From contig JADLCY010000011.1 of the NCBI GenBank assembly GCA_020846935.1, positions 496,001 through 560,000 on the forward strand: a stretch of DNA of 64,000 nt, given 5' to 3'. The first letter of the stretch is position 1. Each line of letters begins with the position of its first letter. The translations under genes were made by a program, and so were the position numbers. Of this stretch, positions 1 to 64,000 are shown one piece after another. The stretch is from Gemmatimonadaceae bacterium. GTDB lineage: Bacteria; Gemmatimonadota; Gemmatimonadetes; Gemmatimonadales; Gemmatimonadaceae. The notes below the pieces were generated by a model. The model searched no databases. It was not told the origin of the DNA and was given only the letters and a program-made list of their open reading frames with translations.

Positions 1-1
1 C

Positions 2-814
2 GTCGGCCAGAAGGAGGCGAGCCGTAGCATGGTGGTCGAGGCGCTGCGCACGCTCTCGTTCGCCGGGCGCACGCGCATCGTACGCGTCAACGCTCTCGAC
101 ACGCCGTTTGCATACCGCGACCTCGTGGACGTGATCGAAGGCGCTGGCGCGCACCTCGATCTCGTCATGCTGCCCAAGACCAGCGGGGCGCGCGATGTGC
201 AGTTCGTCGAGACGCTGCTCACGCAGATCGAGGCGCGCTGTCAGTTGCCGCACCGCATCGGCATCGAGGCGCAGGTGGAGACCGCGGCCGGGTTCGTGGC
301 GCTGCGCGAGATCGCGACGAGTTCCTCACGGCTCGAGTCGCTCATCTTTGGCTCCGGGGACTACGCCGCGTCGATGCGCATGCCGCTGGCGAGCATCGGT
401 GAACCGGACGATCATGATGCGGCGTATCCCGGACATCGCTGGCACGCCGCGATGCACGGCATCGTGGCGGCGGCGCGCGCATTCGGGCTCCGCTGCATGG
501 ACGGGCCCTTCGCCAACTACCGGGACACCGAGGGGCTCGCCAGGTCCGCCGCCATCGCGCGGGCGATGGGCTTCGACGGCAAGCAATGCATCCACCCGGC
601 GCAACTGGGCACCGTGAACGCCGCGTTCTCGCCGGGCGACACCGAGGTCGCCCATGCCCGCGCCGTGATCGACGCGCATGAGCGAGCGACGGCGGCTGGG
701 CACGGAGCGATCGGGGACAACGGCGTGATGCTCGACGCCGCCAACGTGCGCATGGCACGCGCCACGCTCCGCGCGCACGACGCGGCCACGCGCCGCTCAG
801 GAGAGGATCGATGA
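2..814 (+). CDS. HpcH/HpaI-CitE family CoA-ester lyase, 5' truncated by the window edge
   Basis: C-terminal part of a TIM-barrel lyase of the citrate lyase beta / malyl-CoA lyase family. It cleaves or forms 3-hydroxyacyl-CoA thioesters such as citramalyl-CoA, malyl-CoA or methylmalyl-CoA. The reading frame is open to base 2 and the residues before the first ATG (base 29), VGQKEASRS, match the family, so the true start lies upstream of the window. Visible motifs are VRVN, IGIEAQVETAAG (metal-binding Glu), FGSGDYAASM (metal-binding Asp), MDGPFANYRD and GKQCIHPAQ. It overlaps the MaoC gene by 4 bp (ATGA), which starts a lyase-hydratase-CoA transferase operon. That trio suggests citramalyl-CoA or methylmalyl-CoA lyase. 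The family call is firm; the substrate is inference. Confidence 0.88.
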   Translation, partial: VGQKEASRSMVVEALRTLSFAGRTRIVRVNALDTPFAYRDLVDVIEGAGAHLDLVMLPKTSGARDVQFVETLLTQIEARCQLPHRIGIEAQVETAAGFVALREIATSSSRLESLIFGSGDYAASMRMPLASIGEPDDHDAAYPGHRWHAAMHGIVAAARAFGLRCMDGPFANYRDTEGLARSAAIARAMGFDGKQCIHPAQLGTVNAAFSPGDTEVAHARAVIDAHERATAAGHGAIGDNGVMLDAANVRMARATLRAHDAATRRSGEDR

Positions 815-1299
815 CACCAACCGCGGGACGCAGCTACGAGGACTTCGAAGTGGGCATGGTGATCCGCCACGCCGTGGGACGCACGATCACCGACACGGAC
901 AACACCTGGTTCACGCTCCTCACCAACAACGGCAACCCGATCCACTTCGACCGGCACTATGCGGCGCAGACGGAGTTCGGCCAACCCCTGGTGAACTCGA
1001 CGCTCACCCTGGCTCTCGTCGTCGGGCTCTCGGTGAGTGACATCTCGCGACACGCCGTGAACCTCGGGTGGACCGACATTGCGTTGCCCAATCCGGTGTT
1101 CGAGGGCGACACGCTCTACGCACAGACCGAAGTCCTGAGCGCCCGGGAGTCCAGGTCGCGGCCGCACATGGGCATCGTCGAAGTCCGTACGACCGGCTAC
1201 AAGCAGGATGGCACGGTGGTGATCACGTACCGGCGGGCGATCCTGGTGTATCGACGCGGCCACGCGCCGGTCGTGCCAACGCCCGTCCCGTCCGAATGA
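811..1299 (+). CDS. MaoC-family hot-dog hydratase (itaconyl-/mesaconyl-CoA hydratase-like)
   Basis: A 162-residue single-domain hot-dog hydratase. The MaoC signature is present near residues 28-60: T-x-T-D-x-D, then GNPIHFDRHYA with the catalytic Asp/His-type loop, then a serine/threonine-rich stretch ahead of the long helix. It would add water across an enoyl-CoA double bond in the cytoplasm. The ATG sits inside the stop of the upstream lyase gene (ATGA), and the gene's own stop overlaps the CoA-transferase start, so the three are translationally coupled. Between a CitE-like lyase and a class III CoA-transferase, an itaconyl-CoA or mesaconyl-CoA hydratase role fits best. A generic enoyl-CoA hydratase cannot be excluded. 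Confidence 0.87.
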   Translation: MTPTAGRSYEDFEVGMVIRHAVGRTITDTDNTWFTLLTNNGNPIHFDRHYAAQTEFGQPLVNSTLTLALVVGLSVSDISRHAVNLGWTDIALPNPVFEGDTLYAQTEVLSARESRSRPHMGIVEVRTTGYKQDGTVVITYRRAILVYRRGHAPVVPTPVPSE

Positions 1300-2477
1300 A
1301 CGACACCTTGCCCTTCGCGGGCCTGCGCGTGCTTGCGCTCGAGCAGGCCGTGGCGGGTCCGTTCTGCACGCGTCAGTTTGCCGACCTTGGGGCCGATGTC
1401 ATCAAGGTGGAGCACCCCGTCGGGGGCGACGTCGCCCGGCGCTACGACGGCGCGATGCAGGGCCTGTCGGCCTACTTCGCGTGGCTCAACCGCGGCAAGC
1501 GCAGCGTGACCCTGGACCTCAAGGGCACGGATGGCCGGGCCACGATGCTCGCCCTCGTCGACGGGTGCGACGTCTTCGTCCACAACCTCGCGGCTGGCGC
1601 GATCGAGCGCCTCGGGCTCGACTACGATACCGTCGCAGCGCGCAACCCTCGCGCGATCTGGGTCCGCATCTCGGGATACGGCCCCGATGGCCCGTACCGC
1701 GAGCGCAAGGCGTACGACATGCTCATCCAGGCCGAAGCCGGCATCGTATCCGTCACCGGCAGTCCTGACACGCCAGCGAAGGCCGGGGTGAGCATCGCCG
1801 ACATCGGCTCGGGGCACTACGCCTTCTCGAGCGCCACCGCCGCGCTCTACCGCAGGGAACGCACGGGTCGCGGCGCGCGCATCGACATCTCCATGCTGGA
1901 GTGCATGACCGAGTGGATGATGCCACCGCTCTACGTGCACCTGGGCGGCGGCTCGGCACCGCAGCGCACCGGCCTCCGCCACAACATGATCGTGCCCTAC
2001 GGCGTGTATGCATGCGCCGATGGTCAGGTGCTGTTTGCCGTGCAGAACGATGCCGAGTTCGGCCGCTTGTGCGAGGGCGTCCTCGCGAGTCCCACACTCG
2101 CCCGGGACCCACGCTTCAGCGTGAACGCGGCGCGCCTCGCGCACCGGGACGCGCTGGAATCCCTCATCGAGGGCACGCTCTCTGCGCTCTCCGTCACCGA
2201 CGTCATCGCCCGGCTCGAACGATCGGGGATCGCCAACGCCGTGGTGAACGACGTCGCAGGCGTTGCCTCACACCCGCAGCTGGCAGCACGCCGCCGCTGG
2301 CGCGACGTCGAGAGTCCGGTCGGAGCGATCCCCGCGCTGGTGCCGCCGCACAACATCATCGATGCGCCACCGGTGATGGGCCCGATCCCGCGACTCGGAG
2401 AACACGCGCCCACCTGGGGGCACCGCACCAATGACGAACACGCCCCACTGGTCGTGCTTCCAGCCGCGCCACGCTGA
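1296..2477 (+). CDS. CaiB/BaiF family (class III) CoA-transferase
   Basis: A 393-residue formyl-CoA-transferase-type enzyme that moves CoA between carboxylic acids through a glutamyl/aspartyl anhydride. Start chosen at the ATG overlapping the MaoC stop (ATGA); longer readings run into the hydratase frame. Family features are the N-terminal GLRVLALEQAVAGPFCTR, the LGADVIKVEHP strand, NLAAGAIERLGLDY, and the catalytic aspartate in VSIADIGSGHYA at residue 169, the position expected for this family. It is the last gene of the lyase-hydratase-transferase cassette and would activate the free acid with succinyl-CoA or acetyl-CoA, or shuffle CoA between carboxyl groups as mesaconyl-CoA C1-C4 transferase does. 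The exact donor and acceptor are not readable from sequence. Confidence 0.9.
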   Translation: MNDTLPFAGLRVLALEQAVAGPFCTRQFADLGADVIKVEHPVGGDVARRYDGAMQGLSAYFAWLNRGKRSVTLDLKGTDGRATMLALVDGCDVFVHNLAAGAIERLGLDYDTVAARNPRAIWVRISGYGPDGPYRERKAYDMLIQAEAGIVSVTGSPDTPAKAGVSIADIGSGHYAFSSATAALYRRERTGRGARIDISMLECMTEWMMPPLYVHLGGGSAPQRTGLRHNMIVPYGVYACADGQVLFAVQNDAEFGRLCEGVLASPTLARDPRFSVNAARLAHRDALESLIEGTLSALSVTDVIARLERSGIANAVVNDVAGVASHPQLAARRRWRDVESPVGAIPALVPPHNIIDAPPVMGPIPRLGEHAPTWGHRTNDEHAPLVVLPAAPR

Positions 2478-2610
2478 TCGCCAGGCCGGATCCCCCAAGC
2501 CGCATCCCGGACGCGCGCGGCGTGACGGTGCCGCTGTCGATCGTGTCCCGGACAGCAGAGACGCAACCATTGCCGGATCACGGGGCCTGGGGAGTCTTCA
2601 TCGAGCCCGG

Positions 2611-2633
2611 GTCGCGTCTCCAGAGAACGCGAC
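2611..2633. terminator. Possible hairpin terminator between convergent genes
   Basis: A perfect 7-bp stem GTCGCGT/ACGCGAC with a 9-nt loop lies between the CoA-transferase stop and the convergent MFS transporter stop. No T-tract follows on either strand, so this is position-based and weak. Confidence 0.3.
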
Positions 2634-2647
2634 TCGCGCGCCGCGCC

Positions 2648-3916
2648 TCAGCCCTCGAGCCGCTCGCGGCTGCGATCAGGGAAGGCCAGAATGAGCAGTG
2701 CGCCCGCGAGGAAGAAGGCCGAGGTCAGCGCCAGCGCCGAGCCGATGCCGACGCGCGGCAGCGTGGCAAGGAAGCCGATGGTGTACGGCGCCAGGGCACC
2801 GAGCCCGCGACCGAGATTGTAGGTGAGCCCCTGCCCTGTCGCACGCACGGGCGTCGGAAACAGCTCGGCCAGGAACGACCCGAACATGCTGAAGTAGCCG
2901 TAGCCGACGAACCCCAGGACGGGGCCAAGGATGAGGAGCACCATCGGGCTGCGCGCCATCTGTCCGTACAACGGCACCAGGATCGACGCGGTGACGAGGT
3001 AACAGATGAACGTCCGGCGTCGGCCGAAACGATCGGCGATGAAGCCGAAGGAGTTGTATCCGATGTAGGCCCCGATCTGCACGGGAATGATCCAGCCCGC
3101 CGACCGCACGATCGACATGCCGGCGCCCCCACGCTCCACCGGCGTGGCCAGGAAACCGGGGAGCCAGAAGAACAGGCCCCAGTTCGCGAACTGCACGAAC
3201 GCGGAGAGCAGCGTCGCGAGCAGCGTCTTGCGCCGCAGCTCATCGCCCAGGAGGACCGCAAACGGATTCCTGCGCGGCCCGCTCGCTGCGCGACCGCGTA
3301 CCCAGGCCTCGGGCTCGCGCACCTTGCTCCGGATCCAGAGCACGAAGAACGCGGGCACGACGCCAAGGACGAAGAGCCAGCGCCAGGCCGCGTCGCCTAA
3401 CGGCAGTACATCGAGCACCACCGCCGCCAGCACGGCCGCCAGGATGTACCCCAGCGCCCACCCGGACTGCATGATGCTCACGGCCTTGGTCCGATGTTCC
3501 GCCGGCCACGTTTCGCTGACCAGCACGGCTCCCGAGGCCCACTCCCCACCCATGCCAAAGCCCAGCAGCACACGCCAGATCATGAGCTGCACGACGGTCT
3601 GTGACGTGGCCGCGCCGAGTGATGCAAAGGAAAAGATGAGGATCGTGGCCATCAACGCCCGCGTACGGCCCACCCGATCAGCGATGACCCCGAACACGAT
3701 GCCGCCAACGGCCGAAGTGATGAGCGTGACCGTGCCGAGCAGTCCAGCCGTCGCATCGTCGAACCCGAAGTGCACCTTCAGCGCACCGATCGCCATGACG
3801 TAGATCAGAAAGTCCATGGCGTCGAGCATCCACCCGAGCTTGGCGGCCGCGAGTGCGCGCCACTGCTCGCGCGTGATGGTCCGGTACCACGCCACGGGGG
3901 CAGCGGCGGTCGTCAT
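2648..3916 (-). CDS. MFS transporter, metabolite:H+ symporter type
   Basis: A 422-residue major facilitator with about 12 hydrophobic segments. The MFS loop 2-3 motif appears twice in the expected symmetric places: GVIADRVGRTRAL in the first half and GFIADRFGRRRTF in the second. An acidic residue in helix 1 (MLDAMDFLIYVMA) is typical of the aromatic/organic acid and sugar symporter branch. It is the last gene after the amidase on the same strand (51 bp apart) and converges on the CoA-transferase operon. It may import an organic acid or amide hydrolysis product; the substrate is inference. One in-frame TTA codon lies inside the octamer CGTTAGGC (3395-3402). Confidence 0.85.
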   Translation of the reverse strand: MTTAAAPVAWYRTITREQWRALAAAKLGWMLDAMDFLIYVMAIGALKVHFGFDDATAGLLGTVTLITSAVGGIVFGVIADRVGRTRALMATILIFSFASLGAATSQTVVQLMIWRVLLGFGMGGEWASGAVLVSETWPAEHRTKAVSIMQSGWALGYILAAVLAAVVLDVLPLGDAAWRWLFVLGVVPAFFVLWIRSKVREPEAWVRGRAASGPRRNPFAVLLGDELRRKTLLATLLSAFVQFANWGLFFWLPGFLATPVERGGAGMSIVRSAGWIIPVQIGAYIGYNSFGFIADRFGRRRTFICYLVTASILVPLYGQMARSPMVLLILGPVLGFVGYGYFSMFGSFLAELFPTPVRATGQGLTYNLGRGLGALAPYTIGFLATLPRVGIGSALALTSAFFLAGALLILAFPDRSRERLEG

Positions 3917-3967
3917 GCGCGTCGAGAGATCGGGGAACGAGGTGTCAGAATGCAGCCGAAGGTCATG

Positions 3968-5746
3968 TCAGAGCGACGGGCGCCGGCGGTGGATGTCCGT
4001 CGCAGCCTGGAACTGGTGCGCGACAGACAGGATGCGATCGTCGGCGTAGAGCGCACCCACGATCGTCGCGCAGATCGGCTGTGGTTTGAGCTCGAGTCGC
4101 TGCGCGGGTGGTGCGCCGCCTCCACCCTGCGGCTGAGCCGGCACGTCGAACTTGTAGGGAACGACGACGCACGGATGCCCGGTCTGCGCATTGGCCCCGA
4201 TGTCGGCGGTTGGTGCGGCGATGAACATGTCGAGATCCTTCATGAAGTCGGCCCATTTTGCCACGAGCGCGTAGCGCCTTCGTTGCTGCTGCACAAAGTC
4301 GAGGCCGCGGACCATGCGTCCGTTCACGAAGCGGGGGTTCCAGTCGGCAGGCGCCATCGGGTTCGCGGGCGCACCACCTCCACCGGCTCCCGGACCTGCC
4401 CCGCCCGTGCCGGCCGGACGCGGCTCGGGCAACGTCGTGAGGTCGAGGCCGATCTCCTTCGCCTTTCGCTGCACGTATTCGTCGAACGCGGCGGCGCCCT
4501 CGACGCCGAGCCCGCTGCCGCTCCCCGGTACCGTTGGACGCGGGCCGATCTCGCGCGGCTCGAGACCGAGCGTGCGCAACGTCTCGACGAGCTCCTTTGG
4601 CGCGTTTGGGTCCACCCCGACGCGCAAGGACGCCAATCGGATCCGACGGTCGAACTGGAACGGCGTCGTCACCGTCGAGGGATCCCTGGTATCGACGCCA
4701 TGGATCACGCTGAACACCATCGCGCAGTCCTCGACCGTGCGACACATCGGCCCGACGCGATCCATCGACCAGGCGAGCGTCATGCCGCCGTGGCGACTCA
4801 CCCGGCCAAACGTCGGACGCAGCGCGCTGATGCCGTTGCGAATGCTCGGAGAAACGATTGACCCCTGCGTCTCGGTCCCGATGCTGAACGCGACGCACCC
4901 GGCCGCGGTCGCGGAGCCGGGCCCCGCCGACGATCCACTCGAGCCCTGCACGAGATTCCATGGGTTGTTCGTGCGCCCGCGGAACCACTGGTCGTTCTGC
5001 GCAAAAAGCCCCGTGGACAGCTTGGCGATCAGCACGGCCCCGGCGTCGCGAAGGCGCACCACGACCTCGGCGTCTTCATCGATGATGCGATGTTCGAAGT
5101 CCTTTGCGCCCCAGGTCGTCGGCACACCCTTCGTCGAGAAGAGATCCTTCACGCCGTACGGCAGCCCGTGCAACGGGCCGCGATAGCGGCCGGCCGCCAG
5201 CTCGGCGTCCATGCGCGCCGCTTCGGCAAGCGCCTGCGTCTCCATGATGGTGACCGCGCAGAGCAGCGTGGGGTTGAGCCGCGTGAGGCGATCCAGGTAC
5301 AGGCGCGTCAGCTGTACGGACGTGATGCGCCGCGCGCGGATCAGCGCCGAGAGCCGGTGGGCGGGGAGGAAGCAGATGTCGTCGGGGCTGGTAGGCACCG
5401 CGCCGCTCCACTTCTCGACCTGGAACGGCGTGCGATCGAAGGCAGCGCGCCCACGCTCCCGCGCGAGTTGCTCCATGAGGGCACCCGTCCCCCCGGGATA
5501 CGGCATGAACTGCAGGGCGGGTGCCTCGCCATTGCCTAACGGCAAGGGCGGCGCCTGTGGCGCCTGGAGCGCACCGCCTCCCTGGGCGCGACTCGTGCCC
5601 GCGAGTCCGAAGGTGGTGGCCGCGGCCGACACCAGCGACATCAGCATGAACTGCCGCCGATCGAGGCCACCGCACGCGTCGGGGTCGTGATCCATCGCGA
5701 GCAGTTCGGCTTCGGTGAGCGCGAGCAGGTCTTCGGGCGTCGTCAC
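3968..5746 (-). CDS. Exported amidase-signature hydrolase
   Basis: A 592-residue serine amidase of the amidase-signature family (GatA/fatty-acid-amide-hydrolase fold). The Ser-cisSer-Lys triad is readable: Lys200 in GLPYGVKDLF, the serine-rich loop near residues 269-273 (QGSSGSSAG), and Ser296 in TETQGSIVSPS. An internal twin-arginine-like stretch (DRRQFMLMSLVSAAAT, residues 29-44) followed by an AQ cleavage-like site suggests Tat export, although about 28 residues precede it. A Gly/Pro-rich insert interrupts the C-terminal half, making the protein longer than the usual 450-500 residues. It lies directly upstream of the MFS gene, consistent with hydrolysis of an amide outside the cytoplasm and uptake of the product. 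The substrate is unknown. Confidence 0.85.
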   Translation of the reverse strand: MTTPEDLLALTEAELLAMDHDPDACGGLDRRQFMLMSLVSAAATTFGLAGTSRAQGGGALQAPQAPPLPLGNGEAPALQFMPYPGGTGALMEQLARERGRAAFDRTPFQVEKWSGAVPTSPDDICFLPAHRLSALIRARRITSVQLTRLYLDRLTRLNPTLLCAVTIMETQALAEAARMDAELAAGRYRGPLHGLPYGVKDLFSTKGVPTTWGAKDFEHRIIDEDAEVVVRLRDAGAVLIAKLSTGLFAQNDQWFRGRTNNPWNLVQGSSGSSAGPGSATAAGCVAFSIGTETQGSIVSPSIRNGISALRPTFGRVSRHGGMTLAWSMDRVGPMCRTVEDCAMVFSVIHGVDTRDPSTVTTPFQFDRRIRLASLRVGVDPNAPKELVETLRTLGLEPREIGPRPTVPGSGSGLGVEGAAAFDEYVQRKAKEIGLDLTTLPEPRPAGTGGAGPGAGGGGAPANPMAPADWNPRFVNGRMVRGLDFVQQQRRRYALVAKWADFMKDLDMFIAAPTADIGANAQTGHPCVVVPYKFDVPAQPQGGGGAPPAQRLELKPQPICATIVGALYADDRILSVAHQFQAATDIHRRRPSL

Positions 5747-5793
5747 GAGTGGCTCCAGCGAATCGGGAAAGGAGGATGGAGCCGCCGGGGTCG

Positions 5794-6459
5794 CTACCCG
5801 AGCAACCCGAGGAGGATCCAGGTGAGCACGAGGATGACGAGGACGATGATGGCGCGCCTCGCCAGCGGTGGTATGATGTCCTTAGCCACCTCGCGCGCGA
5901 CGGTGGCCGCAAAGGCAGCGTCGCTGGGCCGGTCGGTCAGGGTGGGTGCCACCGCATCGGCCGCCGCGGTGGCTTCTTCCGGGCTGCCACCGGCCAACGT
6001 CACCGACGCGGCGGTCGCGGCGCGTTCGCGCATCGCGGCATCGAGCCCCTCGAGGCTCTGCTTCACGATGGCTCGCGCGGACGTCTCGATCAGCCGCTGG
6101 CCAACCGCGGCGATGCGGCCACCAACCTGCGCATCGCTGGTGTAGGTGATCCGTGTCTGATCGCCCTCCGCGGCCAGCGAGACCGTGGCCACCGCCTTGA
6201 CGAATCCCTGCTGTCCTTTGCCGTCGATCTGCATGCCGAACGAGTCAGGCTCGCGCAGGTCGCGCAGCTGCACGCGACCGCTGTAGTCACCCTGCACCGG
6301 CCCGATCCTGAGCCGGATCGCGCCCTCGAAGGTGTGGTCGTCGACGCGATCGAGCCGCTCGCACCCGGGGAGCACCGACGCCAGCACACGCGGATCCTGC
6401 AGCGCGCTCCAGACGATCGCGCGGGGCGCGGCAAAGACGTATTCACCGGAAAGGTGCAC
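5794..6459 (-). CDS. CoxG-like SRPBCC-domain protein with C-terminal membrane anchor
   Basis: A 221-residue protein starting at a GTG. Residues 1-145 match the CoxG / carbon monoxide dehydrogenase subunit G branch of the START-like SRPBCC fold: N-terminal LSGEYVFAAPRAIVWSAL, then VLPGCERL, then the glycine-containing TSDAQVGGRIAAVGQRL. The C-terminus is a hydrophobic helix of about 20 residues (IIVLVILVLTWILLGLLG), so it is probably tail-anchored in the inner membrane. In oligotrophic bacteria CoxG recruits molybdenum CO dehydrogenase to the membrane, but no coxLMS genes are in this window. It sits 47 bp upstream of the amidase gene on the same strand. The family is fairly clear; the partner is unknown. 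Confidence 0.75.
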   Translation of the reverse strand: MHLSGEYVFAAPRAIVWSALQDPRVLASVLPGCERLDRVDDHTFEGAIRLRIGPVQGDYSGRVQLRDLREPDSFGMQIDGKGQQGFVKAVATVSLAAEGDQTRITYTSDAQVGGRIAAVGQRLIETSARAIVKQSLEGLDAAMRERAATAASVTLAGGSPEEATAAADAVAPTLTDRPSDAAFAATVAREVAKDIIPPLARRAIIVLVILVLTWILLGLLG

Positions 6460-6537
6460 GAGGCGCGGGCGACAGGGGTGGACGCGTGCCGCACGTTATC
6501 ACCCGCTACCGCGTGCGCGACAGGGTACGCCGCCGGC

Positions 6538-9129
6538 TCAGGCGATATTGATGATGTACACGGTGCTCTTGCCGCCAGCTGTGACCGTCACCGTGAACGA
6601 CGTCCCGGCCACGCCAACCTTGGTGAGCGTGACCTCGAACTCGCCTCCGCCGAACGCATCGGTGCGTTTGGATCCGACCGGGACCACCGTCGCGATGGTG
6701 GTGTCGGAGGAGACCAGCGTGAACGGCACGCCAGCGGCCGGACGGCCGTTCGCGCCAAGGGCGCGGAACTTCCCGTTCACGGTATTGCCGCCGCCAGCCG
6801 CGACCTTGAGCGTGGGTGCCGGTGACGGTGGAACGGATTCGACCGTATCGACTGCCATGAGTGACACCGCGACCGTCGACGTGCCAGCCAGCCCACCGAT
6901 CGCCCCGGTAACCACATGCGTCCCGGTCGTGATTGGGGTGAGGGTCGTGGTGGGCCCCGAGGTCGGCGTCAGGACGCCGAGGATGCTGTTGACCGACCAG
7001 GCGACCGAGCGGGCGCCGAGCGGATTCCCCTGCGCGGTGCCGATTGCATTCCCCGCCGAATCGACCGGCGTTCCCGTGAGGCTCACGCCCTGCAGCACCA
7101 CGGTCGCGGCCTGCGACGGTGAGATGAGGACCGAGGCAATCGGGACGAGGTCGCTGTCGATCGTCAGCGTATCGGTGACCGCGGCGAGTCCGCCGCCTGA
7201 CGACGCCGCGAGGCGCAGACCCGAGGTTGGGGTCCCTGCGGCGACGATCGTCGCGCTCCCCGGCATCTTGCCCGGCGTGACCGTGAGCAGCGTCGGATCG
7301 CTCGTCGACCACGAGAGCTGAGCCCCGGGGATCGGCGCCCCCGAGGCATCCAGCGCCTGCGCACTCACCGAGCGAGCGTACAGTGTGCCGAGGTGGATCG
7401 TCCCGCCGAGGGCGGCGATGCGCACCGCGGAGACCGTGGTGCTCACGACCGGAGGAACGACGCTCACTGCGGCGTCACCATGCACGCCATCGCTTGTGGC
7501 CCGGATCGTCGCGGTGCCGGCCGTCAGGGCCGTCACCAGACCAGCGGCGCTCACCGTGGCAATGGCTGGGGTGAGCGACGTCCATGTCGCGACGCGCCCC
7601 GGCAGCGGCGTGCCACGATCGTCCTCCATGACGACGGACAGCCGGATCGTGTCGCCCGGCGCAAGGGTCGCCGCCGAGGGAGACACCCGTACCGCCGCCA
7701 CCGGGATCGGCATGATGGTCAGCGTCGACGTCGCGCGCTTTCCCTCGGACGTCGCCACGATGACCGCGGTCCCCGCCCCGATGCCGGTGACCACCCCCCC
7801 GACACCGACCGCCGCAATGCTCGGCGCACCCGATGTGTAGTTGATCGTCCGCGCGGGCAACACGTTGCCGGCCGCATCACGGGCTGTCGCCACGAGCTGC
7901 AGGGAATCGCCCGTGCGGACGCTCGCGGTCGTTGGAGTCAGCGTCACGCTCGCGACCGGCACCGGCACTACCGTCACCACGCCGTGGCCCGACTTGCCTC
8001 CAGCACTCGCGCGAATGGTCGCCTGTCCCACGGTCACGGCGCTCACCGTGCCCTCGTCGTCCACGGTGGCGATCGTCGGAGCATCGCTGCTCCAGTTGAC
8101 CGCGCGACCGCCCAGCACCGTCCCCGCGGAGTCGCGGACCACCGCGATCATCGACGCCGTTCGGCCAACCGCCAGCGTCGCGCTGTTCGGAAACACGCTC
8201 ACGCTCGCAACCGGCACGGCGGACGACGTCACGCGCGCCGTCCCCCGCTCGCCTTCGGCCGTCGCCGTGATCCGCGCCGAACCCACACCGAGCGCGGTCA
8301 CCACGCCAGTGGACGAAACGGAAAGCACCGTCGGGGCATTCGACGACCAGGTCACGACGCGCCCCGCGAGCACGTTGCCCGTCGCGTCGCGCGCCTCGGC
8401 GTTGAGCTGTACCGACTGACCCACGAGCAGCGCGGCAAGATCAGGGGCCACCGTCACCGACGCGACCGGCGCGCGCTGCACGGATACCAGTGCGCTCCCC
8501 ACGGCTCCGTCCACCTGCGCCGAGATGCTCACGGTTCCGGTGCCGACGCCGGTGACCATCCCTGCACCACTGACCGTGGCGACGGCGGCGTTGCTCGATG
8601 TCCATGCGAACACCGCGTCGGCGATGGTGTCACCGGCGGCGTTGAATGCTTCAGCCGCGAGCGACACCGAAGTGCCGACGCGAATGGTCGATGTCCCGGG
8701 GAGCACGCGCACCAGACTCGCCGGCAGCGCGGTGATCGTGACCGGCACGACGGCCGAGTGCCCTCCGGCGCTTGCGGCGACCTCGGTGACGCCGGCCGAC
8801 ACGGCGGTGACGATGCCTGACGCGGTGACCGTGACGATCGATGGATGTCGGCTCGACCAGAAGATCGTGCGATCCCGGACGACCGACCCGGCGGCATCCA
8901 CGACGGTGGCCTCGATCGTACGCGCCTCACCCGGCCGCAAGCTCACGACCGACGGCGAGACAGTGATGCTCGCAACCCGGGATGACTCCGTGGACGCGTC
9001 CCCACAGCCGAGGGCGACCACCAGGAGCGTGGCCGGGAGGCCACACCGCGCCGTGTCAGCCAGCCAACCCGTACGCGTGGGCACTACCACCCCGGAGTGA
9101 GTGCGACGCTCTTGGCGGGAAGTGCACAT
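6538..9129 (-). CDS. Large lipoprotein built of Big_2-type Ig-like repeats
   Basis: A protein of about 860 residues with a lipobox-like LLVVALGC at residues 35-42, so it is probably a surface or outer-membrane lipoprotein. Because many residues precede the lipobox, a GTG start nearer residue 14-16 is possible. After it come six clear repeats of about 80 residues, each with the pattern VASVTVxPxxA...LxVGxxxxLxAxxxDAxGxV...WSSxxPxxATVxxxGxVTAxxxGxAxIxA, followed by three more divergent Ig-like units. This is the bacterial Ig-like group 2 (BID_2) family, usually adhesive or structural. The flanking genes are unrelated metabolic or transport genes. No enzymatic domain is visible. Confidence 0.85.
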   Translation of the reverse strand: MCTSRQERRTHSGVVVPTRTGWLADTARCGLPATLLVVALGCGDASTESSRVASITVSPSVVSLRPGEARTIEATVVDAAGSVVRDRTIFWSSRHPSIVTVTASGIVTAVSAGVTEVAASAGGHSAVVPVTITALPASLVRVLPGTSTIRVGTSVSLAAEAFNAAGDTIADAVFAWTSSNAAVATVSGAGMVTGVGTGTVSISAQVDGAVGSALVSVQRAPVASVTVAPDLAALLVGQSVQLNAEARDATGNVLAGRVVTWSSNAPTVLSVSSTGVVTALGVGSARITATAEGERGTARVTSSAVPVASVSVFPNSATLAVGRTASMIAVVRDSAGTVLGGRAVNWSSDAPTIATVDDEGTVSAVTVGQATIRASAGGKSGHGVVTVVPVPVASVTLTPTTASVRTGDSLQLVATARDAAGNVLPARTINYTSGAPSIAAVGVGGVVTGIGAGTAVIVATSEGKRATSTLTIMPIPVAAVRVSPSAATLAPGDTIRLSVVMEDDRGTPLPGRVATWTSLTPAIATVSAAGLVTALTAGTATIRATSDGVHGDAAVSVVPPVVSTTVSAVRIAALGGTIHLGTLYARSVSAQALDASGAPIPGAQLSWSTSDPTLLTVTPGKMPGSATIVAAGTPTSGLRLAASSGGGLAAVTDTLTIDSDLVPIASVLISPSQAATVVLQGVSLTGTPVDSAGNAIGTAQGNPLGARSVAWSVNSILGVLTPTSGPTTTLTPITTGTHVVTGAIGGLAGTSTVAVSLMAVDTVESVPPSPAPTLKVAAGGGNTVNGKFRALGANGRPAAGVPFTLVSSDTTIATVVPVGSKRTDAFGGGEFEVTLTKVGVAGTSFTVTVTAGGKSTVYIINIA

Positions 9130-9215
9130 GTCTCGTGAGCGGTTCGAGCGATGGGGAGCGCGTGAGCACCGTCACGATTCCGAACCACGACAACGGTCGA
9201 TACCCCTACAACGGT

Positions 9216-10592
9216 TCACGCACTCGCCGACACCACACCGCTCGCGCGCCCGTTCGCGACCACCTCGGCGTGCGCCGCTTCGTCAAAGCCTTTTTCGCTC
9301 TTCGCCACGACGACGGTCGCCACCGCGTTGCCGATCAGGTTCGTGATGGCGCGCGCCTCGCTCATGAACCGGTCGACGCCGAGGAGCAAGGCAAGGCCCT
9401 CGACCGGCACTACGCGAAGCGCGGAAAGCGTGCTCGCCAGGACGATGAAGCCCGACCCCGTGACGCCCGCGGCGCCCTTGGACGTGATCATGAGGACGCC
9501 GAGCACCGAGAGCTGCTGCCCGACGCTCAGGTCGACGCCGTACGCCTGGGCGATGAACAGCGTGGCCATCGAGAGGTAGATCGAGGTTCCGTCGAGGTTG
9601 AAGGAGTACCCCGCCGGGATGACGAGCCCCACGACCGGCTTGGCGCAGCCGAATTTCTCCATCTTGTCGAGCATGCGCGGCAGCGCCGCCTCGCTGGAGG
9701 ACGTACCGAGCACGATCACGATCTCCTCCTTGATGAACACGAGGAGGCGCCAGAGCGAAAACCCGTAGGCGCGCGCGATGAGGTTGAGCACGACGAAGAC
9801 GAAGAGTCCCATGGTGAGATACACGGTCCCCATGAGCCGTCCCAGCGCCGCGAGCGACGCCAGGCCGAAGTTGCCGACCGTGTACGCCATCGCGCCAAAG
9901 GCGCCAAGCGGGGCCACGACCATCACGATGCCCACGATGCGAAAGAACACCGTCATCAGGCGATCGATCACGCGCGTGACGGGTCGGGCCGCGCGTCCGA
10001 GTGAGGCGAGTGCCACGCCGAAGATCACGGAAAAGAAGACGACTTGCAGGATCTCGCCCTGGGCAAATGCGCCGACCACGCTCGTCGGCACGATGTGCGT
10101 GAGGAAGTCGATCCAGTTCATCTCCTGCCCCTGCTGCGCATACCGCGTGACGTCGCCGGTGGCGAGCCGCGCCGCATCGATCCCCGCACCGGGCTTCACG
10201 AGGTTCATCACGATCACGCCGATGCCGAGGGCAAACGTGGTAACAACCTCGAAGTAGACGAATGCCTTGAGGCCCACACGACCCACCTTCTTGAGGTCGC
10301 TCGTTTGCGCGATGCCCAGCACGATGGTCAGGAAGATCACCGGCGCGATGACCATGCGGACCAGGTTCACGAAGGTGTCGCCCAACGGGCGCATTGCCTT
10401 CCCGACCGACGGCCAGATCATCCCCGCGAGGATGCCGAGCGCGATGGCCACGAGCACACGCACCGTAAGGTTGCGCCCGAGGCGCGCGATCACGCTCGGG
10501 GCGACCGGCCGCGCGGTGGGCGGCAGTTCGGGGTCACCGTGCGTGGGCGCCGCGATGTCGTCGCGGGTCTCGTGCTGGTCGTGGTCGGCCAT
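9216..10592 (-). CDS. dctA: C4-dicarboxylate:cation symporter (DctA/GltP family)
   Basis: A 458-residue DAACS-family transporter. The start was set at the ATG of MADHDQHE, because the longer reading adds a low-quality leader. Diagnostic motifs are TSSSEAALPRM (re-entrant hairpin 1), AGYSFNLDGTSIYLSMA (substrate/cation site; the YSFNLDGT form is typical of DctA rather than glutamate carriers), SKGAAGVTGSGFIVLA (hairpin 2) and VDRFMSEARAITNLIGNAVA near the C-terminus. It would import succinate, fumarate or malate with H+ or Na+ across the inner membrane. It stands alone on the minus strand. No DctB/DctD sensor pair is nearby. Confidence 0.92.
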   Translation of the reverse strand: MADHDQHETRDDIAAPTHGDPELPPTARPVAPSVIARLGRNLTVRVLVAIALGILAGMIWPSVGKAMRPLGDTFVNLVRMVIAPVIFLTIVLGIAQTSDLKKVGRVGLKAFVYFEVVTTFALGIGVIVMNLVKPGAGIDAARLATGDVTRYAQQGQEMNWIDFLTHIVPTSVVGAFAQGEILQVVFFSVIFGVALASLGRAARPVTRVIDRLMTVFFRIVGIVMVVAPLGAFGAMAYTVGNFGLASLAALGRLMGTVYLTMGLFVFVVLNLIARAYGFSLWRLLVFIKEEIVIVLGTSSSEAALPRMLDKMEKFGCAKPVVGLVIPAGYSFNLDGTSIYLSMATLFIAQAYGVDLSVGQQLSVLGVLMITSKGAAGVTGSGFIVLASTLSALRVVPVEGLALLLGVDRFMSEARAITNLIGNAVATVVVAKSEKGFDEAAHAEVVANGRASGVVSASA

Positions 10593-10830
10593 GGCGTGAC
10601 GAGAGTCGGAGCGGTGCTCAACGACGCGTCGCGCACCTGCGCGCCCCGGTGCCGGGCGCGGCCGCACGATCCTACCCTGCGCGAAGGTCGGCAGGAAGGG
10701 CGTGCCCACTGTCAGGCGCTGGGCCAGTACCAGCAGAACACCGCCGCCGTCTGGAGCGCATTCACCCAACCGTCAAAGGTGCCCTTCACCCTCGCTGCCC
10801 CGCGCCGGAATCCGCGGCAACACCGGGCGC

Positions 10831-11343
10831 CTAGGCTTCCCGGTACTTGGGGTTGGGCCTGAGCTCTCCGTCGACCAGGATCTCACGGTCCCACGGCAGC
10901 ACGATGGTGCTTTCCGTGGCCAAGGCGTGAAAATCGGTTTCGAACGGTCCCGTCCTGAACGAGACGGCCGTGCGCACCTCACTCGCCCCGGCGTTCACGA
11001 TCGCGGCGATCGCCAGGCGCATGGTGTCCCCGGTGTCACAGGTCTCGTCGACGATGAGCACGCGCTTTCCACGCACTTCATGTGGCGCGGCGCCAAGCAC
11101 GGTTGGAGTCTCGCGAACCCGCATGTCGTCACGACGCGTCACGAGAATCGACCGGAACTCGCGATCCAGGATTGCCGCCACGACGGCGGCCGGAATCACG
11201 CCGGCGGTCGCCACGCCGACGACGATTTCGGGGTCGTACGCACGCGCGACCTTGAGCGCGAGGGCCCGCGACAGCTCTCCGAACAGCGGCCACTCGACAT
11301 CGAATCGACCCTTCTGCGGGTCCACTTCATAGCGGCGGGGCAC
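10831..11343 (-). CDS. Phosphoribosyltransferase family protein
   Basis: A 170-residue type I PRTase fold protein. The PRPP-binding loop is explicit: VLIVDETCDTGDT (residues about 96-108), with the paired acidic residues and the DTGDT phosphate loop. A hood-like DPEIVVGVATAGVIPAAVVA precedes it, and a C-terminal WDREI... tail resembles the hypoxanthine-guanine / xanthine PRTase branch (aromatic plus acidic residues near the base site). It would be cytoplasmic, transferring phosphoribose to a purine-like base or acting as a PRTase-type regulator. Divergent from the TPR gene on the other strand; no purine genes adjoin it. The substrate is uncertain. Confidence 0.85.
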   Translation of the reverse strand: MPRRYEVDPQKGRFDVEWPLFGELSRALALKVARAYDPEIVVGVATAGVIPAAVVAAILDREFRSILVTRRDDMRVRETPTVLGAAPHEVRGKRVLIVDETCDTGDTMRLAIAAIVNAGASEVRTAVSFRTGPFETDFHALATESTIVLPWDREILVDGELRPNPKYREA

Positions 11344-11438
11344 GGGAGCCTCGGAGGCGAATGTGGGTGGAAGGTAGGCGGCAACACGGGCCCGGTGCAG
11401 CCCCGGGAACGGAGCCGAATTGCCTCGGCAACGCGGAA

Positions 11439-11467
11439 TTGCCCGCGATGACGTAAGTCGATAGCTT
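11439..11467 (+). promoter_or_regulatory. Candidate sigma70-type promoter for the TPR-parA-lipoprotein genes
   Basis: TTGCCC (11439-11444), 17-bp spacer, TAGCTT (11462-11467), about 85 bp upstream of the first ATG of the plus-strand operon. Both hexamers deviate from consensus, so support is positional. Confidence 0.3.
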
Positions 11468-11552
11468 AGCGCGAAATACGGCGCTTCTTCCCGGGCGACG
11501 TGTGCCGTGTCACACTCCGCCCCCCGACCCCCCCGTCGCCCGACGCGTACTG

Positions 11553-12014
11553 ATGTCCTGGTGGAGCCGCCTGATCGGCGGCAGATCCGACGACGAACTC
11601 AAGCCCCAGCGCCTCGACTACCTGTCGGAGGCGCTCGTGCTGGAGAAGCAGGGAGACTACGACGCCGCCCTCACGTCGTACCGCCTCGCGCTGCGCGACA
11701 AACCCGACGACCATCGGGTGCTCATGAACATGGCCATCGCCTACTCTCGCCTGGGTCGCCTGGGCGAAGCCGAGCGATGCTACCGGCGCGTGCTCGAGGT
11801 CAAGCCGGCGCACGCGGGCGCCCACTACGGACTCGGCTTTCTGCTCATCAAACGCGGCGAACGCGGCGGCGCGGAACAGCACCTCGAAGCGTTCCTCAAC
11901 GCGCCGGGCAAGAGCGCCATGGAAGCCAACGTGGAGCACGCGCGACAGGCGCTGGCCGACCTGCGGACGCCGCACGCCGACGCCGGCGATCCCTCGACCG
12001 AGCACGAGGGCTGA
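11553..12014 (+). CDS. TPR-repeat protein
   Basis: 153 residues starting at ATG (MSWWSRLIGG). Three tandem tetratricopeptide units are visible: ALVLEKQGDYDAALTSYRLAL, then VLMNMAIAYSRLGRLGEAER, then AHYGLGFLLIKRGERGGAEQ, followed by a helix and an acidic tail. TPRs are protein-interaction scaffolds. The ParA gene begins one base after this gene's stop, so the two are almost certainly co-expressed and may interact. No signal peptide is present, so it should be cytoplasmic. The specific partner is inference. Confidence 0.85.
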   Translation: MSWWSRLIGGRSDDELKPQRLDYLSEALVLEKQGDYDAALTSYRLALRDKPDDHRVLMNMAIAYSRLGRLGEAERCYRRVLEVKPAHAGAHYGLGFLLIKRGERGGAEQHLEAFLNAPGKSAMEANVEHARQALADLRTPHADAGDPSTEHEG

Positions 12015-12015
12015 C

Positions 12016-12783
12016 GTGGGGCGTGTCCTCGCGGTCGTCAGCCAGAAAGGAGGAGTCGGCAAGACCACCACGTCGGTGAATCTCGCGGCCGCGTTTGCCC
12101 GTCGCGGCCTCAAGACGCTGATCGTCGACATGGATCCGCAGGGCGCCGTCCGCTACGGCGTCGGGTTGCGACGTGGCCACCCGACGTACGGATTCGCCGA
12201 CTACCTCAACGGCCAGCGCTCGTTGCGCGAGATCATCCTGCCCACGGCCCTGCCCTGGCTGCGGGTGATTCTCGCGGGCTCGGTGAGCGACGCGTCGGAT
12301 CACACGTTCTACCAGCAACTCGTCGCCGAAACGAGTGTGGTGCGCGACCTCGTCGCGATCGCGCAGGAACGCTGCGACGTCGTCGTGATCGACACGCCGC
12401 CCGGGCTCGGCCCGATCGTGCATCGGGTGCTCGAGTGCAGCCAGCACGTGATCGTGCCGCTGCAGTGCGAGCCGCTGGCCCTCCAGACAACCCCGCAGAT
12501 TCTCCGGGGTATCCAGGATGTCGTTGACGCCAACAAGGACCTCACCCTGGACGGCATCCTGCTCACCATGTTCGAACCCGGCAACGCCACGTCGGAACGG
12601 GTGGCCGCTTACGTGCAGGCCCACCTGCCGCGCAACCTGATCTTCGACGTGCGCATCCCGCGCACCGACGCCGCCCTCGAGGCCTTCGCCGCCGGACAAC
12701 CCGTCGTGCTGCGCACGCCGGCTGACCCCGCTGCGCAGGCGTACGTGAATCTCGCGACCCTGCTCGCGGAGCGGCTGAAATGA
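12016..12783 (+). CDS. ParA/MinD-type ATPase, orphan (no adjacent ParB)
   Basis: 255 residues from a GTG start. It has the deviant Walker A SQKGGVGKTTTSVNLA (residues 9-24) with the signature lysine, switch I VDMDPQG, and Walker B VVIDTPPG. It resembles Soj/ParA chromosome- or cargo-positioning ATPases, which dimerise on DNA or membrane when ATP-bound. A ParB or a parS-like palindrome would be expected beside a segregation ParA, and neither is seen. The neighbours are a TPR protein (1-bp gap) and a lipoprotein (ATGA overlap). It may therefore position another cargo, or be a housekeeping Soj whose ParB lies elsewhere. Confidence 0.9.
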   Translation: MGRVLAVVSQKGGVGKTTTSVNLAAAFARRGLKTLIVDMDPQGAVRYGVGLRRGHPTYGFADYLNGQRSLREIILPTALPWLRVILAGSVSDASDHTFYQQLVAETSVVRDLVAIAQERCDVVVIDTPPGLGPIVHRVLECSQHVIVPLQCEPLALQTTPQILRGIQDVVDANKDLTLDGILLTMFEPGNATSERVAAYVQAHLPRNLIFDVRIPRTDAALEAFAAGQPVVLRTPADPAAQAYVNLATLLAERLK

Positions 12784-13574
12784 CACGCCGCCTGGCACGG
12801 CTGCTCGCGTGCGCCGGCGTCGTGACGGGTATCGCCTGCATCGACATCACGGTCGACGGCAGCGCGCTCGGCTCTCTGCAGTTTGTCTCATTGCCATATC
12901 CCTCGGTCGACGTCGGTGACACGCTGCGCGACGCCCGAGGCGTGGTGGCTCCGCTGACCGCCAATGTGTTCCGGGCCGACAACACGCCGGACCCCGCCGT
13001 CCCCGTCAGCTTCCTGGCGCTCGATACCGGGCTCACGATCCTGGCGACGACGAACACCGTGGTCGGACGCGCGCTCCCCGCCGGGCAACCGAGTCGCAGC
13101 GTCAGGGTCATCGCGAGCGCGGCCGGCCTGCAGACACCCGCCCGTACCCTGCTGGTCGTCCCGGCGCCCGACACCCTCGGCCGCGTGGGTACGCGTACGC
13201 AGGACACCATCGCTTTCAGTCTGCCCGCGGCGGCAACCGACACGTCGCGTTCCCTCACCATGCAGCTCGGCGTGAAGAACGGCGCCACCGTGGTCGGCGT
13301 CCCGGGCTACATCGTGCGCTACACGCTCCGAAAGGGCAGCAACGTCCTCCCGGCGAGCGACACGACGCAGGCCTTCTTCTTCGTCGATCAGTCCGGGCGG
13401 CTCACGAAGGTGGACACGAGCGACAACTCGGGGTTCGTGTCACGCAACCTGCGCTTCCGCATCCGGCAGGGACAGGCGCAGCGGGACACGGTCGAAGTCC
13501 TTGCGGAAGCGCGGCGCGGAGGCAGAATGGCACGAGATACCATCCGCTGGACGGTGGTGATCATTCCGAAGTAG
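12780..13574 (+). CDS. Putative lipoprotein of unknown function
   Basis: 264 residues starting at an ATG that overlaps the ParA stop (ATGA). An N-terminal charged/hydrophobic segment ends in GIACIDITVDG, a plausible though non-ideal lipobox with Cys at residue 20. The rest is beta-rich, with Val/Thr/Asp-heavy strands and Ig-like stretches (VDVGDTLRDARGVV, VPVSFLALDTG, FSLPAAATDTSRSL), which suggests an extracytoplasmic beta-sandwich protein. I do not recognise the family. Tight linkage to the TPR and ParA genes is the only functional hint. Confidence 0.7.
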   Translation: MTRRLARLLACAGVVTGIACIDITVDGSALGSLQFVSLPYPSVDVGDTLRDARGVVAPLTANVFRADNTPDPAVPVSFLALDTGLTILATTNTVVGRALPAGQPSRSVRVIASAAGLQTPARTLLVVPAPDTLGRVGTRTQDTIAFSLPAAATDTSRSLTMQLGVKNGATVVGVPGYIVRYTLRKGSNVLPASDTTQAFFFVDQSGRLTKVDTSDNSGFVSRNLRFRIRQGQAQRDTVEVLAEARRGGRMARDTIRWTVVIIPK

Positions 13575-13619
13575 CGGACCTCCCGCTTCCGGCTCGTCGT
13601 CGCCAAGCCCCACGTCCCC

Positions 13620-15434
13620 ATGTACGCTCGCGGCCCCGAACGACGCTCGGCCCCCGGCACCCTCATCGACGTGTTCTTCGAGGCGGTCCGGACCTTCGAC
13701 AAACCCGACGCCCTCCGGTTCCGGCGCGACGGCACGTGGCACGACATCTCGCACGCCGAACTGTACGACCGGGTGCGCCTGACGCGGCTGGGCCTCGAGC
13801 AGCTGGGAGTACGACGCGGTGATCGCGTGGCGATCCTGTCCGAGAACCGGCCTGAGTGGGCCATCGCTGACTGGGCGTGCCTGATGGCAGGCGTGATCGA
13901 CGTTCCCATCTACCCCACGCTGCCCGCCGAGCAGCTGCCCTACCTGCTCAACGATTCGGGCGCGGTCGCCATCTTCGTCTCCAGCGCCGTGCAGGCTGAG
14001 AAGGTCGCATCGATCCGGGCACAGGCGAGCGCGCTCAGGCATGTCATCGCGCTCGACGACGGCGCACGGTCCTTCGCCGACACGACCCTCTCGGAACTCG
14101 TCGCGAAAGGCCACGAGGCCGATTTCACCGGTCAGCATGTGGCGCACGAGTCCACCGCGCGACAGGCGAAGCCGAGCGACATCGCGACGATCATCTACAC
14201 CTCGGGCACCACGGGCTCGCCCAAAGGCGTGATGCTCACACACGACAACTTCTTCTCGAACATCCAGGCCAACTGCGGGATCATCGAGATGAAGGGCGAG
14301 GACGTGGCGCTGTCGTTCCTTCCGCTGTCGCACATCTTCGAGCGCACCGGCGACTACTGGTTCTTCACGACGGGGACGACGATCGCGTATGTCGAGTCCT
14401 TCGACCTGGTTCCGGTCGCAATGGCCGAAGTGCGCCCGACGATCGCGATGTCGGTGCCGCGCCTCTATGAGAAGATGTACGCCCGCGTGCTGGAGAATGC
14501 GCTCGCCGGCGGCGCCCTCAAGCGCACGATCTTCTTCTGGGCCCGCAAGGTTGCCGAGCAGTACGCCGACACACGTCTCGCGGGTCGCCAACCATCGGGA
14601 TGGCTGGCGATGCGCTACGCGATCGCGCAGAAGCTCGTGTTCTCCAAGCTGCAGCAGCGCACGGGTGGTCGGCTGCGCTACTTCATTTCCGGTGGCGCCC
14701 CGCTCGCCCCCGAGATCAACCGGTTCTTCTATGCGGCGGGCCTCACGATCCTCGAGGGCTATGGGCTGACCGAGACGTCACCGGTGATCAGCGTCAACAC
14801 GCCTCAGAACTTCCGCATCGGCACCGTGGGCAAGCCGGTCGAAGGTGTCGAGGTGCAGATCGCCGCGGACGGCGAGATCCTGACCCGAGGCCCACACGTG
14901 ATGCAGGGCTACTTCAACAAGCCTGACGCCACGCGCGAGGTGATCGACAGCGAAGGATGGTTCCATACCGGCGACATCGGCGTGATCGAAGGCGACTTCC
15001 TCCGCATTACTGACCGCAAGAAGGATCTGATCGTCACGGCGGGTGGAAAGAACATCGCACCGCAACCGATCGAGAACATGGTCAAGACCAACAAGTACGT
15101 GAGTCAGGCGGTGATGCTCGGTGATCGACGCAAGTTTCCGGTGCTGCTGGTCGTCCCGAACTTCGAGCAGTTGGAGAAGTGGGCAAAGCTTCGGCAACTC
15201 ATCTGGACCGACCGCGCGCAGCTCCTGCAGATGCCGACCGTGAATGCGAAGATGGACAAGGAGGTCCGCAGCACGCTGGTGGGTCTCGCACACTTCGAGA
15301 CGCCGGCAAAGATCGCGCTCCTGGAGCACGACTTCTCCGTGGAGTCTGGCGAGCTCACCCCAACGCTCAAGGTGAAGCGTCGCGTCATCGATCAGCGGTA
15401 CAAGACCACGATCGACGCCTTGTACGCCGGCTGA
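13620..15434 (+). CDS. Long-chain acyl-CoA synthetase, FadD15-like AMP-binding enzyme
   Basis: 604 residues of the ANL superfamily; it activates fatty acids to acyl-CoA via acyl-adenylate. Motifs in order are TIIYTSGTTGSPKGVMLTH (P-loop, near residue 190), FLPLSHIFERTGDY, RYFISGGAPL, EGYGLTETSP (adenine site), WFHTGDIG, and DRKKDLIVTAGGKNIAPQ hinge/C-domain with a late catalytic lysine region. This AMP-forming architecture of about 600 residues matches mycobacterial FadD15-type enzymes rather than E. coli FadD. It begins 45 bp after the lipoprotein gene and is followed 18 bp later by the GNAT gene on the same strand. Confidence 0.93.
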   Translation: MYARGPERRSAPGTLIDVFFEAVRTFDKPDALRFRRDGTWHDISHAELYDRVRLTRLGLEQLGVRRGDRVAILSENRPEWAIADWACLMAGVIDVPIYPTLPAEQLPYLLNDSGAVAIFVSSAVQAEKVASIRAQASALRHVIALDDGARSFADTTLSELVAKGHEADFTGQHVAHESTARQAKPSDIATIIYTSGTTGSPKGVMLTHDNFFSNIQANCGIIEMKGEDVALSFLPLSHIFERTGDYWFFTTGTTIAYVESFDLVPVAMAEVRPTIAMSVPRLYEKMYARVLENALAGGALKRTIFFWARKVAEQYADTRLAGRQPSGWLAMRYAIAQKLVFSKLQQRTGGRLRYFISGGAPLAPEINRFFYAAGLTILEGYGLTETSPVISVNTPQNFRIGTVGKPVEGVEVQIAADGEILTRGPHVMQGYFNKPDATREVIDSEGWFHTGDIGVIEGDFLRITDRKKDLIVTAGGKNIAPQPIENMVKTNKYVSQAVMLGDRRKFPVLLVVPNFEQLEKWAKLRQLIWTDRAQLLQMPTVNAKMDKEVRSTLVGLAHFETPAKIALLEHDFSVESGELTPTLKVKRRVIDQRYKTTIDALYAG

Positions 15435-15452
15435 GCCCCTCGCACGCTGCGC

Positions 15453-16205
15453 ATGCCCACGCCCACGCCCCCGACCGCCGTGTCCGACTTCTACGCGCCG
15501 CGTCGCACCGCCATTGCGGACATCGCGGGACTCGTGGGCATGGGACTGCTCGGGTCGGTGTCGACCATGCTCGTGTGGGACGATCTCGCGGGCGGCTTTC
15601 GCACGGGGCGCCTGGAGAAGGCGTTCCTGGTGTTCCTGCTCGTGGTGCTTGGCGCGTCGGCGCTGGGCGGAGTGCTCGGATTGCTGGCGGGTCGGGTAAT
15701 CGGCCGAGTGTGGGAGCGTCGGCATCGCGCGCGACGCGGCCCCGTACGGGGCGATCGCCCGGACGCCGACGTCTCGCCCACTGACGCCGTCCGCCCGGCG
15801 CCCTCCGAGGCGCAGGTGGCCTCGGCACCTGGGATCGAGCTGCGCTCGGTCGGCGCTGATGTCGCTGGAATCATGGCGCTGATGCAGCGAGCTGGCGACG
15901 CCGGCCCCACGCGCACCGCCGACGTCCTGCGTCGTTCGGTCGGCATTGGCGCATGGGATGGCCCGCGCCTCGTCGGCATGGCGCGCTTTGTCTCAGACGG
16001 CCGCCACGGACTCCTCAGCGATCTCGTGGTGGAGCCGGCCTATCGTCGCCGAGGCATCGGCCGCGCCCTCGTCGAGGCGGCGTGCCGCGAGGCCGGCGGC
16101 GCCCTCACCATCGAATCGGTGCCAGAGTCGGCAATCCCCTTCGTCCACGCCATCGGAGCCACGCCCGGGGGCTGGACACTCGGCGCGGCTCAGCGCGCGC
16201 CCTGA
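15453..16205 (+). CDS. Two-helix membrane domain fused to a GNAT acetyltransferase
   Basis: 250 residues. The N-terminal third has two hydrophobic segments (about residues 22-42 and 50-77) joined by a short loop, then a basic/disordered linker (WERRHRARRGPVRGDR). Residues about 130-245 form a GNAT fold with motif A LSDLVVEPAYRRRGIGRALVEA, the acetyl-CoA pyrophosphate loop (R-R-x-G-I-G-R-A). This would place an acetyltransferase on the cytoplasmic face of the inner membrane. The last 16 bp overlap tail-to-tail with the convergent kinase gene. The acceptor is unknown. The fusion of the two parts is seen directly; its purpose is not. Confidence 0.78.
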   Translation: MPTPTPPTAVSDFYAPRRTAIADIAGLVGMGLLGSVSTMLVWDDLAGGFRTGRLEKAFLVFLLVVLGASALGGVLGLLAGRVIGRVWERRHRARRGPVRGDRPDADVSPTDAVRPAPSEAQVASAPGIELRSVGADVAGIMALMQRAGDAGPTRTADVLRRSVGIGAWDGPRLVGMARFVSDGRHGLLSDLVVEPAYRRRGIGRALVEAACREAGGALTIESVPESAIPFVHAIGATPGGWTLGAAQRAP

Positions 16206-17617
16206 CGCAACGCGCTGATCGCAGCCTGCACCACCGCATCCTGGAACGAAAAGGTGCTGTCGGCATTGCCGGTGAATGTGCGCGCCCAGACCGTGGAGTC
16301 GTTGGCGATGCGGACGAGCCGAACCGTCGCTCTCAATTCCCGTCGCTGCCGCTGCACCGTGCCCTCCATGAGGTAGGCGACGCCGAGCACGCGGCCGAGC
16401 GCCGCGGGCCCGCGCACGCTGTCCGGGACGGCCAGGACGGCGGCATGCGACGCGACCCTCGCACCCGGCAGCGCGGCGGCCGCCGATGCCAGTTCGGCGC
16501 CTAACGCCGTGGCCACGCCGCGGGCCTCCGCGTCTCCACCGACCGCCTCCAGGGGCAACACGGCCAGCGAGACCGGCAGCACAGCCGCACCAGCGGTTGG
16601 CTGCGCCGCCCGCGGCGGGGACTCGGACCGCGCCACCAGGCGCGATCGCACCAGCGCACCGGCGAGCACTACGCTCCCCAGGATGCCCAGCAGTATCGCC
16701 GCGTTCCGCCACTGCATGCGCGATGACGACGGCGGGGCCGCAAACACACCGCTGATCATCTCCGGGTCCTCCAGGGCGCGCAGCAGGCCGGCCGCGGTGT
16801 CCGGGCGACGTGCCGGCTCCTTGGAGAGGCAGAGCATGATCAGGTCGGTGAGCGCCCGGGGGATGTCGTACCGCCGGGCGCTCAGGGCGGTTGGGGCCTC
16901 CGTCATCTGCGCCGCGAGCAAGGCCTGCGGCGACCTGCCGTGGAACGGCGGCGCCCCGGCGAGCATCTCGTACCCGAGGATGCCTAACGCGTAGATATCC
17001 GCCCGATGGTCCACGTTGGGATCAGCCGCGGCCTGTTCGGGTGCCATGTACGCCGGCGTGCCGAGTGACATCCCGACCCCCGTCATGCGACCGCCGGGCG
17101 CGGGATCGCCGCCGTGGCGCGACGTCATGATTGCCTTCGCCACGCCGAAGTCGGTCACCACCGCCACGCCGGCCCCGGCCGACAGGAGCACGTTATCGGG
17201 CTTGATATCCCGGTGGATCACGCCGCGGCCGTGCGCGAACGAGAGCGCTCGACACACGTCCCTGAGGATGTTCACCGTTTCGCGCACCGAGAGTGGGCCG
17301 CGACGGACACGCATACGCACCGACTCGCCGTCGATGTATGGCATCACGAAGTAGGGCAGCCCGTTCACCTTCCCCGAACTCAGGACCGGCACAATGTTCG
17401 GATGCTGCAGCGCCGCCGACATGAGGATCTCGCGCTCGAAGCGCTCCGCCGAGATCGCCTGCGTCACGCTCGCCGGCAGCAGCTTGATCACGACACGACG
17501 ATGGTGGCGCGTGTCCTGGGCAAGGAGAACCTGCGACATGCCACCACCACTGAGTTCGCGCTCGATGGTGTATTCGTCGCCGAACTGCGCCTGAAGCTGC
17601 GCCTTGAAATCTGACAC
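16190..17617 (-). CDS. Ser/Thr protein kinase (PknB-type) with transmembrane segment and extracytoplasmic FlgO/TolB-N-like domain
   Basis: 475 residues from a GTG preceded by GGAG; a TTG 33 bp upstream is the alternative. The kinase domain (about 15-275) has the Gly-rich loop ELSGGGMSQV, catalytic Lys in VVIKLLP, HRDIKPDNVLL, DFG in VTDFGVAKA, APE in GTPAYMAPEQ, and the PASTA-less bacterial layout. One transmembrane helix follows (AAILLGILGSVVLAGAL). The outside part starts SLAVLPLEAVGG... and contains GVAYLMEGTVQRQ...LRATVRLVRIANDSTVWARTF, like the FlgO/TolB-N-type domains common in Acidobacteria and Gemmatimonadota kinases. Two in-frame TTA codons sit in the octamer at 16499-16506 and 16982-16989. 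Confidence 0.9.
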   Translation of the reverse strand: MSDFKAQLQAQFGDEYTIERELSGGGMSQVLLAQDTRHHRRVVIKLLPASVTQAISAERFEREILMSAALQHPNIVPVLSSGKVNGLPYFVMPYIDGESVRMRVRRGPLSVRETVNILRDVCRALSFAHGRGVIHRDIKPDNVLLSAGAGVAVVTDFGVAKAIMTSRHGGDPAPGGRMTGVGMSLGTPAYMAPEQAAADPNVDHRADIYALGILGYEMLAGAPPFHGRSPQALLAAQMTEAPTALSARRYDIPRALTDLIMLCLSKEPARRPDTAAGLLRALEDPEMISGVFAAPPSSSRMQWRNAAILLGILGSVVLAGALVRSRLVARSESPPRAAQPTAGAAVLPVSLAVLPLEAVGGDAEARGVATALGAELASAAAALPGARVASHAAVLAVPDSVRGPAALGRVLGVAYLMEGTVQRQRRELRATVRLVRIANDSTVWARTFTGNADSTFSFQDAVVQAAISALRQGAR

Positions 17618-17677
17618 GCGACTCCGGGTGGGTGGACCGGCTTCAAGCAAACGCGAACGGCCCGCTCGGCGCCAGCC

Positions 17678-20260
17678 TCAGAACGAGAAACCCGCAGCGG
17701 CGTAGAGTCCCGTGCGTTCGCGCCCGCGCACAACGCTCAGACTCACCGTATTCGAGCGCATGAGGGGGGCGAACCAGATCCCGCCACCAACCGCCGTGTG
17801 CCAGCGGTCCGACGTCTCTCCGTCAGCGTACACACGGCCGGCATCGCCAAGCACCATGATGCCGACGTCGGCCGGCGCCACGATGCGAACCTTCGCTGCC
17901 CACGCCCGAACCTCCGCACTCCCGTACAGGGACGAGCGGCCGGCAAAGCGCTGCTGGTCCCAGCCGCGCAGCGTGCCAACGCCGCCAATCGTCGATGCCT
18001 CGTGGAACGGAAATCGGCCCCACACGTGTCGGCCACCAGCGCGCAACGCGAGGACCGGCGCGCGCGGCCCCCCGGGCGTCACGTACGTCGACACGTTCGC
18101 CGTCCCCTCGGCAAAGCTCTCGTCAACATTCCACACCGACGGATACACCGTGCCACCGAACGCGAGCCTCACGCCGCGCGTCGGCGCGACCGGTGAGTCA
18201 CGGCGGTCGATCACGAGCCCGGCTCCCGCACCGACCTGACCGTACGCGCCAGAACCATACGGCTTCGTCACGCCGATCACGGTCCGTGCGCCTTCGCGCG
18301 TCGACGTGAACTGACCCACGCCCCGGAGCTCCAGCGCCACCCCCCGCGCGACCGGGCGCATCCACGTGGGCTCGACGCGGAACAGGTTCTGGAACACCCG
18401 ATAGAATCGCGTCGCGCTGTCGGACGACGTCTCGTTGCCGAGCCCGTGAAAGCGGATCAGCTCGATCCCCGATCCGATCACGCGCAGCCCGACGACATCC
18501 TTGCTGTTCGCCCGGGGAACCGTGACATCCCACCGGACCCGCGGGCGCAGCTCCGAGAACGAGAAGTCCGCGCGCAGCACCGACCGTGAACGAAAGGGGT
18601 CGTGCCGGAACCCATAGGAGAATCGCGTGCGGGTGAGGCTGGCCACGATCCCCGTGCCCGGCGACGCGCTCAGCCCCCGCGTCGTGAAACTCCAGCTTCC
18701 CCAGTCGCGCACCTGACGCTCGGCACGATCGGTCGCGGGTGGGACGTAAGCTCGCGCATCGATGGCATGCACCGCGCCCAGCACCACGTTGCTTCCCTGG
18801 GCGTCGTACACGCTGAGTGCCGCGTCGCCGCCTGGGATACTGTCCAGCACCGCATCATCTCCCGCACCGCCAATGATGCGCAGCCTGACGCCTCGTGATC
18901 GTTCCCCGCGAATCCGCACACAATCGTTACCGCCCAGCAGGACGAGCCGTACCTCGCGCGTCTCACCGGGAAGGAACCGTCGCTCGAACCACGGCGCCGC
19001 GGCGCGTCCGGATGAATCGATCGACGCCACGGAGACGAGCATCGTCCCGCCAGGGCCGCGCACCACGTCCACAAGGTCGTCGTCGTCCGTGGCCTCGACG
19101 TTCACCTCGCGCGCCAGGATGCCATACAGCTCCCGCGCCGCCTGCGGCAACGACTCGCGTCGCTCGGCGAGCGCCTCGTACAGCCGCGTCCCGTCGATCC
19201 CGACCCAGGGCGCCGGCATCGTGGAAATCGAAGCGGTGAGCACGGAATCCGTGAGCTGGCGCTGCATCGCCAGCGCGACCGAGTCCCACACCGCACGATC
19301 CAGCGGCGGCAGCAGCCGCCGGTCGATCTCCCGTGCGTTCCAGTTGAGCCACACCATCGACGGGTACCTCGCATCGAAGGTGATCATCTGCGGCACGAAT
19401 CCGCGGATCACCCAGGGACCGAGCCCCTCGAAGCGGGCGAACGGCATGTCGCGATCCCGGGGGATGGGCTCCCACAACGCACCACGTCGCTTCGAGAATC
19501 GCCCCCAGCGCCATTGGTCGCGGTGCCGGTCCCGATCGCCGACAAGGACGTCGAAGAGCCGCGCGGAAAGATACGCGCGCGTGTCCACCTGATTGACGCT
19601 GCTGCGGCGCAACCGCTCGAACAGGCGCTCGGAGCTGATGACATCGGTCGCCCCGAGCGCCTCGGGCGTCGCGTCGAAATCGCGGGCCGGTCGCTCTTCG
19701 AACGTGCCAAGCACATTGGAGAACTCGGCGCGGAACTCTCCGAGCAGCGAATCGTCAGGCATCACCGCGAGCTGTGGACGAGGGTGCCGGATGCCCGTCG
19801 CGTCCAGGAGGCTCGCGACGATGACGGCCGCCGCCGGATGGTAGCCCGCGACCTGATCCTGGGCGATGTCCCGCACGAGCGTCTCACGCAGCTCTTCGGG
19901 AAGTCCCTTGGTGAAGTCCTTCTCCGACGGCCGAAACACGTACTCCCGCCCGTCGGCACCGTTGAACCTCAGCGAGTTGGTCTGCATGCTCCCGCCGCGC
20001 TGCGTTGGTGTAAGCCCGCCCGCGGCGCGTCGGAGATCCAGGCGCGGCACCGTGATCGGCGTGGTCCAGAGTGCACGATAGTCGTCGCCAAGGATCGCTC
20101 GATGCAGCCAGCCCGCCTCATACTTCGCCCCTGCGGTCACTCGCACGTGGCCCGCCGCGGCGGACGAATCGGACTGCGCGGGAAGCACGGTGGCGCTCAC
20201 CACGATCATGCCGATCACACCGAGCGAGCGGCCCCGCGCGCCCGATTGCCTAACGGGCAC
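17678..20260 (-). CDS. Outer-membrane BamA-like barrel fused to a periplasmic kinase-like domain
   Basis: 860 residues from a GTG. A signal peptide ends near AQS (residue 29). Residues about 95-285 hold a conserved-looking block: FNGADGREYVFR (98-109), LPEELRETLVRDIAQDQ (119-135), VGDRDRHRDQWRWG (240-253) and WEPIPRDRDM (263-272). The spacing of a basic strand, a D-R-H-x-D catalytic-loop-like motif and a later D-x-D resembles HipA/CotH/FAM20-type atypical kinases; that comparison is my inference. Residues about 545-860 form a surface-antigen beta barrel with the GTLRGWDQQRFAG motif and a terminal GFSF beta signal. The start overlaps the upstream gene's stop by 11 bp, so it ends the polyphosphate-kinase operon. 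Confidence 0.8.
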   Translation of the reverse strand: MPVRQSGARGRSLGVIGMIVVSATVLPAQSDSSAAAGHVRVTAGAKYEAGWLHRAILGDDYRALWTTPITVPRLDLRRAAGGLTPTQRGGSMQTNSLRFNGADGREYVFRPSEKDFTKGLPEELRETLVRDIAQDQVAGYHPAAAVIVASLLDATGIRHPRPQLAVMPDDSLLGEFRAEFSNVLGTFEERPARDFDATPEALGATDVISSERLFERLRRSSVNQVDTRAYLSARLFDVLVGDRDRHRDQWRWGRFSKRRGALWEPIPRDRDMPFARFEGLGPWVIRGFVPQMITFDARYPSMVWLNWNAREIDRRLLPPLDRAVWDSVALAMQRQLTDSVLTASISTMPAPWVGIDGTRLYEALAERRESLPQAARELYGILAREVNVEATDDDDLVDVVRGPGGTMLVSVASIDSSGRAAAPWFERRFLPGETREVRLVLLGGNDCVRIRGERSRGVRLRIIGGAGDDAVLDSIPGGDAALSVYDAQGSNVVLGAVHAIDARAYVPPATDRAERQVRDWGSWSFTTRGLSASPGTGIVASLTRTRFSYGFRHDPFRSRSVLRADFSFSELRPRVRWDVTVPRANSKDVVGLRVIGSGIELIRFHGLGNETSSDSATRFYRVFQNLFRVEPTWMRPVARGVALELRGVGQFTSTREGARTVIGVTKPYGSGAYGQVGAGAGLVIDRRDSPVAPTRGVRLAFGGTVYPSVWNVDESFAEGTANVSTYVTPGGPRAPVLALRAGGRHVWGRFPFHEASTIGGVGTLRGWDQQRFAGRSSLYGSAEVRAWAAKVRIVAPADVGIMVLGDAGRVYADGETSDRWHTAVGGGIWFAPLMRSNTVSLSVVRGRERTGLYAAAGFSF

Positions 20261-21146
20261 GGCGGTACGTGGTCAGCGTCGCACGACTCCCCGATCCCTC
20301 GTCGGCGATGACGAGGAGGGAGTCGCCCAGAAAGGCAATACCTTCCGGCTGCCGATGAAGCTTTCGGGAAAGCGCCACGCCACCCACCACGTCACCGCGT
20401 GGATCGATCTCGAGCAGCGCACGCTCGGGCCCCGCGACCAGGACGTAGTTCCCGGTCACCGGATCGACCTCGATGCCCGACGGGCGAAATCCTCTGGTGC
20501 CGGTACGGGCAATCGCGGCGCCGAGCGGCACGGAGATCGGAGGGCTGGCCTGCGCTGTTCGCACCAGGGGCCAGCGAAACACGGTCACGCGATCACGCCA
20601 CGCATCGACCAACGGTGTCTTGCACGGCACGAGCAGGGCCTGGGCGCGCGCGTCCCAGGCCAGGCCTTCGATTTCGCACTGGGTGCCGATGCCGGTGTCC
20701 GTGACCGACGCGGCGACCTCCGACTCGGCCGCGCCTTCACGCGCCTCGTACAGGATGCCGGTACTGGTGATGAGGAACAGGCGCGGGCCGACGAGGGCGA
20801 TGCCTTCGAGGTCGGCACGCACCGGAGGGCGCCCCAGCGAGAACCAGCGCGCGACACGTCCGGTCAGCCCATCGAGCACCGACACGATCCCGCGCTCGTC
20901 GCCATGGGCGAGCAACGAGCCGTTCGCGGTGACCGCAAGCCCGGAAACCTCGACCAGCCCCTTGGGAAGGGTGACCTGCGCCTCGGGACGACCGAAATCG
21001 ATCGATCGCAGCGCCGACGGCACACGCGTCTGCGGTGCCGTGTCGGCATCGTCGCTGGCAGACACGGCGCGCGCGCGCGACAGGACCACGACGGCCACGA
21101 CCGCCGCCAACGCGGCCAGGAGCCCGAGTGGCCGGAAACGGTTCAC
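20250..21146 (-). CDS. SdiA-regulated / phytase-like beta-propeller protein, exported or membrane-anchored
   Basis: 298 residues from a GTG that overlaps the polyphosphate kinase stop (GTGA); longer readings run into that gene. An N-terminal hydrophobic segment (PLGLLAALAAVVAVVVLS) acts as signal or anchor. The body shows propeller-type repeats: VSGLAVTANGSLLAHGDERG, DLEGIALVGPRLFLITSTG, EIEGLAWDARAQALLVPCK, RPSGIEVDPVTGNYVLVAG, QPEGIAFLGDSLLVIADEG. This pattern of SG(I/L)A, LEG and EG(I/L) blades matches the SdiA-regulated family, related to the esterase-like activity of phytase family. A phosphoester substrate would suit the polyphosphate context, but catalysis is not proven by sequence. 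Confidence 0.75.
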   Translation of the reverse strand: MNRFRPLGLLAALAAVVAVVVLSRARAVSASDDADTAPQTRVPSALRSIDFGRPEAQVTLPKGLVEVSGLAVTANGSLLAHGDERGIVSVLDGLTGRVARWFSLGRPPVRADLEGIALVGPRLFLITSTGILYEAREGAAESEVAASVTDTGIGTQCEIEGLAWDARAQALLVPCKTPLVDAWRDRVTVFRWPLVRTAQASPPISVPLGAAIARTGTRGFRPSGIEVDPVTGNYVLVAGPERALLEIDPRGDVVGGVALSRKLHRQPEGIAFLGDSLLVIADEGSGSRATLTTYRRAR

Positions 21147-24100
21147 GCGTCCCCCGGGTTGCCGACCTGGACCGCCTGCGACATGAACCGGGCTTGTGCA
21201 CTTCCGCCGTCCGTGGCCACCCGCGCCCACGTGCCGTCCGCGCCGAGCGACCATGCGGTGGAATCGGCCAGTTCCGCCGACAGAATGCCGTCGAGCCGCT
21301 CGCGATGAGTCTTCGATGCCACAGGGACCAGCACCTCCACGCGCCGTCTCAGGTTGCGAGGTCGCAGGTCAGCCGATCCGATGAAGTATTCGGCCTCCCC
21401 ACCGTTGTCGAATACATAGATACGCGCATGCTCGAGGAAGCGCCCGATGATGCTGGTGACGCGGAGGCGCTCGCCCGGTCGCAGCGTGCAGATCCCGCGC
21501 ACCACCAGATCGATCGTCACGCCGGCCGCGGCGGCGTCATACAGTGCACGGATGACCTCACGATCGGCAAGCCCGTTCAGTTTCATGCGGATACGCGCCG
21601 ACCGGCCTGCGCGGGCGTGCCCCGCCTCCCGGTGGATACGGGCGAGGAGCCCTGGCAACAGCGAGTTTGGTGCAACGAGGCAGACACGGAAACTCACGTC
21701 CGCCGGGGCAGAACTCCCGGTGAAGGTGTTGAACAGGTCGGTGAGGTCGTCGCACACATCCTCGCGTGCGGTGAGGAGGCCGAGATCGGTGTAGACGCGC
21801 GCCGTACCGGCGTTGTAATTGCCCGTGCCCACGTGCGCGTACCGGCGCGTACCGCTTCCCTCGCGCCGCACCACGAGCGCCACCTTGGAGTGGTTCTTGT
21901 ACCCCGGGAGGCCATGCACCACGTGTACGCCGGCCGCCTGCAGGCGACGCGTCCATCGCACGTTGCGCTCTTCGTCGAACCGCGCCTTGAGCTCGACGAA
22001 CACGGCGACGTCCTTCCCCGACTCCGCCGCGCGGCGCAGGGCCTCGGCGATCGGCGATCGTTCACCCGTGCGATAGAGCGCAACCTTGATCGCCATCACG
22101 TCGGGATCGTCAGCAGCTTCATCGAAGAAGCGGACCACACTGGCCGAGAAGTCATCGTACGGGTGGTGCAGCAGGATGTCGCTTTCCCGGATCGCCGCCC
22201 ACAACGACGGAGTGCCGGCGACTGGATCGCGCGCTGCAAACGGAGGAAAGCCCAGCGTGGCGATGGGCAGGTCGGTGAGCTGCCGCAGCCCGTCCAGGGC
22301 CATCAGGCCCGGGATGTCCACGAGGTCCGCCGTCCCCAGCGCGCCGGGACGCGCGCCCGGCTCGAGCGCGAGTTCGCGCAGCAGCATCTCGCGCACCGCG
22401 TAGGGCATCGCGCGTTCCACTTCCACGCGCACGATCGGTCGGTGCCGTCGCTCCCGCGCCTGCTCGTCGATGGCCTGCACCAGGTTGCCCGCACGCTGCT
22501 CGTCGAGTTCGAGGTCCGCGTATCGCGTCACGCGGAAGAGCCAGGAGTGTTCGACCCGCCGCCCGGGGTACAGGAGCGCCAGGTGACTCCGCACCACATC
22601 TTCGATCGCCACGAACCCCTCGCCGTCAGGCAGCGCGACGAAGCGCGGCAGCGACGGAGGCACGGTCAGCTCCGCCAGGTGCCGACCGTCGGTCGCGTCA
22701 CGAAGGATGACCGCAAAGCAGAGCGTGCGATCGGCGACGATGGGGAGCGAATGCCCAGGCGTCGCGGTAATCGCGCGCGGCGTGAGCAAGGGGAACACCG
22801 ACGCACGGAAGTAGCCACGCAGGTGTTCGAGCGCGCGCTCGGATACCGAGGCGACCTGCCGGATCACGACGCCGTGTGGCGCCAGGGCATCGAGCACATC
22901 TTCGGCGCACGCGTACTGCGCCTGCACGAGGCCCCGCGCGTCGCGCGCAAGGCGGGCGCGACGCGCCTCGAGTCCGGACCCGTCACTCTCGTCGCTCGCG
23001 GTGTCGCCGTCGTACTTGAGCCGGCCCGCGCGCACGGCATAGAACTCGTCGAGGTTCGACGCGACAATCGCGACATACCGCAGTCGCTCCAGGAGCGGCG
23101 TTCTCTCGTCTTGCGCGACGGCGAGGACGCGCGTGTTGAAGGCCAGCAAACTCGCGTCCCCATCGAGCAGGGCAAGGGTCTCGCGCGTGGTCGCCTCGGG
23201 GCGTCGCACCGGCGGCACGCGGGGCCCCGTGTCGGAGAGCGGCGTCGACACCAGCCGATGCAATACATCGGATCGCGCCAGCGTGGTGAGCGCCGCCAGC
23301 GTCGCGGTGTCGGCGATCTCGGGCGTGCCGATCCTCGCAAGCACTTCCTCGACCGGCAGCCAGGCGACCGACCCCGCGCCGACCGACCGCGTCGACTGGT
23401 CCACGCGTGTGCACGTCCAGATCTCGAGCGCCTTGAGCCGACCCTCACCCGTGGTGGTTGCGAGCAGATGGAGGTCGCCCACACTCGTACCGAGCGCGCG
23501 ACGCATCAGATGGCGGCAGGCGTCTTCGCCGCTCCCTTCGGTGATCGGCAGCTTCCATCCGGCACCTTCGCGAAGGACGGCGACCCGCGTGCCGTCGATC
23601 GCTACGACCGCCACCCAGCGGCCACTCCCCACGCGCCGGGCGAGTGCCTCGCTTTCGAGGGCGTCGCGGAGTTGCTCGCCACGGTGCCGCCGATCGAGCG
23701 TAAGCGACCGCAGCGCGAAGGAATCGCGGAGAGCGCTCCCGACGTCGTCGCGCGTCGGTCTCCCGGCCTTCACGACGTGGAGCGACAGTTCGTGAAAAGC
23801 GCGAGCGAGTCCCGACGCTCGCACCGTGATGGTGTCGTAGGCGAGCGCAAATCGGGCCGGGCGCCACCATCCCGCCGCGGTCGCGAGGCGCGTGAGCCGC
23901 TCCACCTCCAGTTCGAGCGTTGGCGCGAGCCACGCCGGATTCACGATCGACCGCAGGAGGCGAGCGGGTTCGCTGTCGCCGCCAATACCGGCGCGCTCGT
24001 CGCCACCCGGGAGGTCGGCCATCACGTGCCGCAGACTCGCTGCGCCATCGTGCTCGGAGACGATCGTGACCAGGAGCCGATGTCGGCCCTCGGAGTCGTG

Positions 24101-24301
24101 ACGCACGAGGCAAGAAACTCCGCGACCCTGCAGCGAACCATCGTCGCTGTCAAAATACACGTCCCGGTGGAACGCCCGGTGCGTCGCCGTGATGCGGAGG
24201 TCGAGCGGCCCCGTTGCCGTCGTCAGGCGTTTGAAGACCTCGACGCTCGGCACGTCCCAGCGGCCATCGTCCCCAACGTCCGGCAGCGGGGGCAGCGTCA
24301 T
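21143..24301 (-). CDS. ppk1: Polyphosphate kinase 1 with N-terminal CYTH and Nudix-like domains
   Basis: 1052 residues, about 360 longer than usual PPK1. Start is the ATG overlapping the DUF4956 stop (ATGA). Residues 378-1040 are PPK1: LAFNTRVLAVA, SNLDEFYAVRAGRLK, the active-site loop YKNHSK with His804 (autophosphorylated), AHVGTGNYN, and the second histidine His958 in FLEHARIYVF. Residues about 20-210 look like a CYTH/triphosphate-tunnel domain: RDVYFDSDDGSLQGRG, PTLELEVERLTRL, FALAYDTITVRA, HELSLHVVKAG; the first-strand ExExK is degenerate. Residues about 228-330 resemble a Nudix fold (VAVLREGAGWKLPITEGSGED) without the canonical Nudix box. PPK1 makes polyphosphate from ATP; the front domains may bind or trim the chain. 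Confidence 0.9.
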   Translation of the reverse strand: MTLPPLPDVGDDGRWDVPSVEVFKRLTTATGPLDLRITATHRAFHRDVYFDSDDGSLQGRGVSCLVRHDSEGRHRLLVTIVSEHDGAASLRHVMADLPGGDERAGIGGDSEPARLLRSIVNPAWLAPTLELEVERLTRLATAAGWWRPARFALAYDTITVRASGLARAFHELSLHVVKAGRPTRDDVGSALRDSFALRSLTLDRRHRGEQLRDALESEALARRVGSGRWVAVVAIDGTRVAVLREGAGWKLPITEGSGEDACRHLMRRALGTSVGDLHLLATTTGEGRLKALEIWTCTRVDQSTRSVGAGSVAWLPVEEVLARIGTPEIADTATLAALTTLARSDVLHRLVSTPLSDTGPRVPPVRRPEATTRETLALLDGDASLLAFNTRVLAVAQDERTPLLERLRYVAIVASNLDEFYAVRAGRLKYDGDTASDESDGSGLEARRARLARDARGLVQAQYACAEDVLDALAPHGVVIRQVASVSERALEHLRGYFRASVFPLLTPRAITATPGHSLPIVADRTLCFAVILRDATDGRHLAELTVPPSLPRFVALPDGEGFVAIEDVVRSHLALLYPGRRVEHSWLFRVTRYADLELDEQRAGNLVQAIDEQARERRHRPIVRVEVERAMPYAVREMLLRELALEPGARPGALGTADLVDIPGLMALDGLRQLTDLPIATLGFPPFAARDPVAGTPSLWAAIRESDILLHHPYDDFSASVVRFFDEAADDPDVMAIKVALYRTGERSPIAEALRRAAESGKDVAVFVELKARFDEERNVRWTRRLQAAGVHVVHGLPGYKNHSKVALVVRREGSGTRRYAHVGTGNYNAGTARVYTDLGLLTAREDVCDDLTDLFNTFTGSSAPADVSFRVCLVAPNSLLPGLLARIHREAGHARAGRSARIRMKLNGLADREVIRALYDAAAAGVTIDLVVRGICTLRPGERLRVTSIIGRFLEHARIYVFDNGGEAEYFIGSADLRPRNLRRRVEVLVPVASKTHRERLDGILSAELADSTAWSLGADGTWARVATDGGSAQARFMSQAVQVGNPGDA

Positions 24302-25317
24302 CGCAGTTCGACGCCGACCGTCCTCGGCACCGCCTGCAGCGCGTCCAGCAGCTCGCCGCGGCCCTCGCGACGGACGCGCACCCGGTAGGTGAGTGTGGTC
24401 GTGCCCTGCTCCGCTGGTGTGATGCCCCGAAGCTCCCAGCGACGCGTCCGCGCTTCCATCACCTCTTCCAGCGCCGATCGTGCCTCGGCGCCGTCCGTCG
24501 TGCGGATCCGGAGCGTGGCGTTGAAACGATCTTCGCCGGCCTGCACCTGCTGCTCGGCGGTGATCTGCAGCTGACGGCGCCAGGCCCGTGCCGCGGAGGC
24601 GAAGACCTCGTCGCCGGCCTCCGGCGGCACTTTGCGCTCGCGCACCGGCGCCACGCGTGGCAATCGCGCGAGCGTGCGCCATCCCCTGCGCTTGCCCTCA
24701 ACCGGGCGTCGGGCGAAGTCCAGCCACCACAGGACCGTCACGCACACCGCAAAGATCGACGAGGTGAGAATGCCGATCATCAGCGCACCGAGCGACGCCG
24801 AGATGCCGATGCTGACGGCAACAAAGATGTAGACACCGTCCTTCACGTCATCGAGGGAATTCCGGAAACGCAGCACTGCCACGATCCCGGCCAGGCTGAA
24901 CGCCAGGGCGAGGCTGTTCTGGATCAGCATGACCATGCCGGCGACCGCCACCGGCAGCAGCACGAGGATGTGCACCATCGACTGCGAGAAGCCGCGCCGC
25001 CGTCGCGTCAGCGAATACACCCACGCCAGCGGGAGGGCCGTCGCCAGGGCACCGACCAGTACCAGCAGCGTCGTGGTGACCGTATGCTGCAGCCCTCCGA
25101 ACGCGGGGCCCGCAGTGTCCGCCCGGAGCGCGGCCCCGGACGGCAACGCCGCGAGATCCTGCGGGCGGGCCCCGGCGAGCAACTCGCGCACGGCCGGGTA
25201 CTGGCGCCACGCGAGGAACCCGATGAGCGTGCCAACCGCATAATAAGCCACGATCGCCAGCAGGCGACGCGCCGCGACCGAAAGGCCTGGGGCGGTCTCG
25301 CTCTCGGCTCGACTCAT
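24298..25317 (-). CDS. DUF4956 membrane protein
   Basis: 339 residues. Start taken at an ATG with GGAG 10 bases upstream; a TTG 15 bp earlier is possible. The membrane part has an N-terminal helix, then a cluster of about four helices (LLVLVGALATALPLAWVYSL, ILVLLPVAVAGMVMLIQNSL, FVAVSIGISASLGALMIGIL, FAVCVTVLWWLDFA). Between them is the DUF4956 hallmark ALAFSLAGIVAVLRFRNSLDD. A cytoplasmic C-terminal domain of about 110 residues follows. DUF4956 genes are often found next to VTC/CYTH-type polyphosphate polymerase genes, and here the next gene is a CYTH-PPK1 fusion, so a role in polyphosphate handling at the membrane is a reasonable inference. The function is otherwise unknown. Confidence 0.85.
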   Translation of the reverse strand: MSRAESETAPGLSVAARRLLAIVAYYAVGTLIGFLAWRQYPAVRELLAGARPQDLAALPSGAALRADTAGPAFGGLQHTVTTTLLVLVGALATALPLAWVYSLTRRRRGFSQSMVHILVLLPVAVAGMVMLIQNSLALAFSLAGIVAVLRFRNSLDDVKDGVYIFVAVSIGISASLGALMIGILTSSIFAVCVTVLWWLDFARRPVEGKRRGWRTLARLPRVAPVRERKVPPEAGDEVFASAARAWRRQLQITAEQQVQAGEDRFNATLRIRTTDGAEARSALEEVMEARTRRWELRGITPAEQGTTTLTYRVRVRREGRGELLDALQAVPRTVGVELR

Positions 25318-25364
25318 GTCAGGAAACTCCAACGACCAGCAGTCGTCGGCAAGGCCCGGACGAA

Positions 25365-26000
25365 TCAGGAACGCCGGAGCGGGACAGGCGGTGAAACCCG
25401 TTCCGCGTCACGCGCGGCGACCCACTGCCGAGCATCCCGCATGAGTTCCGTGACGCCTTCGGGTACGGGCGCGGACACGGGACCCACCAGCCTCCCGCGT
25501 GGACGCAACGCCACCACAAGCGCCGACAGCATCACCGCGGTCACGCCCTCGCCAGCGATCGCGCCACGCAGGCAGTCCGGCGCTAGCGGCAACCGTTCCG
25601 TCGCATGGACGATCGAATAGCCCGGGCCCGCGGGCCCACCCACCGGGTTCACCAGCAGGAGCGAGACGCCAGCGCTGTCGTCCAGCACTGTGGCCAGCGG
25701 CGCCGCATGTCCCTCCAGGACGACCACGCCGCCTGGCTCAACCAGGTCGAGCTGTGCGCGCGCGCGCCACGACTCCGCCTCAGGCGCCTGGAGGGCCCGC
25801 GGGAGGGAGGGCATCAGCGCGCGCCCGCCTCCGGTGAAGTCCACACCGCCTTCCGCAATCAGGTACTGCGTACGACAGATCGGACAACCTAACGATCCGG
25901 CCACCACGTGGCGCCCGTGAACCTCGGTCACGGCGGCCACGAGCCACGTGGACTCGTGAGGTTCCGGGCAACGGAGAATGTCGACGAGTTCGATGTACAC
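25365..26000 (-). CDS. Trm112-type zinc-ribbon protein with degenerate methyltransferase-like domain
   Basis: 211 residues from a GTG (first residues VYIELVDILRC); longer readings add a low-complexity leader. The N-terminus holds paired metal-ligand motifs LRCPEPHESTWLV and LGCPICRTQYLI, a Trm112/YcaR-like ribbon. The remainder has Rossmann-like features (LDLVEPGGVVVLEG, LPLAPDCLRGAIAG, VALRPRGRLVGPV) that look like a worn methyltransferase. It is the first gene of the minus-strand operon leading through DUF4956 to ppk1, 47 bp before the next start. One TTA codon sits in CGTTAGGT (25887-25894). The function is not known. Confidence 0.65.
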   Translation of the reverse strand: MYIELVDILRCPEPHESTWLVAAVTEVHGRHVVAGSLGCPICRTQYLIAEGGVDFTGGGRALMPSLPRALQAPEAESWRARAQLDLVEPGGVVVLEGHAAPLATVLDDSAGVSLLLVNPVGGPAGPGYSIVHATERLPLAPDCLRGAIAGEGVTAVMLSALVVALRPRGRLVGPVSAPVPEGVTELMRDARQWVAARDAERVSPPVPLRRS

Positions 26001-26263
26001 GCGGGCTCGAAGGGATCGGTGAAATGTCGACGACGCGACCGGTGGGCGCCATCGCCCGACCGATGCCGTCGGCGGAAGTCGAACGGAGCGTGACGCCGCA
26101 ACCGCTGCGCCGGCCCGAAGCACGACCGTCACGACGCCAGGTCGTGATGAACACGATCACCAGGGAACCCGCCGACCCCCTGCGTCGACATCGTCATTTT
26201 CGCGAATGGGAGAGTTTGGGTCCGAGGATCGCAGCGACACATGTCACCCGTCGTCAACCCTCG

Positions 26264-26980
26264 TCAGGCGTGCCCCAGCCTCACCTCGGACACGCTCACG
26301 TGCCGCGGGCGTGTGAGCGCCCACAGCACCGCGTCGGCCACGTCCGCCGGACGCAACATGTCGCTCAACGTCGGCAGGCCCTCGCGCCCTTCTCGGGGGA
26401 TCGCGTCCCACAGGGGCGTATTGACGGGCCCGGGAGAGATGAGCGTGGCACGCACCCCGGTGCCACGGAGTTCGACGCCAAGCACTTCGTGAATGCCTCG
26501 CGCTCCGTACTTGGTGGCCGCATACGCACCGTTCTCCGGCAACGCGTCATGGTCCGCGACCGAACCGATCATCACCACGTCGCCGCGGCCACGTGTGCGC
26601 ATGGCCGGCAGGAACTGGTGCAGGAGGCGGTACGGAGCCAGCAGGTTGACCTGGACCATGTGATCGGCGTCGGTCAGCGAGAGCGAGCCGACCGGCCCGA
26701 TGGCAAAGGCACCGGCATTGTTCACGAGGATGCCCGGGTCGCCGAGTGCGCCTCGCACCGCGTCAGCGACCCGGGTCACCTCGTCGCCTCGGGCGAGGTC
26801 AGCGGCAAAGGCGAGCGCGGATCCGGGCAGCGTGCGCGTGAGCGTCGCCAGTGCCGCGGCGTCGCGCGACACCAGGGCCACGCGCGCGCCCGCCCCGGCG
26901 AGCGCGCAGGCGATGGCGGCGCCAATCCCCCGCGAGGCGCCGGTCACGACCGCGACCTCCCCCGCGAGGGCATCCGCCAT
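26264..26980 (-). CDS. Short-chain dehydrogenase/reductase, candidate sepiapterin reductase
   Basis: 238-residue classical SDR. The dinucleotide motif TGASRGIGAA, the NNAG motif (VNNAGAFAIGP), catalytic Ser in VMIGSVADHD and YAATKYG (Tyr-x3-Lys) are all present. The ISPGPVNTPLWD loop and a C-terminal PRHVSVSEVRLGHA resemble bacterial sepiapterin reductases. The ATG lies 1 bp after the folE stop, and folE follows a PTPS gene. The order PTPS, GTP cyclohydrolase I, SDR is the complete set for tetrahydrobiopterin, so NADPH-dependent reduction of 6-pyruvoyl-tetrahydropterin is the best guess. Sequence alone would only give a generic SDR. Confidence 0.82.
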   Translation of the reverse strand: MADALAGEVAVVTGASRGIGAAIACALAGAGARVALVSRDAAALATLTRTLPGSALAFAADLARGDEVTRVADAVRGALGDPGILVNNAGAFAIGPVGSLSLTDADHMVQVNLLAPYRLLHQFLPAMRTRGRGDVVMIGSVADHDALPENGAYAATKYGARGIHEVLGVELRGTGVRATLISPGPVNTPLWDAIPREGREGLPTLSDMLRPADVADAVLWALTRPRHVSVSEVRLGHA

Positions 26981-26981
26981 G

Positions 26982-27608
26982 TTATCGGTCGTTGGATCCG
27001 GCGTGGGCGAGCCGGAGGAACTCGTCGCGCGTCTTGGCGTCGTCGCGGAACGCGCCGAGGAGTGCGGAGGTGATCGTCTTGGAGTTCTGCTTCTCCACCC
27101 CGCGCATCATCATGCAGAGGTGGTACGCCTCGATCACCACGCCCACGCCGATCGGCCCGAGGATCGCCTGGATCGCGCTCGCGATTTCGCCCGTGAGGCG
27201 CTCCTGCACCTGGAACCGCCGCGCAAACATGTCGACGATGCGCGGCAGCTTGGACAGGCCGACGATGCGACCGTTCGGAATATAGGCGATGTGCGCCTTG
27301 CCAAAGAACGGCAGCAGGTGATGCTCGCACATCGAATACAGCTCGATGTCGCGCACCATCACCATGTTCTGGTGGTCCTCGGCAAAGATCCCCTCCCCGA
27401 CGACGTCTTCGACCCTCATGTGGTAGCCCTGCGTCAGGAACCGCATGGACTCCACCACACGATGCGGCGTGCGCTGCAGGCCCTCGCGTTGCGGCTGCTC
27501 ACCGAGCAGTTCGAGCTGCCGGCGGACCAGATTCTCGAACTCCAGGCAGGCCGCGCCGGCAAAGGCGCCGGGCTCGTCGTCGGCAGGTGGCTTGATGTGC
27601 CAGGGCAT
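26982..27608 (-). CDS. folE: GTP cyclohydrolase I
   Basis: 208 residues from MPWHIKPP; an ATG 39 bp upstream, overlapping the PTPS gene, is the alternative start. It converts GTP to 7,8-dihydroneopterin triphosphate, the first step of folate and biopterin synthesis. Family motifs are [13 protein letters not shown], the zinc/catalytic [49 protein letters not shown] and [16 protein letters not shown] (third zinc ligand Cys and substrate Gln/Arg-Gly). Zinc ligands Cys-His...Cys are intact, so it is the type I zinc enzyme. It is flanked by PTPS (7-bp gap) and the SDR (1-bp gap), pointing to biopterin rather than folate alone. Confidence 0.96.
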
Positions 27609-27615
27609 GGAAGGC

Positions 27616-28038
27616 TCAGGTGTCGTCGCGCCCATCATAGTCGACATAGTTGTGTTCCGTCTCCCACAGGCGCAGCCGCGTCAGCCGCGCCGGTCGCACG
27701 TGGGGCTCGATCGCCCGCCAGCAGGCGACGACCAGGTTCTCGGACGTGGGGTTGATGCCCCGCAGGAACGGCACGTCCAGGTTGAGGTTCCGGTGGTCGA
27801 GCTGGTCGATCACCTCGCGCGACACGACGTCACGCAGCACGCCGAGGTCCATCACGTAGCCGGTCCGGGCGTCGATCGGACCCGTCACCGACACGTCGAG
27901 GGTGTAGTTGTGCCCGTGCCAGTTGGGGTTGTTGCATTTTCCGTAGATCCGCGCATTCTCCTCGTCGCTCATCGCGGCACTGTGAATGCGATGGGCAGCG
28001 TTGAAGCGCAGGCGACGCGTGATGGTGACGATCGGCAC
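27616..28038 (-). CDS. 6-pyruvoyl-tetrahydropterin synthase family protein (PTPS/QueD)
   Basis: 140 residues from a GTG. Zinc histidines are seen in FNAAHRIHS and NWHGHNY. The catalytic cysteine lies in the [13 protein letters not shown] block, where C is separated from HGH by five residues as in animal-type PTPS; the QueD type has three. Further motifs are [15 protein letters not shown] and the pterin-anchoring Glu in [10 protein letters not shown]. It converts dihydroneopterin triphosphate to 6-pyruvoyl-tetrahydropterin, or, in QueD enzymes, to carboxytetrahydropterin. The Cys spacing and the adjoining folE and SDR genes favour the biopterin role over queuosine. First gene of this three-gene operon. 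Confidence 0.9.
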
Positions 28039-28099
28039 GAGCGACCAACTGGCTTGCGTCGGCTGGAGTTCCCGCGGTCTCCGCGATCCGTATCACCGG

Positions 28100-28113
28100 C
28101 CATCGCGCGATGG
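28100..28113. promoter_or_regulatory. Perfect 14-bp palindrome upstream of the PTPS operon
   Basis: CCATCGCGCGATGG with no spacer, 62 bp upstream of the PTPS GTG. A second 10-bp palindrome CCTCGCGAGG lies at 28132-28141. Either could be an operator for a dimeric repressor, but CG-rich palindromes arise easily in such DNA. Confidence 0.3.
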
Positions 28114-28159
28114 TAAGTACGGGCCATCCCACCTCGCGAGGCAGGCCGTCGATGACAAA

Positions 28160-28375
28160 CGGGCCTCGCCGCTCGTCGACGAGGCCCGCCAAGGTCGGAA
28201 CGAAGAGGTTTTTTTGAAGCCCGAACGATAGGAATAAGACCCGCAACCAGCCTTCCGCCTTCCCCGCACTGGGGCATGACGTCAACCAATCTGTTGGGCC
28301 CCTACGCTGAGCTTGTTGGCTCAAAAAAGGGAGTCTCTTCGCCCCTGTTACCTGGCCCCGAATGTACCGGGGCAT
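28160..28375. other. Divergent intergenic region with two similarly built, oppositely oriented elements
   Basis: The 370-bp gap between the PTPS gene and the divergent small membrane-protein gene has no gene that I can see. It holds two look-alike units facing away from each other. Minus strand, read leftward: a run of 7 A (28209-28215), CTCTTCG (28201-28207), then a 9-bp hairpin CGGGCCTCG/CGAGGCCCG (28160-28188). Plus strand, read rightward: a run of 6 A (28323-28328), CTCTTCG (28335-28341), then a 6-bp hairpin GCCCCG/CGGGGC (28355-28373). Each unit lies in the untranslated leader of its own gene. They could be leader RNA structures or upstream promoter elements; I cannot tell which. Confidence 0.4.
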
Positions 28376-28408
28376 ACAACGCCGGTCAATCTGACTAACA
28401 TTCAGCCC

Positions 28409-28603
28409 ATGGATCTCGGAATCGTTGCGGCCCTCGTGATGCTCGCCGTCTGGGCCTTCGCCACATTCACGACTACCGCCCCCGGTTGGATACATCTTCT
28501 CCTCAGCGTTGGCGTGTTCCTGCTCATCTACCGGATCGTGGTGCTCGGAACCGCGCGATCCGCCAGGGACAAGGGGGACCGGTCCGGCGCGCCTCCGGCA
28601 TGA
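28409..28603 (+). CDS. Small two-helix membrane protein (DUF5670 / Lmo0937-like)
   Basis: 64 residues: an N-terminal helix (GIVAALVMLAVWAFATF), a short loop with the GWIHLLL turn, a second helix (VGVFLLIYRIVVLG) and a basic tail. The helix-GGxIH-helix layout matches the short DUF5670/Lmo0937 membrane family found across bacteria, whose function is unknown and which is often stress-related. The start is the ATG at the head of MDLGIV, about 30 bp after the plus-strand hairpin of the intergenic region. Confidence 0.65.
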   Translation: MDLGIVAALVMLAVWAFATFTTTAPGWIHLLLSVGVFLLIYRIVVLGTARSARDKGDRSGAPPA

Positions 28604-28636
28604 CGCCCCCTTGCCTCACGAGTGCGAGCACGGGAC

Positions 28637-28666
28637 TTGCGCATTGTGGTGTCGATCCGGTGTATT
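28637..28666 (+). promoter_or_regulatory. Candidate sigma70-type promoter
   Basis: TTGCGC (28637-28642), 18-bp spacer, TGTATT (28661-28666), about 38 bp upstream of the ATG at 28704. A TAGGAGAC ribosome-binding site follows, 4-5 bases before that ATG. Confidence 0.45.
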
Positions 28667-28703
28667 TGGCCACATCCGCGTCGTGAGGTAGGTCGTAGGA
28701 GAC

Positions 28704-29213
28704 ATGGCACTGCACCTGAGTTTTCGGGCCGAGCTGGCGAACCAGGTCTTGCTTCGCCTCAAGCGATTCGATGAGGCCGCCTGGTGCGACGCCGAACGCC
28801 TCGCCGAGGCGCGGCGCGAGTACTTCGACCTCGCCTACACCCTCGCCCACGACGCCGTCAACCTCCTCATCGAGGAGTTCGGGCCCGACCTCCGGCTCGT
28901 GCTGGATGCCAGACTCGGCGACGCAGACGCCTTGTTCAGCACGCTCCCCACCGAAGAGTCGCTCGAGACGCCGGCGCCACGCTGGCGTGTCGCCCGCGCC
29001 ACGGTGCTCGCGGTGTACCTCCGCGACTCCCGCGGGTTCAACCTCGGCGCGTTCCAGGCCCTGTTCGCGCCCGTCGCTGCCCGCATAGACCTCGGGGAGC
29101 TCGAACGCACCGCGCTCGCGTCCCTCGGAGAGGAAACCGGCGACTTCCAGGTGGTCAAGCGCTACGAGCCCCCCGCGATCATTCCGCAGCCCGACGCAAA
29201 GAAACGCGCCTGA
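28704..29213 (+). CDS. Hypothetical cytoplasmic protein
   Basis: 169 residues with a strong Shine-Dalgarno (AGGAG) and an upstream promoter-like pair, so very likely a real gene. The sequence is mostly helical and charged (LANQVLLRLKRFDEAAWCDAERLAEARREYFDLAYTLA), with a Pro/Lys-rich C-terminal tail. No signal peptide, membrane segment or catalytic motif is seen, and I do not recognise the family. It converges on the GNAT gene with 15 bp between the stops. Confidence 0.7.
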   Translation: MALHLSFRAELANQVLLRLKRFDEAAWCDAERLAEARREYFDLAYTLAHDAVNLLIEEFGPDLRLVLDARLGDADALFSTLPTEESLETPAPRWRVARATVLAVYLRDSRGFNLGAFQALFAPVAARIDLGELERTALASLGEETGDFQVVKRYEPPAIIPQPDAKKRA

Positions 29214-29228
29214 GCTGACCAGCCGGAG

Positions 29229-30206
29229 TCAGATCTCCCAGTTGCTGAACACGACGCTGCCGTTCGCCGCACGACGCTCGGAATATCCGTCGACGGCCAT
29301 CCGCAGGTCCGTCCAGCGCACTCGCGCACCCCGCTCGATCAACCGACGGTACACGCCCTCGTAGTCGCTTTGCACACGCATCGCCACGCGCCGCGTGCCG
29401 GTGCGTCTCACGGCGTCCGAAAGGCTCACCGCCATCGCCTCGACGACGTCCTCCGAGCGGAGCACCATCTTGAGCACCCGCAGCTCGTCGCGTGAACGCC
29501 CCTCGACGAGCGAAGCGGCGTGGAACAGCGCGAACCCTTCGAGGCGCGCGCCATCCCGCACGACGACGACATCGCCCAGACCCAGGTCGAGCGTGAGGTC
29601 CAGTTCGCGGCTGAAGTCGTAGCCGGGGAGCGCGAGAGTGGTGAGATCACGGCACGCCGCCACGGCCTTCACGCGATCCGCCGGTGGCAGGCTCCCGATC
29701 AGCGACACCGGCCGGTCGCGCTCGGATGCCTCGAGCGTGAGCGTGATCGTCAGGCGGCCCGGCAGGAACCCAAGCGACGAATAGAAGCCGATGTTGTCCA
29801 TCGTGCGCGGCATCGTCTCGAGACCGATCACCGAACACCCGTTCGCACGCAGCCACGCGATGCCCTCGCGCACGATCGCCTTGCCAAGCCCGGATCCCTG
29901 CCACTCGGGGCGGACCGCAAGCGGGCCCATCCAGCCTTCGACTCCGGAACGGTGCGCCACGTTGAATGCCACAACTTCGCCATGTTCATCGCGCCACAAC
30001 ATCGCCCCGTCGCGAGCGTCTTCGATGGCGTAGCGCCAGATCGCGGGGTTCAGCTGCGGCACGCGCACGCCGACCATCCCGTCCTGGCGGTATCGTTCGG
30101 TGAACGCGTCAGAGAACACGCGGTTCACCGCGTCGATATCCGTGACGCCGATGCGATGCGGGCCGCTCACCGCCCGCGGCGGATTCCAGGGCCGCGCGAT
30201 CGTCAT
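29229..30206 (-). CDS. Tandem GNAT-family N-acetyltransferase
   Basis: 325 residues. The N-terminal GNAT domain has a clear acetyl-CoA motif MGPLAVRPEWQGSGLGKAIV (residues about 92-111) and the following IGFYSSLGFLPG strand-turn. The second half (about 170-320) looks like a further GNAT-like fold with weaker motifs (VVVVRDGARLEGFALFH, DYEGVYRRLIERGARVRW), giving a double-domain architecture. The ATG overlaps the rad50 stop (ATGA), so it is the last gene of the HerA-Mre11-Rad50 transcription unit. The acceptor is unknown; modification of a repair or antibiotic substrate would be speculation. Confidence 0.85.
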   Translation of the reverse strand: MTIARPWNPPRAVSGPHRIGVTDIDAVNRVFSDAFTERYRQDGMVGVRVPQLNPAIWRYAIEDARDGAMLWRDEHGEVVAFNVAHRSGVEGWMGPLAVRPEWQGSGLGKAIVREGIAWLRANGCSVIGLETMPRTMDNIGFYSSLGFLPGRLTITLTLEASERDRPVSLIGSLPPADRVKAVAACRDLTTLALPGYDFSRELDLTLDLGLGDVVVVRDGARLEGFALFHAASLVEGRSRDELRVLKMVLRSEDVVEAMAVSLSDAVRRTGTRRVAMRVQSDYEGVYRRLIERGARVRWTDLRMAVDGYSERRAANGSVVFSNWEI

Positions 30207-32656
30207 GCGTCAGCTCCGGCGCCTTCGAGCAGGTGGCCGAGTTCCTCGGGATCCGCGGACGCCGAGGCCGCGCGCACCACCGTGCTCCCCGATTCCTCGT
30301 CGTACTCGAGGCGGATCTCGTGCGCGAGCCCACGGACCACGTTCACGTGCGTGATGAGGATGACCTGCTCAAAGCGATCCTGCAGGCTGCGCAAGAGCTC
30401 CACCACGTTGAGCTGGCGCCACTCGTCGAGCGAACCAAACACCTCGTCGAGCACAAGGAGCGTGAGCCGCTGGCCCGTGCGCTCGGCGATCATCTGCGAA
30501 ATGGCGAGTCGGAGCGCGAGGTTGGTGAGGTCTTCTTCGCCGCCGGAGATCACCGGCTTGGGCCGCCCGTCTTCCAGCACGACGATGTTGTACTGGTCGT
30601 CGAGCTCGAGTTCCGAATAGCGGTGTCCCGTCAGCTCGGCGAGGAATGCACTGGCCAACTCTGAGAGTTCAGGGCGCAACGCGTGGTTGAGGTCCGTGCG
30701 CAGGTCGGTGTAGGCGCGATCGAGCTCCTCGTGCAATCGCTTGTCGCGCAGCAGCGCCTGCTCCATGTCCCGGGCCCGCTGGAGGTCGGCGACGGCCTTG
30801 GCGGCAGCGTCCGCGTCGCGTTGGGCGGCCCTGAGTTCCCCGGTCGCGGCCGCGAGGGCCACCTCAGCCGCACGCGACGCTGCCGCGGTGCGTTCCTGCA
30901 GGTCCCGCACCTGGGCGTAGTCCTGCTCGGAGAACCGCAGGGCGGTCCGCGCCGACGCGAGGTCGAGCACTCGCGAGCGCAATGCGTCGATGCCGGCCCG
31001 CACCCGCGCGAGATCGGCGAGCAGTCCGGGTTCCCGTTCCAGCAACGTCGAGAGCCGCGTGGCCTGCTCGTTCAGTGGCGCCAGGCGGTCGATGTCCTTT
31101 TCGAGCGCCTTGTGACGTCCCTCGTCGTATCCACCGGGGATGGCCGCCAACTCGCGCGACCACTGCTCGTATTGCTGTTCCTTGCGCGCCAGCTCGCGCT
31201 GCAGCTGCGACAGCTCCTGCACCTCGCTCTGCACACGGGCGAGCTGACGCTCCAGCTCACCGGCCTCGCGGGCGCGCTCGCGGCGAAGCTCCTCGACGCG
31301 CTGCAGCTCGGGCGGAATCTGCTCCAGCTGCACGAGGCGTGTGCCGAAATACCTCCCGTCCACCGTGATCGTCTCCATCTGCTCATCGAGCTGGTCGAGC
31401 ACGGTGCGGAAGTTCTCGCCCAACTTGCGTGTGCAGGTAGGGCAGGCGCCGTCTTCGCCCAGTTCCATCACGCGGTCGCGCTGCTTCTTGAGTTCCGCGT
31501 ATTGCGCGCGCAGGGCGTCGCGCTTGGTCTCCGCCTCCTGCGTGTCGCGCACCCAGGCGGTGCGCATGCCTTCGATGCGGCCCAGGGCGTCCTCCACTTC
31601 CCGCCGCTTGGCTTCGAGCGCCACCGTCACCGCCTCCTCCGCCTGGGGCGCGCCGGCGATTCGCGTCCGCCGGTCGCGCCTGAGCGCGAGCTCGTCGGCC
31701 AGTGCCCGCGACGACTCCGTGAGCGTCGCCCGCTTGCCCTCCTCTCTCGCGAGTTCCTCCAGCCGCGCGTACTCGGCCGCGAATGCCGCGAGGGGCGCCA
31801 GTTCGGTCGAGAGTCGTGTAAGCTCCTCGCGCGCGGCTCCGGTCGACTGCAGCTCACCCGTCAACCGATCGTGATCGCGCTCGTGCGCCGCGAGTTCGCT
31901 CTCGGCGACGCGCAGCTCGCCGGTCAGTTCCGCATGACGTTCACGCGCCCGTTGGGCCTCCGCCCAACCCGGTCCGATCTCGGCCAGGCGCTGCGCGGCC
32001 CGTCGATGCGCATCTTCGGCCGCGGCCAGCCCGCGCTCCGCCTCGACGCGCCGCGCCGAGGCATCGTTGAGGCCACGCGTGACCGCGTCCACGTCGGGCA
32101 TCGCCGCGCGAACGCCCGTGAGCTCGGCGGTCAACAGGCGCCGCCGATCGCGCACCGCGTCCTGCGCCACACGCAGCTTCTCGTAGCCGAGCACGCGAGA
32201 CAGAAACTGGGCCCGCTCCGAGGGGCCCATCGCCGACATGACGTTCAGTTCCTTCTGGCCCGTGAAATAGGTCTGAAAGAACTCGGTGCGTGAAAGGCCG
32301 AGTCGGCGCTCGAGCAGGCCGGTGACCGCCGAGAGCGACGTGGCGATCGGCTCGTTGCCGCCATCGAGATACAACTCCGCGTTGCTCAGGCCGCGGACGA
32401 CGCGATAGCGATGGCCGCCGAGCTCGAAGTCCAGCTCCACGCGCACGCTCGATCGGGGCGGCGCCTGAATGAAGCGGATCGAGTCACGGGTGCCCCGCGC
32501 GGCCGGTTGCCCGTAGATCGCCCAGGCAATCGCCTCGAGAACCGTGCTCTTGCCGGCGCCGTTGGGGCCGACGATGCCGGTGAGCCCAGTGTCGAACTCC
32601 AGCCGCGAGGAGGCATGCTGCCGGAAGTTGGTGAGTTCCAGCGAATTGATCCTCAC
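30203..32656 (-). CDS. Rad50/SbcC-type SMC-like ATPase
   Basis: 817 residues from a GTG overlapping the mre11 stop (GTGA). Walker A GPNGAGKS is at residues 30-37, followed by the FxQT(Y)F region. Long coiled coils flank a zinc hook CPTC at residues 405-408, almost at the midpoint. ABC signature SGGEEDLTNLALRLA starts at 704 and Walker B LLVLDE at 731-736. At this length the arms are short compared with E. coli SbcC (about 1050 residues) and closer to archaeal Rad50. With Mre11 it tethers and processes DNA ends in the cytoplasm. HerA and NurA genes are close by on the same strand. Confidence 0.95.
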   Translation of the reverse strand: MRINSLELTNFRQHASSRLEFDTGLTGIVGPNGAGKSTVLEAIAWAIYGQPAARGTRDSIRFIQAPPRSSVRVELDFELGGHRYRVVRGLSNAELYLDGGNEPIATSLSAVTGLLERRLGLSRTEFFQTYFTGQKELNVMSAMGPSERAQFLSRVLGYEKLRVAQDAVRDRRRLLTAELTGVRAAMPDVDAVTRGLNDASARRVEAERGLAAAEDAHRRAAQRLAEIGPGWAEAQRARERHAELTGELRVAESELAAHERDHDRLTGELQSTGAAREELTRLSTELAPLAAFAAEYARLEELAREEGKRATLTESSRALADELALRRDRRTRIAGAPQAEEAVTVALEAKRREVEDALGRIEGMRTAWVRDTQEAETKRDALRAQYAELKKQRDRVMELGEDGACPTCTRKLGENFRTVLDQLDEQMETITVDGRYFGTRLVQLEQIPPELQRVEELRRERAREAGELERQLARVQSEVQELSQLQRELARKEQQYEQWSRELAAIPGGYDEGRHKALEKDIDRLAPLNEQATRLSTLLEREPGLLADLARVRAGIDALRSRVLDLASARTALRFSEQDYAQVRDLQERTAAASRAAEVALAAATGELRAAQRDADAAAKAVADLQRARDMEQALLRDKRLHEELDRAYTDLRTDLNHALRPELSELASAFLAELTGHRYSELELDDQYNIVVLEDGRPKPVISGGEEDLTNLALRLAISQMIAERTGQRLTLLVLDEVFGSLDEWRQLNVVELLRSLQDRFEQVILITHVNVVRGLAHEIRLEYDEESGSTVVRAASASADPEELGHLLEGAGADA

Positions 32657-33855
32657 TCGCCCTCCGGACTGATCGCGGCCACGTTCGCCGCTTCTTCACG
32701 CGCGTCCGCGTCGCGCAGGTAGCGCATGCCGAGGTCAACCAGCGCCTGGCGCTCGATGTCGGGCGCCAGCGGACGACTCCAGAGCCGCTCCTGGACCATC
32801 TCGATCAGGGATGGACGCCGTCCGGTCGCGCCGGTCACCGGGAGTGCGCGCAGCAGTTCGGGGCGGCGCGTATCGAGATGGAAGTGCAGCGCGCGGCGCC
32901 GCAGGTCGCGCAGCATCCGATGATCCAGCTCGCGGGCCACGTGCCGCGGGATGTCGCGGATGACCTGGCGCACGATGCGGTCGTCGACACCACCCTTGAG
33001 GGCCTTCACGTTGGCGGTGATGGCCGCGTCGACGTCAGCGGCGGTGAGACCGTTGGCGACGATGACCGGCAGGTCGATGATCGGCCGCGCCGGCTCGACC
33101 TTGTGGAATGTCCGCTTTCGCCGCTCGAGGTCGTACTCGATGAACCCCTTCCCCGGGAGCTTGGCCGCCTTCTCCTCGTGGTACTCGCCCCAGATGTTGA
33201 CGCTGGTGTACTCCAACGATCCGCTATAGCAGGCGTTGGGCGCGAGGGAGTGGAACACGTGGTGATGCCCGAATGCGCAGTAACTCCACTGGGCGAACTT
33301 CACCTCTTCGGGCGCGACGTTGAGGGCGGCTGGCTCGCTGTAGCCGTAGGTATTTGGCAGGCTGCCCGGCATGTCGCCGTGCATCACCAGCACATTGTGC
33401 GACATCGTCGGGTCGATCTCGAACGCGGGCGGCGCCCCCGGTACGTCGGGCACCGCCAGCACCGAGAGACTGCGCTCGGCGAACGTGAGCCGCCGGGGCT
33501 CGGTGTCGACCACGTGAATGCCGAGGGGACTGAACAAACGCAGGATGCAGCCCGTTTCGACCGCCCGCGGCGTGTCGTGGTTGCCGGCCACCATCACGAT
33601 GATCGATTGCGGCAGTGCTCTCGTCAGGCGCGACAGCTGCTGGAACGTGTGCAGGATCGCCGGGTTCGGCGGGCGCACATTGTGGAACACGTCCCCGGCA
33701 ATCACCACCAGGTCGGGCGCCCGCTCGATGATCCGGTCGATCGTGCGCTGAAACACGCCCGCCACGTCAGCCTCCCGCTGGTTCATGCCCGCGGGGGTCT
33801 GGCGCTGGAACTGGCGGATCCCGAGATGCAGGTCCGAGAGGTGGATCAGGCGCAT
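32653..33855 (-). CDS. Mre11/SbcD-type DNA nuclease
   Basis: 400 residues, calcineurin-like metallophosphoesterase. All five phosphoesterase motifs are visible: LSDLHLG (Asp8, His10), VIAGDVFHN, VAGNHDTPR (catalytic His), VMHGDMP and FGHHHVF, followed by SGSLEYTS. The C-terminal capping and Rad50-binding part follows. The nuclease opens hairpins and trims blocked DNA ends with Rad50. The next gene, rad50, overlaps by 4 bp; upstream are the secreted protein (9-bp gap) and HerA. SbcD and Mre11 are orthologous; the Mre11 name is preferred here because of the HerA/NurA context. Confidence 0.95.
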   Translation of the reverse strand: MRLIHLSDLHLGIRQFQRQTPAGMNQREADVAGVFQRTIDRIIERAPDLVVIAGDVFHNVRPPNPAILHTFQQLSRLTRALPQSIIVMVAGNHDTPRAVETGCILRLFSPLGIHVVDTEPRRLTFAERSLSVLAVPDVPGAPPAFEIDPTMSHNVLVMHGDMPGSLPNTYGYSEPAALNVAPEEVKFAQWSYCAFGHHHVFHSLAPNACYSGSLEYTSVNIWGEYHEEKAAKLPGKGFIEYDLERRKRTFHKVEPARPIIDLPVIVANGLTAADVDAAITANVKALKGGVDDRIVRQVIRDIPRHVARELDHRMLRDLRRRALHFHLDTRRPELLRALPVTGATGRRPSLIEMVQERLWSRPLAPDIERQALVDLGMRYLRDADAREEAANVAAISPEGE

Positions 33856-33864
33856 GCCCTGAAG

Positions 33865-34686
33865 CTACAGCACCCGCATCCACTGGGTGATCTTCACACG
33901 AACCCGCCCGGCCGCGGCGTCCTTGCGACCCGTCGTCACCGACTGCAGGTCCACCACCGACCGCGCCTCGGCGATCCATCCGCGCCGCAGGTCGATCGTG
34001 ATCTTGCCGCTCACATCGCCCGCCGTCTGCACGAACCCTTCGGCCGCGCCCCCGGCCAGAGGCGCCGATCGCATCAGCCGACCGCGCACCGACAGCATGG
34101 CGTATTCACCGGACTTCGAAACCGAGTCGAGCCGAAACGTCGCGTTCAGCGTCGCCGTCCCACGGCCACCCGGAACCGCCGCCAACGGCAGTTCCACCGC
34201 ACGCACCCAGGACGCCCCGGGCAGCAGGCGCTCCTTCGGCAGGGTCGCCGGAAGCTGGCTGAACAGGCTCCCCACGGCAGGGCCGGCAAGCTGCCCGCCG
34301 TCGCCCATGGCCGTACTGCCGTCCGGCTCCACGCGAAAGCGGAACCGCTGACCCTGGAGCGCCCGTGCCGCCCGCAGGGTCGGCGAGGTCGCATACGCCT
34401 CGGAACTCGTTATGCGCACCGAATCGGTCAGCGCGAGTACCCGCGCCCCGTCGTCGTCGGTCGATTCGACGGCGATGCGTGCGAGGATTACCAGCGACGC
34501 CGCGTCACCGGGCTCGGAGCCTTCGTCACGCGCGGCGCGCGAGATCTCGATGGTCTGGTCGAGCCGCACCCTCAGCGTGTCGCCGGCGCGCGGTCGGAGC
34601 TGCAGGAGGATGCCCTGCCCCGCGAGCGGTGCCGCGGCAACGACCGACAGGAACGCGGCGAAGGCAAGGCCGGCCCGACGGCGCAT
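33865..34686 (-). CDS. Secreted protein of unknown function (DUF6263-like)
   Basis: 273 residues. The signal peptide is MRRRAGLAFAAFLSVVAAAPLAGQ with a probable cut after AGQ. The mature part is beta-rich with alternating strands (LRPRAGDTLRVRLDQTIEI, VESTDDDGARVLALTDSV, FRFRVEPDGSTAM, GYARGTATL-like segments, FRLDSVSKSGEYAML, GKITIDLRRGWIAEARS), resembling lipoprotein-like DUF6263 proteins. Its start shares a base with the HerA stop and its stop is 9 bp before mre11. An exported protein is therefore embedded in a DNA-repair operon, which is unexpected. The family assignment is tentative. Confidence 0.75.
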   Translation of the reverse strand: MRRRAGLAFAAFLSVVAAAPLAGQGILLQLRPRAGDTLRVRLDQTIEISRAARDEGSEPGDAASLVILARIAVESTDDDGARVLALTDSVRITSSEAYATSPTLRAARALQGQRFRFRVEPDGSTAMGDGGQLAGPAVGSLFSQLPATLPKERLLPGASWVRAVELPLAAVPGGRGTATLNATFRLDSVSKSGEYAMLSVRGRLMRSAPLAGGAAEGFVQTAGDVSGKITIDLRRGWIAEARSVVDLQSVTTGRKDAAAGRVRVKITQWMRVL

Positions 34687-36632
34687 CAGAAGCCGTACGG
34701 GTCGTCCGCGGGCGTGGCGCGAAGCGAGGGGCCCGGGGTTGGCCGCGCCTCGGTGGGCGGAATGCGGCGACCGAACTGCTCCAGAAAGAACGCTTTCACG
34801 TGCCGCGGCCGCGTGCGCAGTACGGCGTCACGCGCCTTCACGATGTCGGCCTCGTCGTACAGCGCAAAGACCTGTTCGATCGACGCCATGGTGAGCGACG
34901 GGTCGACCTGGCGCAGGGTGCGCAGGATGCCGTCCGCGAACGGCACCTCGGCGGCCGGCGGAAACCGGCGCGCCCCTTCCCGCCCGGTGAGTACCGCCGG
35001 CCGCGGGAAGCGCACGAAGATCGGCTGTGCAAAGTGAGGATGACGCACCATCAGCTGCCCCTTGTCGAGCGTGGCCAGCTTGATTCGCGTGGCCGGTGAC
35101 AGCACGGCATACCCCGGAGTCGCCAGTTCGTCACCGTCCATTCGCCCGTACACCGCCGTGGCCGAGTTCCCGACGACCCGACGATGGACCTGCGAGCGGA
35201 ACTGCTGGGCGCTGAACAGCACAAGACCCAGGTACCGACCACGCTCGGCGATGTCGAGCAGCATCTTGCGGACGTAGGTCTCTGGGCCGTCCCCAGGGGC
35301 GTACTTGTTCAGTTCGTCCACGAACACCACGAGGTGATCGACACCGAGGCTGCGGCGCTCCAGGTGTTCCCTCAGCTTGGAGACGATCCGCGCGAAGACG
35401 AGGTCCTGCGCGTCGTCCTCGACGTTGGCCACGTCGATCACGTACACCGCCCGGTCCTCAAAGCTCCCGAACGGCAGGTCGCTGGCGTGACCGTCGTTGG
35501 TCACCAGCCCCTGGCAGCGCGTCGCGATGTTCGTGAGGCGATTGCGCACCTTGCGGATGGTGGCAATGTGGTGCGTCCGCCAGGACTCGTGGTTCCTCGC
35601 TTCCATGGCATGGATCACGTCCTTGAACCAGCGATCCAGCTCGCCGAAGCTCTGCACCCGATAGACCTGCGAGCCCAGCGCATCGTCCTGGAACTGCATC
35701 CCGACCACGCGCGAGGAGATGAAATCGATCAGCGCGTCGGCCTTGGCATCCACGTCATCCTTGTTGAGCAGCACCTCGGCGTACTGCAGGACTTCGTTGA
35801 GACCCCAGGTGAGCGCGGAGACGTTGTGCTGCAGCTGCTCGTTGGATCGCAGCGTATTGAGCGCCGCACCGCTCACCGTGTACGGGGCGAAGTACTTCAC
35901 GTTGGTGAACGGCGCGGCGGGAACGCCAAGCCGCTCGTACATCCTGACGTCCTCGTCCGGCAGCTCGGCGGCCTGGTCGAGGAAGCAGAGATCGGGGCCC
36001 TTCACGTTGAAGCAGACCGCGGCCACGCTGCCCTTGGCCGCCGGAAAGTGCGCGAAGATCGAGGCCAGCAGCCACTCCACCGCCGAGGTCTTGGTCGCCA
36101 GTCCCGAGACGCCCGTGATGTTCAGGTGCGCGGCCTCGGGGCCAAGCAGGAACTCGGCGTCGAGGTAGACCGGCGACTCGGTGCCGCCACCGCGGTACAC
36201 GCCGATCGGGATGCCCGTATTGGTGCCCTCCTGCAGGTACGCGTCCATGCGGAGCGCGACCTGCACGTCGGCGTCGGTGGTGAGGTACACGGCGCCGAAC
36301 GGCACGGGCTGGAGCGGCTCGTCCGGCACCTGCCGGAGCACGGCGGCCGTGTAGATGCGGATCTCGGCGCGTTGCGTGTGTGACACCGCCGCCTTCGACG
36401 GGTCGGCGTCATACCCAAGGACGTCGTGCAGCGGCGAGACGAGGTCGCTGTAGCTCTGTCCCTCGGTGACCACGCCATAGACCTGCGGAATCGTGTTGTT
36501 GACGGGGTCCCGGCCTTCGACGCGCACGATCGTCCCGATCCCCACCGGCGAGTCCAGGGAGGTCCAGAAATGAAACTCGTGCGGCGTATTCGGCCGACGC
36601 TCCGTGGCGACGACGCGACCGAGCAGAGACAA
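34686..36632 (-). CDS. HerA-type hexameric DNA translocase (DUF87 ATPase)
   Basis: 648 residues from a TTG. The N-terminal HAS-barrel-like region (SLLGRVVATE..., VGIGTIVRVEG) is followed by the ATPase: a Walker-A-like ITGVSGLATKTSAVEWLLAS (residues 172-191), where GVSGLATKTS departs from the usual GxxGxGKT but is seen in bacterial HerA relatives. Walker B is VVFVDELNKYAP, with a later arginine-rich R-G-R-Y. In archaea HerA pumps DNA into the NurA nuclease after Mre11-Rad50 trimming. Here it heads an operon with mre11 and rad50, and NurA lies 4.8 kb upstream on the same strand. Confidence 0.9.
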   Translation of the reverse strand: MSLLGRVVATERRPNTPHEFHFWTSLDSPVGIGTIVRVEGRDPVNNTIPQVYGVVTEGQSYSDLVSPLHDVLGYDADPSKAAVSHTQRAEIRIYTAAVLRQVPDEPLQPVPFGAVYLTTDADVQVALRMDAYLQEGTNTGIPIGVYRGGGTESPVYLDAEFLLGPEAAHLNITGVSGLATKTSAVEWLLASIFAHFPAAKGSVAAVCFNVKGPDLCFLDQAAELPDEDVRMYERLGVPAAPFTNVKYFAPYTVSGAALNTLRSNEQLQHNVSALTWGLNEVLQYAEVLLNKDDVDAKADALIDFISSRVVGMQFQDDALGSQVYRVQSFGELDRWFKDVIHAMEARNHESWRTHHIATIRKVRNRLTNIATRCQGLVTNDGHASDLPFGSFEDRAVYVIDVANVEDDAQDLVFARIVSKLREHLERRSLGVDHLVVFVDELNKYAPGDGPETYVRKMLLDIAERGRYLGLVLFSAQQFRSQVHRRVVGNSATAVYGRMDGDELATPGYAVLSPATRIKLATLDKGQLMVRHPHFAQPIFVRFPRPAVLTGREGARRFPPAAEVPFADGILRTLRQVDPSLTMASIEQVFALYDEADIVKARDAVLRTRPRHVKAFFLEQFGRRIPPTEARPTPGPSLRATPADDPYGF

Positions 36633-36775
36633 GGCGTGATCGGTTGGAAGGTGAAGCGGCGCGACGACTCACGCGCACGCAGGAGGGCCCCCGCGCACCC
36701 GCCCCGGCGCCGCACCGCTCGCGGTAAGCTAAGGGAGCCGACGGACGTTCGCGTGATGCGTCGGGCCCGAACGAA

Positions 36776-36823
36776 CGGGTGGGCCGGCGCAAAGGTCTCG
36801 CGACCCTCACACCGGCCCACCCG
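36776..36823. terminator. Long inverted repeat, probable terminator of the pilin operon
   Basis: A perfect 12-bp stem CGGGTGGGCCGG/CCGGCCCACCCG with a 24-nt loop that itself holds a GGTC-TCGC-GACC hairpin. It lies 44 bp after the last pilin gene and upstream of herA. On the minus strand it is followed by TTCGTTCG rather than a pure T-tract. Confidence 0.6.
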
Positions 36824-36866
36824 GGCCCCTCCCCCAACCTCTCGAGTCGGCTTCTTCGCAGCCTCG

Positions 36867-39059
36867 CTACGGCGCCGACTGCAGGCGTCGGAAGAACTGC
36901 GCCACGCCCATGGTGTTGAACACCGCCGGATCGAGCTCGTAGAACTCGTTGTCCAGGTACCTGCCTGTCAGTGGGAAGTACGGCGGCGAATCCACGTCGA
37001 GACATGCGTCCTTCACCCGGTTCTCGGCAAAGCCCGTGTTGGACCCCGAGAACGTCGCGCTGATCGCGCGCAGGATCACGCCACCCGCCTGCGCGATGCA
37101 ACCACCGGACGTGACGACCGTATAACCGGCCACCGGCGTGCACTGCCGGCCGGCGCTCGGTCCCGAATTGAACGACTCAACCCCAAACGTGGCGTTGGTA
37201 TTGGAGACGCCGCTCAGGGTCACGGCGTGAAGATGGAAGTCCTGGTTGTCGTCCAGGAACACGGTGGGCGCACCCGATCCGTCCATCGTCCGCGGACGAT
37301 TCAGGTTGTTGTTCGCGATCATCAGGTTGTTCCCCGTGATGATGCCCAGGAGGTTCTGGCAGATCGGCAGCGACGCGGGGTTCGTGACGTAGGTGAGGTC
37401 GTCGATGAACGTGCCGCTGCCGGAGATGTAGAGCGTTGCCCGGCCCCGGAACGTTCCGGACAGGAAGATGTCGCCGTTCACGTAGATGACGCCCTTCGAC
37501 GTAAGGTTCTGCGTGCGGTGCACGGGCCAGAGCCTCGGCTCCTCGATCAGCTGTCGGCGCGTGACACCCGCCGTGAAGAAGCTGGACGAGTAACCGGGCC
37601 ACGCGCGCCAGGTGCCCGTCTTGGTAACGGCGGTAAACGTCGTGTCTTCGCCGCCGCGCTTGGACGCGTCAGGCAGCGTGTCGATCGACTGGTTGGCTGC
37701 GGCCGGGAACGCGCGCAGCAAGCCAGGCCGTTCGGTCGGCATCAACCGGGGATCGCCGGCGGGATAGCAGCGCCCGGTCGATGTCGCGGGCGCGGTCTGC
37801 ACGCGCATCACCTGCGCCTTGCGCGCCGAGTAGCGCCACACGCTGTCCATGAATCGTTTGGCGCCCACCAGGTTGCCGGCGTGGATGCGCGAGGGGATCA
37901 GCGCCGTCGGGATCGCGCTCAGCGTATCGGCCAGCCACTTGTACCGCACGTCGACCGTATCGAACGCGGCGAGCGGAACGAACGTCTGCCGTGCGGGATT
38001 GCCCATCGGCACCCAGAGCCCGCACTGGTTGTTGATCGCGCTCTTCTGCAGCGAGGTACCACCTCCCACATACGCCTGGAACGTGGTCCCCGACGGCGTG
38101 CTCATTCGGAGCAGCGTGGTGTCCGTGCCACCGGAGACGAACGGCGCCACTGCGGAGCCGTTGGCCCACGGGTTGTTGGTACCGCCGCTGCGCCCATCGA
38201 ACACGCGGAAGTAGCCCTCGGCAGCGCCGGTGAGCGCCCCGTCGCCATCGAGATCGACGGCCGTGAACTCCAGGCGGCTCCCGCCGGTCGTGCCGACGTA
38301 CGCGGCCGGCGTGAGGCTCAGGCTCGCCGACGACGCATAGCCCGGCATCCAGGACAGGCGCGCAACGCTCGGAAAACGAATGACCGGGTGCGCGTTGATC
38401 TTGGCCGACTGATACTGTCCCGTGCCGTTCACGGTGCCGACTGCGCTCACCGTATCAGTGTGAATCACGCCAGGCGCGGAGCCGCAGTTCTTCCAGTTCT
38501 GGTTGGAGTGCGAGCGACCACGCAGGATTTCACCCGTGGTGTAGCACGCGCCCGTGGCCCAGGTGTCCACGAACATGGCATAGCGAGCAAAGTTCTCGGC
38601 CTGCAGTTCGAGTCGCCGCACGTGGCGCGCGCCGCCGTTGTCGTAGGCCACCGCGACCAGCTCGACGAATCGCCCGTACTGACCGGTCGAGTTGCCGCCC
38701 GGGCCCACGTAGAGGTCGACGAGCACCTTGGGCACCTGCTGACCGCCGGCGTCCGTCACCACCTGACCGTTCATCAGCTGGAGGTACAGCGAGTCCGGCA
38801 GGACGAGCGTCGAGTCCTCCGTGACGCGCGACTTGCCGATCGCCAGCGCCCATTCGGCCGCGTAGCGATAGTCGCGCTCGCGGTCATAGAGCTTGGTGAG
38901 GATCGTGGTGCTGCTGCCCATGTAGATCGCCGAGATCGCCAGCCCGCCAAGGGCGAGCGTGAAGATCATGGTGAGCATCAGGGCCGAGCCGCGGCGCGCG
39001 CGCGTGACGCGCCTGGACGCCGAGGTCGGAGTGGCGGAGGTCTGCATGGTGTGCTCCAT
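36867..39059 (-). CDS. PilX-type pilus assembly / minor pilin-associated protein
   Basis: 730 residues; an ATG 12 bp inside, preceded by GGAG, is a plausible alternative start. The N-terminus is a basic leader plus one hydrophobic helix (RRGSALMLTMIFTLALGGLAISAIYM) like PilX/DUF4900 proteins, which lack the strict prepilin Gly-Phe-Glu motif. The long exported part is beta-rich, with paired cysteines and a GTFIDDLTYVTNP... right-handed-helix-like section near residues 560-680 (GVIYVNGDIFLSGTFRGRATLYISG). The fourth and last gene of the pilin operon, 3 bp after pilW. It probably caps or primes the type IV pilus or pseudopilus. Confidence 0.78.
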   Translation of the reverse strand: MEHTMQTSATPTSASRRVTRARRGSALMLTMIFTLALGGLAISAIYMGSSTTILTKLYDRERDYRYAAEWALAIGKSRVTEDSTLVLPDSLYLQLMNGQVVTDAGGQQVPKVLVDLYVGPGGNSTGQYGRFVELVAVAYDNGGARHVRRLELQAENFARYAMFVDTWATGACYTTGEILRGRSHSNQNWKNCGSAPGVIHTDTVSAVGTVNGTGQYQSAKINAHPVIRFPSVARLSWMPGYASSASLSLTPAAYVGTTGGSRLEFTAVDLDGDGALTGAAEGYFRVFDGRSGGTNNPWANGSAVAPFVSGGTDTTLLRMSTPSGTTFQAYVGGGTSLQKSAINNQCGLWVPMGNPARQTFVPLAAFDTVDVRYKWLADTLSAIPTALIPSRIHAGNLVGAKRFMDSVWRYSARKAQVMRVQTAPATSTGRCYPAGDPRLMPTERPGLLRAFPAAANQSIDTLPDASKRGGEDTTFTAVTKTGTWRAWPGYSSSFFTAGVTRRQLIEEPRLWPVHRTQNLTSKGVIYVNGDIFLSGTFRGRATLYISGSGTFIDDLTYVTNPASLPICQNLLGIITGNNLMIANNNLNRPRTMDGSGAPTVFLDDNQDFHLHAVTLSGVSNTNATFGVESFNSGPSAGRQCTPVAGYTVVTSGGCIAQAGGVILRAISATFSGSNTGFAENRVKDACLDVDSPPYFPLTGRYLDNEFYELDPAVFNTMGVAQFFRRLQSAP

Positions 39060-39062
39060 GGC

Positions 39063-40244
39063 CTAGTGAATCACGGTGCCGCTGGTCATGATCGTCGAGT
39101 TGGCTGGCGAGCAGTCCTGCGCCGCGACGCCATACTGGAACGTGTCGCCGACCTGGATGTCGAAATCGTCCCACGTGTAGGGACCGCCGGCCTTGCCAAC
39201 GACGGCCACCGGCTCATCCCACGGGTCACCCACCTTGCGGCGGAAGATGGCGTAGCGTTCGACATCCTTTTCGCCCGAGGCCTCGTCACCCGACGCGTTG
39301 AACGTGAGGGTCACGTGGTCGGTGACGCCGGGCGTCACCACCACGACCGAGGCCGTCGGAATGCTGGGGTTGAGCGGGACGTCGCCACAGGCGTTGCGCT
39401 GCGACAGGCCGATGTTGGCCAGGTTGGTCTGCGTGCTGACGTAGCGCTCCCACGCCTTGGGCTGGTTGTTCAGGTCGTAGCCGTGGAAGATCCCGCGCAC
39501 CGACAGCGTGACGGTGCGAATGGAGTCGGCGACGCTGCCGGCGGCGTCCCACAGGATGGGCAGTGACGCCGTCGGGATCGAGTCCACGATGCCCGTGGAA
39601 TAGATGCGACGGTACACAAACAGCGGCGTGCCGGCCGGCACGCGCAGGCCGCGGGCGATCACCTGCACCGGACCGTCGTTCACGCGGCGGAACAGCACGT
39701 ACTCGTCCGTGGCCGGCGTCGCCGTGGAGTCCACCGACGCCCAGTACGACACCGTTTCCGCGGTGCTGAGGAGCCCGTTCTGGTCGCGATACACGTAGTC
39801 CGGATAGTTCTTCGACGAGAGCGGGAGCTGGATCATGTTGGTCCCCGGCAGCGCCGTCGTGAGGCTCGGCGGCACGTTCGGGTCGTAGTAGACCGCATTC
39901 ATGTCGACCGTGTCGTTCGCCACGAGGTTCGTGTTGAACGTGACAGCGAACGCGGCGGCCTGTACGATCTTGGGCTGGTTGCGCGGAATGCCGGCGACCG
40001 GCTGCATCGGCGTGACCGCGATGCCGATGTTGCGCAGCTCGCGATCGACGGTGTTCTGGGCAAACCGCGCCGTCTGCTGCGCGTCGGTGCGCGCGAGGTT
40101 CTGCTGCAACTGCCGCATCTGCAGCGTGAAGAACGGCACCGCCGCCGCAAAGACGGAGATGGTGAGCGTCATCGACAGCAGCAACTCCGCGAGGGTGAAT
40201 CCCTCGCGAGCGCGCCGGGCGGGTACTCTGCGCGTGAGTGTCAT
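39063..40244 (-). CDS. PilW-type minor pilin
   Basis: 393 residues starting at the ATG that shares a base with the pilV stop (TGATG). It has a prepilin-type leader and cleavage site AREGFTLAELLLSMTLTISV, with Gly-Phe and Glu5 after the cut, then the hydrophobic alpha1 helix. The mature region holds MRQLQQNLARTDAQQTARFAQNTVDRELRNIGIAV, typical of PilW, followed by a large beta domain ending with a fibronectin-like section. Inner-membrane inserted, then assembled at the pilus tip. It lies between pilV and pilX in the operon. Confidence 0.85.
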   Translation of the reverse strand: MTLTRRVPARRAREGFTLAELLLSMTLTISVFAAAVPFFTLQMRQLQQNLARTDAQQTARFAQNTVDRELRNIGIAVTPMQPVAGIPRNQPKIVQAAAFAVTFNTNLVANDTVDMNAVYYDPNVPPSLTTALPGTNMIQLPLSSKNYPDYVYRDQNGLLSTAETVSYWASVDSTATPATDEYVLFRRVNDGPVQVIARGLRVPAGTPLFVYRRIYSTGIVDSIPTASLPILWDAAGSVADSIRTVTLSVRGIFHGYDLNNQPKAWERYVSTQTNLANIGLSQRNACGDVPLNPSIPTASVVVVTPGVTDHVTLTFNASGDEASGEKDVERYAIFRRKVGDPWDEPVAVVGKAGGPYTWDDFDIQVGDTFQYGVAAQDCSPANSTIMTSGTVIH

Positions 40245-40627
40245 CAGAACCTGGCGATGGCGGAGGTCTTGCGGATCGGCTTGGCCATGGTGGCGCGGTT
40301 CACGGATACCGTGATGGTCTTGAAGTCCAGGGCCGGCGTCTGCGTGCGTACGATCAGGGTCTGGCGGACGAACACGACGCCACTGACCGTGATCGCATGC
40401 GAGCCGGCCAGCGTGTCCATCGTCGTGTAGTTGCGCTCGGCCTTGATGCGCTCGATGCGTTCCGTCGCGATGTCGAGGGCCGTGTTCTGCAGAGACGTCT
40501 TCTGGTTGGTGCTGGCGAACTTCCGGCCGTATTCGGCCATGCCGAGCAGCGCGGTGCCCAGGATCGTGAGGGCCACCATCACCTCGAGCAGGGAGAGTCC
40601 GCGGCGTGGGCTGGTCGCAGGGCGCAT
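40244..40627 (-). CDS. PilV/GspI-type minor pilin
   Basis: 127 residues. The prepilin peptidase site RRGLSLLEVMVALTILGTALLG has Glu5, a leucine replacing the usual Phe at +1, and is followed by the alpha1 helix. The small beta domain has NYTTMDTLAGSHAITV and closing strands RTQTPALDFKTITVSVNR. Its ends overlap its neighbours by one base on both sides (TGATG), so translation is coupled through the operon. Confidence 0.82.
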   Translation of the reverse strand: MRPATSPRRGLSLLEVMVALTILGTALLGMAEYGRKFASTNQKTSLQNTALDIATERIERIKAERNYTTMDTLAGSHAITVSGVVFVRQTLIVRTQTPALDFKTITVSVNRATMAKPIRKTSAIARF

Positions 40628-41214
40628 CAGTTGGTCCTCTTCCAGGTGGTGCCGTCGTAGCGATAAGCCTCGGTCCGTCCCGAGGCCTGCGCGACGCGCA
40701 CAAGGCGGTAGTCGAGCGTGGCGCCCCGACTCGAGGTCAGGTAGATGTCGAGATCGGTGGCCGTCGCACCGTCACGCAGGAACTGGATGGCCTTGAGGCC
40801 GCCGATGTTGCAGAGGCCAGGACCCACGAGGGCCCCGCTCACCGCCGTGCCACCAAAGCCCGTGGGCGGGACCGAGAACTTGGCGCCGTCATCGAGCGGG
40901 CGAACCGTCTTGCGTTCGGCCGGATCGGCCATGCAGTCGTTGTCCGCGTCCTCGAGGATCTCGAGCGTGTTGTTCGCAAGGTTGAAGCCGACGACCACGT
41001 TCGTCTGTCGCATGATCGCGTTGCGATGGGCGCCCTGCATCACCGAGCGCACGGTCCGCATCGCGGCCTCCGCGCGGAACTTTTCGTAGTTGAGGCGCGG
41101 TACGGCCCAGCCAGCGATCAGCCCGACCATGATGAGCACGACCACCAGCTCGAGGAGCGTGAAGCCCCTCCGCGAACCGGTCAGTGCCGCCGCCCTCCCT
41201 CGTGCTCGTTCCAT
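40627..41214 (-). CDS. FimT/GspH-type minor pilin
   Basis: 195 residues; start ATG with GGAGG 4 bases upstream. Prepilin motif SRRGFTLLELVVVLIMVGLIAGWAVP with Phe+1 and Glu+5 is ideal. The globular part is GspH/FimT-like: VRSVMQGAHRNAIMRQTNVVVGF, then LEILEDADNDCMADPAERKTV. FimT proteins have been linked to DNA uptake by type IV pili in some bacteria; nothing here proves that role. First gene of the operon, read from the promoter at 41289-41317. Confidence 0.85.
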   Translation of the reverse strand: MERARGRAAALTGSRRGFTLLELVVVLIMVGLIAGWAVPRLNYEKFRAEAAMRTVRSVMQGAHRNAIMRQTNVVVGFNLANNTLEILEDADNDCMADPAERKTVRPLDDGAKFSVPPTGFGGTAVSGALVGPGLCNIGGLKAIQFLRDGATATDLDIYLTSSRGATLDYRLVRVAQASGRTEAYRYDGTTWKRTN

Positions 41215-41288
41215 ACGCCCTCCGATGCAGTGCGGACCGTGCCTCAACCGCCGTCGGGCCGAGCCGGGCGGGCCCGGACACGGCGCCG

Positions 41289-41317
41289 TGTGTACCAGAC
41301 GAGGCACCGGGCATCAA
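41289..41317 (-). promoter_or_regulatory. Candidate sigma70-type promoter of the pilin operon
   Basis: On the minus strand: TTGATG (41312-41317), 17-bp spacer, TACACA (41289-41294), giving a leader of about 70 nt before the FimT ATG at 41214. Confidence 0.45.
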
Positions 41318-41473
41318 GTTACGGGCAGCCGGCGGGGCCGACTGTCACGCGCAAGGTGGGGAATGTCACGCTGTTAGCTGCATCACGAACGCGCCGGAAT
41401 GCGTCATCGGGACGCAAACGCCGGGCAGCGAGGTCACACTATGGATGTGGCACCGGTCACGATGCCCGTGTGC

Positions 41474-42463
41474 CTAACGACCCATCGTCGCCCGCAGAAA
41501 CTCCTCGCAGTTCCGGATGCCGTAGGACATCGTGTCCCATCGACCGTCCGGCAGGGCTACCGGCGAACGCTCGGCGACCACCCAGGCCGAACGCTCGTCC
41601 GCGAGCGACGCGCCGCCGCGCTCGAAGTCCGCGAGCGGAATCTCGACCCGCACCAGGCCCCAGAACGGATCGCGCTGCCGCGCGTCCCGCAGCCGCAGGT
41701 ACCAGGTCGCCACGGGTCGACGTCGCCGGTGCTCGACGATCAGCACCGACGACCGCTCGGCCTCGCCCAGTCCAAAGACGGTCGCAAGGTCCGACTCCGC
41801 GACGTAGAGCGTCTGGTGGCTCTTCACGACGCCCACCGCGCGGGCGGACGCGTGCACGACGTCGCTGGTCGGCAAGCCGCCGTCGAGGTAGACCGTGCCC
41901 TCGCCCGCCGCGCAGAAGTCCGCCGCAAGATCCCGTTCGATCACTTCACGATCCTGCGTGACCGCGTTCGCCGCGTCCTGCAATGCGCGCAGCGGGTGGA
42001 CCTCGCCGCCATCGCCCGCCGCCTCGGGCGCGACCTCGCGCGCCTCGACACCACTCGACGCCACCGCCTCGCGCTCGTTGGTCGACAGGCGGGACCACGG
42101 CGCGTAGAGGGCCGCGCCCTGCCGCGGCGCCCCACGCCACGTGACGAGTCGGCCGTCGATCCGCTCGCGCACCACGGCGGCCACGCGGCCGTACACGACG
42201 GGCATCGTGCCGATCCATGCCACCTCGCGGCTCCGTTGCACACCATCGAGGAACGCGGTGAACGCCGCGGGAACATCGCGCGGCACCGCGTGGGCGCGCA
42301 GGCGCACTCCTTCGAGCAGTCGGGCCGGCCGGGTCTCGGGGCGCTCGATGCGAGCCAGCGCGATCTCGAGCGACGCACCGCTCTCTTCCACGCGCCGAAG
42401 CGACGGCATCCGCTCCAGCAGCCGCTCGAGCACGGCTCGCAGGGATGCCGGCGCCGTCACCAT
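41474..42463 (-). CDS. NurA-type 5'-3' DNA end-resection nuclease
   Basis: 329 residues. The NurA core is readable: FLDGVQRSREV with metal-binding Asp73, then an R-x2-I-E-R-D-L helix with Glu176, YLDGGLPTSD with Asp194 (the second DG motif), and AVGVVKSHQTLYV with the conserved Lys214. A DPFWGLVRVEIPL strand and a C-terminal SYGIRNCEEFLRA follow. In archaea NurA digests DNA pumped by HerA. The gene is on the same strand as herA, 4.8 kb upstream of it, with the pilin operon between. It follows the AsnC-like gene by 22 bp. Its TAG stop lies inside the octamer CGTTAGGC (41472-41479). Confidence 0.82.
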   Translation of the reverse strand: MVTAPASLRAVLERLLERMPSLRRVEESGASLEIALARIERPETRPARLLEGVRLRAHAVPRDVPAAFTAFLDGVQRSREVAWIGTMPVVYGRVAAVVRERIDGRLVTWRGAPRQGAALYAPWSRLSTNEREAVASSGVEAREVAPEAAGDGGEVHPLRALQDAANAVTQDREVIERDLAADFCAAGEGTVYLDGGLPTSDVVHASARAVGVVKSHQTLYVAESDLATVFGLGEAERSSVLIVEHRRRRPVATWYLRLRDARQRDPFWGLVRVEIPLADFERGGASLADERSAWVVAERSPVALPDGRWDTMSYGIRNCEEFLRATMGR

Positions 42464-42485
42464 CGCAGGTTCGATCGCGCGCGCG

Positions 42486-42764
42486 TCAGTCGACGCCGAT
42501 GTCCCACGCCTGCTCGAGGTCTTTGCGTGAGTAGGCGCGGAACGCGGTGAGCGTCTGCGTGCGCGTGATCCCCGGGACTGCGGGAAACTGTTCGGTCACA
42601 ACATCGGCGATCTGCTGGTACTCCGCCACGCGGACGATGGCGACGAGATCCCACTCGCCGGAGACCGAGTAGACCTCCTGCACACCCTCGATGCCAGCGA
42701 TCTCACGGGCCGTGTGCGGAATCCGCTTGGGGTCCGCCTTGATGAGGACGATGGTGGTGATCAT
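42486..42764 (-). CDS. Stand-alone Lrp/AsnC ligand-binding (RAM) domain protein
   Basis: 92 residues from ATG. The whole protein is the alpha-beta RAM fold: MITTIVLIKADP, VQEVYSVSGEWDLVAIVRV, then AYSRKDLEQAWDIGVD. The DNA-binding helix-turn-helix of Lrp/AsnC is absent, and no other frame upstream supplies one, so it is probably a small-molecule-binding or oligomerisation module rather than a repressor by itself. Located 22 bp upstream of nurA on the same strand. Proteins of this type commonly bind amino acids; the ligand here is unknown. Confidence 0.85.
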   Translation of the reverse strand: MITTIVLIKADPKRIPHTAREIAGIEGVQEVYSVSGEWDLVAIVRVAEYQQIADVVTEQFPAVPGITRTQTLTAFRAYSRKDLEQAWDIGVD

Positions 42765-42822
42765 GGGCGGAGATTCAACGGGTGACAAGCAGAGAGTTGC
42801 ATGGAGGCGCGGCGGGCTCGGT

Positions 42823-44022
42823 CTACTGCATCGCGCGCCAGAGGGCGACGGCGCGGCGAACGCCCTCGACCACATCGCGTTCGGGGGCCGCGTACGACGC
42901 ACGGACCCACTCCGGCGTCCGGAACGCGGCACCGGGCACCATGGCCACCCCGTGCTCTTCGAGCAGGCGCCTGGCAAAAGTCGTCCCGGCGTCAGGATCG
43001 GCGGGACAGGCCGCCGACACGTCGAAGTAGAAGTAGAAGGCGCCGTCCGGGCGCACGATCGGCAGCGTGGGCTCGGTGGCAAAGACGGCCATCCCTGCGT
43101 CGCGACGCAAGCGATACTGCGCGAGCATGCGCGCGATCTCCGCGTCCGAACGCTCGGTGTTTCGCAGCGCTTCGAGCGCGCCGTGCTGCGAGGCCGCGGC
43201 CGTGTGGAACGTTGCATGCGACTGGAACGCGCCCATGGCTTTGGAGACCTCGCGCGGCGCGATGGTCCAGCCCACGCGCCAGCCGGTCATCGCGTACGCC
43301 TTGGCCACGCCATCGATCACCACGAGATTGTCGCGCGACGTCGCGACGGCGAGCGCGCTCGTCGCGGGGCCGTCAAACGCGATGCGGCGGTAGATCTCGT
43401 CCGAAAGCACCCACCACCCACGCGCGTGCGCAAGCGCCAGGATGTCGCGCAGCTCGTCGGCGGTGTAGACGGCGCCCGTCGGGTTGCACGGCGAGTTGAG
43501 CATGAGCCCGCGCGTCCGGGGCGTGGCGGCCGCCTCGAGGTCGGCGACCGTCACCTTCAGGTCGCGCTCCCGCGCGCCGCGCACCTCGATCGCTTCCGCA
43601 CGCGCCAGCTGCACGATCTCGTAGTACGAGGTCCACGAGGGCGTCGGCACAAGCACTTCGTCCCCGGGGCCAAACAGGACCGTGCAGGCGTTGAAGATCG
43701 ACTGCTTCGACCCGTTGGACACCACCACGTCGAGCGCGTGCACGTCGGCTCCCGCGGGCCCCTGCGCACGCGCCTGCGCGGCGATCGCCTCACGCAGCGG
43801 GAGAATCCCTTCGGTGGCCGTGTAGCGTGTCGCCCCGGCGTTGAGGGCCGCCGTGGCGGCGTCCCTGATGAAGGCCGGCGTGTCGAAGTCGGGCTCGCCC
43901 GCGCCAAGATCGATGATCTGCCGGCCCTCCGCCTTGAGCGCCCGCGCCCGCTGGGACACGGCGATGGTGGCGGATTCGCGAAGGCGCGCGATGTTGCTCG
44001 ACGGAACGAAAACCGGCGACAT
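42823..44022 (-). CDS. Class I/II pyridoxal-phosphate aminotransferase (aspartate-aminotransferase-like)
   Basis: 399 residues starting at MSPVFVPSSNIARLRES; longer readings add a leader without conservation. Fold-type I features are INLGAGEPDFDTP-like IDLGAGEPDFDTP, YTATEGILPLREAIA, VSNGSKQSIFN, NSPCNPTGAVY, LSDEIYRRIAFDG, the PLP lysine in DGVAKAYAMTGWRVGW, and a C-terminal substrate arginine region (VRASYAAPE). This is the AspAT Ibeta subgroup that includes the AspC/aspartate and prephenate aminotransferases. Cytoplasmic. It lies 58 bp upstream of the AsnC-like gene on the same strand. Confidence 0.9.
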   Translation of the reverse strand: MSPVFVPSSNIARLRESATIAVSQRARALKAEGRQIIDLGAGEPDFDTPAFIRDAATAALNAGATRYTATEGILPLREAIAAQARAQGPAGADVHALDVVVSNGSKQSIFNACTVLFGPGDEVLVPTPSWTSYYEIVQLARAEAIEVRGARERDLKVTVADLEAAATPRTRGLMLNSPCNPTGAVYTADELRDILALAHARGWWVLSDEIYRRIAFDGPATSALAVATSRDNLVVIDGVAKAYAMTGWRVGWTIAPREVSKAMGAFQSHATFHTAAASQHGALEALRNTERSDAEIARMLAQYRLRRDAGMAVFATEPTLPIVRPDGAFYFYFDVSAACPADPDAGTTFARRLLEEHGVAMVPGAAFRTPEWVRASYAAPERDVVEGVRRAVALWRAMQ

Positions 44023-44125
44023 GTTGGGACTCTCACGTGAATGCCCGCCGGGATCCCGGGGGCAGGACGGGCCGGGAACCTCCCGCCGATCCGCTTGGCC
44101 CGGACAACTCCGGAGCCCTCGCAAA

Positions 44126-44155
44126 TTGAACGGGTACGCCCCGGTTTGCTATACT
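44126..44155 (+). promoter_or_regulatory. Strong sigma70-type promoter
   Basis: TTGAAC (44126-44131), 18-bp spacer, TATACT (44150-44155), about 60 bp upstream of the GTG at 44217. GAGAGG lies about 5 bases before that GTG. One of the two clearest promoter matches in the window. Confidence 0.65.
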
Positions 44156-44216
44156 TCCTCTCGTGGAGGGCACGGAATCGCGCGCCCTCACTTCCTGATT
44201 GACAAGAGAGGCTATC

Positions 44217-45998
44217 GTGGAGCAGGACCTTCGGGATGAAGGAGCCGCGCGGAGCGCGCACGTCGTGCATGTGCTCCCATCGGATGACCATCGCATCGAC
44301 GCCATCGTTCGCGCTCAGGTCGAGCGCATTGCTGTTTCAGACACGGAGGGGCCGACCCTCCGCACCCTCGTCCTCGTGGGGTCGGAAGTCGCCGCGACAC
44401 ACCTCGCCGGCGCCGTCAATGACGGACTCGACGCCTCAGGCGCCCTGCTGATCCCGGTCGCTGATCGTGCCCGCGCGCCGCGACGCCTCGCGGCGGGCGC
44501 GCTCGCCGCTGTTACCACGCCGGGGATCGCGCGCGAACTGCTCCGCCAGTCAGCGCTCAAGCTCGATGCGGTCGATACCGTGGTTCTCGTGGACCTCGAT
44601 CGACTGGTGGCCCTCTACCTGACCGACCTCGACGACCTCCTCGCCGAGCTGCCGAAAGGCGCCGATCGCATCGCCACAGCCGCCGACCTGGGGGCGGATG
44701 TCGAGGCGTTTCTCGAGCGGCACGCGCGGCGCGCGCGTCGCATGCAGTACGACGGCCCGGTCTCATCCGCAGCCACGCTGCACTACGTGGTGGCCGACCG
44801 CAGCGGCCGCGACGCAGTGCTCGCCCGGCTGCTCGATTCCCTCGATCCCGAGCACGCGACCGTCGTCGCTGCCGAAGAAGACGCCGAGGCGGCGTGTTCG
44901 GCCCTCGCCCATCTCGGCTACGGGCCGGATGACGCCATGGTGGCCTTTTCCGACGGCGATGTCCCCGAAGGCGAAGGACTCGTGGTGCTCTACACCGCGC
45001 CGACCGAAGCCAGCGACCTCGCCACGATCCTCGAGACCGAGCCCGGCCACGTCGTCGCCCTCGTGGCGCCGGATGAACTCACGGCGTTCCTGCGCGTGTT
45101 CGGCCAGTCGGTCACGGCATCGCTTCCGCAGGCCAAGGTCGTGCGTGCGGCGTCCGCGATGCACACGCTGCGTGAGGCGATCCGTCACGTCCTCGACTCG
45201 CACTCGCTGCACCACGAACTGCTGGCGCTCGCGCCGGTGTTCGACGAGCGAGATCCCGCCGAAGTCGCCGCCGCGCTCCTCGTCCTCCTCGAGCGTGCCG
45301 CCGCGGCGCCCGGTCGCACGCCGTCACACGCCGAACCGGCGACGGCGGCCGCACCAGCTCAACGCACCGACCGCGAGCGAACGGAGCGAGCAGCCCCTCG
45401 TAGTCGCGAGCGCGAGCCGCGCTCCGCGCCTGTGGCCGCCGGCAACTTCACGCCCGTGTACGTCAACGTCGGCGTCCGTGATGGCGCCAAGAAGGGCGAC
45501 CTCGTGGGCGCCCTCGCCAACGAGGGGGGCATTTCCGCCGAATTGCTCGGTCGGATCACCATGCGCGACACGTTCAGCGTGGTCGAAGTCGATGCATCGG
45601 TGGCCGAGCAGGTCATCGAGGGAATCACCGGCAAGACCATCCGCGGGCGCGTGGTGAACGCACGCGTCGATCGTCGCCCCGAAGACCGGCCGGCCCGACG
45701 CGACGACCGGCGGCCTTCCGATCGCCCGGCGCGCCACATGCCCGGCGCGCGCGGTCCGCGAGATGACGCACCGCGTTCGCGCGGCCGCGGGGGCTTTGGC
45801 GACCGTCCACGTGGCGGTCCGCGCCGTGACGCGGGCGATCGCCCGCGGCGGCCCCGCGGGGGCGATGACGCCGGCCCACGCACCTTCCGCGAGGAACGCC
45901 CGGCCCGCGGCCCACGCGCCATCGGCGAATCGCGCGAGTGGGGCGAGCGCGGTGAGCGCCTCCGAAACGCCCGACGGCCGCGTCGGGGCAACGACTGA
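44217..45998 (+). CDS. Degenerate DEAD-box-helicase-like protein with DbpA-type RNA-binding domain and RG-rich tail
   Basis: 593 residues from a GTG with an AGAGG site; a TTG 18 bp upstream is the alternative. Residues about 1-345 trace a two-domain RecA/DEAD-box layout in outline but lack the Walker A GKT (region reads [15 protein letters not shown]) and the DEAD box (region reads [14 protein letters not shown]), so ATPase activity is doubtful. Residues about 400-480 are a DbpA-type RNA-binding domain: [38 protein letters not shown]. The last 110 residues are arginine/glycine-rich and low complexity, as in RNA-binding tails. It may bind structured rRNA, perhaps as a ribosome-assembly or cold-shock factor. 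The tdk ATG overlaps its stop. Confidence 0.8.
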
Positions 45999-46606
45999 TG
46001 AGTTCGTTGCAGCTCACCGGCGGCTGGATCGAGGTGGTCGCCGGTGTGATGTTCAGCGGCAAGACCGAGGAGCTGATGCGGCGCGTGCGGCGCGCCGTCA
46101 TCGCGCGCAAGCGTGTCCAGGTGTTCAAGTCGCACCTGGACGACCGCTATGCGGGGCTCTTTGCGGTGTCGAGCCACGATGGTCGTTCGGTCGATGCCAT
46201 TCCCGTGGACTCGTCCGCACAGATCGCCGCACGCATCGACCCGACCGCACACGTCGTCGCCATCGACGAAGCCCAGTTTCTCGATGAGGGCGTGTGCGAC
46301 CTGGTGACGAGCCTTGCCACACGCGGTCGACGCGTGATCGTGGCCGGTACCGACACCGACTTCAGGGGTGAACCGTTCGGGCCCATGGCGCGGCTCATGG
46401 CCATCGCCGAGCTGGTCGACAAGCTGCACGCGATCTGCGTGCTCTGCGGTGCGCCAGCGTGCAGGAATCAACGCCTGATCGACGGACAACCCGCGGCCTG
46501 GGACTCTCCGGTCATCATGGTGGGTGGGCACGAGGCGTACGAGGCCCGATGCCGCGCGTGTCACATTGTTCGCCGCCGCGACGAGGGACAGGGACGCCTC
46601 TTTTAG
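45998..46606 (+). CDS. tdk: Thymidine kinase
   Basis: 202 residues, start ATG overlapping the upstream stop. Type II thymidine kinase: P-loop [15 protein letters not shown] (residues 15-29), lasso-type loop, [11 protein letters not shown] Walker B, and a structural zinc made of CVLCG near residue 150 and CRAC near 185. It phosphorylates thymidine to dTMP in the salvage pathway, cytoplasmic. Translationally coupled to the RNA-binding pseudo-helicase. No other nucleotide-salvage gene is adjacent. Confidence 0.95.
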
Positions 46607-46909
46607 TCCTGGATGGGGTTCCACGTCACGGAGGAGCGGAGGCAGGCCGGGCGAGGACGAACATGCCCTCGTCGTGTCGCCGCTCACAACTGGTCGAGGC
46701 GCATGGCGAACGTCGCCGCTTTCGGCCATCACGGGTTGCATGGCGCGATTTCGGCCGTTGGTCGCCGACCCCTCGGTCAAAGCGTCCGCTTGACGAAGCA
46801 CCGGCCTCGCGACGATCGCCAAACGACGAACGGCGTTCGGTGACTCCACGTGCGGGCGGGCCGTCTATTGCGGTACTGCCTCTGGCACGTCACGCCGTCG
46901 CCTGCCGCC
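46607..46909. other. Non-coding gap upstream of the AraC-type regulator
   Basis: About 300 bp between tdk and the next gene. It contains no reading frame that I trust, and no clear promoter or hairpin. A GTG at 46850 could extend the regulator by 20 residues. Confidence 0.4.
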
Positions 46910-47710
46910 ATGGGACTCATCGCCGCGCTCGTACCAAATCCGGCTCGACTCTTCCGGTTGCGCTCGGCCATTCGTGGCCGGCACACGGTGGAGCCGTGTG
47001 CCGATTGGCTCGACGTGTTCCGATTGTGCGAGACGCAGCCGGTGCACCTGGCAATCCTCGACCTGTTTGCCACCGGTGAGATGAGCCTGGAGCCGCTGCG
47101 TCAGCTCAAGCGCCGGTTCCCGAGACTCGGAACGCTCGCGTATGTGGACGTGACCGCCGAGCGCGCGAAGGACCTGTTCGACGCGGGCCGCTCGGGGATG
47201 GACGCGCTGATCGTCGCCAACGTCGATGACGACGCGCAATCGATCGCCAGCATCCTCGAACAGGCCGAGGCACGCGGTGTTGCCGGCCTATTGCGCGCGA
47301 CGCTGGACACGCTGCGGCCCACCGTGCGCGATGCGGTCCTGCTCGCGGTGACCCGCGCGCACGAGCATCTCACGCCCGATGAGCTGGCGCGCCGGCTGTC
47401 GCTCAGTCGCCGCGTGCTGGCCAAACACCTCGAGCACGCGAACCTCCCGTCACCTCAGCGGCTGATCACCTGGGCACGACTGCTGGTCGCCGCCAATCTG
47501 CTCGAGGATCCCGAGCGGAGCGCGGACAACATCGCGCTTGCGCTGCACTTTCCGTCGGGCAGCGCGTTCAGGAACACGTGCCAGCGCTACCTGCGCGCCA
47601 CGCCGTCAGAGATTCGCCGACACGGCGGGGCGAACTGGGTCCTCTGCCGGATGCTGGAGGACTCGGGCGTCGACGTCGAGGACGCCGCGGGCGCCGAAGA
47701 CGCCGCCTAG
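46910..47710 (+). CDS. AraC-type HTH regulator with N-terminal receiver-like region
   Basis: 266 residues from ATG (MGLIAALVPNP); a GTG 60 bp upstream would extend it. The C-terminal 100 residues form two helix-turn-helices of the AraC family: HLTPDELARRLSLSRRVLAKHLEHA, then DNIALALHFPSGSAFRNTCQRYLRATPSEIR. The N-terminal half resembles a response-regulator receiver in size and strand pattern (VHLAILDLFATGE, RLGTLAYVDVTAERA, GMDALIVANVDDD), with an Asp at the end of the LAILD strand but a changed acidic pocket, so phosphorylation is uncertain. Regulates unknown targets; the nearest downstream gene is coaE. Confidence 0.8.
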   Translation: MGLIAALVPNPARLFRLRSAIRGRHTVEPCADWLDVFRLCETQPVHLAILDLFATGEMSLEPLRQLKRRFPRLGTLAYVDVTAERAKDLFDAGRSGMDALIVANVDDDAQSIASILEQAEARGVAGLLRATLDTLRPTVRDAVLLAVTRAHEHLTPDELARRLSLSRRVLAKHLEHANLPSPQRLITWARLLVAANLLEDPERSADNIALALHFPSGSAFRNTCQRYLRATPSEIRRHGGANWVLCRMLEDSGVDVEDAAGAEDAA

Positions 47711-47803
47711 GCGTGCCCATCGCCCGCCACCACGCCGTGGAGTAGCTTAAGCGGGCTGGCAGGTCAACACATTGCGGCAGGCTCCACCCCCGTCGGTCTC
47801 GCC

Positions 47804-48412
47804 GTGCTCCTGGTCGCCCTCACTGGCAACATTGCGAGCGGCAAGTCGCTCGTTTCTGCGCTGCTGCGCGAGCGCGGCGCTGCGATCGTCGACGCCGACG
47901 TTCTTGCGCGCGAGGCCGTCGCGCCCGGCACTGCGGCCATACAGGCGATCCGCGCACGCTGGGGCCCGGGCGTGATCGGTGCCGACGGCGCCTTGGACCG
48001 TGCGGCGCTCCGCGCGATCGTGTTCTCCGACCCGGTGGAGCGCGAAGCACTGAACGCCATCGTTCATCCGGAGATCGAGCGGCGACGCAACCTCGCCGTC
48101 GAAGCCGCGCGAATCCGCGGCGTCGCGATCGTGGTGTGCGACATTCCGCTCCTGTTCGAGATCGGCCAGCAGGATCGGTTCGACGTGGTGATCCTGGTCG
48201 ATGCCCCCGAGGATCTGCGCTTTGCGCGTCTCACGGCGCGCCGTCAGCTCGGCGACGAGGAGGCGCGCGCCATGATGAACGCGCAGATCCCGGCGGCCGC
48301 AAAGCGCGCGCGCGCCACGATCGTGGTCGACAACGACGGATCGCTCGCCCAGCTCGAAACGCGGGTCGACGCGGTGTGGCAGGAGCTCGTGCGCCGCGCC
48401 GCGGCGCAGTGA
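47804..48412 (+). CDS. coaE: Dephospho-CoA kinase
   Basis: 202 residues from a GTG. P-loop LTGNIASGKS (residues 6-15), then AAIVDADVLAREAV (DAD motif of the CoaE substrate site), HPEIERRR, VVCDIPLLFEIG and the ARLTARRQL lid arginines. It phosphorylates the 3'-hydroxyl of dephospho-CoA, the last step of coenzyme A synthesis, in the cytoplasm. It lies 94 bp after the AraC-type gene and 80 bp before gcvH, which has its own promoter. Confidence 0.95.
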   Translation: MLLVALTGNIASGKSLVSALLRERGAAIVDADVLAREAVAPGTAAIQAIRARWGPGVIGADGALDRAALRAIVFSDPVEREALNAIVHPEIERRRNLAVEAARIRGVAIVVCDIPLLFEIGQQDRFDVVILVDAPEDLRFARLTARRQLGDEEARAMMNAQIPAAAKRARATIVVDNDGSLAQLETRVDAVWQELVRRAAAQ

Positions 48413-48426
48413 CAACGCGCGGTTTC

Positions 48427-48456
48427 TTGACAGGGACTTTGACGCGCCGGTAGACT
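48427..48456 (+). promoter_or_regulatory. Strong sigma70-type promoter of gcvH
   Basis: Consensus TTGACA (48427-48432), 18-bp spacer, TAGACT (48451-48456), placing transcription about 30 bp upstream of the gcvH GTG at 48493. The best -35 box in the window. Confidence 0.7.
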
Positions 48457-48492
48457 TCGCGCTCCACCTCTCGCACGCGACAGGACGCTACC

Positions 48493-48876
48493 GTGGCCAA
48501 CATTCCGGGCGATCTTCACTACACCGCCGATCACGAATACCTCAGGGCGACTGCCGACCCCAACGTGTTCATCGTCGGCATCACGCACTACGCACAGGAC
48601 CAGCTCGGCGACATCGTCTTCATCGAGTTGCCAAAGGTCGGGGCGAAGTTCGGCGCGCACGACGCGTTCGGCACCATCGAGGCCGTGAAGGCCGTCTCCG
48701 AGCTCTTCTCGCCCGCTGCGGGCGAGATTGTCGAGGTCAACAGCGCGCTCGACGGCGATCCGTCGGCCGTCAACCGGGACCCGTACGGCGACGGCTGGAT
48801 GATCAAGCTGCGCACCGCCGGTGCACCGGCCGGCGTGATGGACGCGGCGGCCTACAAGGCGCACACCGGCCAGTAG
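48493..48876 (+). CDS. gcvH: Glycine cleavage system H protein
   Basis: 127 residues from a GTG. The lipoyl-carrier fold is complete: HYTADHEYL, the ITHYAQDQLGDIVFIELP turn, the lipoylation lysine Lys66 in GTIEAVKAVSELFSP, and a C-terminal GDGWMIKL strand. Its lipoyl arm shuttles the aminomethyl group between P and T proteins. It faces the convergent gcvP gene across a shared perfect terminator, and a LipM-like octanoyltransferase lies just beyond gcvP. No gcvT is in the window. Confidence 0.95.
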   Translation: MANIPGDLHYTADHEYLRATADPNVFIVGITHYAQDQLGDIVFIELPKVGAKFGAHDAFGTIEAVKAVSELFSPAAGEIVEVNSALDGDPSAVNRDPYGDGWMIKLRTAGAPAGVMDAAAYKAHTGQ

Positions 48877-48921
48877 CCCTGACCGCAGACACACCCGGCT
48901 GAGTCGCCGAGTCGACTCATG

Positions 48922-48956
48922 GCCAAAGCGGCCCCGGTTTCCGGGGCCGCTTTGGC
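48922..48956. terminator. Bidirectional terminator between gcvH and gcvP
   Basis: A perfect 16-bp stem GCCAAAGCGGCCCCGG/CCGGGGCCGCTTTGGC closed by a TTT loop. It lies between the convergent gcvH and gcvP stops, and the AAA/TTT steps in the stem give U-rich sequence on both strands. Confidence 0.85.
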
Positions 48957-48989
48957 GTTGTCAGGTTCGCTGGCACCAGCACCGCTACG

Positions 48990-51872
48990 TCACGTCATGT
49001 ACTCCTCGATTGGCGGGCAGGCACACACGAGGTTGCGGTCACCGAACGCATTGTCGACGCGCGACACGGCCGGCCAGAACTTGCGGTCGCGGGTCCACGG
49101 CGCAGGGAACGCCGCACGCTCACGCGAATAGCTCCGGTTCCACGTATCAGAAATCACGACCTGCTGCGTGTGCGGAGCATGCTTGAGCGGGTTGTCGTCC
49201 TTGTCGAGCACGCCGGCGGCGATTTCGTCGATCTCGCCACGGATGGCGATCAGCGCGTCGCAGAAGCGGTCGAGTTCGGCCTTGGACTCCGACTCGGTCG
49301 GCTCGATCATCAGGGTGCCAGCCACGGGGAACGAGACGGTCGGGGCGTGGTAGCCGTAGTCCATGAGCCGTTTGGCGATGTCCTCGACTTCGACGCCGCT
49401 CGCCGCCTTGAGCCCTCGCGGGTCGACGATGCACTCGTGGGCCACGCGACCGTTGCGACCCTTGTAGAGCACGGGGAAATGCGGATCCAGCCGGAAGGCG
49501 ACGTAGTTCGCGTTCAGGATGGCGATCTTGGTGGCGAGCGCCAGGCCCTCGCCGCCCATCATCTGGATGTAGACGTACGAGATGGGCAGGATCGACGCCG
49601 AGCCCCACGGGGCGGCCGCGACGGCGCCTAACGATGTGCGGCCTTCCTGCGCAACGACCGGATGACCGGGCAGGTGCGGCGCGAGGTGCGCCGCGACGCC
49701 GATGGGGCCCATCCCCGGGCCACCACCGCCGTGCGGAATGCAGAAGGTCTTGTGCAGGTTCAGGTGGCAGACGTCGGCGCCAATGTCACCGGGTCGGGCC
49801 ACGCCCACCATCGCGTTCATGTTCGCGCCGTCCATGTACACCTGCCCGCCGTGCGTGTGCACGATCGCGCATACCTCCTTGATCCCTTCCTCAAAGACGC
49901 CGTGCGTCGACGGGTAGGTCACCATCAGGGCCGCAAGGTTCGCGGCGTGCTGCTCGGCCTTGGCCCTGAGGTCGGCGAGGTCGATGTCGCCGTTCGCCGT
50001 GCTCTTCACCACCACCACCTTCATGCTCGCCATCGCCGCGCTGGCCGGGTTCGTCCCGTGCGCAGACTGCGGGATCAGGCACACGTTGCGGTGGGACTCG
50101 CCGCGCGACTCGTGGTACTTCCGGATCACCAGCAGGCCGGCGTATTCACCCTGCGAGCCAGCGTTCGGCTGGAGCGACACGGCGGCAAAGCCCGTGATCT
50201 CGGCCAGGTCGCGCTCGAGCGTGCGAAACATTCCCGCGTAGCCCGCCACCTGCGACGACGGCGCGAAGGGATGAAGCCGCCCGTGCGTCCCCCACGTGAC
50301 GGGAAACATCTCGGCCGTGGCGTTGAGCTTCATGGTGCACGAGCCCAGCGGGATCATGGAATGACATAGCGACAGGTCCCGCGATTCCAGCTTGCGCAGG
50401 TAGCGCAGCATCTCGTGCTCGGCGTGATAGCGCGAGAACACCGGGTGCGTGAGGAATGCGCTGGTCCGCGCGAATCGCTCGTCGTAGCGCGCATCGACGC
50501 CGCTCGACAGGTCGCCCACGTTGAACGCCGGTGCCTGACCCCCATTGAGTGACGCCAGCAGGTCGTCGAGATCCGCGCCGGAGACGGTCTCGTCCAGCGC
50601 GATGCCGATCGACGTCGCGCCGAGGACGCGGACGTTGATGCGACGGGCTTCGGCCGCCGCCACCACCTGCGCCGCGGTGCGCCCCTTCAGGTCCACGCGA
50701 ATCGTGTCGAAGAACACGTCGTGCGCCACGGTGTGGCCAAGACGCTCGGCCCCGGCGGCAAGCAGCGATGCGTTGCGGTGAACCCGTCGCGCGATGCGCG
50801 TCAGTCCCGCTGGTCCGTGCCACACGGCGTACATCCCGGCGATCACGGCGAGGAGCACCTGGGCCGTGCAGATGTTGCTCGTCGCCTTCTCGCGGCGGAT
50901 GTGCTGCTCGCGCGTGCCCAGGGCCATGCGCATGGCCATCTGCCCTTCCGCATCACGTGACACGCCGATGAGGCGCCCCGGCATGAGTCGCTTGAACTCG
51001 TCCTTCGTGGCGAAGAACGCGGCGTGCGGGCCGCCAAATCCCATCGGGACCCCAAAGCGCTGCGCACTCCCGACCGCCACGTCCGCGCCCCACTCACCCG
51101 GTGGCGCGAGCAGGGTGAGCGCGAGAAGGTCCGTCGCCACGATCACGAGCGCGTCGGCCGCGTGCGCGCGCTCGCAGGTGCTGCGGTAGTCGTCGACCTG
51201 TCCGTCGGTCGCGGGATACTGCAGCAACACCGCGAACGTCTCGGGGCCAAAGTCCGCCTGCTTTCCGTCGCCGACCTTCACCTCGATTCCCGACGCCCAC
51301 GCGCGCGTGCGCACGATGTCGATGGTCTGCGGGTGGCAGCCGGCATCGACGAAGATCGTCTCCTTCCCTTCCTTCCCCTTCACGCCGTAGGCCAGGTGCA
51401 TGCCCTCGGCGGCGGCGGTGCCTTCGTCCAGCATCGACGCGTTGGCGATTTCCATTCCGGTCAGGTCCATCACCATCGTCTGGTAGTTCAGCAGTGCCTC
51501 CAGACGGCCCTGAGAGATCTCGGCCTGGTACGGCGTGTACGCGGTGTACCAGCCCGGATTCTCGAGGATGTTGCGCTGGATCACCGGCGGCACGAGGGTG
51601 TCGTGGTAGCCCATGCCGATGTACGAGCGAAAGACCAGGTTCTTGCTCGCCATCGCCTGCAGCTCGTCGAGCACCTCGTGCTCGGTGCGCGCCGGACCCG
51701 TCGCGAGCGCACGGCGGAATCGGATGCCGTCGGGCACGGTGGCGTCGATGAACGCGTCGAGGCTGTCGTACCCAAGCGCCGCGAGCATGGCCTCGACGTC
51801 TTCCATCGACGTGCTGATATGGCGGCGGACGAAGGTGTCGGACTCGGTGAGGTAGTGGCGAAGGTCGGGCAT
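48990..51872 (-). CDS. gcvP: Glycine dehydrogenase (decarboxylating), P protein
   Basis: 960 residues, a full single-chain GcvP (P1+P2 fused). Start at [11 protein letters not shown]. Motifs include FVRRHI near the N-terminus, [115 protein letters not shown] and the PLP lysine in [19 protein letters not shown]. It decarboxylates glycine and loads the aminomethyl group on GcvH. A TTA codon occurs within CGTTAGGC at 49626-49633. Convergent with gcvH; divergent from the LipM-like gene. Confidence 0.97.
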
Positions 51873-51984
51873 GCGCGCGGGGTCGCGAAGGGACCGGAAA
51901 GGGAGAGAGCGGGAGAAATGCCGCGCGGAAGTTAGCCCGGTGTTCGGGCGACCGCGACGACGCGCCTGGGCGCTATGTTCCCGC

Positions 51985-52749
51985 ATGCGCTGGTCGTTCC
52001 TGCATTCCACCCCGCTTCCCGGCGCCATGAACATGGCGGTCGATGAATGGTTGCTGGACCGGGCGCGGCGGACCGGCACGGGCACGGTCCGCGTGTACAG
52101 CTGGTCGTCGCCAACGATCTCGTTCGGGCGCCACCAGGCGGCCCGGCGCGGCTTTGATGGTGAGCGTGCGCGACGGGCCGGCCTCGACGTGGTGCGACGG
52201 CTCACCGGCGGGCGCGCCGTGCTGCATCACCGCGAAGTGACCTACGCCGTGGCCGCCCCGGTGCACAGCGGCGTGGACCTTCGCGACGACTATGCGGCCA
52301 TCAACCGGCTCCTCGCTGATGCCCTCGGTGCCCTTGGCGTCGCGGTCGCCATCGTGCCAGCGGGCAAACGCATGCCGGCGCCGGGGAGTGCGCCGTGTTT
52401 CGAGCTGCCCGCGCCCGGTGAACTCACCTTTCGGGGCCGGAAGCTCGTCGGCAGCGCACAGGTGCGTGACGGCGACGCCTGGATGCAGCATGGTTCCATT
52501 CTGGTGCACGACGACCAGCATCGGCTGCGCGATGCGGCGCTCGGCGCGCTGCCCGTCACCGAAGCGGCGACGCTGAGCGACGCACTCGGCCGCGAGGTGA
52601 CGCCCGCGGAGTTCGCCGACGTGCTGCGCGAGGTCGTGCGCGCCACCTGGGATCCGGACGTCGACGCCCTCGACGCCGACCTGGCGTGCGAGGGCGCGCG
52701 GACGCGAGAAAGCATCTACCGGAACGACGACTGGACATGGCGTCGCTGA
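51985..52749 (+). CDS. LipM-like octanoyltransferase / lipoate-protein ligase family
   Basis: 254 residues starting at [27 protein letters not shown]/LplA/LipB-family signatures are [19 protein letters not shown] (lipoyl-binding strand) and [21 protein letters not shown] cysteine in [19 protein letters not shown] sits where the acyl-thioester Cys of LipM lies, which favours octanoyl-ACP:GcvH transferase over ATP-dependent lipoate ligase. The gene is divergent from gcvP and close to gcvH, the usual LipM acceptor. It would place octanoate on Lys66 of the H protein before LipA adds sulfur. LplA remains possible. Confidence 0.82.
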
Positions 52750-52793
52750 CGAGCCTCGCTCGTCAGGCACCCTGGGCGTACACTTAGCCCGGT

Positions 52794-53765
52794 ATGACGG
52801 CGTTCCTGCTGCGGCGGATCCTGATGGGCGTGGCCACGGTGTTCGCCGTGACGACGCTGACGTTTGTCCTGCTGCACGCCGCGCCCGGCGAGCCGTACGC
52901 CGCGATTCTCGAGGACGCGCGCTTCGACCCGGCACAGCGCGCGGCATTCCGGGAGCGCCACGGCCTGGATGATCCGGTCCCGTTGCAGTATGTGAAGTAC
53001 CTGGGCCGCGTGGCGCGCGGCGACCTTGGCGAGTCCTTCGTCAGTCGCCGGCCCGTGATCAGCGTGATCGCCGAACGGCTGCCGCGCACGCTGCTGCTCA
53101 TGGGCACGGCGCTGGCCCTGGGTGCCGCGTTAGGCGTGGCCGTGGGCGCGTGGCAGGCGAACCGCGAAGGATCGCCCGGAGACCGCGCCACCGGCGCACT
53201 CACCGTCGCCCTCACCTCCGTCCCCGACTTCTGGATCGCCATCGCGCTCCTGCTGACGCTTGGCCTCGAACTTCGCTGGTTCCCCATCACCGGCATGACG
53301 GACGCGGCCATGCACGACTTCATGTCGCCGCTCGGAAAGGTCGGCGACATCGCCTATCACCTCGTTCTGCCGGCCCTGTCCCTCGTCCTCATCGTCGGCG
53401 CGGTCGTTGCGCGCTTTCAGCGGAGCGCCGTGCTCGAGGTACTCCCCGAGGACTACGTACGCACCGCACGCGCCAAAGGGGTCGCCCCACGGCAGCTCCT
53501 CTATCGCCACGCACTGCGGAACGCGCTGCTCCCCACGATCACGCTCATCGGCTTGTCGCTCCCGGCACTCGTCGGCGGCGCCGTCTTCGTCGAGCGTATC
53601 TTCGCCTGGCCCGGGATCGGCGACCTGGCCGTCGCCTCGATCGGTGGCCGCGACTATTTCGTGGTCCTCGGCGTCACGCTGATCGGGAGCGTCGTGGTCG
53701 TCGTGGCTGGCATCCTCACCGACCTGGCCTACGCCGCCGTCGATCCGCGCACCGGGCATGGCTGA
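52794..53765 (+). CDS. Dipeptide/oligopeptide ABC transporter permease, DppB/OppB type
   Basis: 323 residues with six membrane helices and the inner-membrane permease EAA loop YVRTARAKGVAPRQLLYRHALRNALLP. N-terminal MTAFLLRRILMGVATVFAVTTLTFVLL and RHGLDDPVPLQYVKYLGRVARGDLG are characteristic of DppB/OppB. It begins an operon of B, C, D and F genes, each overlapping the next by a few bases. No substrate-binding protein gene is present up- or downstream. The operon is followed by a POT peptide symporter, so peptide uptake fits. A TTA codon lies in CGTTAGGC at 53128-53135. Confidence 0.92.
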   Translation: MTAFLLRRILMGVATVFAVTTLTFVLLHAAPGEPYAAILEDARFDPAQRAAFRERHGLDDPVPLQYVKYLGRVARGDLGESFVSRRPVISVIAERLPRTLLLMGTALALGAALGVAVGAWQANREGSPGDRATGALTVALTSVPDFWIAIALLLTLGLELRWFPITGMTDAAMHDFMSPLGKVGDIAYHLVLPALSLVLIVGAVVARFQRSAVLEVLPEDYVRTARAKGVAPRQLLYRHALRNALLPTITLIGLSLPALVGGAVFVERIFAWPGIGDLAVASIGGRDYFVVLGVTLIGSVVVVVAGILTDLAYAAVDPRTGHG

Positions 53766-54678
53766 TACGCCGGCGGTGGCCGCCTTCGCCATCGCGCCGC
53801 CGCGCACTCTCGGCGCCGAAACCGTCGGCACCGCGCGTGACTACTGGCGAGCCATCACCGACGACACCGCGGGTCGCGCGGCCCTGGGGTTCCTTGCGCT
53901 GCTCGGCATCCTCGCGATCGCGGCGCCCTGGATCGCCACGTACGACCCGACCACTCCGATCGGGCTCGAGACGCTCAAGCTCAAGCCGCCCTCGTGGTCG
54001 CATCCGCTGGGGACGGATGCCATCAGTCGCGACGTGCTGAGCCGGATGCTCCATGGCGCGCGCATCTCCCTGCGCATTGCCCTCCTCGCGGCGGGCCTCT
54101 CCGGCATCGTCGGGCTCGTGTGGGGGGCGGCGGCCGGCTACCTCGGCGGCACCGTGGATGCGGTGCTCATGCGCCTGGTGGACATGATGCTCGCCGTGCC
54201 GCGCGTCCTGCTCGTGCTCACGCTGATCCCGCTGTGGCCCGACATGTCGACCGATGGCCTGATTCTCGTCCTCGGACTCACCGGGTGGTTCGGCGTCAGC
54301 CGCCTGGCGCGGGCGCAGGCGCTCGGCGTCAGGCATCGCGACTTCGTGCATGCGGCGCGGGCGCTCGGCGCTTCACGACTTGTCGTACTCGTCAGGCATG
54401 TGATGCCACACGCCATCGGTCCCGTGCTGGTGGCGACAACCGTCGGCATCGGTCACGTCCTTGTCCTCGAGGCCGGTCTCACCTACCTCGGACTGGGAGT
54501 GAGGCCTCCAACCCCTTCCTGGGGAAGCATTGTGGCCGAATCGTGGGAAACGCTCCAGATCGCGTGGTGGCTCGTCGCGTCGTCCGGCGCGGCCCTCATC
54601 GGCACGTCCCTCGCGGTGAACGCGATTGCCGACCGCTTGCGCGTCGCAATCCACCCGCGCCAGCTTCCCGGCCGATGA
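53758..54678 (+). CDS. Dipeptide/oligopeptide ABC transporter permease, DppC/OppC type
   Basis: 306 residues, overlapping dppB by 8 bp. It has a DppC-like N-terminus ([22 protein letters not shown]), [24 protein letters not shown] (the family's G-T-D-x2-R-D-x2-S-R motif) and the EAA loop [25 protein letters not shown]. The C-terminal half includes [20 protein letters not shown]. Forms the heterodimeric pore with the DppB-type subunit. Stop overlaps the next gene by 4 bp. Confidence 0.93.
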
Positions 54679-55681
54679 CCGCCTCCCCGGGGCCCGCCCC
54701 GCTCCTTCGCGTCGAAAACCTCCGCACGTTCTTCCACACGCGAGGAGGAATCGCGCGCGCCGTCGACGGCGTGTCCTTCGAGGTGATGCCCGGGGAGACG
54801 ATCGGGATCGTCGGCGAGTCGGGCAGCGGCAAGTCGGTGACCGCGCTCTCGCTCCTGCGACTGATCGATCCACCGGGTCGCATCGAGGACGGCAGCCGCA
54901 TCGTCTTCGAGGGCCGCGACTTGCTCGCGGCCACGGAAGAGGAGGTGCGCCGGGTGCGCGGCAACCGCATGTCGATGGTGTTCCAGGAGCCGATGACGGC
55001 ACTCAACCCCGTCTTCACGATCGGGGACCAGGTGGCCGAGGTGGCCCGCGTGCACGACGGCGCGTCGCGGAGGGCGGCATGGGAACGTGCGGTCGAGATG
55101 TTGTCGCTGGTTGGTATCCCCTCGCCCCGCGAGCGCGCCTCGCAGTACCCGCACGAGATGTCGGGTGGGATGCGACAGCGCGTCCTGATCGCGATGGCGC
55201 TGGTGATGAACCCGGCACTGCTCATCGCCGACGAGCCGACGACCGCCCTCGACGTCACCATCCAGGCGCAGATCCTCGAGCTGCTCGCCGACGTGCAGCA
55301 GCGCTTTGGCACCGCGATTCTCCTGATCACGCACGATCTCGGCGTGGTCGCCGAAGTGGCGTCGCGGGCGCTGGTGATGTACGGCGGACAGGTGGTGGAA
55401 CGCGCCCCGGTGCGGGAACTGTTTTCGGCGCCCCGGCACCCGTACACACAGGGGCTGCTACGCGCGATGCCGCGCGTCGGCATGGGACGCGACCGGCTGG
55501 TGACGATCCCGGGCACGGTGCCCGCGCCGACCGCATGGCCGACGGGGTGTCGCTTTCGTGATCGCTGCCCGCTCGCCTTCGACCGCTGCGCCACGGAGCA
55601 CCCCGGCCTCCCCGACGGCGCCCATGCCGCCCGTTGCCACCTCGCCGAGACCGGTGCGCCGGTCGCGTTCGCCGAGCGCGC

Positions 55682-55685
<4 letters not shown>
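54675..55685 (+). CDS. Peptide ABC transporter ATP-binding protein, DppD/OppD type
   Basis: 336 residues; the start is the ATG overlapping the permease stop. Walker [18 protein letters not shown] (near residue 52), Q-loop [16 protein letters not shown], signature [15 protein letters not shown], Walker [15 protein letters not shown] and switch His in [13 protein letters not shown]. The C-terminal oligopeptide-binding extension has the Cys-rich [15 protein letters not shown] motif that holds a metal or Fe-S cluster in this family. It energises import together with the F-type partner. Confidence 0.95.
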
Positions 55686-56800
<1,115 letters not shown>

Positions 56801-56869
56801 CGGGCGAGACCCGCGGCGGCCCGGTGCCCGCCCGCCTCGCCCTCTCCGCCCTTGCCGCGCCTAACGCCG

Positions 56870-58429
56870 ATGCCTCCGACCCCCAGCCAGCCCCCCGCCG
56901 CCGATCCTGCGTACGCCCCCTTCACCGGCGACCGTGGCTTCTTCGGTCACCCGCGCGGGCTCTCGACGCTCTTCTTCACGGAGATGTGGGAGCGCTTTTC
57001 GTACTACGGGATCCGCCCGCTGCTGGTGCTCTACATGACGGCAGCGGTAACGAGCGGCGGCTTCGGGTTCGAGCGGGCCGAGGCCTCGTCGATCGTCGGC
57101 ATCTACGCCGCCTCCGTTTACCTGGCCTCACTCCCGGGCGGATGGGTCGCCGACCGATGGCTGGGCCTGCAGCGCGCCGTCTGGTTCGGCGGCATCTTCA
57201 TCGCCGCGGGGCACCTCGCGATCGCGCTCTCCATCGTCTTTGCCCACAGTGCCTTCTTCATCGGCCTGGTGCTCATCGTGATGGGCACCGGGCTGCTCAA
57301 GGGGAACGTGGCGGCCATCGTCGGTGAGCTGTACCCGGCCGGCGGCGCCCGTCGCGATGCCGGATTCTCGATCTTCTACATGGGGATCAACTCCGGCGCC
57401 CTCATCGCGCCCATCGTGACCGGGTTTCTCGGCGAGCGGGTCGGCTGGCACTTCGGCTTCGGCGCCGCGGGCATCGCGATGTTCATCGGCCTGTTCGTCT
57501 TCCGCGCACGCGCCGCAGCTACCCTTGGGCCGATCGGTCGAGACCCGTCGGGCACGCCGGCCCAGCAGGCGCGCGTGCGCTCCATCACGCTCCTCGTCGC
57601 CGCCCTCATCGCGGGCCTCGTCCTCCTCGGCCTCTTCGGTGTCGTGCGCTTCAGCCCCGTGGCCATCGCCTCGAACATGACGACGGTGATGCTTTCCATG
57701 TCGGCGCTGTATTTCCTCTACCTGTTCTTCGGGGCCGGACTCACCGGCGAGGAAAAGAAGCGCATTCTCGTTGTGGTGGTCCTCTTCATCTTCTCGATGA
57801 TTTTCTGGGCCGCCTTCGAGCAGTCCCCGACCTCGCTCAACCTGTTTGCGCGCGACTTCACCGAACGGCAGCTCGGCGGTTGGGAGATCCCGGCCTCGTG
57901 GTTCCAGTCCATCGAGCCCTTCTTCGTGGTGACGCTCGCACCGGCCATGGCCGCGCTCTGGATCTGGCTCGAGAAGCGCGGGTTCAACCTCTCCAGTCCC
58001 TCCAAGTTCGCCTTTGGTCTCGCCTCAGCAGGCATCGGCTTTGTCGCGATGCTCGTCGCGGCCAACGCCGTCCTCGCCAGCGGTGGCGCGCTCAGGGTCT
58101 CGCCCCTCTGGCTCGTGTTCTGCTTCTTCACGCATGGCGTGGGCGAACTCGCGCTGTCGCCGGTGGGACTCAGCTCCATGACGAGCCTCGCACCGCGACG
58201 CCTGATCGGTCAGATGATGGGCGTGTGGTACACCTCGATTGCGCTGGGCAACCTCTTCGCCGGCATTGTCGGCGGCAGTGTCGACCCCAGCCAGCTCGAA
58301 CAGGCCCCGCTGCTCTTCAAGCGCACCGCGATCTCGCTGTTCATCGCCAGCGCCATCCTGCTCGCCCTGGTCATCCCCATCCGTCGTCTCACGCAGGCGC
58401 GAACCGGGTCCGGCTCGCAGGGCGGTTGA
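56870..58429 (+). CDS. Proton-dependent oligopeptide transporter (POT/PTR2 family)
   Basis: 519 residues starting at [10 protein letters not shown]; a TTG 18 bp upstream is possible. Twelve to fourteen membrane helices. Signature [22 protein letters not shown] contains the ExxER proton/peptide motif in helix 1, and [15 protein letters not shown] is the PTR2 signature in helix 5. It imports di- and tripeptides with H+. Adjacent to the peptide ABC operon on the same strand, so two peptide uptake routes cluster here. An intergenic copy of the GCCTAACG octamer (56859-56866) lies a few bases before its start. Confidence 0.92.
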
Positions 58430-58441
58430 GCCGGCGTCAGG

Positions 58442-60193
58442 TCACGGCCACCGATGGATCGACTGGGGGACACCGCGCTCACGCGCGGAGAGAATGTCGT
58501 TCGGTACGCGCCAGAACGACTGCGTACGATCTTCGCTCGTCAGGCGGAGTTCAAACCTGGCGCCATCGCGGCGGTCGGTCGGGAAGGCAAAGTCCACGCG
58601 CCACATGCGCTGTGACTTGGCCGGTACCGCCAGGATGAGCGACGCGCCGACGGACTGCCGCATGCCGCTCGACACACCCAGGGGGACGTCGCCCGCCACC
58701 ACCGATCCCACATCGGTGAACAGCCCGATGGCCGCATTTGCCGTCCCGCCGATGCTGGCCACGCGCCAGCGTTCTTCCAGGCGCCCGACCATCCTCGTGC
58801 CCCCCGCGAGCCAGCTGTCGGCATAGCCACGCAGGCCGCCGCGCCGATCCCCGAGGGCGAGTTGCACCGGGATCCGCGCGTCCGGGACCGATGACCAACT
58901 CAGGTCTGCCGTAATCAGGTGGCGAGGATGTGGCTTGACGTACCACGCCGCGCGGCCGCTGCTCAACACGTCCTCCCAACCCGTCACCGCCCGTCGCCGT
59001 GCCTCGAGTTGCGCCTCGACCGCGGCGTACATCCCGCTCCACGCCACGCCAAGGAAACTCTCCGCCCGCGCAAAGGTCTCGTGGCGAGCGATACCCCGCG
59101 AGGTCGGCAGGCTGCGGCCCAGGGTCCCACTCACCTGGATACCGGTGCGCAAGTCCTGCGACCCGCTCAACGCGTCGAATCCATCGACGCGCCGGAAGCG
59201 GAGGCGCCGGAATCCAAGCAGCGCGTTCAGTCGCACGCTCCGCCACGGCGCGTACACGCCCTCGAGGTCGGGAACCGTCTCCGGCACGATCCCGTTTGAC
59301 GTGATCACCACCGCGCCTCGTCCCGGCTCGACGTCCTCGACGGAAAACTGCAGGCCGACGAGTCCGCGGCGACCGGGCGGGCCGAAACGGGTGAGCGCAC
59401 CGGCGTCCATGAACTCGCGTTTCACCCGCAGCACCGCCGCGAGCGTGTCGGGACGACGAAATGGCGAGTAGTCGCTGCTCTGCCCCATCGAGACGCGCCA
59501 CGCCACGCGCTGGACCTCGGTCAGGAACGGGTCGCTCACGCGCGCCGTCCACTCGCTGCCCACCTCGCGACGCGCCCAGCGCAAGTCCAGCTGGTAGGGT
59601 CGCTCGAACAGCTGGTAGTTGGTGTAGCGCATTGCGTACGAATCGCGGTAGTACCCACCGCTCCGCCACTGCCCCGACGTGTACACGCCGTTCCCCAGGA
59701 GGTTGGCGTTCCCGAGGGTGAGGCGCGACACCCAGGGCGCTTCGCTCGTGATGCCAAGGTTCCCGACCATCGACGGCTCGTCGACGGTCACGACCTCGAG
59801 CCGCACGCCGTCCCCATCCTGGTACGCCGTGACCGTGGCATCGGCAATGAACGGCATCGCACGAAGCAGCCGCTCGCTCTCCGACCGCCGCAGCGCTGAG
59901 CACCGATCGCCCTTCCTGAGCAACAGGTAGTTGCGGATCACCGACGGCGACGTCGGCGTGTGCAGTCGCACCAGGAGCGAGCCGAGGGTGCGCGAGCGCG
60001 CGAACGCGCCACCGTAGTCCGGCCCTTCGGACCGCACCACCACATCCGTGACCAGTTGTCCGGCGCAGCGCGCCTGCGACCGCGTGCCCTGCGCCTGCAC
60101 GAGCGCAGGAGCAGCCACGCAGGCGACGACGACGACGCCAAAGGTTCGCAGCCTACAACCCCATCTTCTTCTTGAGTTCCGCCAGTCGCGCAT
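58442..60193 (-). CDS. BamA/TamA-like outer-membrane protein with short periplasmic part
   Basis: 583 residues from an ATG preceded by GAGG, chosen because it gives a good signal peptide (MRDWRNSRRRWGCRLRTFGVVVVACVAAPALVQAQ). The 5' end overlaps the upstream coiled-coil gene by 41 bp. A POTRA-like segment follows: VIRNYLLLRKGDRCSALRRSESERLL and FIADATVTAYQDGDGVRLEV. A long beta-strand-rich C-terminal barrel contains GGLRGYADSWLAGG, equivalent to the RGY/RGF barrel motif, and RFELRLTSED near the end. Like BamA/TamA it would sit in the outer membrane, but the cargo is unknown. It is shorter than BamA. Confidence 0.85.
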   Translation of the reverse strand: MRDWRNSRRRWGCRLRTFGVVVVACVAAPALVQAQGTRSQARCAGQLVTDVVVRSEGPDYGGAFARSRTLGSLLVRLHTPTSPSVIRNYLLLRKGDRCSALRRSESERLLRAMPFIADATVTAYQDGDGVRLEVVTVDEPSMVGNLGITSEAPWVSRLTLGNANLLGNGVYTSGQWRSGGYYRDSYAMRYTNYQLFERPYQLDLRWARREVGSEWTARVSDPFLTEVQRVAWRVSMGQSSDYSPFRRPDTLAAVLRVKREFMDAGALTRFGPPGRRGLVGLQFSVEDVEPGRGAVVITSNGIVPETVPDLEGVYAPWRSVRLNALLGFRRLRFRRVDGFDALSGSQDLRTGIQVSGTLGRSLPTSRGIARHETFARAESFLGVAWSGMYAAVEAQLEARRRAVTGWEDVLSSGRAAWYVKPHPRHLITADLSWSSVPDARIPVQLALGDRRGGLRGYADSWLAGGTRMVGRLEERWRVASIGGTANAAIGLFTDVGSVVAGDVPLGVSSGMRQSVGASLILAVPAKSQRMWRVDFAFPTDRRDGARFELRLTSEDRTQSFWRVPNDILSARERGVPQSIHRWP

Positions 60194-60710
60194 CGGCCTC
60201 GGCTTCGTTCGCCGCGCGCCGCTGTTGGCGGTCCAGGTGCCGGAGGTCGCGATCAAGGGCAGCATCGGCCATGCCGAGCGGATCGAGCGTCTCGTCCACC
60301 ACGCCCGTGCGGAGCCCTGACCCCACACCGGCCTGCGCCGCCTTGAGCTGTGCCGTCATTTCCTCGACCTCGCGCTCCGCCATCGCCAGCTCGCCAAGCG
60401 CTGCGTCGAGCTTGCGCTCCAGGACACCGACGCGCTCGAGGTGCTGCGCCTCGAACCGCGACGCGATGGTCACCGTCTCCGCATCGCCGATGCCCTCGGC
60501 GAGGGCCTTGCGGCGCACGACGGTGTCGAGCTCCGCCCTCTCGCGCGCGAGCCGTCCCTCGGTGGCCTTCACTCCATCGCGCAAGCCGTCCAGGGCCACC
60601 CTGGCCTGGATCAGCGTCTGGCGCATCTCGTGCAACATCGCACGCCGGGCTTCGGGAGCGACGTTGCCGTTCAAGAGTTCCTGGAAGGCGTGCCGAATGT
60701 CGTCGAACAT
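60153..60710 (-). CDS. Coiled-coil protein, PspA/IM30-like
   Basis: 185 residues, almost entirely helical. Heptad-like charged helices include MRQTLIQARVALDGLRDGVKATEGRLARERAEL and FEAQHLERVGVLERKLDAALGELAMAEREVEEMTAQL, in the PspA/IM30 coiled-coil style but without an obvious amphipathic membrane-binding N-terminal helix. It overlaps the outer-membrane barrel gene downstream by 41 bp in a different frame. It may act in envelope maintenance or simply be an unrelated coiled-coil adaptor. Family identity is weak; the coding nature is well supported by codon pattern and layout. Confidence 0.65.
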   Translation of the reverse strand: MFDDIRHAFQELLNGNVAPEARRAMLHEMRQTLIQARVALDGLRDGVKATEGRLARERAELDTVVRRKALAEGIGDAETVTIASRFEAQHLERVGVLERKLDAALGELAMAEREVEEMTAQLKAAQAGVGSGLRTGVVDETLDPLGMADAALDRDLRHLDRQQRRAANEAEADARLAELKKKMGL

Positions 60711-60756
60711 GCAGGAATCTTACCCCGCGTCGGGCGATCCGCGCATCCGCCGCGGC

Positions 60757-61470
60757 TCAACTCCAGCCGTCACGCACCTGCCTCAGGAGCCGGTCCGTGC
60801 TGTGGTGGTGCGGAAAGAACACCCGGTCGGAGAGCCCGTTGAGCGCCACCCGCAGTCGGGGAAACCGATCCGCTGCGCTCTCGAACAGCTGCGCCACGCC
60901 GTGTTCGGAGGCCAGGCGGTGCTGGGCAGCCATCTGGTATCCGCGTCGGCCCATCTCGTCGAACCAGGCAAGGTCCGGGCTGCCGCGCCGGTGGTGCTGC
61001 GCCTCGATGCGATCGGGAAACAGGCCCGCGAGCCAGAGCGCGTAGTGTCCCAGGTGCGCCCGCACGAGAAATGCCCGCATCGGGTCACTGCACTCCGCGT
61101 CGGCCGCGAGACCGGCCAGCGAGTCGTAGCGAACGTCGTCGTGCTCGCGGATGCGGTTCGCCCGATCGTGAACCCCGAAATGCAACACGATGCTGGACAC
61201 GAAATCCGCGAGGCCGCGATCGCCTTCGTCCGCGTCACGTAGCGCGCGTCGCACGAGGACGTGGATCAGGAGGGGCAACGAGGCGTGGGCCGCGGCGGGT
61301 CGCTCGAGCAGGGCGTCGGCGAGGCGCGGGTCGTCGAGGATCGCGTCCAGTCCCTTTTCGCGCAGCGTCGCCTCGAGCGTCTCTCGCTCCGCGCTCACTC
61401 CCTGCGCCAGGAGCGAAAGCGCGAACTGCGCGTCGTTCCTCGTCAGGCGCTGCCGCATCGTCCCGAACAT
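60757..61470 (-). CDS. Hypothetical cytoplasmic protein
   Basis: 237 residues from an ATG with a strong AAGGAGG site about 8 bases upstream. Mostly helical (LTRNDAQFALSLLAQGVSAERETLEATL, LIHVLVRRALRDADEGDRGLADFVSSIVLHFGVHDRANR), with scattered acidic and histidine residues near the C-terminus (FFPHHHSTDRLL). No signal peptide, membrane helix or known motif. I do not recognise the family. Divergent from the glycosyltransferase genes that follow on the plus strand, 129 bp away. Confidence 0.7.
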   Translation of the reverse strand: MFGTMRQRLTRNDAQFALSLLAQGVSAERETLEATLREKGLDAILDDPRLADALLERPAAAHASLPLLIHVLVRRALRDADEGDRGLADFVSSIVLHFGVHDRANRIREHDDVRYDSLAGLAADAECSDPMRAFLVRAHLGHYALWLAGLFPDRIEAQHHRRGSPDLAWFDEMGRRGYQMAAQHRLASEHGVAQLFESAADRFPRLRVALNGLSDRVFFPHHHSTDRLLRQVRDGWS

Positions 61471-61599
61471 CACGCGACCCTCCTTCCGTGGGTGCCTGTC
61501 TCTCTGACGGGCATACTCCCTCCGAGGTATCGACGTTCCGTCGGGTGACTTGAGGCGCGGCGTTGCCGGCCCCCCGGGCGGCAGGCACCTTTCGCCCCG

Positions 61600-62649
61600 A
61601 TGTCCATGCGAATCCTGCACATCGACAGTGGGCGCGAGTGGCGTGGTGGCCAGCGGCAGGTCTACCTCCTGGCCCGCGGTCAGCGCGCTGCCGGGGACGA
61701 ACCGATCGTGATCGGCCAGCCCGAAGGTCCGCTCGTCAGGCGACTGCGCGGGGTGGGCGCAGCGGCGAGCGCGGTGCGCATGCGCGGCGAATGGGATCTC
61801 GCGGCGGCCCGTCGGATCCGTGCCCAGATCCGCGGCTGGCGTCCGCACATCGTGCACGCGCATGATGCGCGGTCGCATGCCCTCGCGATGGCGGCGCTCA
61901 TCGGTGTGCGCGGCGTGCCACTCGTGGTCACGCGCCGAGTGATCAACGCGCCACGCGGTCGACTCAAGTACGGTTCGCGCGTCGCACGCTTCATCGCCAT
62001 CTCCGCGGCCGTGCGCGAGGCCCTCGTCACCGCGGGCGTGGATCCGCGACGCGTCGATGTGGTGCACTCGGGCGTGCCCGCTCCGCGTGTTGCCGCCGCG
62101 CGTGACTGGCGTGTTGAGCTGGGCTGGCCCGCCGACGCCGTGGTCTGCGGCATCGTGGGTGCGATGACCGCCGAGAAGGGCATCGGCATCCTGCACGACG
62201 TCGCGGCCCGCCTTCCCGACGATGTCCGTGAACATGCCCGCCTCGTGCTCCTTGGCGGACACGCCAGGGGCCGCGAGTCCATCGAGGGACTCGAAGCGTT
62301 CCGCGCGGGGTTCGTCGACGAGATCCACGCCGCCATGGCCGGCCTCGACATCCTGTGGCACCCGTCGAGCGCCGAGGGCCTGGGCACCAGCGTGATCGAT
62401 GCCATGGCGCTGCGCGTGCCTCCGGTCGCCTTCGCGGTCGGTGGACTACCCGAGTTGGTCGACAACGAACACTCGGGACTCCTCGTCCCCGCAGGAAACG
62501 TCGCCGCATTCGCGGCCGCGGTCGCGCGCCTCGTCCGCGATGCGCCCGCCCGGGAGCAGCTCGCGGCCGCTGGGCCCGCGAGAGCCGCGGAGTTCAGCGT
62601 CGAGCGCATGATCGAGGGATCGCGCGCCGCTTACGCCCGGGTGCTGTAG
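61600..62649 (+). CDS. Glycosyltransferase family 4 (GT-B)
   Basis: 349 residues starting MSMRILHIDSGREWRGGQRQVYLLA; an ATG 6 bp inside is equivalent. GT-B Rossmann folds: N-terminal acceptor side with a WRGGQRQ-type loop, HIVHAHDARSHALA, FIAISAAVREALV, then the donor-side VGAMTAEKGIGIL, LDILWHPSSAEGLGTSVIDAMA (E-x7-E nucleotide-sugar motif) and GLLVPAGNVAAFA. It transfers a sugar from a nucleotide donor in cell-envelope or polysaccharide synthesis. A strong hairpin follows the stop. A GT-A enzyme gene lies downstream on the same strand. Confidence 0.92.
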   Translation: MSMRILHIDSGREWRGGQRQVYLLARGQRAAGDEPIVIGQPEGPLVRRLRGVGAAASAVRMRGEWDLAAARRIRAQIRGWRPHIVHAHDARSHALAMAALIGVRGVPLVVTRRVINAPRGRLKYGSRVARFIAISAAVREALVTAGVDPRRVDVVHSGVPAPRVAAARDWRVELGWPADAVVCGIVGAMTAEKGIGILHDVAARLPDDVREHARLVLLGGHARGRESIEGLEAFRAGFVDEIHAAMAGLDILWHPSSAEGLGTSVIDAMALRVPPVAFAVGGLPELVDNEHSGLLVPAGNVAAFAAAVARLVRDAPAREQLAAAGPARAAEFSVERMIEGSRAAYARVL

Positions 62650-62655
62650 CCCCAA

Positions 62656-62687
62656 CGGGGCAATGCGCGGCATCGCGCGTTGCCCCG
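62656..62687 (+). terminator. Hairpin terminator after the GT4 gene
   Basis: An 8-bp stem CGGGGCAA/TTGCCCCG continued by a T-G wobble and a 5-bp GCGCG/CGCGC stem, 14 pairs in all with a GCAT loop. It starts 6 bp after the stop. No T-tract follows. Confidence 0.65.
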
Positions 62688-62935
62688 TCACCGCGCACGC
62701 GGTCGGCAAAGGCCTGCACCCGGGCGAGGGGCACCATCGGGGCAGCGGAGCGCATTCACGATGAGAACCCGGGCTTGTATGGTCCGGAATCGATGGTTCG
62801 GATGCCGGGGCCGGCGAACGACCCGGAGACGGATGCCCGCGACCGGCAGGGTTGCCTGAATCCCGGCGACCGGAACGGGGTATGACGCCACCACCGCCCC
62901 GCTAGCTTTCGGGCTCCCGCGACGCGACCACCGCC

Positions 62936-63694
62936 GTGCTCTACATCTGCATCCCGGTCCACAACGAGGCGCCGACCATCGGGGTCCTCCTCTGGAAGAT
63001 TCGCGCGGTCTTTCAGGAGTATTCTCGCGAGTACGAAATCCTCGTGTATGACGACGGGAGTACCGACAGCACGGCGGAAACGCTCGCCGGCTACGCGCGC
63101 GCGCTCCCGCTGACCGTGCTCGGTGGTTCCACCCGCGTGGGATACGCGGGCGCGCTCGCCGCACTGTTCCAGGCCGCCTCGCAGCGCACGCGGTACGCCC
63201 GCCGGGACGCGGTGATCACCCTGCAGGGCGACTTCACCGATCCGCCGGAACGCATTCCGGAGTTTGTTCGACGCTTTGAAGGCGGTGCGGACATCGTCGT
63301 CGGCGAGGACAACGCCGCCGCTGGCGCCCACCCTGCACCGATCCGGCGCATGCGGCAGCTCGCCCCGCTGGCTCTGCGGGCCTTCGTGAAGACGCCGGGC
63401 ATCAGCGACCCGTTCGGTACGTTCCGCCTCTATCGCGTGTCGGTCATTCGCGATGCGCTCAAGGCGCCTGGCAGCACGCCGCTGGTTCAGTCCATCGGAT
63501 GGGCGGCCAACGTCGACCTGCTGCTCTCGCTCGTCCCGCACGCCCGGCGCGTGGAGAGCGTGCCACTCGAGCCACGGTACGACCTGCGGCCGCGCCAGAC
63601 GCGCATCCGACCGTTTGCCGACGCCTGGAGCCTGCTGCGCTTCAGCCGCGCGGCGCGTGCCCGTTCGCTCCCGGCCCTGCCGGCCCGGGAGTAA
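62936..63694 (+). CDS. Glycosyltransferase family 2 (GT-A, DPM1-like)
   Basis: 252 residues from a GTG. GT-A motifs: YICIPVHNEAPTIGVLL at the N-terminus, ILVYDDGSTDSTAETL, and the nucleotide-sugar/metal motif ITLQGDFTDPPERIPE (the usual DxD region). The latter half has DPFGTFRLYRVSVI, similar to dolichol-phosphate mannosyltransferase-like and polyprenol glycosyltransferases. No transmembrane helix. It may act with the GT4 upstream in an envelope polysaccharide pathway. Confidence 0.88.
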   Translation: MLYICIPVHNEAPTIGVLLWKIRAVFQEYSREYEILVYDDGSTDSTAETLAGYARALPLTVLGGSTRVGYAGALAALFQAASQRTRYARRDAVITLQGDFTDPPERIPEFVRRFEGGADIVVGEDNAAAGAHPAPIRRMRQLAPLALRAFVKTPGISDPFGTFRLYRVSVIRDALKAPGSTPLVQSIGWAANVDLLLSLVPHARRVESVPLEPRYDLRPRQTRIRPFADAWSLLRFSRAARARSLPALPARE

Positions 63695-63695
63695 G

Positions 63696-64000
63696 GTGCT
63701 GCGGCGCGCCCTGGCGACCCTCGCCCTGCTCGTGCCCGTGGAGTCGCGCGCGCAGGCGATCGGCGCTCCCCCCGCGGCATCCTCCGTGCCGTTCCAGGTC
63801 GGTGAGCGGCTCGCGTACGAAGTGCGGTTCGGCAAACTCCGGGTCGGCGAGGGCGTCATGGAACTCATCGACAGCGAGTCGATTCGCGGCCGCGACACCT
63901 GGCATACGCGATTCCGCATCCGTGGCGGCGTCCCGTTCTATCGCGTCGACGACGTGCTCGAGAGCTGGATCGACAAGGCAGAGTTCCACTCGCTCCGGTT
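63696..64000 (+). CDS. DUF3108-family secreted protein, 3' truncated by the window edge
   Basis: The reading frame starts at a GTG 1 bp after the GT2 stop and is open to the end of the window (about 101 codons visible). A signal peptide (MLRRALATLALLVPVESRAQA) is followed by VPFQVGERLAYEVRFGKLRVGEGVMELI and FYRVDDVLESWIDKAEF, the first part of the DUF3108 domain, an extracytoplasmic beta-rich fold of unknown function. Tight linkage suggests co-expression with the GT2 gene. Confidence 0.75.
   Translation, partial: MLRRALATLALLVPVESRAQAIGAPPAASSVPFQVGERLAYEVRFGKLRVGEGVMELIDSESIRGRDTWHTRFRIRGGVPFYRVDDVLESWIDKAEFHSLR

Follow-up and report, generated by a model that had tools for sequence, protein, structure and literature searches.

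A conserved Gemmatimonadota gene cluster linking a CYTH-Nudix-PPK1 fusion to DUF4956 and a kinase-fold outer-membrane protein

The window, a 64,000-nucleotide stretch of a contig from a soil-type Gemmatimonadaceae bacterium, carries a minus-strand cluster in which a polyphosphate kinase (PPK1) with a CYTH-Nudix N-terminal half is encoded beside a DUF4956 membrane protein, a beta-propeller and an outer-membrane protein with a kinase fold. With moderate confidence, we interpret this locus as the Gemmatimonadota form of a polyphosphate polymerase/DUF4956/CotH-kinase cluster, in which a PPK1 paralog replaces the VTC polymerase and in which synthase, sensor and envelope kinase would act along the lines proposed below. 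Because VTC genes adjoin DUF4956 within the phylum, and VTC, DUF4956 and CotH genes occur together on plasmids of other phyla, the fused PPK1 appears to fill the VTC slot.

Organization and conservation of the cluster

Genes and domains of the locus are listed here by their coordinates in the window.

25365..25999, minus strand: Trm112-like zinc-ribbon gene (NF038101, 1.2e-4, far under its cut-off)
25317-24298, minus strand: DUF4956 membrane protein gene, 339 aa, read from sequence
24301-21143, minus strand: CYTH-Nudix-PPK1 fusion gene, 1052 aa, read from sequence
23702..24268, minus strand: CYTH (triphosphate-tunnel) domain spanning residues about 12-200, without the acidic patch for hydrolysis
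23267..23629, minus strand: Nudix-fold domain spanning residues about 225-345, without the glutamates of the Nudix box
21182..23164, minus strand: PPK1 core spanning residues about 380-1040, with its catalytic residues conserved
21146-20250, minus strand: beta-propeller gene, 298 aa, read from sequence
20260-17678, minus strand: gene for an outer-membrane protein with a HipA/CotH/PI4K-like kinase domain followed by an Omp85 barrel, 860 aa, read from sequence (PF01103, 3.1e-10; NF047779, 8e-21)
19106..20158, minus strand: kinase-like domain, residues about 35-385, with invariant K114, D242, D244, D269 and D271
about 17620-16190, minus strand: Ser/Thr protein kinase gene (PF00069, 5.5e-44), possible operon member

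A sequence-only reading of this DNA had placed five genes nose to tail. The last four do overlap, by 4 bases (ATGA) between DUF4956 and PPK1, 4 bases (GTGA) between PPK1 and propeller, and 11 bases between propeller and barrel. The zinc-ribbon open reading frame (ORF), by contrast, stops at 25365, 47 bases upstream of DUF4956 and without overlap. It was dropped as an operon member because it is not kept adjoining DUF4956 in the close relative L072, where a kinase-type ORF lies between the two, and it is probably an upstream neighbor outside the conserved unit. At the other end, the Ser/Thr kinase gene starts ~60 bases past the barrel gene, and the two may be cotranscribed. Such kinase genes recur (window 16190-17620 and L041:6076-8535), in one case separating DUF4956 from the PPK1 fusion; since Ser/Thr kinases are common in the phylum, their tie to the clusters is uncertain. 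Two adjoining genes at 26982-28038 of the window look, by eye, like GTP cyclohydrolase I and a 6-pyruvoyl-tetrahydropterin synthase/QueD-type protein. In comparison with a related metagenome-assembled genome (MAG), dN/dS was 0.12 to 0.25 in all five segments tested (0.18 for the CYTH part), a signature of purifying selection that argues that the window genes are real.

To determine how widely the arrangement is conserved, we surveyed 34 fusion loci: 31 search loci from other genomes, the window, the KW1 MAG (L070) and the ES-bin-29 MAG (L069 and L072); L071 repeats L044. DUF4956 was present in 22 of the 34, and about six of the 12 loci without it nearby are cut by contig ends. A kinase-fold envelope gene, either a homolog of the kinase-Omp85 gene or one for a secreted CotH-like protein, was found in 30, and a propeller gene in nine; only L042 and L055 have neither DUF4956 nor a kinase-fold gene. 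All three components (DUF4956, polyphosphate synthase and kinase-fold protein) occur together in the window and, for example, in L036, L044, L046, L050, L053 and L063. The chance expectation for a DUF4956 gene within 8 kb is about 0.5% of loci, which puts the probability of 22 or more among 33 loci at about 1e-42; DUF4956 was also enriched at the genome level (28/31 fusion genomes versus 72/169 others; P = 4e-7). The association of DUF4956 and envelope genes with the long PPK1 expected from the sequence-only reading thus extends to most relatives. A gene for a calcineurin-like metallophosphatase was observed between kinase-Omp85 and DUF4956 in two loci (L060:12259-13767; L036, about 11495-12600).

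The CYTH-Nudix-PPK1 fusion

The PPK1 half is intact, as the sequence-only reading had proposed from His804 and His958. It matches TIGR03705 at 664 bits against an equivalog cut-off of 466, all four PPK1 domains exceed their curated cut-offs, and the core, with its catalytic His pair, aligns over its full length with solved enzymes (E. coli Ppk, 1xdo; P. gingivalis, 2o8r). Within the fusion group, R744, H958, R960, D978 and R980 show no variation across the 30 complete rows; the same is true of H804 and K806 across the 29 rows that have a residue at these positions. The protein differs from these enzymes in its N-terminal extension and in its phylogenetic position: the same genome encodes a second, ordinary PPK1 (L067) outside the fusion clade. 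When 53 PPK1 cores were placed in a maximum-likelihood tree, all 30 fused proteins fell into one clade (support 99/97); its sole unfused member (L189) is truncated by the end of its contig at the expected position of the N terminus. The simplest reading would be one ancient fusion, conserved since.

By single-sequence search, residues 1-371 had relatives in 31 of the 200 genomes sampled from the phylum; a profile search extended this mostly by proteins of other kinds with a weak CYTH match. A scan of a genome collection with the full protein returned four loci, all from Gemmatimonadota by organism name, and the N-terminal half had zero matches in the plasmid records searched. PPK1 as such matched somewhere in all 36 genomes tested.

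The extension, earlier put at about 360 residues, is present and measures about 375, the Pfam and NCBIfam matches to the PPK1 core beginning at residue about 380. Residues 1-375 of the window protein itself had zero Pfam or NCBIfam matches. Their proposed division into a CYTH and a Nudix-like domain was nevertheless borne out by family-level and structural evidence. PF01928 (CYTH) matched 30 of 33 relatives scanned singly (best E value, 3.7e-9), and a profile of the N-terminal family matched the E. coli inorganic triphosphatase YgiF (2.4e-7). An AlphaFold2 model of residues 1-375 had a mean pLDDT of 89.7; Foldseek searches with its first part recovered YgiF (3.4e-9), other tunnel enzymes and the yeast VTC complex (2.2e-6), and those with its second part recovered Nudix proteins, the best being NUDT4A (TM score 0.73 by target; rmsd 2.6). 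The Pfam Nudix profile had zero matches among 33 members of the fusion family.

The tunnel domain is a CYTH domain proper, closest to the YgiF/inorganic triphosphatase type. Membership in the VTC family was rejected: the VTC profile PF09359 had zero matches among the 33 family members, and hhalign of the N-terminal family against three VTC proteins, a thin set, likewise gave none. The suggestion that bacterial and VTC-like polymerase modules are joined in one chain therefore does not hold, the CYTH domain being YgiF-type, without a PF09359 match and apparently without catalytic residues. With YgiF-type enzymes (5a60) the domain shares the tunnel fold and, in most relatives, a YFDT...RxR region; it differs in having neither the acidic metal-2 patch nor a CHAD domain, and the window protein also lacks the first Arg of RxR.

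Tunnel triphosphatases bind two metals through glutamates of the ExExK motif and the last strand; YgiF is impaired in catalysis by mutation of Glu-6, Glu-160 or Arg-56, and the positions of four glutamates in the plant enzyme AtTTM3 are occupied by four basic residues in Vtc4p (PMC4641920, PMC8233210). In our residue table of 33 fusion-family members, the hydrolytic acidic metal sites (ExExK/ExE) were not found. The Lys of ExExK is kept as Arg14, the first Glu (Glu-4 equivalent) is gone, 10 of 33 members have the second, and the Lys-69 equivalent is lost. The last strand has the pattern E-x-[K/T/S/E]-x-[R/H], in a register that is uncertain, including as to the fate of the metal-1 glutamate. 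At the catalytic Arg-56 position the window has Leu65, with Arg in 25 of 34 relatives. The Nudix box (Gx5Ex7REUxEExGU) was likewise absent from the table; R263 and G271 are kept, and the glutamate pairs are replaced by R267 and variable residues. Conservation of R46, D51, R135 (33/34) and R138 in the CYTH domain makes anion binding plausible.

These residues bear on the alternative that CYTH and Nudix are active hydrolases of polyphosphate, triphosphate or nucleotides, which would make the fusion a synthesis-and-breakdown enzyme. Its nearest solved relatives are indeed a triphosphatase (YgiF) and a Nudix hydrolase (NUDT4A), and many relatives retain both arginines of RxR. However, the loss of the Glu-4 and Lys-69 equivalents, the Leu65 substitution at Arg-56 (PMC4641920) and the replacement of the Nudix EE pair by Arg and variable residues make this highly improbable, and we set active enzymes aside, the catalytic positions being missing. 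Both domains appear to lack the residues for phosphate cutting; a role in binding rather than cutting is likely, and the CYTH domain is probably a sensor.

Variants of the fusion were also seen. L063:6600-9356 and L065:6713-9418 encode CYTH-PPK1 fusions without the Nudix part. L059:7118-9136 (genome G196) encodes a 673-aa CYTH-Nudix protein whose PPK1 part ends after the noncatalytic N and middle domains; it sits in a DUF4956-propeller cluster, with the PPK1 C-terminal half absent downstream, and seems to have retained the N-terminal half without the catalytic domains.

Envelope partners and the parallel with VTC clusters

The DUF4956 assignment was confirmed by a PF16316 match (43.3 bits; cut-off, 30.6), and the hydropathy profile indicates about four hydrophobic segments followed at the C terminus by a soluble domain. 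A different partner, a caspase-domain (Peptidase_C14) gene, directly precedes the DUF4956-like gene of L206:1787-4163 (Sinorhizobium meliloti psymA). The propeller, previously called phytase-like, has an N-terminal hydrophobic segment and acidic and His residues that are invariant in the alignment; as to family, it gave a weak match to PF06977 (SdiA-regulated; 1e-5) and no more, so that a secreted, SdiA-regulated/phytase-like protein is the putative assignment.

The first half of the barrel protein had zero Pfam or NCBIfam matches. An AlphaFold2 model of its N-terminal domain (pTM, 0.81) retrieved CtkA, HipA, CotH, PI4KII and Fam20C in Foldseek, and K114, D242, D244, D269 and D271 are invariant across 14 relatives, the pattern expected of an active kinase fold. 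Together with the PF01103 match, these data uphold the earlier description of a kinase-like outer-membrane protein, with the kinase fold ahead of an Omp85 barrel. Given an N-terminal hydrophobic segment and the barrel behind it, Omp85 topology suggests that the kinase domain should be periplasmic. It shares with CotH, HipA and Fam20C-like kinases the fold and the Lys/Asp positions of the active site, but it is the N-terminal part of an Omp85 protein and is too distant for PF08757 (CotH), which had zero matches in it. The stand-alone secreted CotH-like family of other loci keeps K121, N222, D224, D249 and D251, and PF08757 matched 3 of its 14 members. Sequence kinship between this family and the window domain was rejected, as the catalytic-loop region alone aligns (E value, 0.077).

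To place the cluster beyond the fusion loci, we examined the neighborhoods of VTC polymerase genes. Three of the phylum's 200 sampled genomes had such a gene, directly adjoined by DUF4956 in all three; no VTC gene was found in the window's own genome. Among 14 control genomes, VTC and DUF4956 both occurred in the same three. We also opened eight plasmid or chromid records with DUF4956, in six of which VTC adjoins it (Nonomuraea, Paenibacillus, Acetoanaerobium, Enterococcus, Planococcus and Pseudobutyrivibrio); CotH lies near the pair in four of the six (Planococcus, Pseudobutyrivibrio, Enterococcus and Nonomuraea, the VTC and CotH calls in Nonomuraea being made by ORF reading without a profile scan). 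The sequence-only reading had named DUF4956 as a VTC neighbor, and at the level of the neighborhood its intuition of a VTC connection stood; at the level of the domain it did not, the CYTH being YgiF-like instead of VTC.

In streptococci, clostridia and bifidobacteria, cotH, polyphosphate polymerase and DUF4956 genes adjoin pel genes (PMC7112168); we noticed none of the latter near the window cluster. In Streptococcus intermedius, deletion of the CotH gene or of the four-transmembrane gene next to it changed the amount of Pel or reduced aggregation, and no aggregation phenotype was reported for deletion of the polymerase gene (PMC12345266). From its position and topology, we infer that the four-transmembrane gene is DUF4956. 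The window cluster resembles these in bringing together DUF4956, a secreted or envelope kinase-fold protein and a polyphosphate-synthesizing protein. It differs in that its synthase is PPK1, of unrelated fold and with a CYTH-Nudix N terminus, its kinase domain shares a polypeptide with an Omp85 barrel, and a propeller is added.

Most Gemmatimonadaceae looked at carry DUF4956 and a CotH-like gene without a linked polymerase, so the core pair needs none at its locus. In the window's own genome, a second DUF4956 gene is directly followed by one for a secreted CotH-like protein (L066:8267-10467, contig C2), with no polyphosphate synthase nearby. Such pairs may speak against a tight polymerase link, as may, by analogy, the S. 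intermedius polymerase deletion without a reported aggregation phenotype (PMC12345266). On these grounds, DUF4956 and the kinase-like protein could form an envelope-modification pair with which the PPK1 fusion, as a stress or energy enzyme, is merely coregulated. We consider this rather unlikely, since DUF4956 has been paired independently with two unrelated polyphosphate synthases, VTC and PPK1.

Alternatively, the PPK1 could feed polyphosphate through DUF4956 to the envelope for export or surface display, with barrel and propeller handling it outside. The cluster does hold inner-membrane, periplasmic and outer-membrane parts, and DUF4956 adjoins every VTC gene in the phylum sample. We nonetheless regard export as unlikely: conduction by DUF4956 lacks support, the polymerase-free pairs weigh against it, and Omp85 proteins usually insert or translocate proteins rather than polyphosphate.

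Proposed mechanism and significance

Under the favored interpretation, a PPK1-containing version of the polymerase/DUF4956/CotH-kinase cluster, we propose that (i) the PPK1 half would make polyphosphate from ATP in the cytoplasm; (ii) the CYTH tunnel and Nudix fold would bind polyphosphate, tri- or pyrophosphate or nucleotides without cutting them, and could thereby gate or position the synthase; (iii) DUF4956 would be the inner-membrane partner of the fusion; and (iv) the periplasmic kinase-fold domain, anchored by Omp85 here and secreted as a CotH-like protein elsewhere, would act on the envelope in response to the level or supply of polyphosphate. Polyphosphate may be linked to the kinase through regulation, or it may serve as phosphoryl donor where ATP is absent. 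In the boldest version, polyphosphate made by the PPK1 fusion or VTC crosses the inner membrane via DUF4956 and donates phosphoryl groups to the periplasmic kinase-fold protein. This we hold to be very doubtful; if true, it would mean ATP-free envelope phosphorylation common to two unrelated polyphosphate synthases.

The individual families and the VTC form of the cluster are already known. A search of the open-access literature returned no description of a CYTH-Nudix-PPK1 protein or of PPK1 in a VTC/DUF4956/CotH cluster; two papers mentioning PPK1, CYTH and fusion appear to concern other subjects. In an envelope system that is still poorly understood, and whose DUF4956 component has no known function, a single slot seems to be taken by either of two unrelated enzymes, and because a different polyphosphate synthase has independently come to occupy it, polyphosphate itself, not the VTC protein, is the likely common factor. 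This suggests that an envelope kinase system tied to polyphosphate exists across phyla, and the present PPK1, with its internal CYTH and Nudix domains that appear to be noncatalytic, would offer a direct handle on the sensing of polyphosphate synthesis.
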